DNA from: an uncultured Clostridia bacterium
Lineage (GTDB): Bacteria > Bacillota > Clostridia > Lachnospirales > CAG-274
Assembly: GCA_947627855.1 (NCBI GenBank)
Contig: CANQXR010000089.1
Coordinates: forward strand, 1-64,000
Direction of reading: 5' to 3'
Length of the DNA stretch: 64,000 bases
The stretch's first letter is position 1. Each line of letters opens with the position of its first letter. The notes under the pieces were generated by a model. The model was not told the origin of the DNA. It worked only from the letters and a program-made list of their open reading frames with translations, and did not search any database. Below are positions 1 through 64,000 of this stretch, in pieces. The position numbers and the translations under genes are program-made.

Positions 1-70
1 TCAAGGGGGAGTCAGCGGAGGCAAGGGTGCGGACGCGTCCGCACCCTTGCCTCCGCTGACTCCCCCTTGA
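1..70. repeat. 70-bp perfect palindrome
   Basis: Bases 1-35 are the exact reverse complement of 36-70, centred on GACGCGTC with no spacer. The palindrome reaches the window edge, so it may be longer. It is GC-rich while the DNA after it is AT-rich. It lacks the T-run of an ordinary terminator. It could be an inverted repeat element, a very strong cruciform, or an assembly fold-back artefact. Confidence 0.9.
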
Positions 71-141
71 CCCCTGAGCAGCCCGCAGGTTTACAGGCAT
101 TTGATATATATAAAAAAATGTATTATATTTTTTGAGCGGTA

Positions 142-170
142 TTGCAAAAATTATAAATCTGTTATATAAT
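142..170 (+). promoter_or_regulatory. Sigma-A type promoter of ispF-cysS operon
   Basis: TTGCAA at 142-147 and TATAAT at 165-170 are separated by 17 bases, about 30 bases before the ispF start. This would drive ispF, cysS, mrnC, rlmB, yacP and possibly sigH, which are closely packed downstream. Confidence 0.75.
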
Positions 171-198
171 ACACATATTATTGGAAAAGGTGATTTCT

Positions 199-681
199 AT
201 GAATTTAAGAGTAGGCCTGGGATATGATGTGCACAGGCTTGTTTCGGACAGAAAACTGATTATAGGCGGCACAGAGATACCTTATGAAAAGGGACTTCTT
301 GGGCATTCTGATGCCGATGTGCTTATACACGCCATTATGGACGCTATGACAGGAGCCGGAAAGCTTGGTGATATAGGCAGGCTCTTTCCCGACAATGATC
401 CTAAGTACAAGGACATATCAAGCCGCATACTTCTCAGGAGAGTAAATGAGCTTCTTGAAAAAAAGGGGTACGGCGTTGTGAATGTAGATGCTGTAATTAT
501 TGCTCAGCAGCCCAAAATGGCTCCTTATATAAATATGATGGAAGAAAATATATCTCACGATCTGAAAACGGACAAAGACTGCGTAAATATTAAAGCCACC
601 ACTGAGGAGGGGCTTGGCTTTACGGGCAAGGGTGAGGGAATTGCTGCACAGGCTGTTGTCCTTATTGAAAAAAGACAGTAG
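199..681 (+). CDS. ispF: 2-C-methyl-D-erythritol 2,4-cyclodiphosphate synthase
   Basis: IspF converts CDP-methylerythritol 2-phosphate to the cyclodiphosphate in the MEP isoprenoid pathway. The 160-aa length is normal. The N-terminal GYDVHRL carries the metal-binding Asp and His. HSDADV and [10 protein letters not shown] follow, and the C-terminal [14 protein letters not shown] is the family signature. ATG 199 follows AAAAGGTGA at a good distance; the TTG at 181 would precede the ribosome-binding site. It is first in a tightly packed operon. Confidence 0.96.
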
Positions 682-705
682 ATTATTATTCGGAGGTTGG
701 TTTTA

Positions 706-2118
706 ATGAAGGTTTACAATACGCTTACAAGACGGAAGGAGGAGTTTGTTCCTCTGGAGGAAAATAAAGTCAGAATGTATGTATGCGGTCCTACGGTGTA
801 TGGGCTTATACATATAGGAAATGCACGTCCTTATGTTATTTTCGATACTATAAGAAGATATATGGAATATAAGGGCTATGACGTTACTTATGTGCAGAAT
901 TTTACAGATGTTGACGACAAAATAATCAAAAGAGCAAATGACGAGGGAGTTTCAACGGAGGTCATTACCGAGCGATATATAAAGGAGGCTCTGAAAGATG
1001 CGGAGGGACTTAATGTAGAGCCTGCCACATATCATCCCCTTGCTACAAAGGAAATGCCGCACATAATTGAAATGATAAAAACACTTATAGACAAGGGCTA
1101 TGCTTACGAAAAGAACGGCAGCGTTTATTATGACACCTCTGCCTTTCCCGATTACGGCAAGCTTTCCGGCAAAAAGCTTGAGGATCTTATTGCAGGAGCA
1201 AGCAACCGTGTCGGAGCCGACCCCGACAAGAAATCCCCTGCGGATTTCGTATTATGGAAGCCCAAAAAGGAGGGCGAGCCATATTGGGAAAGTCCGTGGA
1301 GTGACGGCCGCCCCGGCTGGCACATAGAATGCTCCGTTATGGCAAAGAGATATCTCGGAGATACCATAGACATTCACGCAGGCGGGGAGGATCTCATATT
1401 TCCCCACCACGAAAATGAAATTGCTCAGTCGGAGGCTGCAAACGGCAAGCCTTTCGCAAAATATTGGCTCCACAACGGCTTTATAAATGTGGACAACGAA
1501 AAAATGTCCAAATCCAAGGGCAATTTCTTTACACTCAGAGATATTGCTGCCGAGGTTCCTTACGATGTTATCAGATTTTTCATACTTAACGGTCATTACA
1601 GAAGCCCCATCAATTTTTCACGGGAGCTTATGGAGGCTGCCGGAAATGGTCTTATGCGCATTAAAAATTGCGTAAAGGGGCTAAGCTTTCACATTGAAAA
1701 CTCTGCGGGAGATGTTATGACAGCTGAAGAAGCCTCTCTTATGGAAAAGGCAGCGCGCTTCAAGGAAGATTTTGAAAGGGCTATGGACGATGATTTCAAC
1801 ACAGCCGATGCTATTGCATGCATATTCGACTATGTAAAGTTTGCAAACTCAAGTATCAGCGAAAACAGCACGGCGGCTTTCGGCAAGGCTCTTCTTGACG
1901 GAATTTCCGAGCTTTGCGATATTCTTGGAATTCTGCCCAAGGACAACGGCGGGGACAGCGTTGATACAACAGAAATAGAAAGGCTTATAGCCGAAAGAAG
2001 CGCTGCGAAAAAGGCTAAGGATTACGCAAAAGCTGATGAAATAAGGGCGCAGCTTTCGGATATGGGTGTAGTAATAGAGGACACAAGGCAGGGAGTACGC
2101 TGGAGCTTTAAGAAATGA
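706..2118 (+). CDS. cysS: Cysteinyl-tRNA synthetase
   Basis: A class I synthetase that charges tRNA-Cys. The 470-aa length is normal. CGPTVYGLIHIGNARPYV near residue 30 contains the first zinc Cys and the HIGH-type motif, and EKMSKSKGN near 265 is the KMSKS loop. HIECS and HHENE supply further zinc ligands. GGAGG at 692-696 fixes ATG 706. The stop overlaps the start of mrnC by ATGA, suggesting coupled translation. cysS-mrnC-rlmB-yacP-sigH is a conserved Firmicutes order. Confidence 0.97.
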   Translation: MKVYNTLTRRKEEFVPLEENKVRMYVCGPTVYGLIHIGNARPYVIFDTIRRYMEYKGYDVTYVQNFTDVDDKIIKRANDEGVSTEVITERYIKEALKDAEGLNVEPATYHPLATKEMPHIIEMIKTLIDKGYAYEKNGSVYYDTSAFPDYGKLSGKKLEDLIAGASNRVGADPDKKSPADFVLWKPKKEGEPYWESPWSDGRPGWHIECSVMAKRYLGDTIDIHAGGEDLIFPHHENEIAQSEAANGKPFAKYWLHNGFINVDNEKMSKSKGNFFTLRDIAAEVPYDVIRFFILNGHYRSPINFSRELMEAAGNGLMRIKNCVKGLSFHIENSAGDVMTAEEASLMEKAARFKEDFERAMDDDFNTADAIACIFDYVKFANSSISENSTAAFGKALLDGISELCDILGILPKDNGGDSVDTTEIERLIAERSAAKKAKDYAKADEIRAQLSDMGVVIEDTRQGVRWSFKK

Positions 2119-2522
2119 ATATAACGGATATGTTTGACTTTAAAAACCGCACGGAGGAATTTTCTCCCTTGGCGCTTGCCTTTATGGGAGATGCCGTATT
2201 TGAGCTTTTTGTAAGGACTTATGTTCTTTCTGAGGGAAACAGGGCGGTTGATAAAATGAATACTCAGGGGCGGAGTCTGGTCAATGCCCATGCTCAGGCT
2301 CTTATGTACCACAAAATAGAGGAGATTCTCACCGATGAAGAGCACAGTGTTCTCAGGCGGGGGAGAAATGCCAACTCTCACACAATGGCAAAAAATCAGA
2401 CGGCAGGCGACTATCGCCATGCCACAGGGCTTGAAGCACTTTTCGGCTATTTATATCTGAAGGGCAGTGTGGACAGGCTTAAGGAACTGTTTTTAATATG
2501 TTTAGAGCAAGGAGATAATTAA
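2115..2522 (+). CDS. mrnC: Mini-ribonuclease III
   Basis: MrnC is a small dimeric RNase III that lacks the dsRNA-binding domain and matures 23S rRNA ends. The 135-aa length is typical. LAFMGDAVFE near residue 25 carries the catalytic Asp, and ATGLEALFGYLYL near 110 the conserved Glu region. The start overlaps the cysS stop, and the stop overlaps the ATG of rlmB by one base. Confidence 0.93.
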   Translation: MNITDMFDFKNRTEEFSPLALAFMGDAVFELFVRTYVLSEGNRAVDKMNTQGRSLVNAHAQALMYHKIEEILTDEEHSVLRRGRNANSHTMAKNQTAGDYRHATGLEALFGYLYLKGSVDRLKELFLICLEQGDN

Positions 2523-3355
2523 TGGCTAACAAATACAACAGACGCAGCGGCACAGGCAAAAACAGCAGAAATTCTTCCCCTGCGGAGGATAAAAGACGCT
2601 TTAACAAGTTTGACGAAATAAGGGAGAAATCTCAGCTTGAGGGCAGAAATCCCGTTCTTGAAGCACTGAACCACGGCAGACCGATCGACAAAATTTTTAT
2701 GAAAAAGGGTGAGGTCGAGGGTACTCTCAAAGTTATTGCCGCAAAGGCGAGAGATGCGGGAATAATCGTACAGGAGGTCGACAAGACAAAGCTCCTCAAT
2801 ATGCAGACAACGGGCAACTGTCAGGGCGTTATTGCAATTACTCCAGCAAAGGAATATTGCAGTGTTGCCGATATACTGGCTGCGGCAAAGGCAAAGGGTG
2901 AAGATCCCTTTGTAATTATTCTCGATGAAATAGAAGATCCCCACAATCTCGGCGCAATTATAAGAAGTGCCGAAGCCGCAGGAGCGCATGGCGTTATAAT
3001 TTCAAAAAACAGGAGCGCAGGACTTACCGCAACTGTATCAAAGGCTGCTGCGGGCGCTCTTGAATATATGAACGTAGCCAAGGTCACAAATATTGTGAGG
3101 GCTATTGAAGAGCTTAAAAAAGCCGGTCTGTGGATAACCTGTGCCGATATGAAGGGCACTTTATATTACAATGCGGATCTCAAGGGCGCAATAGGCATTG
3201 TCGTTGGCGCAGAGGGAAAGGGCGTAAGCCGTCTTGTAAAGGAAAGCTGTGATTTTACCGTCAGAATACCTATGTACGGCAATATAGACAGCCTTAACGC
3301 CTCTGTTGCGGCAGGGCTTGTTATGTATGAGGCTGTAAGACAAAGGAAGTTTTAA
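2522..3355 (+). CDS. rlmB: 23S rRNA (guanosine-2'-O-)-methyltransferase, TrmH/SpoU family
   Basis: A SPOUT-fold methyltransferase of 277 aa. A basic, low-complexity N-terminal tail of about 40 residues precedes the substrate-binding domain (NPVLEAL). The SPOUT motifs follow: LDEIEDPHNLGAIIRSAEA, VVGAEGKG and IPMYGNIDSLNASVAAG. AAGGAG lies just before ATG 2522. The basic tail is common in Firmicutes RlmB. Confidence 0.93.
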   Translation: MANKYNRRSGTGKNSRNSSPAEDKRRFNKFDEIREKSQLEGRNPVLEALNHGRPIDKIFMKKGEVEGTLKVIAAKARDAGIIVQEVDKTKLLNMQTTGNCQGVIAITPAKEYCSVADILAAAKAKGEDPFVIILDEIEDPHNLGAIIRSAEAAGAHGVIISKNRSAGLTATVSKAAAGALEYMNVAKVTNIVRAIEELKKAGLWITCADMKGTLYYNADLKGAIGIVVGAEGKGVSRLVKESCDFTVRIPMYGNIDSLNASVAAGLVMYEAVRQRKF

Positions 3356-3358
3356 AGT

Positions 3359-3874
3359 ATGAAAAAAAAGACCTATCTTCTTGTTGATGGTTACAATATA
3401 ATATATGCGTGGAAGGAGCTTGCGGAAATTTCCGTGAGATCTCTTGATGAGGCAAGGGATAGGCTTATACATATTCTGAGCAATTATCAGGGCGTAAAAA
3501 AATACGAAATAATAATTGTGTTTGATGCTTATAAGGTATCCGGAGGCAAAGGCTCTGTGGAAAAGCACGGCAATGTAACTGTCGTTTTTACCAAAGAAGC
3601 AGAAACCGCCGACAACTATATTGAAAAAACCACCGGCATACTTAAAAGAAATTATGATGTTTTTGTGGCTACCTCCGACCATCTGGAGCAGGTTATTATT
3701 ATGAGCAAGGGCGCTGTAAGGCTTCCGGCTTCTCAGCTTCTTCTTGATGTTAAGGGTATCAACAAGGAAATAAAGGAAAGAATAGACTACGGCAGACCTG
3801 TTAAGGACAATCTGCTTATGGACAATCTTGACGAAAAAACAAGAGCAATTTTTGAAAAGATGAGGCGTGGGTAA
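3359..3874 (+). CDS. yacP: YacP/Rae1-like NYN-domain ribonuclease
   Basis: A 171-aa NYN (PIN-like) nuclease. The N-terminal LLVDGYNIIYAW holds the first catalytic Asp. IIVFDAYKV and TADNYIEK carry later acidic residues, and VATSDHLEQ is the fourth motif. In Bacillus subtilis the homologue Rae1 cleaves mRNA in the ribosomal A site. The gene sits in its conserved place between rlmB and sigH, with only three bases after rlmB. Confidence 0.9.
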   Translation: MKKKTYLLVDGYNIIYAWKELAEISVRSLDEARDRLIHILSNYQGVKKYEIIIVFDAYKVSGGKGSVEKHGNVTVVFTKEAETADNYIEKTTGILKRNYDVFVATSDHLEQVIIMSKGAVRLPASQLLLDVKGINKEIKERIDYGRPVKDNLLMDNLDEKTRAIFEKMRRG

Positions 3875-3875
3875 T

Positions 3876-4490
3876 ATGCTGAACTATGAGGGAAAAACCG
3901 ATCTGGAGCTTATAAGGCTGTCAAGAGAGAATGACAGCTATGCCGAGGAAACGCTTCTTGAGAGATATAAAAACCTTGTCAAAATAAAAGCAAGAACCTA
4001 TTATATAATCGGGGCCGACAAGGACGACCTCATTCAGGAGGGCACAATAGGACTTTTCAAGGCTATAAGGGACTATAAGGAAAACAATGACTCTACATTT
4101 TTTTCCTTTGCCGATTTATGCGTTACAAGACAAATAATGACAGCCATTAAAACTGCCAACCGTCAGAAGCATATTCCTCTCAATTATTCCATATCTCTTA
4201 ACAGAAACATATATGACGAGGAGGAAAACACAACATATCTGGAGCTTTTAAGTGACGGAAATCTCACAAACCCCGAAACCCTTTTTATAGGAAACGAGGA
4301 AAGAGAGAACATAGAGGCAAAGATCCTCAAATCTCTCAGCAAGCTTGAAAAGCAGGTTCTGATATATCACATAAAGGGGCTTAAATATACGGAAATTGCC
4401 AGAATTCTCGGCAAGGAGGACAAGTCCGTTGACAATGCGCTCCAAAGAATAAAGAAAAAGGTCGCAAATATTTTCAAGGATAAGGATTAA
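3876..4490 (+). CDS. sigH: RNA polymerase sigma factor SigH
   Basis: A sigma-70 family factor (about 204 aa) close to SigH, which directs early-stationary and sporulation genes. Visible motifs are region 2 (IIGADKDDLIQEGTIGLFKAI), RQIMTAIKTANRQKHIPLN, and region 4 (GLKYTEIARILGKEDKSVDNALQR). ATG 3876 is preferred; an in-frame GTG at 3867 overlaps the yacP end. It probably shares the upstream operon promoter. Confidence 0.93.
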   Translation: MLNYEGKTDLELIRLSRENDSYAEETLLERYKNLVKIKARTYYIIGADKDDLIQEGTIGLFKAIRDYKENNDSTFFSFADLCVTRQIMTAIKTANRQKHIPLNYSISLNRNIYDEEENTTYLELLSDGNLTNPETLFIGNEERENIEAKILKSLSKLEKQVLIYHIKGLKYTEIARILGKEDKSVDNALQRIKKKVANIFKDKD

Positions 4491-4495
4491 AAATC

Positions 4496-4524
4496 AGCTC
4501 ATCATTACAAGATGGGCTTTTTTG
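4496..4524 (+). terminator. Intrinsic terminator after sigH
   Basis: AGCTCATC (4496-4503) pairs with GATGGGCT (4511-4518) around a 7-nt loop and runs into a T-tract. It closes the ispF-sigH operon. Confidence 0.85.
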
Positions 4525-4526
4525 TA

Positions 4527-4555
4527 TTGACATATGGGCGGCAAAGTTATATAAT
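4527..4555 (+). promoter_or_regulatory. Consensus promoter of the marR-ABC operon
   Basis: TTGACA (4527-4532), a 17-base spacer, and TATAAT (4550-4555). This is a perfect sigma-A consensus immediately after the sigH terminator. MarR would be expected to repress here, but I did not find a clean operator palindrome. Confidence 0.88.
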
Positions 4556-4593
4556 TAGCTTGCTACGTATATTGGGCAGTCAGGAGGTGTTTT

Positions 4594-5064
4594 ATGGAAG
4601 AAGGTTCGGAAAAGCCATATTATAATATCGAGGCAAAATACGGCGTACCTATGCTCATAAAGTGCATTCATCTTTATTTTGAAAAGCAGCTTAACAGCCA
4701 TATGGCGGAATATGAGCTTACTGCGGCGCAGAACGATATTTTATGGTTCATAAGATTCAACGAAGAAAGCGAAGTCAACCCCATAGACATAGAAAAAAAG
4801 TTTATGCTCTCAAGACCTACCATAACGGGACTTCTGAAAAGGCTTGAAAGCAAGGATTTTATTTATTTTTCCCAAAGCTGTAAGGACAGACGCTATAAGC
4901 AGGTCAGACTTACCGAAAAGGGAAAGGAATATTCAAAGACAGCAAGAGAACGGCTGTCATATATGATAGATGTTCTGTGCGGTGGGTTTGACGATGACCA
5001 GCTTGAAAAGCTTCGGGACAGTCTTGACAGAATGCTTGATAATCTTAAGGGAGGCGAGGTTTAG
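4594..5064 (+). CDS. MarR family transcriptional regulator
   Basis: A 156-aa winged-helix regulator. The helix-turn-helix is around MLSRPTITGLLKRLESKDFI (residues 70-90), followed by the wing CKDRRYKQVRLTEKGKEY. GGAGG precedes ATG 4594. The two ABC exporter genes follow in the same operon, so it probably controls a multidrug or toxic-compound exporter. The ligand is unknown. Confidence 0.92.
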   Translation: MEEGSEKPYYNIEAKYGVPMLIKCIHLYFEKQLNSHMAEYELTAAQNDILWFIRFNEESEVNPIDIEKKFMLSRPTITGLLKRLESKDFIYFSQSCKDRRYKQVRLTEKGKEYSKTARERLSYMIDVLCGGFDDDQLEKLRDSLDRMLDNLKGGEV

Positions 5065-5067
5065 TAT

Positions 5068-6789
5068 ATGCTTAAAACTTTGATGGCGGAGATAAAGGAG
5101 TTCAAAAAATATTCTCTTTTGGCGCCTGCTTTTGTAATAATAGAGGTGTTTATGGAGATACTCATTCCTTTTCTTATGTCAAAAATTGTAGACAGAGGTA
5201 TAAATCAAAGGGATATAAAATCGGTTGCCGTTATAGGCGCAGTTATGCTTATCGCCGCTTTTATAAGCCTTACAGCCGGTATTCTCGCAGGTAATTATGC
5301 GGCTAAGGCGTCTATGGGCTTTGCCAAAAACCTCAGAGAAGCCTGTTTTAAAAACATACAGAAATTTTCATTTTCTAATCTTGACAAATATTCAACCTCC
5401 GGACTTATAACAAGGCTCACAACAGACGTTACGAATGTACAGAATTCATATATGATGATTATAAGAATGTGTGTGCGTTCTCCTCTTATGCTCGTATGCG
5501 CCTTTATGATGACCTGCATTATAAAGCCGTCCATATCCCTTGTTTATTTTGCCGCCATTATATTTCTCGGCGTGGCTCTTTTCTTTATAATGACGAGGGC
5601 GCATAAAATATTCAAGGAGGTATTCAGAAAATATGACGACCTGAATGCAAGCGTACAGGAAAATATAAGCGGCATAAGAACTGTAAAGGCTTTCGTAAAG
5701 GAGGACTTTGAAATAACAAAATTCAACATTGCGGCGGACAATGTATACAATATGTTTATGAGGGCTGAAAAGCTTCTCGTTTCAAATATGCCCGTAATGC
5801 AGTTTACGGTTTATGCATGCATACTTTCAATTTCGTGGGTCGGCGCACATATGATAGTCTCGGAAACACTCACCACGGGTCAGCTTATGAGCCTGTTTAC
5901 ATATACAATGAACATACTTATGAGCCTTATGATAATTTCCATGGCGTTTGTTATGATTTCAATGTCAAGGGCATCGGGAGAGCGTATTGCAGAGGTAATT
6001 AACGAAAAAACCGACCTTGCAGCTCCTCTTGACAGCATAAACACCGTAAAGGACGGCTCGGTATGCTTTAAAAATGTAAGCTTTGCCTATAAGAGCGGAA
6101 GAAATATGTGCCTTACAAATATCAGCCTTGAAATAAAATCGGGAGAAACAATAGGCATTATAGGCGGCACAGGCTCTTCAAAATCCACCCTTGTACAGCT
6201 TATTCCCAGACTTTACGATGCAACAGAGGGAGAGGTTATTGTAGGGGGCGTGAATGTAAAGAATTATGAGCTTAATGCCCTCAGAAGCAGCGTGGCTATG
6301 GTTCTGCAAAAAAATGTGCTCTTTTCGGGAACAGTGAGGGAAAATCTTTTATGGGGCGATATAAACGCCACCGATGAAGAAATACGGAGGGCTTGCCGAT
6401 ATGCTCAGGCAGACGATTTTATAATGGCTATGCCCGATGGCTATGACACAAGAATAGAACAGGGCGGCTCGAATGTTTCCGGCGGACAGAAGCAGAGGAT
6501 ATGTATTGCAAGGGCCTTGCTTATGAAGCCGAAAATACTTATTCTGGACGACTCCACCTCGGCTGTGGATACGAAAACAGATGCAATGATAAGGCAGGCT
6601 TTTGCGGAGGAGATTCCCGATACAACAAAAATAATAATCGCCCAAAGAATAACCTCCGTTCAGGACGCAGACAGGATAATAGTTATGAATGACGGTGAAA
6701 TAAACGGCTTCGGCACACACGAGGAGCTTCTTGCCTCCAATAATATTTACAGGGAAGTATTTGAATCTCAGATGAAAGGGGAGGAATAA
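5068..6789 (+). CDS. ABC exporter half-transporter (degenerate-site NBD)
   Basis: A 573-aa type IV ABC exporter subunit: six transmembrane helices (residues ~1-310), then an ATPase domain. The Walker A is GGTGSSKST, with Ser where Gly usually precedes Lys. The signature is NVSGGQKQR. Walker B is ILILDDSTSAVD, with Asp replacing the catalytic Glu. Such changes mark the partner with the non-catalytic Walker B in heterodimeric exporters. The next gene is the likely partner, two bases downstream. Confidence 0.93.
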   Translation: MLKTLMAEIKEFKKYSLLAPAFVIIEVFMEILIPFLMSKIVDRGINQRDIKSVAVIGAVMLIAAFISLTAGILAGNYAAKASMGFAKNLREACFKNIQKFSFSNLDKYSTSGLITRLTTDVTNVQNSYMMIIRMCVRSPLMLVCAFMMTCIIKPSISLVYFAAIIFLGVALFFIMTRAHKIFKEVFRKYDDLNASVQENISGIRTVKAFVKEDFEITKFNIAADNVYNMFMRAEKLLVSNMPVMQFTVYACILSISWVGAHMIVSETLTTGQLMSLFTYTMNILMSLMIISMAFVMISMSRASGERIAEVINEKTDLAAPLDSINTVKDGSVCFKNVSFAYKSGRNMCLTNISLEIKSGETIGIIGGTGSSKSTLVQLIPRLYDATEGEVIVGGVNVKNYELNALRSSVAMVLQKNVLFSGTVRENLLWGDINATDEEIRRACRYAQADDFIMAMPDGYDTRIEQGGSNVSGGQKQRICIARALLMKPKILILDDSTSAVDTKTDAMIRQAFAEEIPDTTKIIIAQRITSVQDADRIIVMNDGEINGFGTHEELLASNNIYREVFESQMKGEE

Positions 6790-6791
6790 AT

Positions 6792-8675
6792 ATGGCTGAC
6801 AAAAATGTAAAGGTAAAAAATCCCCTTAAAATCCTTATAAGACTTATTAAATACGTTCTGAAATATTATAAGTTCAGATGTATGTTTGTAGTGCTGTTTA
6901 TTATTATAAGCGCCCTTGCCAATGTAAGGGGTACTATGTTTATGCGTCAGCTTATTGACGACTATATAATACCCATTGTAAACAGCGGAAACAAGGATTT
7001 TGGCAGACTTCTTGGGGCTATTCTCAGAATGGCGGCCATATATGCCGTCGGCGTATTTTCCACATGGACATACAACAGGATCGTGGTGGGAATAACACAG
7101 GGAACTCTCAGAAATCTGCGCAGAGAGATGTTTGAACATATGGAAAAGCTGCCTATAAAATATTTCGACACCCATGCCCATGGGGATATTATGAGCCTTT
7201 ATACAAACGATATAGATACCCTGCGCCAGCTTATAAGTCAGAGTATGCCGCAGCTTATAAATGGTCTTATGACGGTTTCAAGCGTTTTCATATGTATGCT
7301 AAGACTTAGTCTGCCCCTTACGGCTCTGACGGTGATAACCGCCTGCGTTATGATTCTGATAACACGCAAAATAGGGGGACTCAGCAGCAAATATTTCGTA
7401 AAACAGCAGAGAAGTCTCGGCAAGGTAAACGGCTATATAGAGGAGCTTGTGGAGGGGCAGAAGGTCGTCAAGGTATTCTGTCACGAGCAGGAGAGCGTAA
7501 AGGACTTTGTAAGAATAAACAACGAGCTTTATGAAGCCGCAAGCAATGCAAACAAATACGCCAACATACTTATGCCAATTATGGGAAATATAGGAAACAT
7601 AAGCTATGTTTTTACATCGGTTTTAGGGGGCTTTCTTGCCATAAACGCAGTAGGGGGCTTTACTCTCGGTTCTCTTGCGTCCTTCCTTCAGCTTAACAGA
7701 AGCTTCAATATGCCTGTGGGACAGATGTCACAGCAGATAAATTTTATAGTTATGGCTGTGGCTGGGGCGGAAAGAATTTTCAGCCTTATTGACGAGGAGG
7801 AGGAGCTTGACGAGGGAAATGTATCTCTTATAATGGCTAAATTCCGACCGGACGGCTCTATCGAGGAAAGCCCTATCAGAACAGGTGTGTGGGCTTGGAA
7901 AAGGCACAACGACAAAACAGGCAAGGACGAATACAGACTTCTTGAAGGCGAAGTCATACTTGACAAGGTGGACTTCGGCTATGATCCGGAAAAAATCGTG
8001 CTTCACGATATAGAGGTACACGCAAATCCGGGTCAGAAAATAGCCTTTGTAGGCGCAACAGGCGCAGGCAAAACCACGATCACAAATCTTATAAACCGCT
8101 TTTATGACATACAGGACGGCAAAATAAAATATGACGGCATAAACATAAATGAGATAAGAAAAAGAGAGCTGAGACGCTCTCTTGGAATGGTTTTGCAGGA
8201 TACAAGTCTGTTTACCGGCACTGTAAAGGACAATATACGCTATGGCAGGACTGACGCAACAGACCTTGAGGTCACGGCGGCGGCAAAGCTTGCAGGCGCT
8301 CACGACTTTATAAAAAGGCTGCCGGACGGATATGACACCATGCTTACGGGAAACGGAGCAAATCTTTCACAAGGGCAAAGACAGCTTCTGTCCATTGCAA
8401 GGGCAGCGGTCGCAAATCCCCCTGCGCTCATACTTGATGAGGCTACCTCCTCGATAGATACAAGAACGGAAAAGCTTGTGCAGGAGGGTATGGACTCTCT
8501 TATGAAGGGCAGAACCGTTTTTGTAATTGCTCACAGACTGTCAACTATAAAGAATTCAGACCTTATAATGGTTATGGACCATGGAAGAATAATAGAAAGG
8601 GGAAATCACGATACGCTAATCGCCCAAAAGGGCATTTATTATCAGCTTTATACGGGAATTTTAGAGTCAAGCTGA
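6792..8675 (+). CDS. ABC exporter half-transporter (catalytic NBD partner)
   Basis: A 627-aa exporter subunit. The membrane domain spans residues ~20-330. An insertion of about 60 residues lies between it and the ATPase domain (around 345-400), as in YheH-like partners. Walker A is GATGAGKTT and Walker B is ALILDEATSSID with the catalytic Glu. The signature is NLSQGQRQL, a degenerate LSGGQ. Together with the preceding subunit this gives one consensus and one degenerate ATP site. Confidence 0.93.
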   Translation: MADKNVKVKNPLKILIRLIKYVLKYYKFRCMFVVLFIIISALANVRGTMFMRQLIDDYIIPIVNSGNKDFGRLLGAILRMAAIYAVGVFSTWTYNRIVVGITQGTLRNLRREMFEHMEKLPIKYFDTHAHGDIMSLYTNDIDTLRQLISQSMPQLINGLMTVSSVFICMLRLSLPLTALTVITACVMILITRKIGGLSSKYFVKQQRSLGKVNGYIEELVEGQKVVKVFCHEQESVKDFVRINNELYEAASNANKYANILMPIMGNIGNISYVFTSVLGGFLAINAVGGFTLGSLASFLQLNRSFNMPVGQMSQQINFIVMAVAGAERIFSLIDEEEELDEGNVSLIMAKFRPDGSIEESPIRTGVWAWKRHNDKTGKDEYRLLEGEVILDKVDFGYDPEKIVLHDIEVHANPGQKIAFVGATGAGKTTITNLINRFYDIQDGKIKYDGININEIRKRELRRSLGMVLQDTSLFTGTVKDNIRYGRTDATDLEVTAAAKLAGAHDFIKRLPDGYDTMLTGNGANLSQGQRQLLSIARAAVANPPALILDEATSSIDTRTEKLVQEGMDSLMKGRTVFVIAHRLSTIKNSDLIMVMDHGRIIERGNHDTLIAQKGIYYQLYTGILESS

Positions 8676-8686
8676 GGGGAAACACG

Positions 8687-8719
8687 CCGCAGTCCATTAT
8701 GTGTGGGCTGCGGTTTTTT
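8687..8719 (+). terminator. Intrinsic terminator after ABC operon
   Basis: CCGCAGTCC (8687-8695) pairs with GGGCTGCGG (8705-8713), followed by six T. Confidence 0.9.
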
Positions 8720-8776
8720 ATGCAGATTTTACGGTGCGGTGCATAAATATTATATATAAGCGACAGGAGGTTTTAT

Positions 8777-9805
8777 ATGAAAAAGGTATTTACTCTCGGT
8801 CTTATTTATGCCGGAACCGTTATAGGGGCGGGCTTTGCTTCGGGGGCGGAGCTTTACAGATTTTTCGGGTTGTATGGCGGCGGAGGCTTTATAGGGCTTG
8901 GGGTCAGCTGCATTCTGTATGCTGTTCTGGGGTGGTTTGTGTTTCACGCCGCAGCAGGAGCGGACAGCGTTTTTGAAATTCTGGGGAGGGGCGTTGTTTC
9001 CAAAGGTGTTATGGCGGTGAATTTCTGCTTTATGTTTGTGCTTTTCTGCTCTATGACGGCGGCGGCAGGAGCTATGGGGGAAATGCTGTGGGGCATAGAC
9101 GACAAAATATGCAGCCTTGTTTTTTCTGTTGTTATATTTTTATGTGTTATGGGCGGCAAAAACGACTTTGCCAATGTGAATATCATACTTACTCCCGTTC
9201 TGATTTTATTCGGCATATATGTGGGAATGCATATATTGCCATACTGCGGCATAAAGGCGGATATGAGCCTTGAAAAGTGCATGGGAGCGGTAAAATCGGG
9301 GGTGGTTTATGTTTCTTACAATATATTATCTCTTCCCGCAGTAATTTTCCCCTTTAAATCTTATCTGAAATGTGATAGAATAGGCATAGGGGCAAGTATA
9401 AGCGGCAGTCTTATGATGCTCGCTTTAGGGCTTTCCATTCTCCCCTGTATTGCCGCATACGGCGAATCAGCAAAGGAAAGCGCTCTGCCTATGCTTACCC
9501 TCGCGGAAAAATTCGGCGGTGGGCTGTGCTTTGCTCTTTATGCAGCGGTTCTGTTTGCCGCAATATTCACTACGGCCGCCGGAAATCTTTTCGGACTTGG
9601 GGAGGAACTGCTTCGGGGAAGAAACAGAATATGCCTTTTTGCCCTGACTGCGCTGGGGTATATAGGCTCATTAATGGGCTTTTCAAGAATTATTTCTGAA
9701 ATTTATGCTCTTTTTGGTATTTTGGGTCTTTTCAATATCGTATTTTTAGTTTATAATTTTATTGGGACAGCTTTGAAAAAAAGACAGCTTTCCAAGAATT
9801 GTTAG
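8777..9805 (+). CDS. YkvI family membrane protein
   Basis: A 342-aa protein with about ten hydrophobic helices and the N-terminal signature GTVIGAGFASGAEL, typical of YkvI-type relatives of amino-acid permeases. The substrate is unknown. AGGAGG precedes ATG 8777. It starts a new transcription unit after the ABC terminator and is followed 16 bases later by the DUF5711 gene. Confidence 0.85.
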   Translation: MKKVFTLGLIYAGTVIGAGFASGAELYRFFGLYGGGGFIGLGVSCILYAVLGWFVFHAAAGADSVFEILGRGVVSKGVMAVNFCFMFVLFCSMTAAAGAMGEMLWGIDDKICSLVFSVVIFLCVMGGKNDFANVNIILTPVLILFGIYVGMHILPYCGIKADMSLEKCMGAVKSGVVYVSYNILSLPAVIFPFKSYLKCDRIGIGASISGSLMMLALGLSILPCIAAYGESAKESALPMLTLAEKFGGGLCFALYAAVLFAAIFTTAAGNLFGLGEELLRGRNRICLFALTALGYIGSLMGFSRIISEIYALFGILGLFNIVFLVYNFIGTALKKRQLSKNC

Positions 9806-9821
9806 GGAATATGGAGATAAA

Positions 9822-11456
9822 ATGGAAAAATCGGGTTTTAAATTTACAATAAACTTAAAGAAAATATTTATCGTCGCAGCGGCGTTCGTTGTTCTGATTT
9901 TATGCATACGGCTCTATCACTATTTTTTCAGCACCACAGGGGTTTCAAAAATAGGCGGTCTTATAAATACGGTGGGCTATGAGCAGGGCGACAGGGCTGA
10001 CTTTCACACCTCCGACAAGGGCTTGTTCTTTGCCACAAAGGACGGAGTTATATTCTTCAACAACGATGCCTCTTCTATATTATGGCAGGACTCATACACT
10101 ATGATGAATCCGGTTATGAGGGGCAGCGGTAATGCCGCAGGAGTTGCAGAGTCGGGAGGAAATACCCTCGCCGTATACAGCACGGAGGGCAACCTCTACA
10201 AAATACAGTCCGAGGGAAAAATAGTCACCTTCGCCGTAAACGACAAGGGCGGCTCAGCCCTCATTTCACAGACAGACAACGAATATACCATAACGGCGTA
10301 TACGGAAAGCGGCTTCACGGCATTTATGGCGAAAAATCCGATTTCGGACGGTATGCCCGTTGCCTGTGATATTTCCGACAACGGCAGACTGCTTGCAGTT
10401 TCTTACATATATACGGGCTATACCGAAATCGAATCAAGGGTAGTTTTCTACAATCTCGTCAAAAACACGGAGAATGACGCAGATATAGACGCCGACGAGG
10501 AAATGGTTGCTTCATTTATAAGGGATTCTCAGGTATTGGGCATACTGAACTTCATGAACAACAACACCTTTGTGGCTCTTTCCTCCTCTGAGCTTGTGTG
10601 CGTCAGACTCAGTTTTGACGGCGATGTGGTAAGCTGTACGGAGCTGTGGTCAGCCCCGCTGGAAAACAGCGTTGACGGCTTTGCACCCTTGGGGGATAAA
10701 TATGTGGCTGTTGTTCTTGGCGAAAAAAATCTGAATTCATATGAAAGCGAAGAGCCGAATACCCTTGTAATCTACGATATGAGGGGAAAGGCAGTTTCAA
10801 AAACGACTGTGGAAAAAGCAGCCGACGGACTTTATGACGGCGGAAATTCCTCCGTAATCGTAAAGATGGGCAGGACGTTCAGAGTGTATGACAAAAAAGG
10901 CTCGGCGGTTCTGTCGTATACGGTTTCACAGGACGTAAACAAGCTGCTTCTCTATGGCAAAAAAGCCCTCATCGTCACGCCCAAGGAGGCTTATATAATG
11001 AGCGTAAAAAGCAAGGGGCTCGGAACTCTTATCTCACGAATAAGAAAAGAGGACAGCGGCGGCATAGGCAACGAATCGGAGGATAACACCGATGCACCGG
11101 AGGACAACACCCAAGAGCCATCACAGGCTCCTCCGGCGGACGACAAAAAGCAGGAGGTCAGCACTGAGAACAAAGCCGATTCGGAAAACAGCGGCACGGA
11201 GGATAAAACCGATGCCGAAAACGCCAAGGCTGAGGACAAGGCTGATGTAAAGGACAAAAAAACTGAGGACAAGGCTGATGTAAAGGACAAAGCAGCTGAG
11301 GACAAAGCCGATGTAAAGGACAAAAAAACTGAGGACAAAGACGATAAGCAGGAAGAAAAAACCGAAAAACAAACCGAAAAGACGGAAAACGACCGACAGG
11401 GGAATGACAGTGTTCCCGAAAAGGAATCCGGAAATTCCGAAGCAAGGGAGGAATAA
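9822..11456 (+). CDS. DUF5711-like membrane-anchored beta-propeller protein
   Basis: 544 aa. One N-terminal transmembrane helix (about residues 16-35) is followed by a region of repeated beta-strand blades (residues ~55-400) resembling PQQ/WD-type propellers. The last ~130 residues are a highly charged tail rich in Glu, Asp and Lys, built partly from 11-residue repeats. The function is unknown. It lies directly before cvpA and yigZ in one operon. The family name is assigned from layout and sequence style. Confidence 0.72.
   Translation: MEKSGFKFTINLKKIFIVAAAFVVLILCIRLYHYFFSTTGVSKIGGLINTVGYEQGDRADFHTSDKGLFFATKDGVIFFNNDASSILWQDSYTMMNPVMRGSGNAAGVAESGGNTLAVYSTEGNLYKIQSEGKIVTFAVNDKGGSALISQTDNEYTITAYTESGFTAFMAKNPISDGMPVACDISDNGRLLAVSYIYTGYTEIESRVVFYNLVKNTENDADIDADEEMVASFIRDSQVLGILNFMNNNTFVALSSSELVCVRLSFDGDVVSCTELWSAPLENSVDGFAPLGDKYVAVVLGEKNLNSYESEEPNTLVIYDMRGKAVSKTTVEKAADGLYDGGNSSVIVKMGRTFRVYDKKGSAVLSYTVSQDVNKLLLYGKKALIVTPKEAYIMSVKSKGLGTLISRIRKEDSGGIGNESEDNTDAPEDNTQEPSQAPPADDKKQEVSTENKADSENSGTEDKTDAENAKAEDKADVKDKKTEDKADVKDKAAEDKADVKDKKTEDKDDKQEEKTEKQTEKTENDRQGNDSVPEKESGNSEAREE
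11232..11330 (+). repeat. Three 33-bp in-frame tandem repeats
   Basis: Units start at 11232, 11265 and 11298 and each encodes EDKADVKDKxxx-type residues in the tail of the DUF5711-like protein; a partial fourth unit follows. Such repeats readily change number by slippage. Confidence 0.9.
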
Positions 11457-11459
11457 AGA

Positions 11460-12155
11460 ATGAACACAATTACCGCAGCAGCTGACATTGTCACACTATT
11501 CATAGTTGTTATTTTCGTATGGGTCGGAGTTTCAAAGGGTTTTCTCAGGTCTTTTTTCAGACTTATTTCAGTATTTCTTTCAGTATTCCTGTCCAAGCTT
11601 CTTTTTCCGTATACGAAAACATTTCTTGAAACGGTTCTTGTAAAGGATATAATCAAGTCATTTGTTATGAATAAGCTGAATCTCACCCCCGGCACAAAGG
11701 AAATAACGGAATATTCCGTAAACGCCCTGAATCTGCCGGACTTCATAAAGGACGCCTTTCTCAACAGCAACTATCTTAAGCTTATCAGAAACGACGCCTC
11801 CGCCACACTTGCCGGAACAGTCAGCGAATTCGTGGCAAATTACTGCGTTACCATGATATCCTACGTTATTACGTTCATTATAGTGGGGCTTGCGATTTAT
11901 TTCATACTTGTTCTGCTGAACATTTTCTCAAAGCTGCCTGTTATCCACTTCTGCAATGCAGGACTTGGAGGGCTGATGGGCTTCTTTATGGCGTGCGTAG
12001 TTATTTGGATCGTGCTTACGGCGCTGAATATATTCCTTGTCAATCCGAATATGCAGTTTATTTTCGATTCTCTTGACAAATCCATCGTCGCCAGTGTATT
12101 TTACAGGTATAACCCGATCATACACCTTATTTCAACGGCAAACGGAGGTCTGTAA
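11460..12155 (+). CDS. CvpA family membrane protein
   Basis: A 231-aa integral membrane protein with hydrophobic segments near residues 7-45, 120-150 and 160-190. GVSKGFLRSFFRL near the N-terminus and the C-terminal GGLMGFFMACVVIWI pattern fit CvpA (colicin V production) proteins. It lies three bases after the previous gene, and its stop abuts the ATG of yigZ. Confidence 0.8.
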   Translation: MNTITAAADIVTLFIVVIFVWVGVSKGFLRSFFRLISVFLSVFLSKLLFPYTKTFLETVLVKDIIKSFVMNKLNLTPGTKEITEYSVNALNLPDFIKDAFLNSNYLKLIRNDASATLAGTVSEFVANYCVTMISYVITFIIVGLAIYFILVLLNIFSKLPVIHFCNAGLGGLMGFFMACVVIWIVLTALNIFLVNPNMQFIFDSLDKSIVASVFYRYNPIIHLISTANGGL

Positions 12156-12776
12156 ATGACAGAAAGCTATAAGACTGCTGCAAGGGAAGCCACTGCCGAA
12201 ATAACCGTCAAGAAATCCAGATTCATTGCAAACGTATTTCCCGTAAGCAATGAGCAGGAGGCTGTGGAGAAAACAGAGCAGATAAGAAAAAAATATTATG
12301 ACGCCCGACATTCCTGCTTTGCGTATATAACAGGCAGGGAAAACAGCCGCATAAAATATTCCGACGACGGCGAACCCCAGGGCACAGCAGGTATACCCAT
12401 ACTCGACATACTGAGAGGAGAAGGGCTGACGGACATTCTGGTTGTTGTGACAAGATATTTCGGAGGCACTCTTCTCGGAACAGGCGGGCTTGTGAGGGCA
12501 TACAGCGGCGCAGCAAGGGAGGGGCTTGCGGCGGCAGGCATAATTACAAAAAGGCTGTATGTGAAAATCGACATTACATCAGACTATACTCTTCACGGCA
12601 AAATACAATATCTTCTCCTCGGCGGAAACCACAGGATAACCGACACAAAATTCACAGACAAGGTGAAGATTTCAGCCCTCTGTCTGTACGGACTTAAAGA
12701 CAAGCTGACTGCGGATATTGTTGAAGCTTCGGGGGGAAAGGCTCTTATTGAAGAAGGGGAGCTTTGTTATATATAA
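12156..12776 (+). CDS. yigZ: YigZ/IMPACT family protein
   Basis: A 206-aa member of the UPF0029/IMPACT family. The N-terminal domain carries KKSRFIAN, YSDDGEPQGTAGIPIL and VVVTRYFGGTLLGTGGLVRAY; a smaller ferredoxin-like C-terminal domain follows. Its biochemical role in bacteria is uncertain. The ATG starts at the base after the cvpA stop codon. Confidence 0.93.
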   Translation: MTESYKTAAREATAEITVKKSRFIANVFPVSNEQEAVEKTEQIRKKYYDARHSCFAYITGRENSRIKYSDDGEPQGTAGIPILDILRGEGLTDILVVVTRYFGGTLLGTGGLVRAYSGAAREGLAAAGIITKRLYVKIDITSDYTLHGKIQYLLLGGNHRITDTKFTDKVKISALCLYGLKDKLTADIVEASGGKALIEEGELCYI

Positions 12777-12827
12777 AATATGACAATTTTGCATCAATAT
12801 TTTTTATAATTTTCGGATAAATGATAA

Positions 12828-12856
12828 TTGACACTATATCGAAAAAGTGCTATAAT
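12828..12856 (+). promoter_or_regulatory. Consensus promoter of the permease gene
   Basis: TTGACA (12828-12833), 17 bases, TATAAT (12851-12856). The ~95-nt leader that follows has a short hairpin, ATTGGT (12887-12892) with ACCGAT (12906-12911), before a T-rich stretch. That could be a weak attenuator. Confidence 0.82.
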
Positions 12857-12956
12857 GACCTCTATGATTTAGGGAAGGCAATGATTATTGGTCAGTGAGG
12901 ATCATACCGATTGTTGTCTTTTTGTTTTGTTAATTTTATATCATCGGAGGTTTATT

Positions 12957-14309
12957 ATGTTACCACAGGTTATTGCAGTTGCAATTTTTATAATTATGTT
13001 TGGTCTTGTCATAACCGAAAAAATCGAAAGACACATAGTGACACTTTTCTGCGGACTGCTCACCATTGTCGTTCTTTTCGGACTGTGTATGAGAAGCACC
13101 GATGCGATTATGCAGACCCTTAACGTCAGAACATTATTCACACCGGAATTCTGGTATAATGCAGGCTCTTCCGAGGACGGCTCAACCGGCATAAACTGGG
13201 CGACTATTCTGTTTATAGCAGGTATGATGATAATGGTTGAGGGCATGGCTCTGGTTGGCTTCTTCCGCTGGCTGTGTATGTCAATTGCACGACTTGTAAA
13301 GTATAAGACCATACCTGTTTTTATAACATTTATGCTTATGTCGGCGATCCTCTCCATGTTCATAGACTGCATAACGGTCATACTCTTTCTTGCGGCTGTT
13401 ACTGTGGAGCTTGGTCGGCTTCTGAAATTCAATCCTGTGCCGATGATACTTTCGGAAATTTTCTGCGCCAATCTTGGCGGCGCTGCCACAATGTGCGGCG
13501 ATCCTCCGAATATAATAATAGGTACGTCCCTTGGCTATACATTCGCAGACTTCGTTGTAAATACGGGAGTTATTGTTCTTGTGGCTCTTATACTTGTTGT
13601 GGTATATTTCTATTTCTTCTTCAGAAAGGAGCTTACAGCGAACAACAGCGATATAGACATAGCAAATATGCCTGACCCCAAAAAGGTAATCACAAATAAG
13701 AAGGGATTCATTATCCACACTCTTATTTTCTTCCTTGCGGTGGCTCTTCTTGTTACACACGCCATGACAGGGCTTACAGTTGCTTTCATAGGCGTATTTA
13801 TTGCACTGCTTACTCTCATAGCTGCGGGAAAGAAAGCCCCGACACTTATAGCAAAAGCCGACTATAAAACTCTTCTGTTCTTTATTGGTCTTTTCGTTGT
13901 TGTGGGCGGACTTGAACAGACAGGCATACTCGAAATAATATCCGCTTTCATAGGCAAAATAAGCGGAGGAAACCCAAGACTTATAGTCGCAATTATTATA
14001 TGGATATCCGCTGTGGCGAGCGCTTTCATAGACAATATTCCTTTTGCCGCCACAATGGTCCCTGTAATAAAGAGCCTTGCGGAAACCGAAAATGTCAGCC
14101 TTGCCGTTCTTGCGTGGGCGCTTTCCATGGGTACAGATATAGGCGGAAACGCAACCCCCATAGGCGCATCGGCAAACGTAGTCGGCACATCGGTCGCTGC
14201 AAAAAAAGGCTATCCCATAAGTTGGCGCAGATATTGTGTTTCCCTTGTTCCGCCGACTATAATGGTTCTTGTGGCAGCAACTCTTATGATATGGTTCAGA
14301 TATTTATAA
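12957..14309 (+). CDS. ArsB/NhaD-type (SLC13-like) ion permease
   Basis: A 450-aa permease with about 12 hydrophobic helices in two similar halves. CANLGGAATMCGDPPNIIIGTSLGY in the first half and IDNIPFAATMVPVIKSL plus GGNATPIGASANVVG in the second are signatures of the ArsB/NhaD ion-transporter superfamily. The substrate (Na+/H+, anion or dicarboxylate) cannot be read from sequence. CGGAGG precedes ATG 12957; an upstream in-frame start at 12888 lacks a ribosome-binding site. Confidence 0.85.
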   Translation: MLPQVIAVAIFIIMFGLVITEKIERHIVTLFCGLLTIVVLFGLCMRSTDAIMQTLNVRTLFTPEFWYNAGSSEDGSTGINWATILFIAGMMIMVEGMALVGFFRWLCMSIARLVKYKTIPVFITFMLMSAILSMFIDCITVILFLAAVTVELGRLLKFNPVPMILSEIFCANLGGAATMCGDPPNIIIGTSLGYTFADFVVNTGVIVLVALILVVVYFYFFFRKELTANNSDIDIANMPDPKKVITNKKGFIIHTLIFFLAVALLVTHAMTGLTVAFIGVFIALLTLIAAGKKAPTLIAKADYKTLLFFIGLFVVVGGLEQTGILEIISAFIGKISGGNPRLIVAIIIWISAVASAFIDNIPFAATMVPVIKSLAETENVSLAVLAWALSMGTDIGGNATPIGASANVVGTSVAAKKGYPISWRRYCVSLVPPTIMVLVAATLMIWFRYL

Positions 14310-14335
14310 TATATTAATGATAGGGAGGGTTATTT

Positions 14336-14935
14336 ATGGAAAAAAAACAGCTCATTATTTCTGTTGGTCGGGAATACGGCAGCGGAGGACACTATATAGC
14401 AAACAAGCTCGCTGAAATCTTCTCACTGCCCGTATATGACAGCAACCTTATGTCAGACCTCGCCAGCGAAAACAATCTTTATCTCCACAAGCTGTCAAAA
14501 TATGACGAGGTTCCCAAAAAACACCTTTTGTCAAGAACAGTCTGTGGATACAGCAATTCTCCCGAAGAGAATGTGGCAAATTTACAGTTCAATTTCCTGA
14601 GAAAAAAAGCCTCCGAGGGCAAATCCTTTGTGGTAGTCGGACGCTGTTCGGAAGATGTTCTCAGTGAATTCAAGGGACTTATAACAATTTTTGTTCTTGC
14701 GGATATGAAGGACAAAATAAATGTAGTCAGAAAAAACGAAAATGTCTCGGCATCTGTCGCTGAAGTCCTTATAAAACAAATGGACAAAAACCGCAAAACC
14801 TATCACAATTATTATTGCAAGGGTAAGTGGGGAGATTCGAGAAATTACGATCTCAGCATAAACAGCAGCAAGCTCGGTCTTGATGCAACGGCAGAATTCA
14901 TTGCCGATTACATAAGAAAAAGAACAGATAATTGA
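14336..14935 (+). CDS. Cytidylate kinase-like family protein
   Basis: A 199-aa P-loop-kinase-fold protein. The N-terminal IISVGREYGSGGHYIANKLAE is the usual start of the cytidylate-kinase-like family (GREYGSGG in place of a strict Walker A). SFVVVGRCSEDVL and the C-terminal YDLSINSSKLGLDA are also typical. The function is unproven. It sits 26 bases after the permease gene and ends at a terminator, so the two probably share an mRNA. Confidence 0.85.
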   Translation: MEKKQLIISVGREYGSGGHYIANKLAEIFSLPVYDSNLMSDLASENNLYLHKLSKYDEVPKKHLLSRTVCGYSNSPEENVANLQFNFLRKKASEGKSFVVVGRCSEDVLSEFKGLITIFVLADMKDKINVVRKNENVSASVAEVLIKQMDKNRKTYHNYYCKGKWGDSRNYDLSINSSKLGLDATAEFIADYIRKRTDN

Positions 14936-14942
14936 TTTTTTG

Positions 14943-14972
14943 GGCAGGATCCTTAAAGGGTTCTGCCTTTTT
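14943..14972 (+). terminator. Intrinsic terminator
   Basis: GGCAGGATCC (14943-14952) pairs along its length with GGGTTCTGCC (14958-14967) around TTAAA; a T-run follows. Confidence 0.92.
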
Positions 14973-15049
14973 AAATGGGTTTATAGGTATTGTTATACAA
15001 AGGATAATATTACGGGCGGCGTTATTGTTGTAAATATTTATGTAATGTC

Positions 15050-15078
15050 TTGACTTTTATACATATTTTGTATAAAAT
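15050..15078 (+). promoter_or_regulatory. Probable pyk promoter
   Basis: TTGACT (15050-15055) with TAAAAT (15073-15078) at 17 bases, in an AT-rich leader upstream of pyk. A TATAAA two bases earlier is an alternative -10. Confidence 0.6.
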
Positions 15079-15158
15079 ATATACAGGGATAATATGTAAG
15101 ACCAATAGGGAATTTATATAATTTCCAAAATGTCATTTATAAGAAAGGATGCGAAAAT

Positions 15159-16592
15159 ATGAGAAAAACCAAAATTATTGCTACAATAGGCCCCGCAAGC
15201 AGCTCAAAGGAAAAGCTCAGGGAATTAATGGAAATAGGCATAAACGCCTGCCGTCTTAATTTCTCTCACGGCACCCACGAGTCACATCTTCCCGTTATCA
15301 ACAATATAAAGGCTGTCAGAAAAGAGCTTGATATTCCCATGCCTATCATACTCGATACCAAAGGTCCCGAAATCAGGACAGGAGATCTGAAGGAAGAGAA
15401 TACACAGCTTAAAAAAGGTCAGACATTTATTTTCACAACTGACGACATAGTAGGGGACAATGAAAGAGTTTCCGTTACATATGAGGATTTCCCAAAGGAT
15501 CTTAAAATAGGCGCAAGAGTTCTTGTAGACGATGGTCTTATTGAAATGGTCGTAACAGGCATCAAGGACAATGAGGTCATATGCGTTGTTAAAAACGATG
15601 CTCTCTTAGGCTCTCACAAGGGCATAAATCTTCCCGATGTAAAGGTAAATCTGCCCTCCCTTACAGATAAGGATATAGCCGACATAAAGTTTGCCGTAGA
15701 GCAGGACTTCGACTTTATCGCTGCATCTTTCATACGTTCCGCAAAGGACGTGCTTGCAATCAGAAAGGTCCTTAAACAGTGCGGCGGACAGAACATAAGA
15801 ATTATATCTAAAATCGAATCCCGTGAGGGCGTAAACAACCTCAACGAAATACTGAGCGTTACAGACGGCATAATGGTTGCAAGAGGCGACCTCGGCGTTG
15901 AAATTCCCTTTGAGGAGGTTCCCGTAATTCAGAAGCAGATGATACGCAGATGTATAAATAAGGGTATACACGTTGTTACGGCAACACAGATGTTGGAGTC
16001 AATGGTTCACAATCCACGTCCCACAAGAGCAGAGGCTTCGGACGTTGCCAATGCTATTTATGACGGAACAGACGCTATTATGCTTTCCGGCGAAACGGCA
16101 AAGGGCGACTATCCCATTCAGGCTGTAAAGGCTATGGTCGACATTGCCGAAAGTGTTGAAAGCTCTATTGACTATGTTTCTCAGTTCAAGAGCCAAGGCT
16201 CAGCTCAGCTTACCGACATTACAAATGCAGTATGCCACGCAGTAGTAACATCATCGTCAGACCTTAATTCAAAGGGAATAATTGCGGTTTCAAATTCGGG
16301 CTTTACAATTATGAAGCTTGCCAAATTCCGTCCCGCCGTTCCCATATATGCCTATACGTCAAATGAAAAGGCTTACCGTCAGCTTAACCTGCTTTGGGGC
16401 ACAGTTTCGGGACTGCTTCCTGTTGTGCAGACAAACTTCACCGACCTGTTCAATCTTGCGGTTGAGGAATCAAAGAAATTCAAATATGTCAAGGACGGCG
16501 ACATAGTTATGATAGTAGGCGGAACACCCATAGGCAAAACGGGTAATACAAACACAATGAAGGCTCATGTCGTAGGAGAACCCTTCTTATAA
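15159..16592 (+). CDS. pyk: Pyruvate kinase
   Basis: 477 aa. It makes ATP and pyruvate from phosphoenolpyruvate in glycolysis. Motifs run in order: TKIIATIGPASSS, NACRLNFSHGTHE, ILDTKGPEIRTG, the catalytic IISKIESREGVNN, MVARGDLGVEIP, and ATQMLESM followed by PTRAEASDVANAIYDGTDAIMLSGETAKG. Its length matches pyruvate kinases without the extra C-terminal PEP-utilising domain of Bacillus. It is monocistronic, with its own promoter and a strong terminator. Confidence 0.97.
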   Translation: MRKTKIIATIGPASSSKEKLRELMEIGINACRLNFSHGTHESHLPVINNIKAVRKELDIPMPIILDTKGPEIRTGDLKEENTQLKKGQTFIFTTDDIVGDNERVSVTYEDFPKDLKIGARVLVDDGLIEMVVTGIKDNEVICVVKNDALLGSHKGINLPDVKVNLPSLTDKDIADIKFAVEQDFDFIAASFIRSAKDVLAIRKVLKQCGGQNIRIISKIESREGVNNLNEILSVTDGIMVARGDLGVEIPFEEVPVIQKQMIRRCINKGIHVVTATQMLESMVHNPRPTRAEASDVANAIYDGTDAIMLSGETAKGDYPIQAVKAMVDIAESVESSIDYVSQFKSQGSAQLTDITNAVCHAVVTSSSDLNSKGIIAVSNSGFTIMKLAKFRPAVPIYAYTSNEKAYRQLNLLWGTVSGLLPVVQTNFTDLFNLAVEESKKFKYVKDGDIVMIVGGTPIGKTGNTNTMKAHVVGEPFL

Positions 16593-16624
16593 TAACATTC
16601 CTTGCAGAACAGACAATATTATAT

Positions 16625-16664
16625 GCCGGCCGGAGCTTACGACAAAGCTTCGGTCGGCTTTTTT
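16625..16664 (+). terminator. Strong intrinsic terminator after pyk
   Basis: Fourteen consecutive pairs (including two G-U) join 16625-16638 to 16645-16658 across a 6-nt loop; six T follow. Confidence 0.95.
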
Positions 16665-16732
16665 AGCTTGAATTTAGGCAAATTTTTATATAATTTGATA
16701 AAAAAACTATTTCCTTTTATATATATTTATGC

Positions 16733-16738
16733 TATAAT
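16733..16738 (+). promoter_or_regulatory. Likely -10 box upstream of the ydiB-like gene
   Basis: TATAAT at 16733-16738 in a very AT-rich stretch 41 bases before the start codon. I see no convincing -35 box, so an activator may be needed. Confidence 0.5.
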
Positions 16739-16778
16739 ATATGTGTTTTTTAAATAAATATACAGTGAGGTAATAAAA

Positions 16779-17648
16779 ATGGCACAAAAAGTTACAGGGC
16801 ATACAGAGCTTTTAGGGCTTATGGCTATGCCGTCCCGTCACTCCAATTCACCCCTTATGCATAATACGGCATTTGAAAAACTGGGGCTTGACTGCGTATA
16901 TGTCTGCTTTGATGTGGGGCTTAACGAAATCGAGGACGCAGTAAAGGCTATAAGAACCTTAAATCTGAAAGGCTGCAATGTTTCAATGCCCAATAAATCC
17001 GCCGTATGCAGATATCTGGACAGGCTTTCTCCCGCCTGCGAGCTGATAGGAGCCTGCAACACCATAGTCAACAAAAACGGTCAGCTGGAGGGTCACAACA
17101 CTGACGGAATAGGCTATATGGCTATGCTTAAGGACAACGGAGCAGATATACGGGGCAAAAAAATGGTTCTTGCCGGCGCAGGCGGAGCAGGTACAGCAAT
17201 AGCTATACAGGCGGCTTTGGACGGAGTAGGGGAGTTGTCTATTTTCAACATACACGATGAATTCTGGGAAAACGCCCACAGAACCGCAAAGAAAATAAAT
17301 GAAAAAACAGGCTGTAAGGCGTATGTACACCCATTGGAGGACAAGGCGCTTTTAAAACACGAGATAGAGTCAAGCTATATATTCACGAATGCCACAGGCG
17401 TAGGAATGAAGCCGCTGGAGGGTATGACGGTTGTTCCTTCCTCCGACTTTTTCAGAAAGGACCTTATCGTGGTTGACATAATTTATTCTCCGCCAAAAAC
17501 ACGCCTTCTGGAGCTTGCGGAAGAGGCAGGCTGCCGAATACATATAAACGGAACGGGAATGATGCTTTTCCAAGGGGCAGCCGCATTTAAGCTATGGACA
17601 GGAAGGGATATGCCTGTTGACGACATAAAGGAAGTTCTGGGACTTTGA
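16779..17648 (+). CDS. ydiB: Quinate/shikimate dehydrogenase (YdiB/AroE family)
   Basis: A 289-aa NAD(P)-dependent dehydrogenase. GLMAMPSRHSNSPLMHN near residue 13 is the substrate-binding N-terminus. VSMPNKSAV carries the catalytic Lys, GHNTDGIGY the Asp, and GAGGAGTAIA near 130 the nucleotide loop. VSMPNK, GVGMKPLE and FQGAAAFKLWTG are closer to YdiB than to strict AroE. It lies directly before a TRAP transporter, so it may act on an imported quinate- or shikimate-like acid rather than in biosynthesis; that is inference. Confidence 0.87.
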   Translation: MAQKVTGHTELLGLMAMPSRHSNSPLMHNTAFEKLGLDCVYVCFDVGLNEIEDAVKAIRTLNLKGCNVSMPNKSAVCRYLDRLSPACELIGACNTIVNKNGQLEGHNTDGIGYMAMLKDNGADIRGKKMVLAGAGGAGTAIAIQAALDGVGELSIFNIHDEFWENAHRTAKKINEKTGCKAYVHPLEDKALLKHEIESSYIFTNATGVGMKPLEGMTVVPSSDFFRKDLIVVDIIYSPPKTRLLELAEEAGCRIHINGTGMMLFQGAAAFKLWTGRDMPVDDIKEVLGL

Positions 17649-17670
17649 ATTCAGAGAGGAGGTTTTTGTT

Positions 17671-18168
17671 TTGAAAATAATAAAATGGCTTAACGAGCAT
17701 ATGGAGGAGGCTATACTCTGCGTATTGCTCATTCTTATGACTGTCATAATGGGAATACAGGTGGCTTCACGCTATATTTTCAGCTATTCTCTTTCATGGT
17801 CGGAGGAAATAACGAGATATCTTTTTATATGGTCGGCATTTCTCAGCATTGCCTACTGTACAAAGAAAAGGATAAATATAAGGGTCGAGCAGTTTGTATC
17901 AATGATACCTGAGAAGGTCTATTCATATATAAAGGTTGTGGATGATATTATAAGACTTCTTGTTTTCATATATCTTCTTCCCTTTGCATACAGATATCTC
18001 ACATCGGCGGTGTACAGCGGTCAATTAAGCCCCGCCTGCGGCATACCTATGTATTTTATACAGGTTGCGCCCCTTATAGGCTTTATACTTGTAATTTTCA
18101 GAATCGCCCAACAGCTTTTTTTGGAAATAAAAGAATTTGGGCACAGAAAACCGGAGGAGGATAACTGA
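17671..18168 (+). CDS. dctQ: TRAP transporter small membrane subunit DctQ
   Basis: 165 aa with four hydrophobic helices. The SRYIFSYSLSWSEEITRYLFIWSAFLS block is the family signature, with YCTKKRINI after helix 2. The start is TTG 17671, placed by GAGGAGG eight bases upstream. The stop overlaps the dctM ATG. Confidence 0.9.
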   Translation: MKIIKWLNEHMEEAILCVLLILMTVIMGIQVASRYIFSYSLSWSEEITRYLFIWSAFLSIAYCTKKRINIRVEQFVSMIPEKVYSYIKVVDDIIRLLVFIYLLPFAYRYLTSAVYSGQLSPACGIPMYFIQVAPLIGFILVIFRIAQQLFLEIKEFGHRKPEEDN

Positions 18169-19457
18169 TGTCAGTTTTGGTAATATTTTTGATTTTCTTT
18201 TTGTGCCTGATGATTTCAATACCCATAGGCATAACACTTGCGCTTGTTTCGCTTCTGCCCGGAGCATTCGATGCTTCGTTTACGGCAAGCGGAACGTATG
18301 TGATCCGTTCTATGCTCGGCGGCATAGACAGCTTTCCTCTCCTTGCAGTGCCTATGTTTGTTGTTTCGGGCACAATAATGGCAAAGGGCGGAATATCGAA
18401 AAAGCTTTTCGATGTATTTGCATACTTTTTCGGCTCTCTTACGGCGGGAATGCCATATGCCGTTATAATAACCTGCCTGTTTTTCGGCGCAATTTCCGGC
18501 TCAGGTCCTGCCACTGTTGCGGCGGTTGGGTCTATGACTATTCCCATACTTGTAAATCTTGGCTATGACAAGCCCTTTGCAACGGCAATTGTCGCTGTGG
18601 CAGGGGGGTTGGGGGTTATTATTCCGCCAAGCATTCCATTCATAATGTACGGAACAGCATCCGGCGAATCGGTCAGCAAGCTTTTCATAGCAGGCATAAT
18701 TCCCGGTATTCTCATAAGCATTCTTCTTATGGTATATTCGTTTTACTACTGCAAAACAAGAGGCGAGGACAAAGAGCGCATACACGCTGTTGTGGGAGAC
18801 CTGAGAAAGAAAGGCTTTCTGCGTGTATTCAGGGACAGCTTTTTCGCCTTGCTCACTCCCGTCATTATTCTGGGCTGTATATATTCGGGAGCCGCTTCAC
18901 CTACGGAGGCTGCCGTAATTTCGGTTTTCTATGCACTTATAGTAAGCCTGTTTATATATAAGAGCATTAAATTCAGCGAAATTATAGACGTATTTCTTGA
19001 ATCTCTCAAAACCTATACGCCCATACTGTTCATTCTTGCAGCGTCAATAGCATTTTCGAGAGTGCTTACGCTTATGCAGGTTCCGCAGATGATAAGCAGC
19101 TGGATCCTCGCAACATTCTCAAGCAAATTCGTTATACTTATTGTAATAAACATATTCCTGCTTCTTGTGGGTATGGTTATGGATACAACGCCGGCAATAC
19201 TTATACTTACGCCTATACTGCTTCCCATAGTTACCGAAGTAGGGGTAGACCCTGTGCATTTCGGCGTTATAATGGTTGTAAATCTTGCCATAGGCTTTGT
19301 TACGCCGCCTATCGGTGTCAATCTGTTTGTGGCAAGCTCTCTCACCAAAATACCCGTGGTGGAAATATCCCATAAGGCGCTGCCAATGATAGGCTTTTTC
19401 CTGCTTGCACTTTTTATTATAACCTATGTGCCGGCAGTAAGTCTTTTGCTTGTATAG
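18168..19457 (+). CDS. dctM: TRAP transporter large permease DctM
   Basis: A 429-aa membrane permease with about 12 helices. SIPIGITLAL, AVPMFVVSGTIMAKGG, FFGAISGSGPATVAAVGS, GVIIPPSIPFIMYG and GFVTPPIGVNLFVASS are DctM signatures. It works with DctQ and the extracytoplasmic DctP to import an organic acid driven by an ion gradient. Confidence 0.95.
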   Translation: MSVLVIFLIFFLCLMISIPIGITLALVSLLPGAFDASFTASGTYVIRSMLGGIDSFPLLAVPMFVVSGTIMAKGGISKKLFDVFAYFFGSLTAGMPYAVIITCLFFGAISGSGPATVAAVGSMTIPILVNLGYDKPFATAIVAVAGGLGVIIPPSIPFIMYGTASGESVSKLFIAGIIPGILISILLMVYSFYYCKTRGEDKERIHAVVGDLRKKGFLRVFRDSFFALLTPVIILGCIYSGAASPTEAAVISVFYALIVSLFIYKSIKFSEIIDVFLESLKTYTPILFILAASIAFSRVLTLMQVPQMISSWILATFSSKFVILIVINIFLLLVGMVMDTTPAILILTPILLPIVTEVGVDPVHFGVIMVVNLAIGFVTPPIGVNLFVASSLTKIPVVEISHKALPMIGFFLLALFIITYVPAVSLLLV

Positions 19458-19470
19458 GAGGTATGTTTAT

Positions 19471-20457
19471 ATGAAAAGATTTATAGGCATTATGCTTGCA
19501 GCCATACTCACAGTCTGCACAGGCTGCGGCAGCAATACAGACGAACAGCGCTATGCATGGCCTCTCGGCACAAGCTCTCCCGAAGATACGGTAACGCAGA
19601 TTTACGCCGTTACATTTGCCGATGAGGTAAACAGACTTTCGGAGGGCAAAATGAAAATACAGGTTTATGCAAATTCAACCATAGGGGGCGACAGAGAGCT
19701 TTTGGAAAGCTGTCAGGACGGTGATATTCCCTTTGTGGTTCAGAATACGGCGCCGCAGGTGAGCTTTGTTCCCGAACTTTGCGTATTCGATCTTCCCTGT
19801 GTGTTTTCCACAATTGAGGAAGCAAGAAAGTCCGTAGATAATCCCGATTTTCTCAGCCTTACCGAGCCGCTCTATGAAAATGCCGGCTTCAGACTTCTGG
19901 GAATTTCCGACCAGGGCTTCAGAATTATGACAACAAATAAGGAAATAAAAAGCCTTGATGATTTCAGCGGTCAGAAAATAAGAACCATGGAAAATTCCTA
20001 TCATCTTGATTTCTGGAAAGCCATAAATGCAAACCCGACGCCTATGACTTTCAGCGAGGTTTATATAGGCTTGCAGCAAAAGACGATCGATGCACAGGAA
20101 AATCCATATGAAGTCGTGGTTTCTTCAAAATTCTACGAACAGCAGAAATATGTCGTGGAAACAAATCATCTGCCGCATTTTATAACCCTTATTGTAAGCA
20201 AGGACTTCTATGATTCCCTTACGCCCGAACAGCAAAGCATTATTGACGAAGCTGCAAAAACCGCTACTCAATATTCAAGACAACAATCGGACGAAAGAAT
20301 TGACGGAAGAATAAATATAATAAAGGAAAACAATACCGAAATTCTGCCGGTATCCGATGAGTTAAGACAGCAGATGATCGAAAGATCAGAGGATATATAT
20401 GATTCTATAAGAAATGTTGCCGGCGATGAGCTTGTCGACACATATATAGGAAAATAA
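19471..20457 (+). CDS. dctP: TRAP transporter substrate-binding lipoprotein DctP
   Basis: 328 aa. The N-terminus is a lipoprotein signal (Lys-Arg, hydrophobic core, then a Cys at about residue 18 in CTGCG). GGDRELLESCQDG, IRTMENSYHLDFWKAINANPTPM and EVYIGLQQKTIDAQENP are DctP family motifs, including the conserved Arg for a carboxylate. GGAGG at 19458-19462 selects ATG 19471 rather than an earlier ATG at 19450. It is last of the ydiB-dctQMP operon. Confidence 0.94.
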   Translation: MKRFIGIMLAAILTVCTGCGSNTDEQRYAWPLGTSSPEDTVTQIYAVTFADEVNRLSEGKMKIQVYANSTIGGDRELLESCQDGDIPFVVQNTAPQVSFVPELCVFDLPCVFSTIEEARKSVDNPDFLSLTEPLYENAGFRLLGISDQGFRIMTTNKEIKSLDDFSGQKIRTMENSYHLDFWKAINANPTPMTFSEVYIGLQQKTIDAQENPYEVVVSSKFYEQQKYVVETNHLPHFITLIVSKDFYDSLTPEQQSIIDEAAKTATQYSRQQSDERIDGRINIIKENNTEILPVSDELRQQMIERSEDIYDSIRNVAGDELVDTYIGK

Positions 20458-20469
20458 CAAATATTATAA

Positions 20470-20496
20470 ACGGGAGGTCATATTATGGTCTCCCGT
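20470..20496 (+). terminator. Terminator-like hairpin after dctP
   Basis: ACGGGAGGTC (20470-20479) pairs with GGTCTCCCGT (20487-20496) around a 7-nt loop. The U-tract after it is poor (ACCTATTTT). Confidence 0.7.
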
Positions 20497-20513
20497 ACCT
20501 ATTTTGGGAGTCA

Positions 20514-20752
20514 ACTATTCGCAAAAGTTACGTTAGTTCATATAGTAATTACAGTTATTGACTGCTGGTCAAAAAACCTGAGAATTATCAAATTTTTCTG
20601 TGGTTGACCGGTATAGTAAATCAACATAAAATCACCCTAATTTTTTCTTAGTGATTGAGTAAAAATTGAGTAGCCAATGAGAGGCTAATTATGAAGTAGT
20701 AACGGCATATTTAACCTAAGAGGAGTTTAAATATTTTTATTTTGCGAATAGT
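20514..20752. repeat. 239-bp non-coding element bounded by 13-bp inverted repeats
   Basis: ACTATTCGCAAAA at 20514-20526 is the exact reverse complement of TTTTGCGAATAGT at 20740-20752. The DNA between has no convincing gene. It lies exactly where GC-richer chromosomal DNA gives way to AT-rich island DNA. It could be a MITE-like insertion, a recombinase site, or a relic of an attachment region. I found no second copy near the far end of the island. Confidence 0.6.
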
Positions 20753-20853
20753 CAAACTAAATAAAGATAAATCTTTAAAAATTTTTGTAACTTTATGGTA
20801 TAGTAAATACCCAATGTACTCAATCTAAAAATCGCATAATCTGTATAAAATTA

Positions 20854-20889
20854 AGGCAGTATTTTTGACAAATTGATACTGCCTTTTTT
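20854..20889 (+). terminator. Leader terminator/attenuator upstream of C39-like gene
   Basis: AGGCAGTA (20854-20861) pairs with TACTGCCT (20877-20884), followed by a T-run. It ends 22 bases before the next start codon, so it probably terminates a short leader RNA made from an AT-rich promoter region (TATAGT near 20800) and may act as an attenuator. Confidence 0.7.
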
Positions 20890-20911
20890 GTGTTGAAATA
20901 AAGGAGATGGT

Positions 20912-21976
20912 TTGATAGATATGAAATTCAAGACGATGGTGGCATCGTTTCTGACGTTTATCATGGTTACTAATAATACAATCATTGCCCCAGCCAAAAA
21001 AAGTTCAGATAGTTTCGGCGACTATTCAGATCAATCAGCTCAGTTTAAATCTGACACAAGTCATTTGGAGTATGCAGATATTCTTTCATCATTACAAGCA
21101 AGTAGGAACAGTACTCAGGTAACTGACTTGGGTACAATCTTTAAGAATAGAGTAGATTTCTCAAAACTCCCGGATACATCAGAAGGGGCAGATCAGAGCG
21201 GGAATAGTACGGCATCCAACCTAAAGAATAATGGTGCTAAAATATCGGCTGACCCGTCAAACATAGTTCAGACACCCGGTGAGTTCCAAGGTAGTTGGGG
21301 CGGCAAGACAACCGAAGAGATTTATAACACTGTAAATTTTGAAGGAGGCGGGAAAGTATCCCAAAGTGACTTTAAAAAATTGATGAGTTGGTCAGGTCAG
21401 ACAAAATATTTTGATGAAAGAAATAATTATGTTATACCTGTACCCCACTATACACAGGCTGAAGGGGTCGAGGACTGGTATTATTATTACACAGGTGATT
21501 TTAATCTGGGTGCAGCAGGGTGTTGCATATACATGGTAGCTCATATATGTACCGTGTTGCAGGGAGCGCTTATTAATCCTGCAGAAGCATACATACTATG
21601 TCGGCAATATGGAATTGTCAATAGCGTAGGCTTATTCAATGGTGATTCAGCAGAAGCGGGATTTAATGCCCTTATGGAATTAAACGGTTATAAGTGTAAG
21701 TTCTATCATAAATCTGAAGTAGATGAGAATGTTAAACAGGAGCTTATAGATAGTTTGCAAAGAGGAATACCATGTGGCATTTGGGAGACAAGAGGTCCAC
21801 TAAGCGGTTCAGGATCACATTTTCAGAACATTGATTATTATGATTCAAGGACAGGGGAATTCACTATTGCACAGGCAACCAGAAAAGCTTTGGACACAAA
21901 TTCCTATTCATGGGAGACGATATACAATGGATTTATTAGTGATAATTCAAGGCCTTGTTTATATATTATTTATTAA
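20912..21976 (+). CDS. Secreted C39-like cysteine peptidase domain protein
   Basis: 354 aa. A hydrophobic signal-like segment (residues ~8-27) is followed by a polar linker rich in Ser, Asp and Asn, then a C39-type papain-fold domain from residue ~175. The domain reads VPHYTQAEGVEDWYYYY, then GAAGCCIYMVAHI (candidate catalytic Cys), then GSGSHFQNIDYYD (candidate His) and a Glu/Asp-bearing strand. TTG 20912 fits AAGGAG best; ATG 20921 is 14 bases away. It may process or bind a peptide outside the cell. Confidence 0.65.
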   Translation: MIDMKFKTMVASFLTFIMVTNNTIIAPAKKSSDSFGDYSDQSAQFKSDTSHLEYADILSSLQASRNSTQVTDLGTIFKNRVDFSKLPDTSEGADQSGNSTASNLKNNGAKISADPSNIVQTPGEFQGSWGGKTTEEIYNTVNFEGGGKVSQSDFKKLMSWSGQTKYFDERNNYVIPVPHYTQAEGVEDWYYYYTGDFNLGAAGCCIYMVAHICTVLQGALINPAEAYILCRQYGIVNSVGLFNGDSAEAGFNALMELNGYKCKFYHKSEVDENVKQELIDSLQRGIPCGIWETRGPLSGSGSHFQNIDYYDSRTGEFTIAQATRKALDTNSYSWETIYNGFISDNSRPCLYIIY

Positions 21977-21994
21977 TAAAGGAGGACAAGTAAG

Positions 21995-22801
21995 ATGAAA
22001 TATTTTAAGGACAAAGCATCTGCACGTATTATCGCTGTTGCAGTTATAGCTTTCTTCATCTGTAACGTAATAATATTCTTAAGCCTTTCTTATATACATT
22101 ATACTAACAATTATCTCATAACAGAAGTGTTGACAACAGGAGATCCGGACCCAACTCAACCTGATTCAATAATGCTGACCAAAAATAGTATGTTAAATCG
22201 GGTTATAATGGCACCAACTGAGAAAGCAGCGGAAAATGCAATAACAGAATTTGCAGATGAATATTTTGCTGCATTATGTGGAGATGTTTATGACAACCAA
22301 CTTGTAAGAGATTATATGGCAAAATCAGCTTTACAACCTATACCCTATGTAACACCCAAAGAATCTATGAAAGAAGATTTTTATCTATTAGAGGAAATGG
22401 GCGGAGAATGGGATGAAGAGATATATGAAAAGAAGTTGGCAGCCGGGGAGATAACATTACTTGAAGATGACCCCGACGACTCAGACCCCAGAGTACAAGT
22501 AATAGATGGTAAACCGTATATAAGTATTTATGACCTTGACTTTAATGATGATGGAGTAGCTGTTGTACGATATATGGGGCATAATTATAATATTACACGC
22601 TCATCTACGGGATTTTTGCCGGGGCAGTTTGAGGGACAGTATACTCCGAAGGATTTTATTTTAGATAAGATTGTGCCCCAACCTTCAGGTAAGACATATG
22701 ATACCTACTACAAAACATACGACGGTTTGTTTATGATTGGGTTGAATGTTCAGCTCGACAAGGATAATAACGTAACAGACTTTAAGGTAATATATTCATA
22801 A
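21995..22801 (+). CDS. Membrane-anchored protein of unknown function
   Basis: 268 aa. One N-terminal transmembrane helix (residues ~12-35) and an acidic exterior domain with many Asp, Glu and Tyr, including a DDPDDSDPR loop. No family recognised. AAGGAGG precedes ATG 21995. It is cotranscribed with the C39-like gene (18-base gap) and ends at a strong terminator, so the pair probably acts together at the cell surface. Confidence 0.7.
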   Translation: MKYFKDKASARIIAVAVIAFFICNVIIFLSLSYIHYTNNYLITEVLTTGDPDPTQPDSIMLTKNSMLNRVIMAPTEKAAENAITEFADEYFAALCGDVYDNQLVRDYMAKSALQPIPYVTPKESMKEDFYLLEEMGGEWDEEIYEKKLAAGEITLLEDDPDDSDPRVQVIDGKPYISIYDLDFNDDGVAVVRYMGHNYNITRSSTGFLPGQFEGQYTPKDFILDKIVPQPSGKTYDTYYKTYDGLFMIGLNVQLDKDNNVTDFKVIYS

Positions 22802-22829
22802 AAACTAAATATTTTTACATTATAAATAA

Positions 22830-22879
22830 GTGGGTGGTATGGATAATTACGACATTATCTGTATTGCCCACGTTTTTTT
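22830..22879 (+). terminator. 18-bp stem intrinsic terminator
   Basis: 22830-22847 pairs without interruption (allowing G-U) with 22854-22871 around a 6-nt loop, then GTTTTTTT. Confidence 0.93.
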
Positions 22880-22897
22880 GGGAGAGTGACAGCATAA

Positions 22898-23521
22898 TTG
22901 ATCGATTATAAAAAAGATATAGACAAATATAAAGGAAAAGAATTTGGTAACTGGTCAGTTATAGACTTGGCGGACAGAAAGGATAAATACAACAACACAT
23001 ACTATACTTGTCGATGTAATTTATGTGGTAGAAAGAGAGTGTTACCGGCAAAGTTTGTCACCGACCCAAAACATAAATTACATCCTTTTAGTTGTGGCTG
23101 TGTAAGTGTAGGTGTTTATACTATAAGAGAGTTTTTGTCAGAGAATAATATTATGTTTGAGGAAGAGGTCACGTTTAAAGATTTGCTTTCACCTAAAGGC
23201 GGTAAATTAAGATTTGATTTCATGATAAAGGTTCGATATGGAGAACAAATCTATAACTACGCCGTGATTGAATATGATGGTAGACAACATACAGATATTA
23301 AAAGCTTTATGAAAATAACGAGAATATATCAAAGAGATAGAGCAGAGGTAGAAATGGGCTATTATAATTTATGTGATAGTCTGAAAGAGGATTACTGCCG
23401 ACATATCGGACTACATTTTCTAAGAATAACCTATTCACGGGATGCAGATGAAATAAGAAGACAACTTACACGCTATCTCGACAAGATAGGTTATGCAAAT
23501 ATAAAAACAAAGGGGGCATAA
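22898..23521 (+). CDS. Zinc-ribbon PD-(D/E)XK-like nuclease
   Basis: 207 aa. The N-terminal part has a zinc ribbon (CRCNLCGRKR and a second Cys pair in SCGCVS). Then comes LRFDFMIKVRYG ... AVIEYDGRQH, a D...EYDG pattern like that of the Vsr/homing-type PD-(D/E)XK nucleases, and LRITYSRDADEIRRQL. Phage and mobile-element endonucleases combine such parts. The start is TTG 22898 with GGGAGAG upstream. It is the first gene after a strong terminator. Confidence 0.65.
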   Translation: MIDYKKDIDKYKGKEFGNWSVIDLADRKDKYNNTYYTCRCNLCGRKRVLPAKFVTDPKHKLHPFSCGCVSVGVYTIREFLSENNIMFEEEVTFKDLLSPKGGKLRFDFMIKVRYGEQIYNYAVIEYDGRQHTDIKSFMKITRIYQRDRAEVEMGYYNLCDSLKEDYCRHIGLHFLRITYSRDADEIRRQLTRYLDKIGYANIKTKGA

Positions 23522-23524
23522 GCG

Positions 23525-26197
23525 ATGGATATATCAGGAAGTATTTGGAGTAACATTACGGGGTGTAAGTATTATCAGGCTTTTGAATCAACATCAACCA
23601 AGGAACTTCTCCAGAAGTTTTACGAAAATAAGTACACTAACGAGTCTTTAAAGAATTTAATATACGATTTCACAAGGGGTTATATGCCGGTTATAACTGA
23701 AGTTGTTCGTGCAGCTGATGGACATTCAAATACTCATGTTTTCACGATTGATGGTGAATATAACGAATGGGAGAATCCAAAGACAGAGCAGTTATGCGAT
23801 GTACTCCTTGGTTTACTGATGGGTTACAACAAGAAGAAAATAAGACTCACCGGTATGAGAAAAATGTATGAGAACTATTGCAAAATCGTACAGGGTTCAT
23901 TAGCCTATCAGGAGTCTGTGCTGCGTTTGATTCCACGATTTCCGGAATTATTGGAATGGATATTTTACAGTCTATATAGAATTAAAGCTGATAAAGCACA
24001 AAATAATATTCCTTTGCAGATAGCAGCGTATGAAGAATATACGATGAGAAAATATGTTTATCATCTTATATTACTATGGATGTTCAAACCTATGGTGGAT
24101 TTACAAAACAACCGTATTCATGGCAAGGGTGCCATAGTAGAAAATTCGGTATTCTGTGATGTTCTGAAGATATTATATGATGAGAACCTGAGTGATACAG
24201 AGACAGCTACGGAGCTACTTGCAATGTTTTTGCCGGAGATTGAACGGGATAATGCAGAAGCCCTTGTAGCATTAAGGTATAGACAGCAGTATTTGGATGG
24301 TAATTGTTCTTATTCAGGGCTGTCAGAGATAGAGGAGATAATCTACTTGGTTTCATTTATCACGCTTATGTATATTGAGTACTTAGGGTACACAACCCTA
24401 ATCTCAAGTGAGACAGATTCCAAATTCAAGACCTGTTTGCAAAGTCTTATAAGAGGATTTTACAATCGTATGATAGAAGCCGGAGCAGATGAACGTGTAT
24501 GCTTTATAACCAGTCAGCAGTCTTCCAATGAGCTTAATTATGGCAGTACTGAGGAGAAGGATTATGCTATTAAGATGCAGCAAAATGCCATAAATGAGAT
24601 TATAGGTCAGACAAGCGACAGCAAAGAGATAGACTTAAGCACTATAGTCCGCCATACAATGACAGACAGGGTATGCAGAAAAGGCTACTTAATGTCTGAG
24701 TTTTCTTCAGGTCAATATAAAGGCTATTTCAGTGATGGTATGATTGACTATGATATACAAGAGGTATTAACGTGTTATGGAGATGTAATTTTTTATCTGA
24801 CTCAGAATGACAACCAGTTAAGTCTTTCAATAGATGATTATAGCTTCAGTCACTCTTATCATACAAAGAGTATAACTATATTCACTGTGGAAGATAGGTG
24901 GGGTAGTGAAAACGGATATTTTGGCGTAGATGTATCGAGAACTATGTTTCTGAAAACACTGGTAGATGGTTATTATCTTATCAAGAAACGTTACTTAGAC
25001 TTAATTCAGGATTCAGAAAAAACACAAACGTACCACCCCGCTATAGAATTAAGTTCTCTGTGTGTATCACCGGAAACCTTAAGCATAATAGGTGATGAGA
25101 ATGGCCATAGACCAACCATAACAGATATGGAACCAGAGGATTTGCCAGCTTATTGTGAAACAGGTTATTATATTAACGATTCGACAATCATTCATAATCA
25201 AGGGTTAAAGTCGGATTGTTTAAGTGCTGTAATACCTAAGGACAGAGTAATATATCCGATAGAGATAGAGTATGAATCTGAAGAAGAAAAACAGAAGTAT
25301 TACAGAGCCACTATAAGCCCGGAGGAATATAAAAAATTATCACATATGATATCAACCCAGCCGACCAAGAAAGTTTATATGGGTGATGAGCCGGATAAAA
25401 ATAGTAAGGCAAGATCTATGCTGAGAACTGAAGACATTATGAGTCCTGAAGAGTATCAGACATTTTCACAGATGGTATCGGCGGTATTGAGCTTAAAATA
25501 CTCTAAGAATGAAAAGGCAAAGGAAGACAGAGAAGCAGAACTCAAAAGGGCTTACTCATTTAATATGGCATTAGAGCCGGCTGAGGTACTCGTTTACTCA
25601 CGGGGTGATAGTCCGGTAAGTGCCGATGTAATACAGCAAGATGTGGTATGTGTACAAGTGTCTGTAGATGCTAATAATTGCTGGTCAGGAAAGATAGATG
25701 ATAAGTTTACTGCATCATTAGTGAATGCCAATAAGATTATAATAGAGACCATCGACAAACTGTTTACCGGAGAAGTTAAACCCCAAGACTCAGACCCTAA
25801 CTGGGTACGGCAGGCACGAAAGAGATTAACTGAAAAGATGGAAACCGAGACCGAGTCAGAAGCTGAAGACAAGGTCGATGAGAGTACAGAACCGGTGGAA
25901 ACAGAGCAACCTGTTGAGGCTCAACCTGAAGTCCAAGAGGAAGAAGATATAAAGGAGATTACTTCAATGAGGGGAAACATCTATACAAGCGAAACATTAA
26001 AACTTGCATATAACAGCAAGATAATATCACAGAAAAAGAATGTCGATTATGATGGACCACGTGTTAATTTATCAGATGAATACTTCGACAGGCTGGTAAA
26101 CAATCAGGACAGTCCTGCTCAGGTAGAGGTAGATGACAGATTAATGATATATGACCCTGTTGCAGACTTCTTTGAGTTTGTTGGGGGTGATCTTTGA
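23525..26197 (+). CDS. 890-aa protein of unknown function
   Basis: Three bases after the nuclease gene. Residues 1-350 look helical and soluble; residues ~600-800 are charged. A run rich in Glu, Thr and Val (about 795-835) forms a flexible linker before a C-terminal ~55-residue domain ending DPVADFFEFVGGDL. There is no signal peptide or transmembrane helix, and I recognise no motif. The size and flexible linker suggest a scaffold or structural protein; that is only an impression. Confidence 0.8.
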   Translation: MDISGSIWSNITGCKYYQAFESTSTKELLQKFYENKYTNESLKNLIYDFTRGYMPVITEVVRAADGHSNTHVFTIDGEYNEWENPKTEQLCDVLLGLLMGYNKKKIRLTGMRKMYENYCKIVQGSLAYQESVLRLIPRFPELLEWIFYSLYRIKADKAQNNIPLQIAAYEEYTMRKYVYHLILLWMFKPMVDLQNNRIHGKGAIVENSVFCDVLKILYDENLSDTETATELLAMFLPEIERDNAEALVALRYRQQYLDGNCSYSGLSEIEEIIYLVSFITLMYIEYLGYTTLISSETDSKFKTCLQSLIRGFYNRMIEAGADERVCFITSQQSSNELNYGSTEEKDYAIKMQQNAINEIIGQTSDSKEIDLSTIVRHTMTDRVCRKGYLMSEFSSGQYKGYFSDGMIDYDIQEVLTCYGDVIFYLTQNDNQLSLSIDDYSFSHSYHTKSITIFTVEDRWGSENGYFGVDVSRTMFLKTLVDGYYLIKKRYLDLIQDSEKTQTYHPAIELSSLCVSPETLSIIGDENGHRPTITDMEPEDLPAYCETGYYINDSTIIHNQGLKSDCLSAVIPKDRVIYPIEIEYESEEEKQKYYRATISPEEYKKLSHMISTQPTKKVYMGDEPDKNSKARSMLRTEDIMSPEEYQTFSQMVSAVLSLKYSKNEKAKEDREAELKRAYSFNMALEPAEVLVYSRGDSPVSADVIQQDVVCVQVSVDANNCWSGKIDDKFTASLVNANKIIIETIDKLFTGEVKPQDSDPNWVRQARKRLTEKMETETESEAEDKVDESTEPVETEQPVEAQPEVQEEEDIKEITSMRGNIYTSETLKLAYNSKIISQKKNVDYDGPRVNLSDEYFDRLVNNQDSPAQVEVDDRLMIYDPVADFFEFVGGDL

Positions 26198-26199
26198 TA

Positions 26200-26664
26200 A
26201 TGAGACGAAATATATTTCCAATGATGGTGAATGTTCTTCTCTTTGTTGTGCTCTCTCTTATTCTTATAATTGTTATGGTCAACACAGATGAATTTGAAAC
26301 TGCAATGCAGACATCTTTAAGTTATACTGACAGAGTCGATGTTAAATGCGTAGATATAGTGAAATCGATTGATGGAAGTTATTATACAATGACCTATATG
26401 TATGAGCCTCAAGGTGTTGAAGAGCCGTATTACATAAAGTATATTGAATATGATGTAGAACCGGACATCTCCGAACTATGGGTTTCAAACGTAGACCCAA
26501 CAAAAGTTTCAAAAATACCCACAACCCTAACCACCAAAGTAGCATACTTTTTAAATAATCCTATCTTCTGTTTGCTTGAGTTTATCTTCATACTACAGTT
26601 GATATGTGGCTGTTCTGTATGCTTTATAAGAGGTATTACAAAACATTATAGAGAGGCAGAATAA
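26200..26664 (+). CDS. Two-helix membrane protein, unknown
   Basis: 154 aa with hydrophobic helices near residues 5-27 and 120-142 enclosing a ~90-residue extracytoplasmic domain. ATG 26200 follows GGGGGTGAT at about ten bases; a TTG at 26194 is too close to it. It overlaps or abuts the 890-aa gene, so it is in the same operon. Confidence 0.7.
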   Translation: MRRNIFPMMVNVLLFVVLSLILIIVMVNTDEFETAMQTSLSYTDRVDVKCVDIVKSIDGSYYTMTYMYEPQGVEEPYYIKYIEYDVEPDISELWVSNVDPTKVSKIPTTLTTKVAYFLNNPIFCLLEFIFILQLICGCSVCFIRGITKHYREAE

Positions 26665-26709
26665 CCGATATACAATAACTTAAGTGGGGGTGGTAATGAT
26701 GATGGACAG

Positions 26710-26790
26710 ATGAAGTCAGAGAGTGATGTAAATCTTGCAACAAAGGACAGTATTGACATTTTTAAATTCTTAAGGGGGGAAACACTATGA
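26710..26790 (+). CDS. Possible 26-aa ORF
   Basis: MKSESDVNLATKDS... ends in TGA overlapping the next ATG (ATGA), which would fit translational coupling. Its own ribosome-binding site is poor: GGGGGTGG lies about 16 bases upstream. It may be chance. Confidence 0.25.
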   Translation: MKSESDVNLATKDSIDIFKFLRGETL

Positions 26791-27041
26791 ATAATAAGGA
26801 AGTATATACACATGACGAAGCGGCATTAATAATTGAAATGTTTGAGGAAATCCTTGAAGACAATGGCATTATTATACCATCACCGGAGGATAGTGAACGT
26901 GAGCCTGATAATAAGGCTTGCCTTTATGGAAGTGTTTATTCTGACCTTTTAGACGCTGTAGAGGACAACCTGATCAGTATGCTTCAGAAACAGAAGGACG
27001 GTGCTGAAGTGGTCAGTTACGAATTTTCCGGAAGAGTATAA
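26787..27041 (+). CDS. Small acidic protein, unknown
   Basis: 84 aa, rich in Glu and Asp, with EAALIIEMFEEILEDNGI predicted helical. A strong AAGGGGGG site lies before ATG 26787. No family recognised. Part of a run of small genes on the same strand. Confidence 0.65.
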   Translation: MNNKEVYTHDEAALIIEMFEEILEDNGIIIPSPEDSEREPDNKACLYGSVYSDLLDAVEDNLISMLQKQKDGAEVVSYEFSGRV

Positions 27042-27058
27042 AAGGGAGTGCATGTAAA

Positions 27059-27241
27059 ATGAATAAAGATTATCTGTGGAATCTGTTAAAGGAACATATA
27101 GGACATAATGTTAAGATTGTGTCCTATGGTGATGGGGACAACATTCACGATATTTGTCTGGAGTGTGAGGATTGTAATAAGGTGATTATAGATGCAGAAC
27201 TGTACACGCTTCAGAGCAGAGACGAGGAGGCTTCTAGCTGA
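27059..27241 (+). CDS. Small protein with Cys pair, unknown
   Basis: 60 aa. ICLECEDCNKVIID includes three Cys that could be part of a metal site. AAGGGAG precedes ATG 27059. No family recognised. Confidence 0.6.
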   Translation: MNKDYLWNLLKEHIGHNVKIVSYGDGDNIHDICLECEDCNKVIIDAELYTLQSRDEEASS

Positions 27242-27298
27242 GCCTTTAACCATTACGACACCAATCAATAATTACTATACATAAGAAAGGACTAAAAT

Positions 27299-27706
27299 AT
27301 GGAAAAAGATACTTTACACAATGAAGACGAAGAAGTAATTGAAACAGACATTCCGGTGGATGATGATTACGAAGAAGATGAAGAAATAATGGAACCATAC
27401 ATACAATCTACAGCACCAGAGCAGGGGTTAAATGGATTTCAGACCGTTATTGTCAGCTTCATCATACCGCTTATTATTTCAACCATTGTTTGTACGATAA
27501 TTACAGGCTTTTTTAATTATAATAGATATAAAAGCGAGATAGAGCGTTATCATATGGACGAGATTATGGAAGAGTTCGAGGATATCAACGACAGATTAGA
27601 CGAGCTTGAAGATGATAACGAAGGTATAAACGAAAAGATGAGCCAAATTATGGGTGGCTTAATCAGAATGAATGCAAAAATAGACCAAATATCTGAGAAC
27701 GAGTAA
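27299..27706 (+). CDS. Single-pass membrane protein with coiled coil
   Basis: 135 aa. A very acidic N-terminal ~45 residues is followed by one transmembrane helix (about 48-72) and a C-terminal coiled coil (about 80-133) with heptad-like spacing. No family recognised. AGAAAGGAC precedes the ATG. It is the last gene before the convergent amidoligase operon. Confidence 0.7.
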   Translation: MEKDTLHNEDEEVIETDIPVDDDYEEDEEIMEPYIQSTAPEQGLNGFQTVIVSFIIPLIISTIVCTIITGFFNYNRYKSEIERYHMDEIMEEFEDINDRLDELEDDNEGINEKMSQIMGGLIRMNAKIDQISENE

Positions 27707-27727
27707 GACACTCATAAAATATAAGAT

Positions 27728-27777
27728 ACGAGGACTGCCTCAAATAGTTTTAAATTGCTATTTGTAGCAGTCCTCGT
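27728..27777. terminator. Bidirectional terminator between convergent operons
   Basis: ACGAGGACTGC (27728-27738) pairs with GCAGTCCTCGT (27767-27777), with an inner stem CAAATAG/CTATTTG. It sits between the rightward small-gene operon and the leftward amidoligase operon. Confidence 0.8.
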
Positions 27778-27859
27778 GTGTTATTTAAACTTGATTAAAA
27801 ATTATAGAATCACCATTCAGACGTTATTCCAACCAATTACATAAGATAAGTTCACACTC

Positions 27860-28858
27860 CTAAAGGATTAAATCGTACAAATCTTCACCACTGCATAACA
27901 TATTTTCAATGTCAATCAAATCAAATCCTTGCATATAAAGATATTCTATTATTTCTTCATCATATCCAAGGGACTTACTATATGAGACAAGGTCTTCATA
28001 ATATTCTCGATATAACCTCATGGTCTCTGAATTGTGACTGTACTTGTCATAGTTATTTAAGCGTGAAGAGTTTTCTGAAAAATCATAACTGATACCATAA
28101 GCATCATATGGGTCATCAAAGGCGAAGTACTCATTAGAATAATATGGATCGTGATAGTTGAATGTGGTATTTATGATTTCATTGTTTGGCTTGAAAATGA
28201 TTAGTGTTCCGTCTTCAGGAGTTATGTATTCATTTGGTTCCAAATCAAGTTCCTTGAATGCTTCTTTCAAAATACTTTCTGTTGAGGCATAAACATAATA
28301 CCCTTCAAATTTAGCTATACATATTGGATTATCGCCTTTTACTATGTACAATTCATTATCCTTGCTTAAAATAGTAAAGCAATATGAACCCCTAACCTTG
28401 TCAACCATATTGGATATGCTTTCTTCATTCAACGCATTCATACTGTCAATTAGTTGTACCGCTATATACGAATCCGTCTCAATTTTGGTTTTAGGTAATT
28501 TCTCATCTTTTCTTATAGCTATATCATTGTATATAATTCCATTATGTGCAAGAGAATAACCAAGTTTGTCTGAATAGAAGGGGTGATTATTATAATTAAG
28601 AAGTTGGGTTCCTTGTGTTGTAAGCCTTGTGTGACCCATTATAACTTTAGGATTATCATTACAGATTTTAAATTTTATTTTATGTGCCGGTAATGCCTTT
28701 TTTATAATTTTCATAGAACCATTACCTTTTATATATGCTATTCCAGTTGCATCTGTACCTCTGACTTCACATTTTACAGATAGTGTACGGATAATTTTTT
28801 TCTTGAGTATATAAGAAAGAGTATCACTGTAGTCTATTAAGCCGAATAAGCTACACAC
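27860..28858 (-). CDS. Class II glutamine amidotransferase-like (Ntn) protein, copy 1
   Basis: 332 aa if it starts at GTG 28858. That start places Cys at position 2 (MCSLFGLIDY), as required for an N-terminal nucleophile, and lies seven bases after GGGAGGTG. An upstream TTG at 28864 would bury the Cys and sits too close to the site. GHTRLTTQG, NHPF, LAHNGI and ETDSYI match the Arg, Asn-Gly and Asp positions of the glutaminase family. It overlaps amidoligase 1 by 22 bases. It probably releases ammonia from glutamine for the neighbouring ligase. Confidence 0.83.
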   Translation of the reverse strand: MCSLFGLIDYSDTLSYILKKKIIRTLSVKCEVRGTDATGIAYIKGNGSMKIIKKALPAHKIKFKICNDNPKVIMGHTRLTTQGTQLLNYNNHPFYSDKLGYSLAHNGIIYNDIAIRKDEKLPKTKIETDSYIAVQLIDSMNALNEESISNMVDKVRGSYCFTILSKDNELYIVKGDNPICIAKFEGYYVYASTESILKEAFKELDLEPNEYITPEDGTLIIFKPNNEIINTTFNYHDPYYSNEYFAFDDPYDAYGISYDFSENSSRLNNYDKYSHNSETMRLYREYYEDLVSYSKSLGYDEEIIEYLYMQGFDLIDIENMLCSGEDLYDLIL

Positions 28859-29931
28859 TGACAAACACCTCCCTGGTTATCATAGATGTTATTTGATTGG
28901 ACATTTGGGAGCAGACCTTTTTCTTTTAAATAGGTGAATAGCTCTTTATTTTTATTCCTGCCTATTCTTGATATGAAGTCTGACCATGAAAGATTCATCA
29001 TTTCCTTATCGGATAAAGAAACAGCTACGTTACATATTTCATTCACCATCTGAAGTGTAGCTATAAATGTGTTATATCTCAACGTACCATTGAACATTCG
29101 AAATTCAACCGTATCATCATTTAACAGATTAATACATTTATATCTACAGGGATTGCTGGCATTAACATAGTCCAGAGTGTCCATAGGATTTGTTAAGATG
29201 CCATAACGTGCCGCCCACTTGCTCATTTGCTTTTCTGTTCTGCGTGAGAAACTAAGCATCTTATCCCAGTTATTTTCTACAAAGTATAAAATATTTGCAA
29301 TTGTACTTTCTTGCTCCTCAAGTGTAGAACCTAATGATGTTCTGTTTACATGACAATGGAGTCCACAAGTATGGGAGCTGTGACTTACGTAGCCACTATT
29401 TATAAGATGTTCCATAATTTCTTCCCATTTCATGATATTCATATGATAACGCAGGGTCATCGGGTGGGAAACAATTTCAAAACCGTCGGGGACACTACTG
29501 TCACCTTTTATGTATATTTTTCGGTCACAGAATGTGTTGGCAATATTGTGAATCTCTTTAGCTACAATATTTGAATAACCACCGGCGTCAACCTCAAGTT
29601 CTACACCAAAGAATCTGCGGTCTGATAGGTCTTCATAAAAGGTCGGGGTGGGTTTAAAGTAATAGCTATTTATATAACCAATGCACATTATTTCATAACA
29701 TTCCCTACAGATTGTTGGTGCTCCCGGGTGACGCTCCCTTGGGTAAATTGTTTCATCTCTGAGAATAGGCCTACCACATTTGGTGCAGTGTGTAGAAGTT
29801 GATGGGTGAGTATTGACGGAAGTGGGCATTTCAGTATCATATAACTGATTGAAGTTTGTAGTATTAGTTGAGATGTCAGCGCTTTCAATGTTTTCTGTTT
29901 TATTGTTTAATGTATTTGTATTTTCTTCCAT
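28837..29931 (-). CDS. Amidoligase-like (COOH-NH2 ligase) protein, copy 1
   Basis: 364 aa. A Thr/Asn-rich N-terminal tail and a zinc ribbon (CTKCGRPI ... CRECYEIMC, residues ~49-82) precede a glutamine-synthetase-fold domain of the Amidoligase_2 type. FFGVELEVD, FEIVSHPMTLRYH, CGLHCHVNRTSLG and VEFRMFNGTLRYNTF are its metal/ATP-binding motifs. Published genome surveys link this family with glutaminase-type partners in modifying peptides or making small metabolites. Here it overlaps such a partner. Confidence 0.83.
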   Translation of the reverse strand: MEENTNTLNNKTENIESADISTNTTNFNQLYDTEMPTSVNTHPSTSTHCTKCGRPILRDETIYPRERHPGAPTICRECYEIMCIGYINSYYFKPTPTFYEDLSDRRFFGVELEVDAGGYSNIVAKEIHNIANTFCDRKIYIKGDSSVPDGFEIVSHPMTLRYHMNIMKWEEIMEHLINSGYVSHSSHTCGLHCHVNRTSLGSTLEEQESTIANILYFVENNWDKMLSFSRRTEKQMSKWAARYGILTNPMDTLDYVNASNPCRYKCINLLNDDTVEFRMFNGTLRYNTFIATLQMVNEICNVAVSLSDKEMMNLSWSDFISRIGRNKNKELFTYLKEKGLLPNVQSNNIYDNQGGVCQCVAYSA

Positions 29932-30061
29932 AAGTAATTAAATTCTCCTTTGTATGTAAAATATTTTTAAATAAAAGGTGCTGTATGGTCTGATGATTAT
30001 GTACATGAACTTTATTACTCTTACTTCAACAACCTACAGTACCGATAACTATAGAAATGAT

Positions 30062-30475
30062 TTACCAGATTCTGTTAAGACCTCTGGTAGGGGTTAATTC
30101 TATGCCAATAGAACCAAACTCAGATAGTTCGGGTTCGTTGGAGTTAAATACATAGACAAGTTGTCTGTTGTCTTTAATATCTTCTATGTCAAGGTTCCAG
30201 TCATCTTTGTAATCACTGATGTAGAGATAGTTTTCAAACTCACCCATGGACGTGTAACTGTGAATAACAAAGTAGACCAGCGCATTATATTTTTTCTCAA
30301 AGTTTTTTATTCGCTTTGACTGATCATTATTAATCCAGAAGCAGGTACCAAATGGTGGTTCACTTTCAGATACAAGACCTTTGTTTTCAAATTGTTCTAT
30401 TACGTCCGGAAAGATACCAAAGAGTTTCATTCGTTTAATTGCTTCTTTCTTTTTATCTTCTAAATTGATGTTCAT
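30062..30475 (-). CDS. Unknown protein within the amidoligase operon
   Basis: 137 aa from ATG 30475, preceded by TTAGGAG. An upstream in-frame start would lack a site. The C-terminus FGSIGIELTPTRGLNRIW is distinctive, but I do not recognise it. It sits between glutaminase copy 2 and amidoligase copy 1, so it could be a substrate or helper. It is predicted soluble. Confidence 0.7.
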   Translation of the reverse strand: MNINLEDKKKEAIKRMKLFGIFPDVIEQFENKGLVSESEPPFGTCFWINNDQSKRIKNFEKKYNALVYFVIHSYTSMGEFENYLYISDYKDDWNLDIEDIKDNRQLVYVFNSNEPELSEFGSIGIELTPTRGLNRIW

Positions 30476-30485
30476 TAAATCACTC

Positions 30486-31490
30486 CTAAAACATATATTT
30501 TCGATGTAAGTAATTATTTGTTGAAATACGTTTTTTATAGCCATATAATATATCCTCTATTTCTGTTAGGCTGTATTTGTAATCCATAAGTTTATATATA
30601 AACTCACAGTCCAAGCCCAGTTCTTCTGAAAAACCGTATAAGTAATCAATATACTCCATAGTATTTTCATCATTAAACCTAACATTTTGTACATTATCAA
30701 AGGTATTATAATTATGATAATATGAGATGTTGGGACTTCTTGAATGATTGTGATAAGGATTAGCAGGGGAGTAGTAATTATTCACATAGTTAAATCTTGC
30801 TGACTCAATAATTCCATCATTTCGGAATTTTAGTATATCGCCGTCATTAGGAGATATTGTGCTCTTGTAGTTAAGATTAAGAGAGTTTACAGTATTGAAG
30901 AGGATTCCAAAAGTAGATGCATACATAAACCAACCGCCCATATCGACAATATGGATAGGGTTATCACCTTTTACTATATATAGCTCATTATCCTTACTTA
31001 GTATGGTAAAGCAGAATGAACCTTTTATATCTTCAGCCATATCACATATGCTTTCAAAGTTTAATTTACCATATTCTTCTAATAGCTGTACGGCTATATA
31101 AGAGTCTGTCAAGATATAAGTCTTGGGTAAACACTTATCTTCACGGAGGGATGCGTCATTACTGAGAATACCATTATGTGCCAGAGCAAAACCCAACTTA
31201 TGAGAGTAAAAAGGGTGATTGTTATAGTTTTTTCTTTTGTCGCCTTGTGTGGCAAAACGTGTGTGACCCATAATAACTTTAGGATTATCGCAGAAAAGAC
31301 CTAAACGCATTTTATGAGCCGGAAGTGGTTTCTTAAATACTCTCATTGTGTTATCCGGACGTATGTAGGCATAACCAGTTGCATCAACCCCTCTTTCTTC
31401 ACAGTTCGAGGATAGTACTTTTAAGTACTTTGCTTTTTCTTTTTGGGTAAGTTTGTTGTTGGAATCAATTATCCCAAATAATCCACACAT
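30486..31490 (-). CDS. Class II glutamine amidotransferase-like (Ntn) protein, copy 2
   Basis: 334 aa beginning MCGLFGIID, with Cys at position 2 as the nucleophile. GHTRFATQG, NHPFYSHKLGFALAHNGI and LTDSYIAVQLLE follow the same pattern as copy 1 and are highly similar to it. After residue ~230 the two copies diverge. The C-terminal ~100 residues are rich in Asn and Tyr. It lies 44 bases after amidoligase 2, forming a second ligase-glutaminase pair. Confidence 0.86.
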   Translation of the reverse strand: MCGLFGIIDSNNKLTQKEKAKYLKVLSSNCEERGVDATGYAYIRPDNTMRVFKKPLPAHKMRLGLFCDNPKVIMGHTRFATQGDKRKNYNNHPFYSHKLGFALAHNGILSNDASLREDKCLPKTYILTDSYIAVQLLEEYGKLNFESICDMAEDIKGSFCFTILSKDNELYIVKGDNPIHIVDMGGWFMYASTFGILFNTVNSLNLNYKSTISPNDGDILKFRNDGIIESARFNYVNNYYSPANPYHNHSRSPNISYYHNYNTFDNVQNVRFNDENTMEYIDYLYGFSEELGLDCEFIYKLMDYKYSLTEIEDILYGYKKRISTNNYLHRKYMF

Positions 31491-31534
31491 TGATCTAACC
31501 TCCTATCAAGTAAAATATTTTTGAATGAAGCAAC

Positions 31535-32671
31535 TTATAAGTTGCGAGTTTTTAAGTATTCAATCAGTTCTGGGTATTTATCTCTATCTATATCTGATAC
31601 AAGTTTTTCCCAAGTTAAATCTTCAATTTCCATATCTGTGCATTTTGTCACTAAATCACATAGTAAATTGACAAATTGAAGAGTTGCTTTGAAAGTGTCG
31701 ATTTTTAGCGTACCCCGGAATATTCTGAATTCGATAGTGTCGGCATTTGTTATATTGATACACATATGTCGTTTATATTTACAGTCGAATCCAGCTTTCA
31801 TGTCTTTTTTAAATTCTTCCGGATTGCTTTTTGTTCCGTATTTAGCAGCCCAGTTGTTTAACTGCTTTTGGGTGCGTCTTGAGAATATACGTATCTGTTC
31901 CCAATGATGGTCAACCAAGTACAGTAACCGTGCTATAGCTGAATCCTGTTCATCTATATTGGAACCAAATGCAGTTCGATTTACGTGAATGTGCAGACCA
32001 CAAGTTCCAACCTTACTGCTAAGGTAGTCGTCCTTTAGAAGTATAGTCATTATTTCTTCCCACGGCATATTCTTTAAGTGGTAATTCAGACTCATAGGGT
32101 GTGACACTAACTCAAATCCACAATTTAGACTACCATCATATTTTATGTAGAGCCTTTGATTTTCACCATATTTGTGATTAGCAATGTCAAGAACATTGGC
32201 TGCGGTTTCATATTCATTGGTAAATGCATCACGTTCCTTCTTGTCAACCTCAAGCTCAATACCAAAAAAGCGGGAATTACAGCCATAAAATATTGGCTCA
32301 GGTTTATAAGAGTAATTGTGTATCAGTGTCTTTGATAACTGTTCTCGATAACAATCAATGCAGTATGGATCGCTATCACAGTCATCGTCTAACCTATACA
32401 CGTCGCTGTCATGAATTATCCGGTCACAAGATGTGCATCTTCGGTATTCAGTCATATAGCATGTTGTACAGATATTGAGGTAATCATCTGTCTCAATATT
32501 GTTATCATCAAAATAGTCCCCGCAATGGTCACATTTGACTCCATGTTGTTCTGCACAATCAATACAATATGTCAGTGATTCACGATATTCGTTTGTGAAT
32601 GAAACACTGTCTCGTAAGGGAATTTCTTGACTGCAACAGTCGCACACTGTCATATTTTCATATTCATTCAT
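31535..32671 (-). CDS. Amidoligase-like (COOH-NH2 ligase) protein, copy 2
   Basis: 378 aa from ATG 32671, 13 bases after GGGAGG; an ATG at 32692 overlaps that site and is less likely. The N-terminus has three or four CxxC knuckles (CDCC, CIDC, CDHC, CTTC, CTSC, CIDC; residues ~11-113), more than copy 1. FFGIELEVDKKE, FELVSHPMSLNYH, CGLHIHVNRTAFG and IEFRIFRGTLKIDTF are the ligase motifs. It is first in the leftward five-gene operon. Confidence 0.85.
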   Translation of the reverse strand: MNEYENMTVCDCCSQEIPLRDSVSFTNEYRESLTYCIDCAEQHGVKCDHCGDYFDDNNIETDDYLNICTTCYMTEYRRCTSCDRIIHDSDVYRLDDDCDSDPYCIDCYREQLSKTLIHNYSYKPEPIFYGCNSRFFGIELEVDKKERDAFTNEYETAANVLDIANHKYGENQRLYIKYDGSLNCGFELVSHPMSLNYHLKNMPWEEIMTILLKDDYLSSKVGTCGLHIHVNRTAFGSNIDEQDSAIARLLYLVDHHWEQIRIFSRRTQKQLNNWAAKYGTKSNPEEFKKDMKAGFDCKYKRHMCINITNADTIEFRIFRGTLKIDTFKATLQFVNLLCDLVTKCTDMEIEDLTWEKLVSDIDRDKYPELIEYLKTRNL

Positions 32672-32886
32672 TATTTTTTTGTTACCTCCCATAAATAGTT
32701 TTTGTTAATGATAAAAAATAAAGTTAGACTGTAGTTATATGTGCTGCACTGGTGAAATCTGTTCACCTCCTTTCAGTGGTTTTGTAGAGTATAAAGTGAG
32801 CACATGATAATGTGGTCGTTTGTCTGGTTTTTGTTTTAACCACAATCTTATATAGGGAAGTTTGATTATGTAATTCAATTAAACTC

Positions 32887-33235
32887 AGAGCACAAGATTT
32901 AGGAAATTTTAAGCTCAATTACGACCTCAGAAATTGAGTTTTGAAAGTTCCGATATAAGTGCATCTTTTTATTACCTAAGTCGAACATTTAAGGGTATTG
33001 CTGTGGTAAAACAGATGTTTTTACTGATTTCATAGAATTACAACCTAACATAGAAATGCTCAATTTTTGAGTTTATTGAAATTTAGAACACAATTTTTTG
33101 AAATTTTTAGGCCCAAATACGACCTCAGAAATTGAGTTTCGAAAAAATCTATCAAAAGTACATCTTTTTAGCACTCAAGTCGAACATTTTAGGACGTAGT
33201 AAGGGTAAAATGGATGTTTTATTGATTTAAATGAA
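32887..33235. repeat. Two ~150-bp direct repeats in a divergent intergenic region
   Basis: The segments around 32887-33035 and 33084-33235 share long identical words about 199 bases apart: TACGACCTCAGAAATTGAGTTT, AAGTCGAACATTT and a GGTAAAA...GATGTTTT block. In the first copy, CTCAATT (32914-32920) and AATTGAG flank ACGACCTCAG as a small palindrome. They lie between the leftward amidoligase operon and the rightward phosphorylase operon. They could be regulatory or origin-like; no replication gene is next to them. Nothing else is visible in the 880-base gap apart from the hairpin at 33317. Confidence 0.7.
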
Positions 33236-33316
33236 TGTAACTATGTATAGCAAGTAATTAACTTTTAAGTAAAGAGTATGAGTATATATAAGTTAAACTA
33301 TTTATTTTAGACGCAC

Positions 33317-33365
33317 ACGCACGTATAAAATATAGTAACTTTTTATTACGCACACGTGCGTTTTT
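33317..33365 (+). other. GC-rich hairpin with T-tract in AT-rich gap
   Basis: ACGCACGT (33317-33324) pairs with ACGTGCGT (33354-33361), followed by five T. ACGCACACG also occurs as a direct repeat at 33311 and 33349. It resembles a terminator, but no rightward gene lies upstream of it. Confidence 0.5.
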
Positions 33366-33553
33366 AAATTATAATTATAATAATAAAATAAACCAAATAG
33401 TGAAAATAAATAGCATTAATTAATATGGAATTTTGGTGTAATGTAAAAGACGAGTTTTGATAAATGTAATTAACTATACACTGTTAGTAATTGAAAACCA
33501 GCTACAGCAGTGTGTTGCCGGTATACAAAAATAATTTAAAAGAGGTGAGTTGT

Positions 33554-34318
33554 ATGATTTTAAGGGAATTTGACCCAACGGAGACAGCGATTATCAACCC
33601 TTCAGAGGTTCGTAATCCGGTTAAGAATATGCCCAAGGTAGCTATTGCGTGTTACGCCTACAAAATAATAGACGCAATATTGGATATGTTTGAATATGAT
33701 ATTATCTCATTTATGACCACATCAAGTGAGTCAAGACCTGTGTATAAAATAGAATGTGGTGATAAAAGCTTTGCACTTATATTGGCTTTCATTGGAGCGC
33801 CAGCCAGTGCAGCTATGTTAGAGGAATTATATGCAATGGGTGCTGAAACAGTGGTAGCTTTCGGAAGTTGTGGAGTGCTTGACAAAGCCTTAAATAAAAA
33901 CACCATAGTCATTCCAACCTCGGCTGTACGGGGAGAAGGTACAAGCTACCATTACATAGAACCTTCAGATGAAGTGGAGGTTAATTCAGGGTATATTGAT
34001 TTGATGGGTAATCTTCTGAATAAGTTTAATCTTGAGTATGTCAGGGGTAAGACATGGACAACAGATGCATTCTACAGGGAAACTGAGAAGAAAGTGAACG
34101 AGCATAAAGAGCAGGGCTGTATATGCGTTGATATGGAATGTTCAGCTAATGCAGCAGTATCAAAATTTAGGAATAAGAAATTAGTACAATTCCTATATGC
34201 TTCAGACAACATGGATTCAGAAAAGTGGGACAGAAGAGATAATGAAGAGTGTAGGCTTGTAAATTCAGTTGATGATATAATTAAATTTGCTTTAGAACTG
34301 GCCCTTGAGCTTTCATAA
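33554..34318 (+). CDS. Nucleoside phosphorylase-like protein
   Basis: 254 aa of the PNP/uridine phosphorylase fold. IGAPASAAMLEELYAMGAETVVAFGSCGVL holds the phosphate/ribose loop, VIPTSAVRGEGTSYHY the next strand, and CICVDMECSANAAVSKFRN the base-binding VDME motif. AGAGGTGAG precedes ATG 33554. Family members cleave nucleosides with phosphate (or water, as nucleosidases). In a mobile island it could serve nucleotide salvage or act on NAD-related metabolites; that is inference. Confidence 0.82.
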   Translation: MILREFDPTETAIINPSEVRNPVKNMPKVAIACYAYKIIDAILDMFEYDIISFMTTSSESRPVYKIECGDKSFALILAFIGAPASAAMLEELYAMGAETVVAFGSCGVLDKALNKNTIVIPTSAVRGEGTSYHYIEPSDEVEVNSGYIDLMGNLLNKFNLEYVRGKTWTTDAFYRETEKKVNEHKEQGCICVDMECSANAAVSKFRNKKLVQFLYASDNMDSEKWDRRDNEECRLVNSVDDIIKFALELALELS

Positions 34319-34341
34319 GCAGTTAAAGGAGGATTTAAATT

Positions 34342-34635
34342 ATGAGTAATATTCCGGACGTCAATCAATATTCGGAGTGGGTAGGCAAGAGTTTTTATAA
34401 ATGGTGTGAAGAAAATGAAGATGACAGAAAAATATATTATGTACTCTTATATATGTCGGGTAATGAAAGAGTGAAGACAGAAAGATTCACAAGTGAAGAT
34501 ACTATTGGTCCTACAACCATGGTAGCATTGACTGAAAGCGAGATAGCTGATATTAGAGTTGACAACAACGAATTATACATAACACTTCATAACTACAACC
34601 CAATAAATGCAGGTTTCAAAGAATTAAAATTTTAA
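34342..34635 (+). CDS. Unknown protein downstream of phosphorylase
   Basis: 97 aa, soluble, no motif recognised. AAAGGAGG lies before ATG 34342, and it is 23 bases after the phosphorylase gene. Its stop abuts an in-frame TTG of the methylase-like gene. Confidence 0.7.
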   Translation: MSNIPDVNQYSEWVGKSFYKWCEENEDDRKIYYVLLYMSGNERVKTERFTSEDTIGPTTMVALTESEIADIRVDNNELYITLHNYNPINAGFKELKF

Positions 34636-34674
34636 TTGACAAAAATAACAGACGACACGAGAGGAGTGGGGCAG

Positions 34675-35808
34675 GTGTTATTAACACAAAAACCAGACAA
34701 AAAGACTTATGATGAACAGTTAATTAACAAAACAGATAGCACTACAAATGAAGCTAAAGAAGTAAAGTCACCTTTTAAGTGGGTGGGAGTAAAGGATGGA
34801 ATATTTGATATTTTTGAGTCTTTATATCCAAATTCATTATCTGTTAATGTAGGAGTTAAGGATTCTATTGGTAAGATGAACAGCTCTGTGTTGTCAACGG
34901 ATAAAACTAAATCACGCAGGGCAATGAAAGGTATTAAATGTGTAGTAGAACCTTTTATGGGTGGGGCGTCAAATTCAGTATATTTGTATCAGAAATACCC
35001 AACAATTGAGAAGTTCTTTGGCTGTGATGTTCTTACTGATTTAATAAACTTCTACTGGACTTTAAAGTATTATCCGAATGAACTTATGGTATGTTTAAAT
35101 ACACTTATTGGACGATATAATGATATGTGTTTCAGCTCAAGTACAAGAAGTAACTATTTCGTACAAGTAAGAAGTTGGTTCAATGATATGATATTGCCCC
35201 TACAGTCAGGCGGAAGTAGCCTCTCTATTGAACGGGCTGCCGGCTTCTACTTCTTACACCTTGCAAGTTTCAACCGTTCCTACCGCACAAACCAGAAGGG
35301 ATTGTTCAACAGTACAGCAAGTAATATACCAAAGATTATTCCGCCGGAGGGTTCTATTGAGAATTTAAAGGAAATGCTGGACACTAAGATGACAGTCGCA
35401 CTCTGCGATTACAGAAAGAGTTTGGATTATATTTCACACGTAATTAACCCATCAATGGCGTATGGAGAGTACGAGGCGGATGAAAATGAAACACCTATAA
35501 GACCGAGTGAGGTTTTTGTATATATAGACCCACCATCAAGTTTGCATGGATTGCCGGGAGATGTACACAACCCAAGTATTTTTCCATACTCTAAGGAAAA
35601 GATGGAGGAGTTGGCAAGGTTTTGTAATGATCTGTCATCGCTTAGGGTGAAGTGGTTATTGACTGTAGATGATAGTTGTATTGACGCTTTTATGGATGTA
35701 TGTGAGTATTCAGTAAATGTCAAACCTTTGATAAATACAGCAATACGCAACCCATCTAAGAGAGTTAAGGAAGTATTTGTGTACAATTACAGAGTAGAGA
35801 ATACATGA
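34675..35808 (+). CDS. D12-class (Dam-like) adenine methyltransferase relative with DPPS
   Basis: About 377 aa. SPFKWVGVKDGIFD near the N-terminus and VEPFMGGASNSVYL are the Dam-type FxGG region. FFGCDVLTDLINFYW and FNRSYRTNQKGLFN are further D12 features. The catalytic motif reads YIDPPSSL, so DPPY is changed to DPPS. The motif spacing otherwise fits, so it may be an altered-specificity or inactive enzyme. GTG 34675 follows GAGAGGAG at seven bases; a TTG at 34636 abuts the previous stop and is an alternative. Confidence 0.72.
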   Translation: MLLTQKPDKKTYDEQLINKTDSTTNEAKEVKSPFKWVGVKDGIFDIFESLYPNSLSVNVGVKDSIGKMNSSVLSTDKTKSRRAMKGIKCVVEPFMGGASNSVYLYQKYPTIEKFFGCDVLTDLINFYWTLKYYPNELMVCLNTLIGRYNDMCFSSSTRSNYFVQVRSWFNDMILPLQSGGSSLSIERAAGFYFLHLASFNRSYRTNQKGLFNSTASNIPKIIPPEGSIENLKEMLDTKMTVALCDYRKSLDYISHVINPSMAYGEYEADENETPIRPSEVFVYIDPPSSLHGLPGDVHNPSIFPYSKEKMEELARFCNDLSSLRVKWLLTVDDSCIDAFMDVCEYSVNVKPLINTAIRNPSKRVKEVFVYNYRVENT

Positions 35809-35876
35809 TTTCCGCTAACCTTGGAATAAATCAGCATAAAATAAAAATAACCTCCATATGAAGGGGGTTAAAAATA

Positions 35877-35969
35877 ATGCAAAGAGGAGACGCTATCCTT
35901 TCTGTATACTTACGCAAATATACTCAACCAATATATAATAAAAGAATTTCTTGGAAGGAGAGAAATTAA
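35877..35969 (+). CDS. Possible 30-aa protein
   Basis: ATG 35877 follows AAGGGGG at a good distance. The stop abuts the GTG start of the next gene, whose ribosome-binding site lies inside this ORF, suggesting coupling. The sequence is basic (MQRGDAILSVYLRKY...). Confidence 0.45.
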   Translation: MQRGDAILSVYLRKYTQPIYNKRISWKERN

Positions 35970-36164
35970 GTGAATTTCAGAAATACATTAGAGCACCTTA
36001 TTCAACAGGGAGATATTAAGGGACATTTAGGTGAAGTGCCGAATTTTATGCGTGTCACCGAAAATGACCTATGTGAGTTAGAAGCAAATATCCAGTTTGA
36101 TATGGGTAGAAATGAGGCTATGCTTTCAAGAAGCAAGGAGTTAGCCGTAAACCGAGCAATCTAA
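35970..36164 (+). CDS. Small unknown protein
   Basis: 64 aa from GTG 35970, with AAGGAGAG nine bases upstream. No family recognised. Predicted helical and soluble. Confidence 0.6.
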   Translation: MNFRNTLEHLIQQGDIKGHLGEVPNFMRVTENDLCELEANIQFDMGRNEAMLSRSKELAVNRAI

Positions 36165-36183
36165 TAAGGGAACGGAACCATTT

Positions 36184-36366
36184 ATGAAGAGGACATTTGA
36201 TTTATCATCTGAGCGTATAGTCAGTATCAAAAATGAAATATTAAATGATGATAATGGTAATAAGCTCAGGATGAAGGATGAAAATAATTTCCCAAAGGCT
36301 CTGTCAAAAGGAGCTGATAGGCTTTCTGGAAGTTACTTTAAGGAAGTTATGAGATTTTTAAGATAA
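36184..36366 (+). CDS. Small basic unknown protein
   Basis: 60 aa, basic, from ATG 36184. The upstream AAGGGAACGG is a weak site. It follows the 64-aa gene by 19 bases and is probably cotranscribed. Confidence 0.5.
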   Translation: MKRTFDLSSERIVSIKNEILNDDNGNKLRMKDENNFPKALSKGADRLSGSYFKEVMRFLR

Positions 36367-36375
36367 CAAGATGAA

Positions 36376-36484
36376 TCAATATAAAATTATGCCAACCATA
36401 ACAGAAACTGTACGAGATATGGTTATATGTATATTTAAAGTGCAAGGTTTTTTCTGTGTTGAGTTTGGATTGGAGTGGCAACAT
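36376..36484 (-). pseudogene. Decayed second copy of the Fst-like toxin gene
   Basis: On the minus strand the residues ITISRTVSVMVGIILY align with IAISFVVSVVAGIVVYY of the intact toxin at 36784-36867. The upstream flank TTGGAGTGGCAACA (near 36470) is shared with the intact gene. The start codon has changed (ATG to ATA) and the reading frame ends early in TGA. Confidence 0.7.
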
Positions 36485-36607
36485 AGAAAATGAGCATTAG
36501 AATAACTTTTATAGTTTCTGTGTGGTTTGGCATGATATATCAATCTTATTGTTAAAATTATCGACCTAAATTGATGCAAAATTTTTATAAAAACCTTTGA
36601 GTATGTA

Positions 36608-36636
36608 TTGACACTAACGTCTTTATATCGTATAAT
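36608..36636 (+). promoter_or_regulatory. Promoter of putative antitoxin RNA
   Basis: TTGACA (36608-36613), 17 bases, TATAAT (36631-36636). It is a perfect consensus that points at no open reading frame, only at a short stretch ending in a terminator. Confidence 0.88.
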
Positions 36637-36642
36637 ATAAGC

Positions 36643-36730
36643 GTGAAAGATATTGCTACACAAGGCAGTGGTGCAACAACCATTACGAGCCATTACGAAA
36701 AAGGTCACGAATGCCAGTCGTGACCTTTTT
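36643..36730 (+). ncRNA. Putative type I antitoxin RNA (par RNA II-like)
   Basis: About 88 nt from the consensus promoter to the shared terminator. It contains GAAAGATATTGCTA (36645-36658) and TGGTGCAA (36669-36676). These same words recur in the same order at 36844-36857 and 36867-36874, where the opposite strand encodes the toxin start region. The RNA could therefore pair in trans with the toxin mRNA around its start codon. In Enterococcus par, RNA I and RNA II share a terminator and two direct repeats in just this way. Confidence 0.78.
36698..36730. terminator. Shared bidirectional terminator of toxin and antitoxin RNAs
   Basis: AAAAAGGTCACGA (36698-36710) pairs perfectly with TCGTGACCTTTTT (36718-36730); each strand ends its stem in a T-run. 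Confidence 0.9.
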
Positions 36731-36783
36731 CTATCCCATTTTTCGGCGAGACCGGGATAAGTCCCAGGCGGTTGCCAATCAGA

Positions 36784-36867
36784 TTATCTGTTTAGCCATT
36801 TGCAGATATAGTACACGACTATACCCGCCACAACAGAAACCACGAAAGATATTGCTATATCATACAT
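36784..36867 (-). CDS. Fst/par-like type I toxin peptide
   Basis: 27 aa: MYDIAISFVVSVVAGIVV, then YYICKWLNR. It has one hydrophobic helix and a charged end. AAAGGAGG lies ten bases before ATG 36867. A TATAAT on the minus strand near 36925 could be its -10. It converges on the antitoxin RNA and uses the same terminator. Fst-type toxins damage the membrane when their antitoxin RNA is lost, which stabilises the element. Confidence 0.78.
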   Translation of the reverse strand: MYDIAISFVVSVVAGIVVYYICKWLNR

Positions 36868-36874
36868 GGTGCAA
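36844..36874 (+). repeat. Direct repeats DRa/DRb-like (second copy)
   Basis: GAAAGATATTGCTA (36844-36857) and TGGTGCAA (36867-36874) repeat 36645-36658 and 36669-36676. They cover toxin codons 4-8 and the start-codon and ribosome-binding region. Confidence 0.85.
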
Positions 36875-37074
36875 AACCCTCCTTTCTGTGCCTGGTTAAG
36901 ATTGGAGTGGCAACACATATATTATACATCAATCTATCGGTATAATCAGTATTTATCAACAAAAAATTGCAAGAATTTAGTGTAAACGACAATAAGTATC
37001 ATGCAGTCTATAAAGGCAGTAGGAGGTATTGCTGTTTCAATCCAAATCAATAATTTAAAATTTTCAGGTGGGAG

Positions 37075-39723
37075 GTGATTGTCATAACTAAAGTAAACAC
37101 AAAACAAAACAACAATATATACAACATTAACGAAAATGATTTTACCGTGATAGAACCCGATTTTAGACTATATTGCAGTGATATTAAAAGAGTCCTTTAT
37201 ACGGGTATAAAAACTTTCCTGCTATTCTCACAACTGAACAGAGATAGAAGCAGGGCTGGTATCGTGGTAGAAGTATTGAAAGAAATACGGGAAGGGAAAT
37301 TCAGGCCGGTAATGCAATTTACAACCACCGATGAAACTAACCTATTTGTAACTATCCTTGATTTAGTTTATAATTTTTATTGTCGTGATGATTCATACAT
37401 TTCAAAAGGATATTTGTATGTACGTTTCAGTAGAGGCTGCACAGACCAAGAGAGTCAAGGAGATAAAGAGAACCAAGAGAACTGCTTCAAGATACATCAT
37501 AGAGGACAGAGACAAGATGATAATCTACTAATACCAGATCTAAGCGAGACTGACCTACACAGTGCAGATAAATTATGGAGCGATTTTATACCGGAAATGG
37601 AGGACCTATATGTTAGTCGTGATTTCATGTACGATGCGAAAAGGTGCATAAGCGAGTTGAATGCAACCGCTCAGTCCGTAATTTTCGATATTTATCAAAA
37701 TAGGAATGGGATTATTGACAATGAGGATATATCATTTTCTATCCACCGTTTTCCTCGATTAGAAAGTATACAGAACTATGTGGAAGCATATTACAACCTT
37801 GCAAGATTCTGTATTGAAAACAATGAGGTTTTTCAGCAGTCTCAAAATGCAAAGGACATTATAAGTAGAATACTTGAGTTTGGTATTGAAAAAGATAATC
37901 AGTGTAAAATCTGGCTCTTGTCACCATTTGTACTCCATGCATTCAGAAACATATATGAGAGAACTTTAGCTCTCAGTAAGGACTTATTCTCTGGAGCATT
38001 TTCTGATATTTCAGAGGATTTCCTGTCTGTAATTATAAGTAATTTCATTGATACTTGTTTGGAAGACTTTAAGAGATGGGTATATATCGGAGGAAAGAGC
38101 TGTCTTATAACATTTGGAAATAACTCAGATGGTCTTGTAAACTGTGAGTGTCATACACTTTCCAATATTGCTTCAATAAATTTAAGCAGTTTATACGAGA
38201 AGATAAAGTTATTTCTAAAGCAGACAAGTAAAAAGCATATAAATATTTTAATTTTGGGATTTCACCTTGATACAATGTATTTATTTTCCGAACTTGAAGA
38301 TTTGGAAGGTTTAGTTTCTGCTTGTACATATGCAAAAGACTCAGAAATTGAGTATAGAGTTGTTGTTAACAACCCCCAAAATAGTATAAAGGAAAGTCAG
38401 TTGCTGAATCCTGAAAATTGGTTCAATAATATTACACACATAAATCTGACAAACAATTGTAAGTCGAGAATTAAAGTAGTGCATGTAGACTACGAAGAAG
38501 TTTTTCTTAAGAACAATCTAACGGAATGTCTCAAAATGGGTGACTTAATATTCATTCTTGATTGTCCAAATTTGTATTATGAAAACTTCCTTCAGAGTGT
38601 CGGCAATTCGTGGAGTCCTGTGTACAGTAGGTTCAAGAATACAACATACAATATGAATTATACTTGGACTAAGTGTGGAACACATATTGGTACAAAAGGT
38701 ATTATACATGATATTGACAGACAATTGGCAGCCTTAACAAATGCAAATACTATGGTATCTGGAACATACAGCCCGGCTGTTAAAGAGTATTTGCTTAATT
38801 TCCTGAACAGTGCTCTTACGAACTGGAGCATAACACCTATAGGAGAGCCTATATCAATATACTGTTATCTATCAACCCTAAATGCAAGAGGGGTAAGCCA
38901 CTACGATACTTCAAGACTTACACATAAAGAAGAACATAATAGTAGATCTTTTTATGTTATAAACTTCAGCAATATCTGTGAGGACTCAGTAGAGATGATT
39001 GATAGACAACCAGCCAACAGTGAACATGAGTCAATTTACTTTTCTTTATGGAACCTGCTTGAAAATATCGCTATAAATTTAAAAGAAACTCAATTCAATT
39101 TTGGAAAGATAGAAGAGTCTGCTATAACAATCTTTGATAAGATAGGTATACAAACTTCTTGGGATAAAAGAATGGAAAATTTTCATATCACATTATACGT
39201 GAGTAAAAGTGTTAAAGACAGCCTCAATGAACTGGGAAAATCCTACATTGAACCTGTAGAAGGAGACAAGGGTAGATGTAAGTTACTAAAATTTCTAAAA
39301 GATATTTTTAGCATTGTTTTGGGTTTGAATTCATTTATGCTCTCTGATAACATAAAAGCTGCAGTTGGGAATATCATATTAGACAGGGCAAGTAAGATTG
39401 AGCACCTACTCCTATATTACCGAATATTCTTGGGAGAGCTAAATGTTACTTCCATAGAATGCAACCTGATAGATACAGAGGACGATACCGATAATATATT
39501 AAGAAATAATATTATTTATAACGCATCGGATAAGATGTTGTATTTGAAAGTTATGAAAAGATATGGGGCTTTCTATCTTGACAGCATTGAGAGAACAGAT
39601 ATAAACTCAAAAATACGAAGAGAGGGTAGAGTCCCAGACACTGTTATAGGAAATATCATTGCAGCCTGTCGTGAAAGTGGTTATACAGAATCTAATCTTT
39701 ATAACAACCTATGTGGAAGATGA
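37075..39723 (+). CDS. 882-aa protein of unknown function
   Basis: A large soluble protein with no signal peptide or transmembrane segment and no motif I recognise. It has a hydrophobic strand (HINILILGFHLDTMYLFSEL) near residue 400 and another (GDLIFILDCPNLYY) near 490, suggesting a Rossmann-like or toprim-like core, but no Walker motif is visible. The start is uncertain: GTG 37075 is itself part of GGGAGGTGATT, so a non-standard ATT or ATA a few codons later is possible. It is monocistronic. Confidence 0.78.
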   Translation: MIVITKVNTKQNNNIYNINENDFTVIEPDFRLYCSDIKRVLYTGIKTFLLFSQLNRDRSRAGIVVEVLKEIREGKFRPVMQFTTTDETNLFVTILDLVYNFYCRDDSYISKGYLYVRFSRGCTDQESQGDKENQENCFKIHHRGQRQDDNLLIPDLSETDLHSADKLWSDFIPEMEDLYVSRDFMYDAKRCISELNATAQSVIFDIYQNRNGIIDNEDISFSIHRFPRLESIQNYVEAYYNLARFCIENNEVFQQSQNAKDIISRILEFGIEKDNQCKIWLLSPFVLHAFRNIYERTLALSKDLFSGAFSDISEDFLSVIISNFIDTCLEDFKRWVYIGGKSCLITFGNNSDGLVNCECHTLSNIASINLSSLYEKIKLFLKQTSKKHINILILGFHLDTMYLFSELEDLEGLVSACTYAKDSEIEYRVVVNNPQNSIKESQLLNPENWFNNITHINLTNNCKSRIKVVHVDYEEVFLKNNLTECLKMGDLIFILDCPNLYYENFLQSVGNSWSPVYSRFKNTTYNMNYTWTKCGTHIGTKGIIHDIDRQLAALTNANTMVSGTYSPAVKEYLLNFLNSALTNWSITPIGEPISIYCYLSTLNARGVSHYDTSRLTHKEEHNSRSFYVINFSNICEDSVEMIDRQPANSEHESIYFSLWNLLENIAINLKETQFNFGKIEESAITIFDKIGIQTSWDKRMENFHITLYVSKSVKDSLNELGKSYIEPVEGDKGRCKLLKFLKDIFSIVLGLNSFMLSDNIKAAVGNIILDRASKIEHLLLYYRIFLGELNVTSIECNLIDTEDDTDNILRNNIIYNASDKMLYLKVMKRYGAFYLDSIERTDINSKIRREGRVPDTVIGNIIAACRESGYTESNLYNNLCGR

Positions 39724-39781
39724 TGATAAACTATATAATAATTAGCAGCATAAAGGTATTTCAAGCAGTATAATCAACCTC

Positions 39782-39811
39782 TTGACATACCAATTAAAAA
39801 TCTGATATACT
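39782..39811 (+). promoter_or_regulatory. Promoter of the first zeta-like module
   Basis: TTGACA (39782-39787) and TATACT (39806-39811), 18-base spacer, 37 bases before the first start codon. Confidence 0.72.
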
Positions 39812-39847
39812 CAAGTTAATGAAGCAACTATAAATGGGGGTGTATAG

Positions 39848-40045
39848 ATGGAAGAATACAATGATTATGATACAATGTGCGGTCTTACTGATGAGGAATT
39901 AGATAGAAGGTTTATTGAAGCTGTTCGAATTGAAAATGAGATAAGCAGAATAAAAGGTGCACCTATTGCACGATATGACCTTGAGAAAAAAGCTCCTTAT
40001 TTGGAGTATCCAGATGGGAGGAGAGAATATGCAGAAGAAGCCTGA
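39848..40045 (+). CDS. Putative antitoxin of zeta-like kinase 1
   Basis: 65 aa. GLTDEELDRRFIEAVRIENEI is helical; APIARYDLEKKAPYLEYPDGRREY is a C-terminal block often seen in the small gene before zeta-type toxins. It overlaps the kinase gene by 17 bases. Its role as antitoxin is inferred from size and position. Confidence 0.72.
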   Translation: MEEYNDYDTMCGLTDEELDRRFIEAVRIENEISRIKGAPIARYDLEKKAPYLEYPDGRREYAEEA

Positions 40046-40619
40046 AATCATAGTCTTTGCCGGACCCAATGGTTCTGGTAAGAGCACATTTACTGAAATG
40101 GTAAATATCATAGAACCATATATCAACGCTGATGAGATAAAGAAATGTCTCTTTTGTACTGACCTTGAGGCTGCACAAATTGCAGATAGATTACGAAATC
40201 AGTTTATAGATGAGAATAAAAGCTTTACATTTGAAACTGTTTTGTCCACCAGACGCAACCTGAAACTTATCGAAAGGGCAAAAGACAAAGGCTATTTTAT
40301 CAGATGCATATATGTGTTGACAGCGGATAGCGGTATAAACATAATGAGGGTTCGTGCGAGAGTGGCTGCTGGCGGACATGATGTACCAACTGATAAGATT
40401 GTGTCCAGATACAAAAGGGCACTTGCATTGATTCCTGAATTACTGCAGGTATGCGATGTCTGTTACATATACGATAATTCAGATGTACCCTTTAGAATAT
40501 TTAAGAAAAGAAAAGACGTTTACTCATACCGGGAAAATTCCTTCTGGAGCAAAGATAAGATTGAATCCCTAACTGGAGTTGACCTGCAAAAATCAGGTCA
40601 CATAGAATCTCCATCTTAA
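40029..40619 (+). CDS. Zeta-toxin-like P-loop kinase 1
   Basis: 196 aa from ATG 40029, after GGGAGGAG. VFAGPNGSGKSTF is Walker A; INADEIKK and FTFETVLSTRRNLKLIERAK follow, the latter with the conserved Glu-Thr. RARVAAGGHDVPTDKIVSRYKRAL is the zeta-family Arg-rich motif. True zeta toxins phosphorylate UDP-N-acetylglucosamine; this shorter subgroup is often paired with small partner genes. Confidence 0.83.
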   Translation: MQKKPEIIVFAGPNGSGKSTFTEMVNIIEPYINADEIKKCLFCTDLEAAQIADRLRNQFIDENKSFTFETVLSTRRNLKLIERAKDKGYFIRCIYVLTADSGINIMRVRARVAAGGHDVPTDKIVSRYKRALALIPELLQVCDVCYIYDNSDVPFRIFKKRKDVYSYRENSFWSKDKIESLTGVDLQKSGHIESPS

Positions 40620-40677
40620 AATACCCATAAACAACCCAACACTCACAATAACATCATTTAGAAAGGAACGTGATATA

Positions 40678-40857
40678 ATGTCAAAGTCGGAAATGTTACA
40701 CAACATGTATGAAGAGTGTATGAATATAGAACTTTTTGAGATTTCTGAACTTATAAAGAATGCTCAGTCTGAGGGCGAGAAGAAATTTGTAAATTGTGTC
40801 ATTGATTGCATACTTCAGATTAAACAGAAAGCAGTCATTGATTCTAATAGGTTTTGA
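40678..40857 (+). CDS. Small helical protein before zeta-like kinase 2
   Basis: 59 aa, MSKSEMLHNMYEECMNIELF..., from ATG 40678 with AAAGGAAC upstream. Predicted all-helical. It has no clear similarity to the 65-aa partner of kinase 1, but it occupies the same position. The gene ends two bases before ATG 40860. Confidence 0.65.
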   Translation: MSKSEMLHNMYEECMNIELFEISELIKNAQSEGEKKFVNCVIDCILQIKQKAVIDSNRF

Positions 40858-40859
40858 TT

Positions 40860-41459
40860 ATGTGTAGATATGTGATATTTGCAGGTGTAAACGGGGCAGG
40901 TAAAACTACATTTTATTTGTTGTTTTCAGAAATGGAGAATATGCCTCGTGTGAATGTTGACGAAATTGTGAGAGAGATTGGGCGATGGGACAATATGAAT
41001 GACACTATTACTGCCGGAAAAATTGCGGTTAAAAGAGTAAAGCAATACTTCAATGAAAGAAAATCCTTCAATCAGGAAACGACCCTTTGTGGACAAAGTA
41101 TTGTAAGGAATATAAAAACAGCTAAACAACTTGGTTATTTCATAGAGTTATATTACGTAGGTTTGAATTCCGAGGATTTAGCAGTGGAAAGAGTAAAAAG
41201 CAGAGTTGCAAAAGGTGGTCATGGTATTCCTGAAGCTGATATAAGAAAGAGATATAAAAACTCTCTCACTAAGTTAAAGGATGTGCTTCCATATTGTGAT
41301 AAGGTAACTCTGTATGACAATTCAAATACATTTACACATATAGCAACCTATGAGAATAATAAATGGAATTTAACAGATAACCCCATTCCGGAGTGGTATA
41401 AAGATATAATAGAGGACAATTCAAAATTAATAAGTTTTAAAGTAAAGGCATTTCTGTGA
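40860..41459 (+). CDS. Zeta-toxin-like P-loop kinase 2
   Basis: 199 aa from ATG 40860; a TTG at 40854 overlapping the previous gene is an alternative. VIFAGVNGAGKTTFY is Walker A. NVDEIVREIGRW, FNQETTLCGQSIVRNIK and VKSRVAKGGHGIPEADIRKRYKNSL match kinase 1 motif by motif, though the overall identity is modest. The coupling suggests a second toxin-antitoxin unit. Confidence 0.8.
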   Translation: MCRYVIFAGVNGAGKTTFYLLFSEMENMPRVNVDEIVREIGRWDNMNDTITAGKIAVKRVKQYFNERKSFNQETTLCGQSIVRNIKTAKQLGYFIELYYVGLNSEDLAVERVKSRVAKGGHGIPEADIRKRYKNSLTKLKDVLPYCDKVTLYDNSNTFTHIATYENNKWNLTDNPIPEWYKDIIEDNSKLISFKVKAFL

Positions 41460-41553
41460 TGCCTTTTTATGTGCAATGTACAACAACCTAGCGTAGAGGG
41501 TGAAAACTGTGTCACCCTCAATTGGGACAAAATAATAAATAAATTAATTAATA

Positions 41554-41602
41554 GTAGGGTCGGGCCGATCCGAATTTATGCCTGTCTTTGAAAAGCAGGA
41601 AG
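41554..41602 (+). repeat. Two-hairpin element, copy 1
   Basis: P1 GGGUC/GAUCC with loop GGGCC; linker GAAUUUAUG; P2 CCUG/CAGG; tail GAAG. It ends three bases before the stop of a leftward small membrane-protein gene. Confidence 0.85.
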
Positions 41603-41604
41603 CC

Positions 41605-41817
41605 TTAAATAGGACTTACTTCAGCATTCTGTTTGTTTTTTCTGACAGCATAAGCTGCAGTAATATACCAAAGGATGCTTATTGCGCAGAAGAAAATGAA
41701 TTCTGAAGTTGGTACTTGTATATACGCTGCGATGAGTGCATATATTGAGAATTCTATGGATTTCTTTGCAGATTTCTTGAAAATGCGGTCGAGATCTGAA
41801 GATTTCTTAGTGGTCAT
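41605..41817 (-). CDS. Small two-helix membrane protein (MTTKK family)
   Basis: 70 aa from ATG 41817 with AAAGGAGG upstream. A basic N-terminal ~20 residues is followed by two hydrophobic helices (about 22-38 and 42-60) and a charged end. The pattern AISILWYITAAYAVRKNK recurs in three tandem copies at 60.6-61.7 kb. Function unknown; the size and pattern fit a membrane-active peptide or immunity-like protein. Confidence 0.75.
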   Translation of the reverse strand: MTTKKSSDLDRIFKKSAKKSIEFSIYALIAAYIQVPTSEFIFFCAISILWYITAAYAVRKNKQNAEVSPI

Positions 41818-41848
41818 GTTACGACCTCCTTTACTTTTATTTTTCTCT

Positions 41849-41877
41849 ATTATATCACACACAGCGGGGCTTGTCAA
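41849..41877 (-). promoter_or_regulatory. Consensus promoter of small membrane-protein gene
   Basis: On the minus strand TTGACA (41877-41872) and TATAAT (41854-41849) are 17 bases apart, with the ATG 32 bases further on. Confidence 0.88.
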
Positions 41878-41938
41878 CCCGAATTTGGTAGAGGAGGAAA
41901 TTTCAACCATTTTAAAAACTGAAAGGAGTTGATATTTG

Positions 41939-42190
41939 ATGTCTGATAATATCAAAAGAGCAGTAGAACTGTTAGAGATGCTGCCTGAAAGTGAACAAGA
42001 ATTTGCTATTGAACTTTTAAGAAAGCTTGTAGTTGCTTGGGATCCGGATTATACAAAGTTAACACCAGCCGAGCGAGCGGAGCTTGAAGAAGCAGAAAGA
42101 GATGCTATCGAGAATGGTTCAATACCTTTTGAAGATATTGATTGGGATTTAGATGAAACATCAGAATCACAAGACAACCTACACACTTAG
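41939..42190 (+). CDS. Antitoxin-like small protein
   Basis: 83 aa. An N-terminal helical part (IKRAVELLEMLPESEQEFAIELLRKLV) is followed by LTPAERAELEEAERD and a C-terminal acidic GSIPFEDIDWDLDE, as in many type II antitoxins. AAAGGAG precedes ATG 41939. No toxin gene is adjacent, so it may be an orphan. Confidence 0.6.
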   Translation: MSDNIKRAVELLEMLPESEQEFAIELLRKLVVAWDPDYTKLTPAERAELEEAERDAIENGSIPFEDIDWDLDETSESQDNLHT

Positions 42191-42207
42191 ATTAAGGAGG
42201 ACTGACA

Positions 42208-42396
42208 TTGGCAACATCAAGTATTTTACATAATATCGAAATTAGAAATGATGAAGAGGCTTTATCACTCATCAATGCTTTGGAAACTTCCATTAAACTT
42301 CAAGACGCTAAGGGTATCTCATCAACCCCAAGAAGAATTTATAAAGAATTAACAGATGATGGGGCAGATGAGTTCTTAGAATCTCTTCTCGATTGA
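42208..42396 (+). CDS. Small conserved-type protein, unknown
   Basis: 62 aa from TTG 42208, nine bases after AAGGAGG. MATSSILHNIEIRNDEEALSLINAL resembles small Clostridia proteins that begin MATxSI. No function known to me. Confidence 0.65.
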   Translation: MATSSILHNIEIRNDEEALSLINALETSIKLQDAKGISSTPRRIYKELTDDGADEFLESLLD

Positions 42397-42412
42397 CGGG
42401 AGGTTTAAAAAG

Positions 42413-42670
42413 ATGGGTTATACTACTGAATTATTCCTCAAGCATTGTGATTTACATGGACTGAAGTATTCATGCACAGAAGCTGCTCCAGGTGAGGGTG
42501 GTATGTATATAAATGTAGGTGGAGAAAGTATAAAGATGACACCTGACATACTGATGGCTATTTGTGGATTTGGTCCATGTCCAGCTGACGATGAAGAGGG
42601 TATCCTTGAGTACATAAAGAAACGAAATAAAGAAACATTAGAAATTAAAGGCGATATCAAACACCTATGA
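42413..42670 (+). CDS. Small unknown protein
   Basis: 85 aa, soluble, from ATG 42413 with GGGAGG upstream. It contains a Gly-rich centre (APGEGGMYINVGGES) and a CGFGPCPADDEEG segment. No family recognised. Same operon as the two genes before it. Confidence 0.62.
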   Translation: MGYTTELFLKHCDLHGLKYSCTEAAPGEGGMYINVGGESIKMTPDILMAICGFGPCPADDEEGILEYIKKRNKETLEIKGDIKHL

Positions 42671-42686
42671 TAAAGGAGGTACAAAA

Positions 42687-42833
42687 ATGAATTTTGGATT
42701 GGACGACATCATAAATGATACAATCTACGGGACACCAAAGAAAGACTTAGAGGCTCTGTCTTTACAGATTTTAGAAATCCTCAATAGTAATTTCACCAAC
42801 CAGCCTAAGACTGACACATCATATAACTACTAA
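42687..42833 (+). CDS. Small unknown protein (48 aa)
   Basis: MNFGLDDIINDTIYGTPKK... from ATG 42687 with AAAGGAGG seven bases upstream. It is last of the short-gene operon. No family recognised. Confidence 0.6.
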   Translation: MNFGLDDIINDTIYGTPKKDLEALSLQILEILNSNFTNQPKTDTSYNY

Positions 42834-42925
42834 TAAAAGTTTAAACCACCTTATTTGTTTTAAACATACGAATAAGTTAGACGATAACATAATTAGAGTG
42901 TATAGTGAAAATCTTTAGTTTAATC

Positions 42926-42954
42926 TTGATAATTTTAATGGTTTGTGATAATAT
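42926..42954 (+). promoter_or_regulatory. Promoter of Rpn-family nuclease gene
   Basis: TTGATA (42926-42931), 17 bases, TAATAT (42949-42954), 22 bases before the start codon. Confidence 0.65.
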
Positions 42955-42976
42955 AAATATAGGAGGAGTTTAGTAG

Positions 42977-43930
42977 ATGAACAATTACATAAATATGGAC
43001 GATGTGGGTGAAGAGAAAGCCAACCGTAAGGTGAAGGATTCAGTTTTTACGGATCTCTTCAAGGACAAAAAGTATGCCTTAGAATTATATCGTACACTTC
43101 ACCCAGAAGATACCTCAATCAATGAGGGTGATATATCAATAGTAACTATAAAAAGCATACTCATGGAAGGAATATATAATGACCTTGGGTTATCTGTGAG
43201 AGATAAACTACTTATTTTGGCTGAGGCACAGTCAACATGGTCAGAGAATATACTTGTGAGAATGCTTATGTATGCAGCAAGAACCTATCATAATTATTTT
43301 AAGAGTAAGGGCATTACGTTATATAAATCGACAAAAGTGAAACTACCTAAACCGGAGTTCTATGTTGTTTATCACAATGACAGGGGCGATAAACCTGACA
43401 TTCTTTCTTTGAGGGAGGTGTTCTTTAATGGTGAAGAAGCGGTAATCGACGTTAGGGTAAAAGTAATTTATGGAAGTGGTAAAAATGATATTATTGACCA
43501 ATATATCATGTTCTGTAGGATAGTCGACGCCCAGATAGCATTATATGGTAGAAATCGTGTGGCTATAGAGAATGCTATCAGGATTTGTCGTAGTAAGGAC
43601 ATATTGGCAGAGTATCTGAGAATTAGAGAAAGTGAGGTTATAGGAATTATGGAAGAATTATTTGACGAAAAGGAAATTTTAAAGACCTATATTACTGATA
43701 TTGGCAACCAAAGAGAGGCCAAGGGTAAGGTTGAAGGAAAAGCTGAAGGAAAAGCTGAAGGAATAGAGGAAACATTCTTGGCTAATTTAGCTAATTTAAT
43801 GAATTTTGGTTATCCACTTGAGGATGCTATGGACATATTGAAGGTTCCTGAAGCAGACCGTCCCAAGTACAGAAATGCACTGGGTAAAAATCAATCAAGT
43901 TCACCGTTACTATCTGCACAGAAATTCTAA
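42977..43930 (+). CDS. Rpn-family PD-(D/E)XK nuclease/transposase-like protein
   Basis: 317 aa. KVKDSVFTDLFKDKKYALELYRTL near residue 18 and LLILAEAQSTWSENILVRMLMYAARTYHNYF near 80 (E.Q acidic pair) are typical of the Rpn/YhgA-like PD-(D/E)XK family, linked to recombination and antiphage roles. PEFYVVYHNDRGDKP and a Lys/Gly/Glu repeat tail (KGKVEGKAEGKAEG) follow. The last ~95 residues recur in the next two small ORFs. Confidence 0.85.
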   Translation: MNNYINMDDVGEEKANRKVKDSVFTDLFKDKKYALELYRTLHPEDTSINEGDISIVTIKSILMEGIYNDLGLSVRDKLLILAEAQSTWSENILVRMLMYAARTYHNYFKSKGITLYKSTKVKLPKPEFYVVYHNDRGDKPDILSLREVFFNGEEAVIDVRVKVIYGSGKNDIIDQYIMFCRIVDAQIALYGRNRVAIENAIRICRSKDILAEYLRIRESEVIGIMEELFDEKEILKTYITDIGNQREAKGKVEGKAEGKAEGIEETFLANLANLMNFGYPLEDAMDILKVPEADRPKYRNALGKNQSSSPLLSAQKF

Positions 43931-43977
43931 AAAAGTTAATCACTATGCACAAAGCAGTAAATATTAAGTGAGAGAAG

Positions 43978-44229
43978 GTGATTGAGTTCTTAGATTCATT
44001 ATTTGATGAGGATGAAATTTTGAAGACTTACTTAGAGGATATTAAAAGGAGAGCACGGGTTGAAAGCAGAGATGAGACGTTCATTAGATCAATTATTTGT
44101 TTAATGGATATAGAGTTTTCTATGAATGAAGCTATGGACATATTAAAAGTCCCAGAATCTGATCGCCAGAGGTACAAAGATGCTGTATTGAGCCAATTGA
44201 ATATTAGAAACGAGAGAGAAGGTGATTGA
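43978..44229 (+). CDS. Orphan C-terminal tail of Rpn family, copy A
   Basis: 83 aa, FLDSLFDEDEILKTYLEDI ... MNEAMDILKVPESDRQRYKDAV, aligning with the end of the Rpn protein (MEELFDEKEILKTYITDI ... LEDAMDILKVPEADRPKYRNAL). The only start is GTG 43978, directly in GAAGGTG. It lacks the nuclease domain. It may be a decayed duplicate or a silent cassette. Confidence 0.6.
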   Translation: MIEFLDSLFDEDEILKTYLEDIKRRARVESRDETFIRSIICLMDIEFSMNEAMDILKVPESDRQRYKDAVLSQLNIRNEREGD

Positions 44230-44581
44230 GTTCTTAGATTCATTGTTTGATGAAGAGGAAATCTTAAAAACTTACTTAGCAGATATTGGAGCTTGTGAGT
44301 GGGCAGAAGGATTTGTCGAAGGATTTGCTAAAGGATATGCCAAAGAATATGCCAGAATCACTGCTAAAGTATTTGGTAAAGATTACACTGAAGAATATAC
44401 CAGAAGACTTATTGAAGGTAGGGAATTAGGAATACTTGCATATATTAACAGAATAATGGACGAGGGACATTCTATGGGAATTGCCTTTTATAGACTTGAT
44501 ATTCCTGAAGCTGACCGTAAAAGATATGAAGAAATTATAAAACGTCAAAGAAATGAGCGTCAACAGAATAAGAGCGAATAA
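44222..44581 (+). CDS. Orphan C-terminal tail of Rpn family, copy B
   Basis: 119 aa beginning with the same FLDSLFDEEEILKTYLADI block and with an expanded Gly/Ala/Lys/Tyr repeat (FVEGFAKGYAKEYA). The GTG start overlaps the stop of copy A in the sequence AGAAGGTGATTGA, which is also found before copy A. Nuclease domain absent. Confidence 0.6.
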   Translation: MIEFLDSLFDEEEILKTYLADIGACEWAEGFVEGFAKGYAKEYARITAKVFGKDYTEEYTRRLIEGRELGILAYINRIMDEGHSMGIAFYRLDIPEADRKRYEEIIKRQRNERQQNKSE

Positions 44582-44610
44582 AATCTTAGTTGAACGCTTA
44601 AGAAGAATTA

Positions 44611-44641
44611 AAGCCCATGGGCACAACCTGTGGGCTTTTTT
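44611..44641 (+). terminator. Intrinsic terminator of the Rpn unit
   Basis: AAGCCCATGGG (44611-44621) pairs with CCTGTGGGCTT (44627-44637) around CACAA, then a T-run. Confidence 0.92.
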
Positions 44642-44674
44642 GATGCAATAAAATACAATGTAAGGTGGTTACAA

Positions 44675-45331
44675 ATGATAAAGAATATATTTAAAGACAA
44701 AAAAGCAGCGATATTTGATCTTGATGGAACTCTTGTTAATTCAGGCTTTGTATGGCACAAAGTTGATGTAGATTTCTTCAATAAGAGAGGCATGGACTTA
44801 CCTAAAGACTATATTGAGAAGATAGCTTCTATGAGCTTTAAAGAAATGGCTCGTTTCACAAAAGAGGAGTACAACCTTGAAGAATCAATAGAAGACATAA
44901 TTACACAGTGGAACGAGTTGGCTAAATACGAATACATAAATCATGTAAAGCTAAAAGAGGGTGCAAGAGAGATATTGGAAAGATTGAAGACAGCCGATTT
45001 CAAAATAGGGCTTGCCACGGCTACTTCAGATAAGCTCTTCGTACCTTGTCTTGAAAACAATGGCATATATGAATACTTTGATACATATGCCTGCGGCAGC
45101 GAGGTAAAAAGAAGCAAGGAATATCCGGACATATTTTTGTTATGTGCCGAAAGGCTTGGTGTAAATCCGCAGGACTGCATTGTGTTTGAGGATGTAACGA
45201 AAGCTGTTATGGGTGCAAAGAAAGCAGGTATGAAAACCTGTGGGGTATATGACAACCATACATCTCACGAATGGGAGAGTATCCAAAAGGCAGCAGATAT
45301 ATGCGTAAGATCACTTGCAGAACTTTTATAG
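44675..45331 (+). CDS. HAD-superfamily phosphatase (beta-phosphoglucomutase-like)
   Basis: 218 aa from ATG 44675 (AAGGTGG upstream). AIFDLDGTLVNSG carries the nucleophile Asp, GLATATSDK the motif II Thr/Ser, KRSKEYPDIFLL the motif III Lys, and CIVFEDVTKAVMGAKKAGM the motif IV Asp. It hydrolyses or isomerises a sugar or nucleotide phosphate; the substrate is unknown. Codon use looks more chromosomal than its neighbours. Confidence 0.9.
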   Translation: MIKNIFKDKKAAIFDLDGTLVNSGFVWHKVDVDFFNKRGMDLPKDYIEKIASMSFKEMARFTKEEYNLEESIEDIITQWNELAKYEYINHVKLKEGAREILERLKTADFKIGLATATSDKLFVPCLENNGIYEYFDTYACGSEVKRSKEYPDIFLLCAERLGVNPQDCIVFEDVTKAVMGAKKAGMKTCGVYDNHTSHEWESIQKAADICVRSLAELL

Positions 45332-45529
45332 GTTAAGCATTAAGATAATAAATGAATTCTATACGTCATGAATGTTGAATTGTTTAATAAATTTTAGCTG
45401 AATAAATAAAGTTTCCTGTGATAGACCCCTTTCTGTAAACCCTAAATTTTCATTTCTGGTGATTAGTATTAGTTATTGATTAAGATAAAATCATTTATAT
45501 ATTGTAATTGTTATTACAACATAAATGCA

Positions 45530-45574
45530 GTACGGTGGGGAACATCGGAATTTACGCCTGTTTAAAAGCAGGAA
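45530..45574 (+). repeat. Two-hairpin element, copy 2
   Basis: P1 CGGUG/CAUCG with loop GGGAA; linker GAAUUUACG; P2 CCUG/CAGG. It lies 127 bases upstream of the gene at 45702. Confidence 0.85.
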
Positions 45575-45579
45575 AATAA

Positions 45580-45678
45580 AAAGACCACTTTATCGGCAGC
45601 TTTTTACCAACCTATAAAACAAAAGAAGCAGATGAGATTGTAAAGAACTACTTATCGTTAATTAGCTTCAAACAGTAA
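45580..45678 (+). pseudogene. Possible C-terminal gene remnant after element copy 2
   Basis: An open frame begins right after the element and reads KDHFIGSFLPTYKTKEADE... before a stop at 45676. It has no start codon. It looks like the end of a protein cut by rearrangement. The rest of the 370-base gap after the HAD gene holds only element copy 2. Confidence 0.4.
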
Positions 45679-45701
45679 AATTAAAGAAAGGGGCATCTGT
45701 T

Positions 45702-46061
45702 ATGAATGAATATATTATTATAAAAACGCATTCTGATGGTTATGACAGACTTGTACTTTGTTTGACATCCGAGAGTCTGACAACCTACAGAAGCAATCTT
45801 GAGACTGCACTTGCCCAAGAAATAGAAACAGGGAAAATACTAATAGACCAACTGATGGTAACTGGCAATGGACCAAATAGATATATAAGCTGTGAGTTTT
45901 CTGATGGAAGATTGGATTTTAAAACAGCACAGATTGCAAATCCCGCTGAATCCTTCAGAGAAGAGACTGTTAAGCGGTTGCATGATAATCACTTGTATAT
46001 TGAAAATTCCATTCTCACTGAAGAGCAGCGACAGAAAGTAAAAGATAATATTGTATTTTAA
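45702..46061 (+). CDS. Unknown protein (119 aa)
   Basis: Soluble, from ATG 45702 with AAAGGGG upstream. No motif recognised. It is followed by element copies 3 and 4 before the next gene; the 430-base gap shows nothing else. Confidence 0.65.
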   Translation: MNEYIIIKTHSDGYDRLVLCLTSESLTTYRSNLETALAQEIETGKILIDQLMVTGNGPNRYISCEFSDGRLDFKTAQIANPAESFREETVKRLHDNHLYIENSILTEEQRQKVKDNIVF

Positions 46062-46104
46062 AATAAAAATTATGTAAGAATAGATTGAATATAGTAATTA
46101 TATT

Positions 46105-46151
46105 GTACGGTGGGCTACGTCGGAACTTAAGCCTGTTCTAAAAGCAGGAAG
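46105..46151 (+). repeat. Two-hairpin element, copy 3
   Basis: P1 CGGUG/CGUCG with loop GGCUA; linker GAACUUAAG; P2 CCUG/CAGG; tail GAAG. A TATATT lies just before it. Confidence 0.85.
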
Positions 46152-46314
46152 GGCAAGTTAAAGGCTACCTGACCAGTAACCTAAAATGAGCTATTCAGAT
46201 GTTGTGCTGTTACAATCGTACAAATATTTGGACTGCTATTGAAGCCCGTGGGCACTTTCCCCTTTCATATTAGTGTAATGAGATGATAAATAGGTATCAA
46301 CTTCGATAGAACCA

Positions 46315-46360
46315 GTAGGGCAGGCAGTGCCCAAATTTAAGCCTGTTCAAAAGCAGGAAG
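46315..46360 (+). repeat. Two-hairpin element, copy 4
   Basis: P1 GGGCA/UGCCC (five Watson-Crick pairs) with loop GGCAG; linker AAAUUUAAG; P2 CCUG/CAGG; tail GAAG. Confidence 0.87.
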
Positions 46361-46490
46361 TTCTAAAGCATGAGCATACGAGCATTTTAGGTATTTGAGT
46401 TTAAATTTTGTTATGACGTCATGAGGGAATCTGTCAAAATTTTTTACAAAAAATTAATAACAAGTGATGTAACAGTTGGGAGGGATATTC

Positions 46491-47156
46491 ATGATAATAT
46501 TCCATGGTTCAGAACACATAATACAAAAGCCACTATATGAAGTAAAGAACAAATATAATGACTTTGGTGTAGGTTTCTACTGCACGCAAGACATTGAGCT
46601 TGCTAAGGAGTGGGCATGTAGTGAAAATAATGATGGTTATGTAAATATTTATGATATAGACTTAACTGGTTTAACAATCTTAGACCTAAGTGACAGCAAT
46701 TATACCATTTTGCACTGGTTAACCATATTGATACAGAACAGAGTTTTCAGGACAGCCGGAGCCATTGCAGTTGCAGCCAAGAAATATCTAACAGACAATT
46801 TCAATGTGGATATAAATGCCTATGACATCATCATAGGGTACAGAGCAGATAATTCAAATTTTTCATATGCTAAAGATTTTCTAAATAACACAACATCTGT
46901 GAACAAGCTGGCAGCTTCAGTAAAATCAGAAAAGCAATTTGTATTAAAATCAGAAAAAGCTTTTGACCAGTTACATTTCATAGGAACAGGCTCAATTCCC
47001 AAAGACAAATATTTTAAATTGAAAATGTCAAGAGATAGAGATTCACGAGTAAAGTATTTGAATAGTCAGGAAGAATACAACCCTACCGATTTGTTCATAT
47101 CAGGTATCATTCAGCAGGAGATAAAGAGTGATGACCCACGCATACATAAATTATAA
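46491..47156 (+). CDS. DUF3990-type ADP-ribosyltransferase-like protein
   Basis: 221 aa from ATG 46491, after GGGAGGGA. IFHGSEHIIQKPLYEVKNKYNDFGVGFYCTQ is the family opening (a mono-ADP-ribosyltransferase-like fold). AKEWACSEN, WLTILIQNRV, AYDIIIGYRADNS and QFVLKSEKAFDQLHFI are also characteristic. Homologues often form part of toxin-antitoxin or defence loci. No DUF3791-type partner is seen next to it. Confidence 0.77.
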   Translation: MIIFHGSEHIIQKPLYEVKNKYNDFGVGFYCTQDIELAKEWACSENNDGYVNIYDIDLTGLTILDLSDSNYTILHWLTILIQNRVFRTAGAIAVAAKKYLTDNFNVDINAYDIIIGYRADNSNFSYAKDFLNNTTSVNKLAASVKSEKQFVLKSEKAFDQLHFIGTGSIPKDKYFKLKMSRDRDSRVKYLNSQEEYNPTDLFISGIIQQEIKSDDPRIHKL

Positions 47157-47288
47157 ATTATCGACAACATACTATTATTTAATTTTTTAACAGATTTTAG
47201 AGATAAGAATACGGGTATATAACCAATGACTTTTAACTATGAGACTGAAAAATATAAATAATAAATTCTTCAAAGGAGGTAATATTCA

Positions 47289-47879
47289 GTGTGGGATAGT
47301 ATTAAACAATTCAAAAATTTGTTGCAGTCACTTGAGGAGAATGATATAATTAATGAGGACGATAACAACCTAATAGACGAAGATGACTCATTAGAGGAAG
47401 ATGACCTAACGGCTGTTGGCAGCATAGAAAGTATTAATTTCCCGATTGAACAGAGAAATACAGGTAAAGGACAGCCAAGTGCTATATTACATATGGGAAG
47501 ACCACTAAATAACCGCCAGCAGAAGTTGCTTGAACAGTTACCTTATTATAGAAGTGAGGTAATCGTTTCAAAGAATTCTGTAAACATGAAAGACCTATCA
47601 GCCCTTACAGCATATACAGGTGATGAATTTGCACTTTTTACCAAAGGTAACGAAAGACTTGTCGTAAGAGGCAATAGTTTTATGGTAGACATTGGCATAG
47701 AGCAGGCAATGGAATTAAATTCACAAGGGTATAAATGGAGTGGACATACACATCCAGGCATTGATGAAAATTGTTTGATGGCATCTCAAGGAGATAAAGA
47801 AATTTTGAGATGCTTTAGACAGGATATTTCATATATTTACAATTCATTAGGTGCACGAGTAGAATTTGGAAAGGAGTAA
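47289..47879 (+). CDS. JAMM/JAB-like protein with acidic N-terminus
   Basis: 196 aa from GTG 47289 (GGAGG nine bases upstream). The first ~55 residues are very acidic. The C-terminal half reads GYKWSGHTHPGIDENCLMAS, then QGDKEILRCFRQ: HTHP plus a downstream Ser-x-x-Asp is the zinc-binding arrangement of JAMM metalloproteases. It may be a toxin-like or deconjugating enzyme with the next gene as partner. Confidence 0.6.
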   Translation: MWDSIKQFKNLLQSLEENDIINEDDNNLIDEDDSLEEDDLTAVGSIESINFPIEQRNTGKGQPSAILHMGRPLNNRQQKLLEQLPYYRSEVIVSKNSVNMKDLSALTAYTGDEFALFTKGNERLVVRGNSFMVDIGIEQAMELNSQGYKWSGHTHPGIDENCLMASQGDKEILRCFRQDISYIYNSLGARVEFGKE

Positions 47880-47884
47880 AAAAT

Positions 47885-48154
47885 ATGAACAAACGATTTA
47901 AAGAATGGGAAAACGAAATAAAAAGGTATTGCGAGGAGAACAACCTTAGCTTTGAAAGGGCAAAGAAAATGTCAGGGTGCTACAATGAAAATATGTTGGT
48001 TCTTCAATATTTTGATCCAGAAAGCGAGAGTGTAAAATTGGGGCTTGGTTTGCGAGACGAAACCCCCATGCCTCCGGTTCTTTGGGTTTATAGAAGAAAG
48101 GACGGCTTAGAGTTTAGGCAGACAGAATGCACGCAGCAATATCTTGGTCTATAA
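47885..48154 (+). CDS. Partner protein of the JAMM-like gene
   Basis: 89 aa from ATG 47885 (AAAGGAG upstream), five bases after the JAMM-like gene. KEWENEIKRYCEENNLSFERAKKMSGCYNE opens it; the second half is beta-rich. The position suggests an immunity-like partner. Its N-terminal half is duplicated directly downstream. Confidence 0.62.
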   Translation: MNKRFKEWENEIKRYCEENNLSFERAKKMSGCYNENMLVLQYFDPESESVKLGLGLRDETPMPPVLWVYRRKDGLEFRQTECTQQYLGL

Positions 48155-48180
48155 TTTAAAGTTAGTAGGAAATGAAAAAT

Positions 48181-48342
48181 ATGAACAAACGATTTGAAGA
48201 ATGGAAGGATAAGATAAGGGAATATTGCGAGGAGAACAACCTTAGTTTTGAAAAGGTAAAGAAAATGTCAAAATGTTATAATGAAGACATCAACCACCCA
48301 TCGCTTAAAAACGATAGCTTGAAAAAGCTGGCAGTTGATTAA
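48181..48342 (+). pseudogene. Truncated duplicate of the partner protein
   Basis: 53 aa. The first ~35 residues (EEWKDKIREYCEENNLSF, then EKVKKMSKCYNED) match the 89-aa gene closely. It then diverges abruptly into INHPSLKNDSLKKLAVD and stops at 48340, where the IscB omega-RNA region begins. The IscB element appears to have landed in or next to this duplicate. Confidence 0.7.
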
Positions 48343-48565
48343 CCTAAGTTCTTCGAGAACTACGTTATACAGGAATATTATAGTTACCCATGGACGTTAT
48401 ACCTAATCTGTGGCTCTAAGGTAAGTGATTAAACAGTCCTGGCGGGTAGGGACAGTGTTGCTTACATACAAACCCCGTATAACATTGGCGAAGGTATATT
48501 ACAGCAGTATGCTGCTGTCTTACAGAGTAAAGCATACAAAAATTAAAAATCAATTTTATATGGAA
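48343..48565 (+). ncRNA. Putative IscB omega RNA (HEARO-like)
   Basis: A 220-base structured, non-coding stretch directly upstream of iscB, where omega RNA is expected. Hairpins include AGTTCT/AGAACT near 48349 and CAGCAG/CTGCTG near 48512. GTTATAC near 48363 and GTATAAC near 48478 can pair at long range. TCCTGGCGGGTAGGGA resembles a motif I associate with omega RNAs. The guide would be the bases just 5' of the scaffold; its exact border is not defined here. Confidence 0.72.
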
Positions 48566-48579
48566 AGGAGTGCCTTTGT

Positions 48580-50295
48580 GTGGTATATGTTTTAAACATT
48601 GATGGAAAGCCTCTCATGCCTACAGAAAGGCACGGGAAAGTCAGAAGATTATTAAGAGATGGAGAAGCAAAAGTAATAAAATGCTGTCCATTTACTATAC
48701 AGTTACTATATGAAACAACAGATTTCGTACAGGAAGTATCTCTTGGGGTAGATGCCGGTAGTAAATACATTGGTATTTCAGCAACAACCAAAGATACAGT
48801 TTTGTACGAATCAGAGATAAGATTAAGAAATGATATAGTAGATCTTTTATCTACCAGAAGAGCATTAAGAAGGACAAGAAGGAACAGACTCCGTTACAGA
48901 AAGCCCAGGTTCAATAATAGAGTCAGAACTAAGCACAGAGGATGGCTTGCACCTTCCGTTGAACAGAAGATACAAACACATCTTAGTACTATAGAGAAGG
49001 TCTACAAAATATTACCAGTTTCAAAAATTATTATTGAAGTAGCAAGTTTTGATATTCAAAGAATAAAAGACCCAGATATCAAGAGCAAGGAATATCAGCA
49101 AGGAGAACAGGCGGGTTCTTGGAATGTAAGAGAGTATGTCTTACGAAGAGATGATTATACCTGCCAGTGTTGTAATGGGGCTTCCGGAGATTCAATATTA
49201 ATGGTACATCATATAGAAAGCAGAAAAACAGGTGGTAATTCACCCAACAATCTGATAACTCTTTGCAAAACTTGTCACGAAGGATATCATAGAGGAAAGA
49301 TAAATTTACCTTTCAACATAAAAAGAGGTATGAAATTTAATGATGCAACATTTATGAATATCATGAGACCGACCCTCTGTAATAGATTACAAGAGATGTA
49401 CTCAAATGTATATATAACATATGGATATATCACAAAGAATATTAGGATAGAAAACAAATTACCTAAGAGTCATCGTGTAGATGCAAGGTGCATTAGTGGA
49501 AATCCAACCGCAAAACCTCTCGATTATTATTTCTATCAGAAGAAAGTTCGTTGTCATAATAGACAGATTCACAAAGCCCATATTTTGCACGGAGGTATCA
49601 GAAAAGAAAACCAAGCACCTTATGTTGTAAAAGGTTTTAGACTATTTGATAAAGTTTTATTTGAGAAAAAAGAATATTTCATTTTCGGCAGAAGACTTAA
49701 TGGGTATTTTGATATACGAGATTTGTTTGGAAACAAAGTCAATAATGGCAGCATTTCATATAAGAAGTTAACTCTTGTAGAAAAGCGCAAGCACTTTTTG
49801 ATGGAGATAATAAGCAACAAACGATTTTCATATCAACCCAATCAACAAATCCCAATCCAATACAATACATTAAATATCAGGAAATTATACATAACTAATT
49901 TTCTGTCTAAATATATAGCTGTAGGTGCTGAGATAAGTATCTTTACAAATGGAATTCAGCAGACAGATTATAGTTTCTGTTATATGACAGATCTTTATAA
50001 TATCTGTGTTACACACCAGATCAGAAATACAGTTCCTGCATTATTTTGGTTATCAGATAATAATAATACACTATATCCTTACCTAAGTATAGCTACACAA
50101 TTGAACAATCAGATATTACCAATAGAAGATTATTTTATTCTAACAGGTGCTAATGATATGCTCTTATATGTGGATTTCAACCTACCACAAATACAAACTT
50201 ATCTAAAGATGGTATATGATAATCATCAAGCATATCTTAATTCGGGTATTATGTCAATTCTATTACCAAGCACCAAACCGGTAGCACCAATCTAA
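48580..50295 (+). CDS. iscB: IscB RNA-guided nuclease with extended C-terminus
   Basis: 571 aa from GTG 48580 (GGAAAGGAG nine bases upstream). The PLMP domain (DGKPLMPTERHGKVRRLL) opens it. RuvC-I is LGVDAGSKYIGIS; an Arg-rich bridge helix (RRALRRTRRNRLRYRKPRF) follows; RuvC-II is IIIEVASFD. The HNH domain is CQCC ... MVHHIESRKTGGNSPNNLITLC; RuvC-III is HRVDARCISG. The domain up to about residue 410 is standard. A further ~160 residues not typical of IscB follow. No TnpA is present, so it is not autonomous. Confidence 0.93.
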   Translation: MVYVLNIDGKPLMPTERHGKVRRLLRDGEAKVIKCCPFTIQLLYETTDFVQEVSLGVDAGSKYIGISATTKDTVLYESEIRLRNDIVDLLSTRRALRRTRRNRLRYRKPRFNNRVRTKHRGWLAPSVEQKIQTHLSTIEKVYKILPVSKIIIEVASFDIQRIKDPDIKSKEYQQGEQAGSWNVREYVLRRDDYTCQCCNGASGDSILMVHHIESRKTGGNSPNNLITLCKTCHEGYHRGKINLPFNIKRGMKFNDATFMNIMRPTLCNRLQEMYSNVYITYGYITKNIRIENKLPKSHRVDARCISGNPTAKPLDYYFYQKKVRCHNRQIHKAHILHGGIRKENQAPYVVKGFRLFDKVLFEKKEYFIFGRRLNGYFDIRDLFGNKVNNGSISYKKLTLVEKRKHFLMEIISNKRFSYQPNQQIPIQYNTLNIRKLYITNFLSKYIAVGAEISIFTNGIQQTDYSFCYMTDLYNICVTHQIRNTVPALFWLSDNNNTLYPYLSIATQLNNQILPIEDYFILTGANDMLLYVDFNLPQIQTYLKMVYDNHQAYLNSGIMSILLPSTKPVAPI

Positions 50296-50335
50296 GCGAA
50301 GTTGAAAACTAAAAACAAAAAGGAGATATAACAAA

Positions 50336-50968
50336 ATGTCAAGCTGGACTTATATAAACGGAACAATTTCAGTTGAATCTTTAGGTAACAGTCAACCCCA
50401 AATGCAATATATTCTTGATACTGTATTGGCTCATCTCCCCAAGGTCAGTGGTTCTGAAAAGGATATGGAAATATATGTCATCAGAAAAAAGGGGTGGGGT
50501 ACGTCAAGCCCTTATGATGAGTTTGAGCAATGGAGCAACCTCGGTAATGGAAAAGCTTATGGAAATAGTTTTCCTGAATTTGAAATGCAGAGAGAATATA
50601 TACTTGTTGTTGATGGTTCACTTAGAAATACAAAATTTGAGGAGACTGTTAGAGCATTTCAGAATTGGCTTTGCAGACTGGCAAAAAGAATTATTGTAAA
50701 CGATGTATTTGTAAGAATAGAAGATGGTTTGGACAAGTCTACAATTGTCCAGAACAAGAATGATGTTTATGGAAATATGTTTGAATATCCAAGCTGGGAT
50801 CTTCGCAACAAAGACAAAATCCCATCATGGAGTGAGTTCATGTATTATGAAAGTGTAAAAGGCAGTAGCTATCCGTTATTACTTGCATACAAATATTTCA
50901 GAGATGATGAAGTTGATAAGGAAGTAAAATGCAGAATGTCTTATCGTAAGGAACAAACAAAGAATTAA
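50336..50968 (+). CDS. Unknown protein downstream of IscB
   Basis: 210 aa, soluble, from ATG 50336 with AAAGGAG upstream. Aromatic-rich (SSWTYINGTISVES, RKKGWGTSSPYDEFEQW). No family recognised. Forty bases after iscB on the same strand. Confidence 0.72.
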   Translation: MSSWTYINGTISVESLGNSQPQMQYILDTVLAHLPKVSGSEKDMEIYVIRKKGWGTSSPYDEFEQWSNLGNGKAYGNSFPEFEMQREYILVVDGSLRNTKFEETVRAFQNWLCRLAKRIIVNDVFVRIEDGLDKSTIVQNKNDVYGNMFEYPSWDLRNKDKIPSWSEFMYYESVKGSSYPLLLAYKYFRDDEVDKEVKCRMSYRKEQTKN

Positions 50969-51020
50969 AGATTAAAATGTCATAAGTTTAACTAACTTTT
51001 TGGGTTATGGAGGTGATGTT

Positions 51021-51191
51021 TTGAACCCTGTACTTATATTTTTAATTATTTTTCTTGCAGTTATTATTTGGTTTGTGTTGTCCTTCATGTTTGTACCGAT
51101 AGGGCGGCTTATAGTCAGAATAATAACAAATACCCACAAAAAGATTATTTACAAAGAAGGGACGGATGAAGATGAAAACAAAGATAAGTAA
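51021..51191 (+). CDS. Small membrane protein
   Basis: 56 aa from TTG 51021 after GGAGGTGAT. One long hydrophobic stretch (residues ~4-30) and a charged end. Function unknown. Confidence 0.6.
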   Translation: MNPVLIFLIIFLAVIIWFVLSFMFVPIGRLIVRIITNTHKKIIYKEGTDEDENKDK

Positions 51192-51399
51192 AATCGGATC
51201 AATTTTTTAGCAGTTGTAATTTGTATTTTTATAGGCGAGCTTATTGCTACGAGAGAGTTACAGCAGGATATACAGGTGTGACATACAATATCTATACACA
51301 GAAAGTAGCAATTAAATACCCGGTAACAAACGTACTCAGCGATAAAAAACTAAAACTTAATAATTATTCTATTGATATATTTAAAATGAAAAACCTATG
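51165..51399 (+). pseudogene. Frameshifted signal-peptide-type small gene
   Basis: ATG 51165 opens MKMKTKISKIGSIF, then stops at TAG because of a six-T run. One more T would continue into FLAVVICIFIGELIATREL, and a second shift into VTAGYTGVTYNIYTQKVAIK, ending at 51397. It looks like one secreted or membrane protein broken by two indels, unless a sequencing error occurred at the T-run. The rest of the gap to 51574 shows nothing. Confidence 0.5.
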
Positions 51400-51573
51400 A
51401 CGTTATAATAATGCAGTAAATTTTACAAATATAAGTACTAACAAAAAGGAAGAACACAAGCAGCTGTCCAGAAGTGGAAAATAAAGGTAAGAAGCTCACA
51501 TTTGGATAACTGTTTAGAACACAAACAACCATTCTAACACTTAATTAAGAACATAACAAGGAAGTGATGAAAA

Positions 51574-52329
51574 TTGAGATTGTACAATGATAATAGTATG
51601 AATGTGTTTAAGACAATCGCAGACAACAGTATTGATTTGATTGTAACTGACCCACCTTATAAAATCATTGCAGGTGGTGTTACTACAGAGGTTAAGAAGA
51701 ATGAATGTGGTGGTTCACTCCGGAGAAGAGATATTTCAGGTAGTCCAACAATCGGAAACAAATGGGTAAATAAGAGCATTGGCGATGTTCCTTTAGCGAT
51801 AAGGCAGGGCAAACTGTTCTCCAATAATGATATAACTTTTTCAGAGTGGTTGCCAGAGGTCTACCGTGTTCTCAAAGACGGTTGCCATTGTTATATTATG
51901 ATAAATGGCAGAAATCTCAAAGATTTACAAACTGAAGCCGAAAAAGCAGGTTTTAAATTCGTTAACCTACTTGTTTGGAAGAAAAATAACAAAACTCCAA
52001 ATGGTTATTATATGCAGCAATGCGAGTTCATTCTGCTTTTAAGGAAAGGCAAAGCAAGATACATAAACAACCGCGGTACAAGTAACTGCTTCGAACTTGC
52101 TAATATTATTGGCAAGAAAAAGCACCCCACCGAGAAGCCTATAGAGCTTATGAAAATATTTGTTGAGAATTCGTCAAATGTTGGAGACACTGTACTTGAC
52201 CCATTCATGGGTGTAGGTACAACAGGTGCTGCCTGTATGGCATTACAGAGAAATTTCATAGGCATTGAAATCGACGAAAAGTATTTCAACATTGCAAATG
52301 AAAGAATTTTTTCAAGAAAAGCTTGTTAA
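51574..52329 (+). CDS. DNA methyltransferase (beta-type N6/N4)
   Basis: 251 aa from TTG 51574 (AAGGAAG upstream). The catalytic motif IVTDPPYKIIAGG is near residue 25, and HPTEKPIELMKIF ... GDTVLDPFMGVGTTGAACM, the SAM-binding FxGxG, is near the C-terminus, which is the beta-class order. It has no recognised restriction partner nearby, so it is an orphan methylase. Confidence 0.88.
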   Translation: MRLYNDNSMNVFKTIADNSIDLIVTDPPYKIIAGGVTTEVKKNECGGSLRRRDISGSPTIGNKWVNKSIGDVPLAIRQGKLFSNNDITFSEWLPEVYRVLKDGCHCYIMINGRNLKDLQTEAEKAGFKFVNLLVWKKNNKTPNGYYMQQCEFILLLRKGKARYINNRGTSNCFELANIIGKKKHPTEKPIELMKIFVENSSNVGDTVLDPFMGVGTTGAACMALQRNFIGIEIDEKYFNIANERIFSRKAC

Positions 52330-52357
52330 TTATAATACTTGTAGGAGGTGACACATA

Positions 52358-52624
52358 ATGCAGAAGTTTTATTTCGTCTATAATGGTCTCTATGCCTATC
52401 CATACGATGGTGGCTGGGTTGAAGTTATAGCTGAAAACATAGAGCAAGCCAAATCTATCTATGGTGTCATCTTTGGGACAAACAGTGATGGTTCGGCGAA
52501 CTATGCCGATGTATTTACAGAAGAAGAATTCATCAAAACTGCTATGTTCCGAGATGGGATTCTTGGAGCTAAATGTCACGAAGTGATAAGCATGCAAAGA
52601 GTCGTTAAAGACCAGAAAAGCTGA
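52358..52624 (+). CDS. Unknown protein (88 aa)
   Basis: From ATG 52358 with GGAGGTGA upstream, 28 bases after the methylase gene. FYFVYNGLYAYPYDGGWVEV and IEQAKSIYGVIFG suggest a small alpha/beta protein. No family recognised. The following 250 bases up to element copy 5 hold nothing visible. Confidence 0.62.
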   Translation: MQKFYFVYNGLYAYPYDGGWVEVIAENIEQAKSIYGVIFGTNSDGSANYADVFTEEEFIKTAMFRDGILGAKCHEVISMQRVVKDQKS

Positions 52625-52876
52625 TAAACCCTGTATTTTTAGTTAGATAACGATAGTAATCAATGAGAAAATTTTACACCATTTTTCCATTCAAATTTTG
52701 CTTCTAAATCGAGATTTTTTCAACCCTTGAAAGCACCGTTTTTCAACAAAATGGTCGATAAAGTGGTACTAAAAAATTTTTCCTTCCGAAATCAGAAACC
52801 CGAAAAAGAGAAAGATTTAACATAATTCCGGAGTCAGCATTATATTCCATATAATTAATCGCAACAAAACCAACCC

Positions 52877-52923
52877 TACGGCAGGCCATGTCGGAATTTA
52901 AGCCTGTTTTAAACAGCAGGAAA
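52877..52923 (+). repeat. Two-hairpin element, copy 5
   Basis: P1 CGGCA/UGUCG with loop GGCCA; linker GAAUUUAAG; P2 CCUG/CAGG. It lies about 70 bases upstream of the acetyltransferase start. Confidence 0.86.
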
Positions 52924-52993
52924 CTCAATCAAAGAATATACTGATTACAATGTGCACAGTTTTTGGATATTTTTGAAAGGAGATGATATAATT

Positions 52994-53506
52994 TTGAACC
53001 CAGAAATCGAAACAGAAAGATTAATTTTGCGTCCAATCGCTCTAAGCGATGCTGAGGATGCTTTCATATGGAATAGCGATCCACGAGTTATGGAGTTTCT
53101 GTCACACCCCACATACACTGACATCAATCAGACAATCAGTTGGATTAAATCAACCTCTACAGATAAGAATAAGTGGACTTGGGCATTCATACTGAAGGAA
53201 GAGAATAAGGCGATTGGCTCAGGGAGCATCACCATAAGTACCAAAGTAGAAGGCAGTTGCACCCTCGGGTATTGTCTTAACTACAATCATTGGCACAAAG
53301 GATACTGCACCGAGGCTACGAAAGCTATGATAGGTTTTGCAAAGACACTTGGTGTAAAAGAAATCTGTGCTGAACATGCAATAGACAACCCACGCTCAGG
53401 CAAAGTGATGGAAAAATGTGGTCTTAAATTCGATCATTATGGTGAGTACAAAGCACTTGATGAAAGTAAGATCTTCAAATCAAAGTGTTATAAACTTACA
53501 CTATAA
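52994..53506 (+). CDS. GNAT family N-acetyltransferase (RimJ/RimL-like)
   Basis: 170 aa from TTG 52994 (AAAGGAGATGAT upstream). ETERLILRPIALSDAEDAF is the standard opening; LGYCLNYNHWHKGYCTEATKAMI holds the acetyl-CoA pyrophosphate loop; NPRSGKVMEKCGLKF is the C-terminal motif. The acceptor is unknown. Confidence 0.9.
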   Translation: MNPEIETERLILRPIALSDAEDAFIWNSDPRVMEFLSHPTYTDINQTISWIKSTSTDKNKWTWAFILKEENKAIGSGSITISTKVEGSCTLGYCLNYNHWHKGYCTEATKAMIGFAKTLGVKEICAEHAIDNPRSGKVMEKCGLKFDHYGEYKALDESKIFKSKCYKLTL

Positions 53507-53551
53507 CCAACAACCTAACAAGTATTATTTAAATAAGAAAGGAATGATAAA

Positions 53552-54076
53552 ATGAAATTAACAGAAACGGAAACAGTAAAGACTACACCTGAATACGGTA
53601 AAATAAAATGGCTGATAGGCATACAAAATGTAGTTAACATAATTGCTTTAACATTACTTACAGTGGCTGTTTTATTAATACCTGTTGTGATTATATCCTT
53701 TATCCACTCATGTTTTATGGAGCATACTTATGAAGTTGCACAAGGATACGTAGAGGAGTTACATCTTGATGAAGAGTCAAATTCTAAGTTTCCCATTATC
53801 TCTTATCAAGTTGATGGTGAAACCTATAAATATCAGAGCAAGTTAGGGGTTGACACAATGCAGCCAGGAGACAAGGCAGAGGTTTTGTATAAAGCTGACA
53901 ACCCAAATGAAGCTACTATACGGCAACAAATCACTTTGGTTTATGAATTGATTGCAAATGTCATAGGATGTTGTGCTGGCGTTGCCCTAATCCTTTTCTT
54001 CATGTCTGCTATTTTTGCAGCCATAGTTGCTACAGTATCAGAAGAGGCAAAAGAGGTAAAGACGGTTAATATTTAA
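53552..54076 (+). CDS. DUF3592-like membrane protein, pair 0 first gene
   Basis: 174 aa from ATG 53552. Transmembrane helices near residues 30-53 and 130-155 enclose a soluble domain with SKFPIISYQVDGETYKYQ and VLYKADNPNEATI, as in DUF3592 proteins. Ordinary AAAGGAA site at normal spacing, unlike its later duplicates. It is the most divergent member of the family found here. Confidence 0.7.
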   Translation: MKLTETETVKTTPEYGKIKWLIGIQNVVNIIALTLLTVAVLLIPVVIISFIHSCFMEHTYEVAQGYVEELHLDEESNSKFPIISYQVDGETYKYQSKLGVDTMQPGDKAEVLYKADNPNEATIRQQITLVYELIANVIGCCAGVALILFFMSAIFAAIVATVSEEAKEVKTVNI

Positions 54077-54098
54077 CGAATAAAGAAGGAGTGATTAC

Positions 54099-54585
54099 AT
54101 GAATATACTATATGACTTGAACCAACTATGTATCCAGGTGGTATTCACTGTAAAGATCTTGACGTGTATTTTTACTTTTTTTATTATCTTGGGTCTTATA
54201 GCTGATCTGTGGTGCAAACCTCCAGGAAACCTTATTTGCAAGATAGGTAAGAATACTACAGATGATCTTACAGATGATGAGTTTAATAATAAGAAGAAAC
54301 ATAATTGACTTCACAACCGAACCGAGAACAGACAAAACACTATCTGTAGTTTCATATCAAGTAAATGAGCATGAATATATTTCAAAGGGAGAATGTTATT
54401 ATATTGATGAGGACATGAAACTAGGCAGGACAACACTTGTATTTTACAAAGCAAATGATCCAGAAGATGTATCACTGGATACTCTTTTTCTTGATAGACC
54501 GACATTAATAGGTGCATTGCTTGTGATATTTGCAGTTATCTTATTTATAGTCTCTATTATAAATTATGCAACAGGTATTATTTAA
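54099..54585 (+). pseudogene. DUF3592-like membrane protein, pair 0 second gene, frameshifted
   Basis: The first frame (54099-54308) has the N-terminal helix and ends after DEFNNKKKHN. A second frame (open through 54585) supplies RRNIIDFTTEPRTDK ... VFYKANDPEDV and the last helix. Joined, they match the intact second genes at 56333, 57562 and 58767. A one-base indel in the A-rich 54285-54300 stretch explains it. Confidence 0.65.
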
Positions 54586-54596
54586 ACAAGAAATGA

Positions 54597-54626
54597 GGAA
54601 GCAAGCGAATATCCTCACTTGCTTCC
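54597..54626 (+). terminator. Hairpin after DUF3592 pair 0
   Basis: GGAAGCAAG (54597-54605) pairs with CTTGCTTCC (54618-54626). The sequence around it (AAACAAGAAATGAGGAAGCAAGCGAA) resembles the leaders of the later DUF3592 units, so it is probably a leader relic. No T-run follows. The 256 bases after it up to 54882 show nothing. Confidence 0.5.
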
Positions 54627-54882
54627 CCGATAAATATGGGTCGTAATTATTATTACCGAGTAGAGTCAATTGATGGTTACTTTACATTTTTAAGATTTAG
54701 ATTATCTCAAACATTTCAGATGTCCAGAATGATACACTGAAGTTTTGTACTAATTTTGTAAAACGAATTTCCATAGCATTTGTCGGCTTTCTTAGTGAAT
54801 AGTGGTATCACTCTGTCTTATTCAGTGACATATCTACCAATGCTGCAATCTGATCCCTACGACCATAGGTTACTGCTGTAAT

Positions 54883-55146
54883 TCACACGACTTTCTTTTC
54901 TTCATCAACCAGATAGTAAACAAGAAAATTTTTAATGGGCATTTTGCGGATTCCTTTAGTATGCCATGGCTCTTCTTCTGTAAGAGGATATCTTGTTGGC
55001 ATAGTATCCAGCTTTTTGATTTCATATTGCAAGGTATCTGCCCATTTCCGTGCGGTTTCCGGCTCTAACAGAATTTTAGAAATATATTGTATTGTTTCCC
55101 CAATTTGATTGACTGCCTGTATGGCCAACTTCACTTCATAATGCAT
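54883..55146 (-). CDS. RelE/ParE-type toxin
   Basis: 87 aa from ATG 55146, one base after the antitoxin stop. AVNQIGETIQYISKIL, ARKWADTLQYEIKKLDTMPTRYP and KNFLVYYLVDEEKKVV give the ParE/RelE fold order. Such toxins cleave mRNA at the ribosome or inhibit gyrase. They are neutralised by the preceding gene product. Confidence 0.85.
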   Translation of the reverse strand: MHYEVKLAIQAVNQIGETIQYISKILLEPETARKWADTLQYEIKKLDTMPTRYPLTEEEPWHTKGIRKMPIKNFLVYYLVDEEKKVV

Positions 55147-55147
55147 A

Positions 55148-55444
55148 TCAAATACCCTCACGTATTTTGTTAAAGGCCTCATCAACAGATAGTCCCTTAC
55201 TGGATTTCGCCTGATTGTAGCCTTTCTCCATTATTGAGTCAAACTGTTCGTCAGTCAGACTGTCTCTTGTGGGCAGCTTGGGTACAGTAAGAGAATATGG
55301 AATGCCGCCTGTCATAATAATTTGTCTGTATAAGGTATCAATCAAAACTGAAACGGGAAGTCCAATTTTGTCTAAAACCGCTTCGGCCTGTCGCTTGATT
55401 TCCGGTTGAACACGGGCTGTTACATTTGCACTTTTTGTTGCCAT
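55148..55444 (-). CDS. RelB/DinJ-type antitoxin
   Basis: 98 aa from ATG 55444. SANVTARVQPEIKRQAEAVLDKIGLPVSVLIDTLYRQI is a ribbon-helix-helix DNA-binding domain. PYSLTVPKLPTRDSL and the acidic C-terminus are typical of RelB/DinJ. It should bind the toxin and repress its own promoter. Confidence 0.88.
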   Translation of the reverse strand: MATKSANVTARVQPEIKRQAEAVLDKIGLPVSVLIDTLYRQIIMTGGIPYSLTVPKLPTRDSLTDEQFDSIMEKGYNQAKSSKGLSVDEAFNKIREGI

Positions 55445-55470
55445 GGTAAACACCTACCTTTCTATCCTTG

Positions 55471-55499
55471 ATTATACCATATTGTATGGCTAATTGCAA
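55471..55499 (-). promoter_or_regulatory. RelB promoter with embedded operator
   Basis: On the minus strand TTGCAA (55499-55494), 17 bases, TATAAT (55476-55471). The spacer contains the inverted repeat CCATA-TTG-TATGG (55477-55489), well placed for autorepression by the antitoxin complex. Confidence 0.85.
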
Positions 55500-55823
55500 T
55501 ACAATATTCAGAAGTTTACAGATAATTTATGGATATGCTTCACCATTGATTTTTGTAGGTTTTGACATCGGCTAAGAACTATACCTAATATGAAAACCAA
55601 TACAAACTTTTCAACAATTATACTCTGGCTCATGCAAAAATCTACCCAAGATATTAATTTGACCCAACCTTAAAATAAGACAAATTTCAAAATATTACAG
55701 TTACTATAGTAAATTAGAATTTAAAATTAAAACAAACAACAAGAAAGGAGAAAGCAAGCGATTCACTTATCTATAGATTTGAATATCCTCGCTTGTAGAA
55801 CATATATGGAAAAAGGAGAAACA

Positions 55824-56336
55824 ATGGAAAAAGAAAATACAAAACCAGTAAAGGATGAGTATGGTAGATTAAAACTGCTGATGGGTGTAAGAAACGTTGC
55901 CTATTTGTGCTATCGTACAATACTTGTGGTATTTATTATATTGATACCTGTTATGGTTGTATCCAAGGTTAACTCCAACTCGAAAGTTGAATCTTATGAG
56001 ATTGCCCAAGGATATGTAGAGGAATTGCATGTAGATGAAGAAACTAATTCTAAATTCCCAATTATTTCATATCAGGTTGGTGATGAAACATATGAATATC
56101 AGTGTGATTTAAAGGTTACAACAATGCATCCAGGTGAGAAAGTAGATGTTCTGTACCGAGCCAACAATCCCAGAGAAGCTACTGTGCAATTACAACTTAC
56201 TTTATTTTCAGAACTAATTTGGAAAGTTGGGCTGTATTGTATAGGTGCTACCATGGGTTTTTATATCATATTTATGGGCTTTCAAGGTTTGGCATCAGAC
56301 GAACTGAAAAGAGTAAGGGGGTTTACTTATCGATGA
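55824..56336 (+). CDS. DUF3592-like membrane protein, unit 1 first gene
   Basis: 170 aa from ATG 55824 (its own AAAGGAG at 55813); ATG 55806 is an alternative. PVKDEYGRLKLLMGV, a transmembrane helix (~25-48), YEIAQGYVEELHVDEETNSKFPIISYQVGDETYEYQCDLKV and VLYRANNPREAT, then a second helix. The second gene overlaps its stop (ATGA), so the two proteins probably form a membrane complex. Confidence 0.75.
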   Translation: MEKENTKPVKDEYGRLKLLMGVRNVAYLCYRTILVVFIILIPVMVVSKVNSNSKVESYEIAQGYVEELHVDEETNSKFPIISYQVGDETYEYQCDLKVTTMHPGEKVDVLYRANNPREATVQLQLTLFSELIWKVGLYCIGATMGFYIIFMGFQGLASDELKRVRGFTYR

Positions 56337-56821
56337 ATACATTAATATTTCTTACGACGGATACTCTTTCATTAGGAATATTGGAGTTTCCAAATATAAT
56401 TACGATAGTATTACATTTGTCTAAAGTAGTGTTAGTGATGATGATACTATTAGGCTTACTTTCGATCGTAGGAGTAATGTCCTGTTGGAAAACCTACGGT
56501 AGCTTTGTCAGCGTTCCAGGGGATATAATCGATTTTGAACTTTTAGATATATCAAATTCGGGTGATCGAGTAAGAAGACCTGTTGTGGCATATATAGTGG
56601 ATGGAAAAAGACATATTATGAAAGGGAAGGAAACTACTGACAAGCCAAAACAGATAAGGATGAAAGGTGTAAATGTATTCTACAATATATACAATCCCGA
56701 GGAGGCGTATGAAGAATCAGAACTGTTTCTCGGACTGGCAATAAGTAATGTGTGCCTTATGCTAATTATAATCTTTTCATTTGTATTATGTACAATAAAG
56801 TACATAACAGGTGCTTTCTAA
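56333..56821 (+). CDS. DUF3592-like membrane protein, unit 1 second gene
   Basis: 162 aa. Hydrophobic segments near residues 25-50 and 135-158; between them YGSFVSVPGDIIDFELLD, RRPVVAYIVDGKRH and VFYNIYNPEEAYEESELF. It ends CTIKYITGAF, a motif conserved in all second genes. Start codon overlaps the stop of the first gene. Confidence 0.73.
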   Translation: MNTLIFLTTDTLSLGILEFPNIITIVLHLSKVVLVMMILLGLLSIVGVMSCWKTYGSFVSVPGDIIDFELLDISNSGDRVRRPVVAYIVDGKRHIMKGKETTDKPKQIRMKGVNVFYNIYNPEEAYEESELFLGLAISNVCLMLIIIFSFVLCTIKYITGAF

Positions 56822-57022
56822 ACTAAGAACCAACGTAAAATCTACTCAGAATATTGATTTGACCCAACCTTAAAATAAGACAAATTTTAAAATGTTACAA
56901 TTACTATAGTAAATTAGAATTTAAAATTAAAACAAACAACAAGAAAGGAGAAAGCAAGCGATTCTTCACACAACTCCAGTAGAGCAGGAGGGGATTTGCA
57001 TGCTTGCAAACATATAAATCCA

Positions 57023-57565
57023 GTGAATCGTACAAAGACAATGTCAGGAGAAGATATAAAACCGGTAAAGGATGAGTATGGTAGATTAAAGCTATTGTTA
57101 GGTGTAGGAAATATCACTTATATGTGTTATCAGACACTAATTGGAGTGATTATAGTCCTGCTACTTGTTATGATTGCATCTAAATTTTATTTCAATTCAA
57201 AAGAGGTATCTTACGAGGTTACCAAAGGATATATAGAGGAATTACATACTGATAGAGAAACTGGTTCTAAGTTTCCAGTCATTTCATATCAGGTTGATGA
57301 CCAGACTTATGAATATCAGTGTGACCTCAAAGTTACAACAACACAACCAGGTGATGAGGTAGAGGTTCTGTATAAAGCTAACAATCCAAGTGAGGCAACA
57401 ACAAAAATACAATTAACTCTTTTTTCCAAACTGGTTTGGAAAGCTATACTATATTGTACTGGTGTCACTGTAATTTTATATTTCATCTTTAGAAGCTTTA
57501 GAGGTTTGGCTTTTGATGAATTAAATAGGATAAAATTTAATAGAATCAAGAGAGGTACTAAATGA
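57023..57565 (+). CDS. DUF3592-like membrane protein, unit 2 first gene
   Basis: About 180 aa. The start is unclear: TTG 56996, GTG 57023 and ATG 57041 are in frame and none has a normal site. The AAAGGAG at 56944 is followed by a hairpin (GCAAGC with GCTTGC at 57002-57007). PVKDEYGRLKLLLGVGN, SKFPVISYQVDDQTYEYQC and VLYKANNPSEATT match unit 1. Confidence 0.68.
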   Translation: MNRTKTMSGEDIKPVKDEYGRLKLLLGVGNITYMCYQTLIGVIIVLLLVMIASKFYFNSKEVSYEVTKGYIEELHTDRETGSKFPVISYQVDDQTYEYQCDLKVTTTQPGDEVEVLYKANNPSEATTKIQLTLFSKLVWKAILYCTGVTVILYFIFRSFRGLAFDELNRIKFNRIKRGTK

Positions 57566-58059
57566 TGAACGTATTAACATTATTTTTGGCTGGTACTCTT
57601 TCATTTGAAACACTGGAATTTCCAAGCATAAGTACAATAGTATCACATTTGTCTGAAATGATGCTACCAGTGTTGATAATATTAGGAGTATTTTGGGTTA
57701 TTTTAATAATAGTCGACTGGGAAACATATAGTGAGTTCATAGGTATTCGGGGGTATATAGTTGACTTTGAACTATCAGTTTCAGAGATAACAGGGCAACC
57801 TAAAACATCAGGCAGACCTGTTGTGGAATATACAGCGCTTGATAGTAAAAGCTATAGAGTAAGAGGGGACGAGTGTCCTTACATGTCAGAACAAGAAAGG
57901 GAGAAGGGAGAGACTGTATACTATAACATATACCTACCTCAAAAGGCATATGATGGTTCATTGTTTTTTGGTGGTGTGACTTGTGGTCTATTTTTTGTGC
58001 TAACCCTAATATTCTCATTTATATACATCACGATAAAGTACACAACAGGCGCTTTCTAA
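57562..58059 (+). CDS. DUF3592-like membrane protein, unit 2 second gene
   Basis: 165 aa; overlaps the preceding stop by ATGA. EFIGIRGYIVDFELSVSEITGQPKTSGRPVVEYTA and VYYNIYLPQKAYD with flanking helices; ends TIKYTTGAF. Very close to the unit 3 second gene. Confidence 0.73.
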   Translation: MMNVLTLFLAGTLSFETLEFPSISTIVSHLSEMMLPVLIILGVFWVILIIVDWETYSEFIGIRGYIVDFELSVSEITGQPKTSGRPVVEYTALDSKSYRVRGDECPYMSEQEREKGETVYYNIYLPQKAYDGSLFFGGVTCGLFFVLTLIFSFIYITIKYTTGAF

Positions 58060-58242
58060 TTTAGAACTACGTAAAATCCGTCCAAGATATTGATTTGACC
58101 TAACATTAAAATAAGACAAATTTCAAAATCTTAAAGTTACTATAGTAAATTAGAATTGATTTTAAATAAACAAACAACAAGAAAGGGGAAAGCAAGCGAT
58201 TTACTTATCTTTAGATGTGAATATCCTCGCTTGTGGAACATA

Positions 58243-58770
58243 ATGGAAAGAGAAGAAACAATAGAGAAAGAAAATACAAAACCAGTGAAGGACAGACGCG
58301 GTAGATTACAACTGTTCTTAGGTGTAGGAAATATTTTTGTCGTGTGGTCTTTAAATTTAGTCTTCGTGATTTTTATTTTATTAGCAGCTATGTTGTTTAC
58401 CAGGATTGATGCCAATCTTAAAATTCACTCTTATGAGGCTACCGTAGGCTACGTAGAGAAATTCCGTATTAGTGGAGAAAATGAGTCTAAATTTCCAGTC
58501 ATATCGTACCAAGTTGATGACGAAACTTACGAATATCAGTGCGATCTCAAGGTTACAACATTACAACCAGGTGACGAGGTAGAGGTTTTGTATAAGGCTG
58601 ACGATCCAAGTGAAGCAACGACAAAATTACGATTGCTTCTTTGGCCAAAACTAATTTGGAAAGCTATAAAATATTGTATTGGTGCTGCCATAGTTTGTGG
58701 CATCATGGCTCTTATTTTCAACTTTTTATCTTTTTCAGAATTTACAGAAATGAATGGAGGTACTAAATGA
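58243..58770 (+). CDS. DUF3592-like membrane protein, unit 3 first gene
   Basis: 175 aa from ATG 58243 (MEREETIEKENTKPVKD). The second Met of unit 1 is Ile here and the internal ribosome-binding site is lost. The best AAAGGGG lies at 58182, separated from the start by a conserved hairpin. KFPVISYQVDDETYEYQC and VLYKADDPSEATTKL are conserved. Confidence 0.72.
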   Translation: MEREETIEKENTKPVKDRRGRLQLFLGVGNIFVVWSLNLVFVIFILLAAMLFTRIDANLKIHSYEATVGYVEKFRISGENESKFPVISYQVDDETYEYQCDLKVTTLQPGDEVEVLYKADDPSEATTKLRLLLWPKLIWKAIKYCIGAAIVCGIMALIFNFLSFSEFTEMNGGTK

Positions 58771-59291
58771 TGGGTATTTCAACACTACTTATGGCTAATG
58801 ACCTTTATTTCAAAACTTTAGAGCTTCCGAGTTTGGGTACGATAATATCACATATCCACGAGATGGTGTGGCCGATATTAGTAATATTAGGAGTATTATA
58901 TATCGTTGAAGTAATAGCCGATTGGAGTATATACAGTGAATTTGTTTCTACTGATGGAAAGGTAATTGACTTTGAACATTCAATTTCAGAGAAAACAGGC
59001 TTACCTACTAAATCAGGTAGACCTGTTGTGGAATATACAGCATTCGATGGAAAAACCTATACTATAAAAGGTGAAGAACGTTCCTATATGTCAGAACGTG
59101 AGAGGGAGATGTCTGCGAACATGGTATATTACAATATACACTACCCAGAGGAGGCATATATATATGAAGAGTCAGATGACATGAGTTCAAATATATATTT
59201 CAGAGGTTTAGTTTGTAGTTTACCTTTTATATTTACGACAATCTTCGTATTTATATACATCACAATAAAGTACATAACAGGTGCTTTCTAA
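58767..59291 (+). CDS. DUF3592-like membrane protein, unit 3 second gene
   Basis: 174 aa; overlaps the preceding stop. EFVSTDGKVIDFEHSISEKTGLPTKSGRPVVEYTAFDGK and VYYNIHYPEEAYIYEE; ends TIKYITGAF. Element copy 6 begins nine bases after its stop. Confidence 0.73.
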   Translation: MMGISTLLMANDLYFKTLELPSLGTIISHIHEMVWPILVILGVLYIVEVIADWSIYSEFVSTDGKVIDFEHSISEKTGLPTKSGRPVVEYTAFDGKTYTIKGEERSYMSEREREMSANMVYYNIHYPEEAYIYEESDDMSSNIYFRGLVCSLPFIFTTIFVFIYITIKYITGAF

Positions 59292-59299
59292 ACTAAGAT

Positions 59300-59345
59300 A
59301 TAGGGCAGGCGATGTCCGAATTCAAGCCTGTTTAAAATCAGGAAG
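59300..59345 (+). repeat. Two-hairpin element, copy 6
   Basis: P1 GGGCA/UGUCC with loop GGCGA; linker GAAUUCAAG; P2 CCUG/CAGG; tail GAAG. Nothing convincing is coded in the 168 bases to copy 7. Confidence 0.86.
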
Positions 59346-59512
59346 GTGTAAACTATTGGTATTTTGCACTTGTATACATGAGTCCATAGCACATCAAACT
59401 CGCAATGCAAATTGTGGCAAAAACATTGAAGCAAGTCCGAATATTCCGGTTTCGCTTGACCAATCGAAAAGACCAAGATTCACGTTAATATCTAATTAAA
59501 TAACCAACCATA

Positions 59513-59557
59513 GTAGGGTCGGGCTACCCGAATTTAAGCTTGTCTAAACAGCAAGAA
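59513..59557 (+). repeat. Two-hairpin element, copy 7
   Basis: P1 GGGU/ACCC with loop CGGGCU; linker GAAUUUAAG; P2 CUUG/CAAG. The second stem shows a compensatory C-G to U-A change relative to other copies. Confidence 0.84.
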
Positions 59558-59667
59558 TCAAGACATATGGTGCAGAGCATCGAAATGTCAGTTCACAAGA
59601 CCACGCTGATAAAAATAGCCTTAGAAGAAGATATAAAATAAATAAGGAAATATAAAATAAATATATT

Positions 59668-59714
59668 GTACGGTGGGACACACCGGAAGTTATGCCTGTC
59701 TTAAACAGCAGGAA
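59668..59714 (+). repeat. Two-hairpin element, copy 8
   Basis: P1 CGGUG/CACCG (five Watson-Crick pairs) with loop GGACA; linker GAAGUUAUG; P2 CCUG/CAGG; tail GAAG. The 217 bases after it, up to the Panacea gene, hold nothing else visible. Confidence 0.87.
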
Positions 59715-59931
59715 GCTGATAGAATCATAGCGGTTCTTAACGCAGCAGTTTTGACTGAAGTGTTGGTATGTGATCAAGTACGGGATCATCTCCTAAGTTA
59801 CCTGATATAGCATAGCCTCTTCTTTCATGTTACAACCAGTTGTATGCATTCAAGGTCAATATCTCAAGTTGAAAATAGTACTAAAAATCAACCTAAATCC
59901 TACGAGTTAAGACTCATGAGGAGGTGTCAAG

Positions 59932-60444
59932 ATGTGTTTAGCAGTTACGGCAGCTGAATACCTAATCAACAAAACCATTAACAATGGTGAGAAAACGGAA
60001 ACATCTCCGTTAAATTATTATAAATTACATAAACTTTTATACTTTGCTCAGGGATATATGCTGGCACACCACAACAAGAAACTCTTTCAGGAAGAAATTA
60101 TAGTTAATAGCTGTGGAGTTTTCATCAGTTCATTCAGTATTGAGAATGGTGTTGTTCAGCAAACTGGTGGACTTGACCCCATCTATATGCGATACAAGGA
60201 AAACGAGATACGAAAACCAACAACAAATCCGTATCTGGACCTACTATCAAAAGATAGAGAAAAAGTCCTTGACAGAGCACTCAAAGATTATGGTGACAAG
60301 ACTGAAGATGAGTTGACCATAGAAACAAGAGAGCATAGCATATATAAGAACTCATATAAAACAAATAAGAAAGATAATTCAACAGCTTCAATAATTGGAG
60401 TTGAAGATATAAGAAAGTTCTTTAAAGAAAATTTAAAAATATAG
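59932..60444 (+). CDS. Panacea-domain (DUF4065) protein
   Basis: 170 aa from ATG 59932 (GAGGAGG upstream). TAAEYLINKTI, YYKLHKLLYFAQGYMLAHHNKKLFQEEI is the Panacea signature; the usual W-x-x-G-P-V appears as NSCGVFIS. Such proteins act as antitoxins or chaperone-like adaptors for diverse toxins. No partner toxin is adjacent. Confidence 0.8.
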   Translation: MCLAVTAAEYLINKTINNGEKTETSPLNYYKLHKLLYFAQGYMLAHHNKKLFQEEIIVNSCGVFISSFSIENGVVQQTGGLDPIYMRYKENEIRKPTTNPYLDLLSKDREKVLDRALKDYGDKTEDELTIETREHSIYKNSYKTNKKDNSTASIIGVEDIRKFFKENLKI

Positions 60445-60522
60445 AACAAATTGGGAGAGATAATTCAACCTACGTTAGAGGTAAAAACTAAAATCTTTTT
60501 ACCCCTAAAATAAATACAGTAT

Positions 60523-60568
60523 GTACGGCGGGCGGCGTCGGAACTTAAGCCTGTTTAACAGCAGGAAG
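60523..60568 (+). repeat. Two-hairpin element, copy 9
   Basis: P1 CGGCG/CGUCG with loop GGCGG; linker GAACUUAAG; P2 CCUG/CAGG; tail GAAG. It abuts the 3' end of a leftward pseudogene. Confidence 0.88.
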
Positions 60569-60569
60569 C

Positions 60570-60797
60570 CTATTTTGTGCGGGAGTCGTTCTTGATGATG
60601 AATTTGCGCTTTTTTGCAGCACAAATTGCTGTTGCATACCACAGCGTACTTATAGTGCAGTATGCAATGAATTTTGCAACTGTTGGATGCGTAAATGCTA
60701 TGGCGAGTCAAATAATTGCAAATTGCAATGACATCCACAGGGCTTTATTGCAGACAAATTCGAGATCTGCTATTCTCTTAGTTTCTTTGGTAGTCAT
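60570..60797 (-). pseudogene. Small two-helix membrane protein with in-frame TGA, tandem copy 1
   Basis: Reads MTTKETKRIADLEFVC ... WMSLQFAII, then TGA (60710-60708), then LAIAFTHPTVAKFIAYC ... AAKKRKF to a stop at 60570. Same 228-base length as the intact copy at 61450-61677, where the codon is Ala. AGGAGG is intact upstream of the ATG. Confidence 0.8.
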
Positions 60798-60962
60798 CTC
60801 AATGACCTCCTCTTATAATATAATATAAAAATACTTACGTGTATTCTTACTCATTCATATTATATTACAACCTAAAAGGGAAGTCAATACGAAATTATCA
60901 ACAAATTCGTATAATTATTGACATAAATCGAGTATTAAAGTTAAATAAAGTTAAATATAGAT

Positions 60963-61008
60963 GTACGGCGGGTAGCGTCGGAACTTAAGCCTGTCTAACA
61001 GCAGGAAA
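60963..61008 (+). repeat. Two-hairpin element, copy 10
   Basis: P1 CGGCG/CGUCG with loop GGUAG; linker GAACUUAAG; P2 CCUG/CAGG. A TTGACA (60919) with TTAAAT 17 bases on lies upstream and could drive a transcript starting close to the element. Confidence 0.88.
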
Positions 61009-61009
61009 A

Positions 61010-61237
61010 CTATTTTGTGAGGGAGTTGTTTTTGATGGTGAATTTGCGCTTTTTTGCAACACAAATTGCAACAAGATATCACAACGCACTTATAGTGCGT
61101 TATGCAATAAATTTTGCAGTTGATGGATGTGTGAATGCTCCTGCAAGCGTAAGAATTGCCTCCTGCACCGACATCCACAAGGATTTGCTACAGATAAATT
61201 CAAGATCTGCTGACTTTTGGGTTTCGTTAGTAGTCAT
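61010..61237 (-). pseudogene. Small two-helix membrane protein with two stops, tandem copy 2
   Basis: Reads MTTNETQKSADLEFIC ... STAKFIA, then TAA, RTISAL, TGA, YLVAICVAKKRKF. The stops fall at a Tyr and a Trp codon of the intact copy. Length is conserved at 228 bases, and the ribosome-binding site is intact. Confidence 0.8.
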
Positions 61238-61398
61238 CTGAATGACCTCCTTTTATGATATAATATAAAAATACGCACATATACTCTTACGCAATGTTAG
61301 TATAGTACAACCCACCCAAGATGGAAGTCAATATGAATTTATCAACAAATTCGTATAATTATTAACATAAATCGAGTATTAAAGTTAAATATATAGAT

Positions 61399-61447
61399 GT
61401 AGGGCAGGGCATGTCCGAATTTATGCCTGCCCCTTAGCGGCAGGAAG
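61399..61447 (+). repeat. Two-hairpin element, copy 11
   Basis: P1 GGGCA/UGUCC with loop GGGCA; linker GAAUUUAUG; P2 extended to CCUGCC/GGCAGG; tail GAAG. It abuts the 3' end of the intact small membrane-protein gene. Confidence 0.88.
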
Positions 61448-61449
61448 TC

Positions 61450-61677
61450 TTACTTTTGTAATAAGTTGTCCTTGGTAAGACATTTGCGCTTTTTTGCAGC
61501 ATAAATTGCAGTTGTATACCACAGCACACTTATAGTACAGTATGCAATGAATTTTGTAATCGTTGGGTATATGAATGCTATTGCAAGCGCAAAGATTGCA
61601 AACTGTAGTGACATCCACAAGGACTTGTTGCAAATTTGCTCAAGATTTGCCATCTTTCGAGCTTCTTTGGTAGTCAT
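61450..61677 (-). CDS. Small two-helix membrane protein, tandem copy 3 (intact)
   Basis: 75 aa from ATG 61677 with AGGAGG upstream. A basic N-terminal ~20 residues, helices near 22-42 and 45-62 (FAIFALAIAFIYPTITKFIAYC, TISVLWYTTAIYA), then AAKKRK. It is the only unbroken member of the triplet and a relative of the protein at 41605-41817. TATAAT on the minus strand near 61740 is a likely -10. Confidence 0.77.
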   Translation of the reverse strand: MTTKEARKMANLEQICNKSLWMSLQFAIFALAIAFIYPTITKFIAYCTISVLWYTTAIYAAKKRKCLTKDNLLQK

Positions 61678-61835
61678 TTTATGACCGACCTCCTTTATGA
61701 TATGTATTAGAGAAATTCCTTCTCTCTCATTTATATTATACAACAACCTTTAAGGCAAATCAATGAGATTTTTTCAACAAGTTTATAAAAATATCGACAT
61801 AATTCTGGTCTTTGACTTAGAAGAAAGCCATAGAT

Positions 61836-61880
61836 GTACGGCGGGCCACGTCCGAATTTAAAATCCGTCTTTGGTGACTG
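61836..61880 (+). repeat. Two-hairpin element, copy 12 (partly degenerate)
   Basis: P1 GGCG/CGUC with loop GGCCA; linker GAAUUUAAAA; the second hairpin is degenerate (CCGUCUUUGGUGACUG). Confidence 0.7.
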
Positions 61881-61914
61881 AAACGTGCACATTGTAGAAA
61901 GAGAGGAAACAAAA

Positions 61915-62229
61915 ATGATTCTTTTGATATTGAGTATAGTATCGTTGGTGATTCTGTTAGCTGTGCAAATATGTGTAATAGCTTATGATGCACATCTTTT
62001 CAATAGGAATCATAAGTATAGTTGGGATAAAAGTCAATATTCAACCACAACGATTGAACACAGCGAAAAAGTTATCCGAACTGTCGAATCAGGAAAAATA
62101 AAAAGACAACTAATTGAAATCCCTATGCACAGCAGCACTAAAGCCGTAAATCAGTACATAGAATTTGTAGACAGTTCTCCTCTTTACAAAGAAATTTCCA
62201 ACCTAACAGAAAGCCGATATTTTGGATAA
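61915..62229 (+). CDS. Single-pass membrane protein, unknown
   Basis: 104 aa from ATG 61915 (GAGAGGAAA upstream). An N-terminal hydrophobic helix (residues ~2-24) is followed by a soluble Ser/Thr/Glu-rich domain. No family recognised. It follows element copy 12 directly. Confidence 0.65.
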   Translation: MILLILSIVSLVILLAVQICVIAYDAHLFNRNHKYSWDKSQYSTTTIEHSEKVIRTVESGKIKRQLIEIPMHSSTKAVNQYIEFVDSSPLYKEISNLTESRYFG

Positions 62230-62260
62230 AAGAATGTGTACAAGAAAAATTCATAAAAAT

Positions 62261-62299
62261 ATAAACAAGACCTCAGGTTAAGCCCGTGGTCTTGTTTAT
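62261..62299. terminator. Terminator hairpin between convergent genes
   Basis: ATAAACAAGACC (62261-62272) pairs perfectly with GGTCTTGTTTAT (62288-62299). It can serve the gene on its left and the leftward LRR gene. Confidence 0.8.
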
Positions 62300-62359
62300 A
62301 TTAAAATATGAAAGGATAAAATGTCTGATATGGGCGGTTAACCGATCATAGCTACTTGA

Positions 62360-63319
62360 TTAATCTTCGTCGTCATCATCGTCGTCATCATAGTCGTCTT
62401 TACTACTGCTTTCGTCTCTGACAACAACACCTTCCCACGGGTCGGGCATATAAACCTCATTTCCCCATGTAACAACATAATCTTCGGGAGCTTTTATATT
62501 TTTAAGGTTCGAACATCCTCCAAATACATGGGCTGCTATACGTGTGGTTTTGCCAAGAAGTGTTACAAGTTCAAGACCTGAACAATTGTAAAAAGCGCTT
62601 TTGTCTATATTTAATACATTTTCAGGAATTGTTATGCTTTTAAGGCTTTTACAACCATAAAAGGCTTTTTGGTCTATATTGGTTACACTGTCAGGGATTA
62701 TGACTTCTTTAAGTTTAATACAATCTCTAAAAGTTTGATAGTCGATATTTGCTACCTTTCCGGGTATTTTTATACTTGTTAGACTTTTACAACCATTAAA
62801 AGCATTACTTTTTATGATAGCAACACTATCAGGAATGTTTATCTTGTTAAGACTTGTACATTTACTAAAAGCATCTCTTCCAATACTCAAAATATTGCCA
62901 TTGAATGATACTTTTCTGAGTTCATCACAATCATAAAATGTTAAGTCTTCTATTTGTGTAACTTTTTCAGGTATTATAATACTCTCAAGACTTCCACAGC
63001 TCTCAAAAGCACGAGCACCAATATTCTCGACACTATCAGGGATAGATATGTATTTTAAATTGAAGCAAAAGGAAAAAGCTCCATCTTCTATATTCACAAC
63101 ACTATTTGGAATAGATACTCTTGAAAGATTCATGCATCTAATGAAAGCCCTAACTCCAATGCTTGTGACACCAACGGGGATTGTTACACCCGTAAGATTA
63201 TTGCAGTAGTGGAAAGCACCTTCTCCTATGACTTTCACATTATTGGGTATTACAATATCGGTTTCGCCGGGTTCCGCCACGTACTTTTTAAGTACTCCAT
63301 TTTCAATTTCAAATGACAT
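62360..63319 (-). CDS. BspA-type leucine-rich repeat protein
   Basis: 319 aa. About ten repeats of the LRR_5 pattern (AFxxCxxLxxIxIPxxVxxI) cover residues 25-270. The C-terminus is a run of Asp and Glu. There is no signal peptide, so it may stay inside the cell or use another route. Such repeats bind proteins or other surfaces in gut bacteria. It may belong to the island or to the flank. Confidence 0.87.
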   Translation of the reverse strand: MSFEIENGVLKKYVAEPGETDIVIPNNVKVIGEGAFHYCNNLTGVTIPVGVTSIGVRAFIRCMNLSRVSIPNSVVNIEDGAFSFCFNLKYISIPDSVENIGARAFESCGSLESIIIPEKVTQIEDLTFYDCDELRKVSFNGNILSIGRDAFSKCTSLNKINIPDSVAIIKSNAFNGCKSLTSIKIPGKVANIDYQTFRDCIKLKEVIIPDSVTNIDQKAFYGCKSLKSITIPENVLNIDKSAFYNCSGLELVTLLGKTTRIAAHVFGGCSNLKNIKAPEDYVVTWGNEVYMPDPWEGVVVRDESSSKDDYDDDDDDDED

Positions 63320-63618
63320 TTAATCATTCCTCCTTTACAAGTTTTTGTGTTCTTTTCTTTAGTTTACAACATTTTTAACATTTCGTCAACCATTCTTTGT
63401 AAATTTTATAGAACAAATGCACAAGATTATACAAACTAAACAATAATAGTGTCGATATATGTATTATCTATGAATTTTTATAAAATCGCTCAACAATTTT
63501 ACTCCCAACCCCTTGACCGATTACCAAAAATTTTATATACTATATTCAGTATAAGACATAAGTAACAACAAATTTAAAAATTTCTTATATAATTTTAATA
63601 TGAAAGGATGATTAAATA

Positions 63619-64000
63619 ATGAAGCATAATGTTAAAATCAAGAAACCAAGTATATGCTCAAGAATACGCAAACTCTTAATAACGGCATGCTTAGCCTCAA
63701 TCCTAATTGGTGCAGGCGCAGCTCCAGCCATGGCGGCAACGGCTTCACAGCAGGCAATCTCAGAAGTAAACCTTGAGTATCGTACAGACAACGTAAAAGA
63801 GGGCAGTGCCTTCAGAGTCTTCCTCAATGACTCTAATGTAACTGATAGGTTTGACGAGAATCCAATTCAAGTCACAACCGAGGGCAGAACCCTACTGCCC
63901 CTAAGAACCTTGGGCGAACTCCTCAACTCCCAGATTGATTGGGACGCAGCCAATAAGGTAGCCATAGTTAAGACCAACGCCGGAAAGACCATCGAGGTCC
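63619..64000 (+). CDS. Secreted copper-amine-oxidase-N-like domain protein (partial)
   Basis: 127 residues visible, cut by the window end. A long basic signal peptide (residues ~1-38, ending APAMAA) is followed by FRVFLNDSNVTDRFDENPIQV and TEGRTLLPLRTLGELLNSQIDWD, the stalk-type domain common in Clostridia surface proteins. AAAGGATG precedes ATG 63619. No gene is visible in the ~300 bases before it. Confidence 0.8.
   Translation, partial: MKHNVKIKKPSICSRIRKLLITACLASILIGAGAAPAMAATASQQAISEVNLEYRTDNVKEGSAFRVFLNDSNVTDRFDENPIQVTTEGRTLLPLRTLGELLNSQIDWDAANKVAIVKTNAGKTIEV

What the first reader, a model, noticed from the sequence alone, without database searches (positions are those of the whole stretch)
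48343..50295. IscB locus with adjacent omega RNA
PLMP, split RuvC, Arg-rich bridge helix, HNH and the HxxDA motif are all present with catalytic residues in place. A 220-base structured non-coding stretch lies exactly upstream. This looks like a complete RNA-guided nuclease and guide locus without its own transposase.
Basis: partly seen in the sequence, partly recalled or inferred. Interest (0 to 1): 0.78.

Follow-up and report, generated by a model that had tools for sequence, protein, structure and literature searches.

The report
Stranded IscB nuclease with guide RNA
This is an ordinary gut-bacterial IscB/HEARO element, an RNA-guided DNA-cutting protein with its guide RNA, sitting inside a duplicated phage-type immunity gene; its right end is gone, so it can probably no longer jump, and its protein now runs on into an unrelated 162-residue tail.

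Summary
The core claim holds. A full-length Rfam HEARO (omega RNA) match lies at 48289-48502 (126 bits, cut-off 83), and an IscB ORF follows at 48580-50295 with all catalytic positions intact. Both are single copy in this genome. 'Complete' needs correcting. Seven close relatives (59-71% identical) end 4-10 residues after the position of codon 409; this ORF diverges exactly there and continues for 162 residues with no detectable homologue in any database searched. The hairpin-plus-ATGA right end seen in four relatives is absent. The element sits at codon 36/37 of the second copy of a tandem 89-aa gene. In other genomes this gene follows a MuF-type (phage minor capsid) toxin-like domain, so it is probably an immunity gene. 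The 3' part of that copy is not found in the genome. Best reading: an IscB-HEARO insertion lost its right end and right flank by deletion, fusing the IscB frame to a downstream gene remnant. It is immobile, but guide RNA and nuclease core are intact. The guide (48273-48288) has no other genomic match with 0-1 mismatch. No intact Y1 transposase was found in the draft genome. New member of a known kind.

The parts
48273..48288 (+). predicted 16-nt guide of the omega RNA (ATGTTATAATGAAGAC), derived from the interrupted gene
   Evidence: bases directly 5' of the first pair of the HEARO P1 helix; 16-nt length taken from known IscB biology; unique in own genome at up to 1 mismatch
48289..48502 (+). 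HEARO / omega RNA scaffold, full-length model match
   Evidence: RF02033, 126.1 bits, model 1-211/211; the same RNA lies at the same place in all 13 relatives' loci scanned
48580..49806 (+). IscB nuclease body (PLMP, RuvC-I D58, bridge helix, RuvC-II E153, HNH H210/H211/N224, RuvC-III H298/D301, C-terminal TAM-interacting part)
49807..50295 (+). 162-residue in-frame tail replacing the last few residues of IscB and its stop; probably the remnant of a downstream gene
   Evidence: relatives match only residues 1-409; no homologue; open for 162 codons, 0 of 20000 shuffles open
48181..48290 (+). 5' part (codons 1-36/37) of the second copy of a MuF-type putative immunity gene, interrupted by the element
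   Evidence: 70% aa identity to copy 1 over residues 1-37, ending at the HEARO start; 132-nt direct repeat ends at 48290
47885..48154 (+). intact first copy (89 aa) of the putative immunity gene
   Evidence: homologues of 47-64% identity in seven other genomes
47289..47879 (+). probable cognate toxin-like domain (HTHPG...), which is the C-terminal domain of MuF-type phage proteins in relatives
   Evidence: 59-66% identical to the sequence just upstream of the immunity homologue in five genomes; two of these carry PF06152 or PF04233

Best explanation
An IscB-HEARO mobile element of the IS200/IS605-like OMEGA class inserted at codon 36/37 of the duplicated copy of a MuF-type immunity gene, and the 5' flank became the guide of its omega RNA. 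A later deletion removed the right end of the element, the rest of the interrupted gene and the start of a downstream gene, and joined IscB in frame after codon 409 to that gene's remnant. Shown: RNA, nuclease core, insertion junction, missing right end, absence of the rest of copy 2. Inferred: that a deletion caused it, that the RNP is still made, and that it would cut DNA matching the guide next to a suitable TAM, i.e. the uninterrupted allele. Without its right end the element should no longer be a transposition substrate, so it is a stranded nuclease-guide pair.
For: HEARO 126 bits, full length. IscB family match and invariant catalytic residues; OgeuIscB structures are the best matches by sequence (E 1e-48) and by fold. 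Copy 2 matches copy 1 up to 48290 and stops where HEARO begins; the rest of copy 2 is not in the window or genome. Four of seven relatives have a TCCTCC...GG..CC-type hairpin 11-16 nt before ATGA after their IscB stop, and no such motif occurs in window 49700-52500. All seven relatives continue with (R/T)R right where the window diverges. The tail has no homologue in 48 family, 392 order and 391 class genomes, nor in the viral, phage and plasmid collections. Y1 transposase only damaged or partial.
Against: The original right flank and the source gene of the tail were not found, so the deletion is inferred, and an assembly join at 49806 cannot be excluded (no reads). The closest relative, L004, also lacks a clear right-end hairpin by the same pattern, so loss of the hairpin alone is weak evidence. 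The empty site could not be read. A decayed, inactive RNP is not excluded.
Confidence: 0.75

Rival explanations
1. The 162-residue tail is a functional C-terminal domain that modifies or regulates this IscB.
For: The frame is kept for 162 codons, the IscB body shows no decay (9 private changes at otherwise conserved columns, relatives 2-27), and codon-position GC of the tail is coding-like (0.37/0.30/0.23).
Against: No homologue of the tail or of the fusion anywhere searched; no confident fold (block pLDDT under 45); the break removes a conserved ER(R) end and the right end of the element.
Confidence: 0.08
2. The locus has the history given in the best explanation but is a decaying pseudo-element that makes no active RNP (this overlaps with the best explanation and differs only on present activity).
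For: Right end lost, single copy, no intact Y1 transposase in the draft genome, last residues of the TAM-interacting part replaced.
Against: The omega RNA is full length and the nuclease core has no stop, frameshift or catalytic loss.
Confidence: 0.35
3. The fusion is an artefact of assembly joining two sequences at 49806.
For: Draft genome in 89 contigs; tail and missing right half of copy 2 found nowhere.
Against: The junction keeps an open frame for 162 codons (0 of 20000 shuffles of the tail are open) and lies well inside a 69.8-kb contig.
Confidence: 0.07

Closest known systems
IscB / HEARO OMEGA systems (OgeuIscB, PDB 7xht, 8csz; HEARO MG35-1)
   Same: PLMP, RuvC split by bridge helix and HNH, C-terminal TAM-interacting part, omega RNA directly 5' of the ORF, usually no adjacent TnpA (PMC9755519)
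   Different: About 409 residues of IscB instead of 496, with a foreign 162-residue tail and no right element end
IscB of Finegoldia magna plasmid (NC_010371) and of gut MAGs and viral contigs L004-L007, L014-L016
   Same: 59-71% identical over residues 1-409; HEARO RNA at the same place upstream in the loci scanned
   Different: L004-L007 and L014-L016 have proteins of 409-421 aa; four have a right-end hairpin followed by ATGA
MuF polymorphic toxin-immunity modules of temperate phages (PMC5576092)
   Same: Host gene of the insertion: a small ORF directly after a toxin-like domain which in relatives is fused to PF06152 or PF04233
   Different: Here the toxin-like domain is separate from the phage part, the immunity-like gene is duplicated and one copy is interrupted

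Membership tests
IscB (OMEGA nuclease) | IscB family profile match with PLMP, RuvC and HNH | tested here: met
   NF040563 356 bits over cut-off 175, aa 2-305; PF14239 207.7 bits
IscB (OMEGA nuclease) | catalytic residues of RuvC and HNH | tested here: met
   D58, E153, H210, H211, N224, H298, D301 invariant in 11 homologues
IscB (OMEGA nuclease) | omega/HEARO RNA directly 5' of the ORF | tested here: met
   RF02033 at 48289-48502, 126.1 bits
IscB (OMEGA nuclease) | RNA-guided DNA cleavage with a 3' TAM | not testable with these tools
   needs a biochemical assay; right flank (TAM) lost
HEARO mobile element | left end: element begins at HEARO and interrupts a gene | tested here: met
   132-nt repeat of copy 1/copy 2 ends at 48290
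HEARO mobile element | right-end hairpin and adjoining ATGA-type target | tested here: not met
   present in 4 of 7 relatives, absent from window 49700-52500
IS200/IS605 transposon | Y1 transposase in cis, or an intact copy in the genome | tested here: not met
   none in the window; the only three matches lie on C46 and C24, two with in-frame stops and one covering only domain positions 59-111; draft genome

The most novel reading that the evidence does not exclude
A domesticated, non-mobile IscB-omega RNA pair with an acquired C-terminal domain, whose guide is fixed on a phage MuF-type immunity gene and which therefore acts against incoming phages or alleles carrying the uninterrupted gene.
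Probability: 0.05. Interest if true: 0.65.

Novelty: new member of a known kind. Interest (0 to 1): 0.27.

Why it matters
It adds an IscB-HEARO locus with a readable insertion junction (guide and interrupted gene known) and a lost right end. It shows how such nucleases can be stranded: guide RNA and nuclease remain after mobility is lost. If the pair is still active it would be a natural test of whether immobile OMEGA nucleases keep a host-level role.

Tried and rejected
Tail as a known domain: no Pfam, NCBIfam or significant PHROG match. Weak matches of tail residues 82-141 to VWA/YfbK-like lipoproteins in several genomes and one phage contig (29-32% identity; E 0.6 against the phage collection) were not supported by any profile and are treated as chance. 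Best class-level tail hits (L028, L030) overlap unrelated genes. Structure prediction of the full protein gave no confident tail. The neighbouring intact copy 1 as a present-day target: by direct reading it differs from the guide at 5 of 16 positions, two of them within the last three bases on the TAM side, so cleavage is unlikely. Other guide targets in the genome: only 2-mismatch hits, at control level. Single-sequence folding of the RNA is uninformative.

Full report
Observation. The ORF at 48580-50295 (GTG start, 571 aa) is an IscB: NCBIfam guided_IscB 356 bits, Pfam RRXRR and HNH, and PDB sequence matches to OgeuIscB with E 1e-48. Foldseek on an AlphaFold2 model also ranks IscB structures first, although the model is poor overall (mean pLDDT 55). 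The residues expected for RuvC and HNH (D58, E153, H210, H211, N224, H298, D301) are invariant over 11 homologues. The non-coding stretch is a full-length HEARO RNA, RF02033, 48289-48502, 126.1 bits against a cut-off of 83. It is the only copy in the genome.

What differs from a complete locus. Relatives found in gut MAGs, viral contigs and plasmids (59-71% identity; Clostridia, Bacilli, Bacteroidota, a Methanobrevibacter MAG, Finegoldia plasmids) all match residues 1-409 only. Their proteins are 409-421 aa long and end 4-10 residues after the position of window codon 409. At the DNA level most read GAR-AGG-AG at that point, where the window reads GAG-ATAATAAGC. In four of seven a hairpin of the form TCC(T/C)C...GG..CC follows the stop and is followed after 11-16 nt by ATGA, the apparent right border; no such motif occurs at 49700-52500 of the window. 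The window ORF therefore lost its last residues, its stop and the right end of the element.

The tail. Residues 410-571 are open for 162 codons (0 of 20000 composition-preserving shuffles are) and have coding-like GC by codon position. They have no homologue in 48 genomes of the family, 392 of the order and 391 of the class, in IMG/VR, phages or plasmids, and no Pfam or NCBIfam match. A 12-mer, AACAAACGATTT, occurs exactly three times in the window: at the starts of the two immunity-gene copies (47888, 48184) and 10 nt after the break (49816); shuffles give none. This hints that the tail belonged to another gene with a related start, but the rest of the tail is not similar to that gene, so it stays unexplained.

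Where it inserted. A 132-nt direct repeat (78%) joins 47863-47994 and 48159-48290 and ends where HEARO begins. Copy 1 encodes an intact 89-aa protein with homologues in seven other genomes; copy 2 stops after codon 36/37, and its remaining part is absent from the window and genome. In five genomes the homologue lies directly after a domain 59-66% identical to the product of window ORF 47289-47879. In two of them that domain is fused to Phage_min_cap2 or Phage_Mu_F, the two MuF domains of temperate-phage polymorphic toxins, whose small downstream ORFs are thought to encode immunity proteins (PMC5576092). The interrupted gene is therefore most likely a duplicated MuF-type immunity gene (inference).

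Mechanism. By established IscB biology (PMC9755519; OgeuIscB structures; the 16-nt guide length and the 3' TAM are from my own knowledge) the omega RNA carries the bases directly 5' of the scaffold as guide: ATGTTATAATGAAGAC, 48273-48288. It has no other match in the genome with 0 or 1 mismatch, so the host is not a likely target of its own nuclease. The natural target would be the uninterrupted copy 2. The TAM cannot be read because the right flank is lost. No intact Y1 transposase was found: three matches on other contigs, two with in-frame stops and one partial. The locus is thus most likely an immobilised IscB-omega RNA pair; whether it is still active cannot be decided from sequence.

Novelty. 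IscB with HEARO RNA and without adjacent TnpA is the usual arrangement (PMC9755519). The in-frame fusion and lost right end are individual features of this copy. I file it as a new member of a known kind, with low to moderate interest.

Noticed in passing
L007:3757-3772 and 5329-5465 (Methanobrevibacter thaueri MAG): A related HEARO-IscB lies directly upstream of an FMN riboswitch of a ribB-like gene, and its predicted guide (ATGTTCTCAGGGCGGG) shares 12 nt with the conserved start of that riboswitch, which is followed by GTG; the element may have inserted into a second riboswitch copy, or its guide may target the riboswitch.
   Followed up: partly
window 49816-49827: AACAAACGATTT, identical to the starts of both immunity-gene copies (47888, 48184), occurs 10 nt after the IscB break and nowhere else in the window.
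   Followed up: partly
window 34000-59000: Accessory region rich in toxin/antitoxin and phage-related genes: RnlB antitoxin-like (45702), DUF3990 (46476), DNA methylases (34636, 51574), zeta-toxin-like NTPases by eye (39957, 40854), and repeated pairs of small membrane proteins (53552-59291).
   Followed up: partly
L004-L007, L014-L016: The same IscB subfamily (59-71% identity) occurs in Clostridia, Bacilli, Bacteroidota and an archaeal MAG, mostly from gut sources, suggesting transfer across phyla and domains; MAG contamination not excluded.
   Followed up: no
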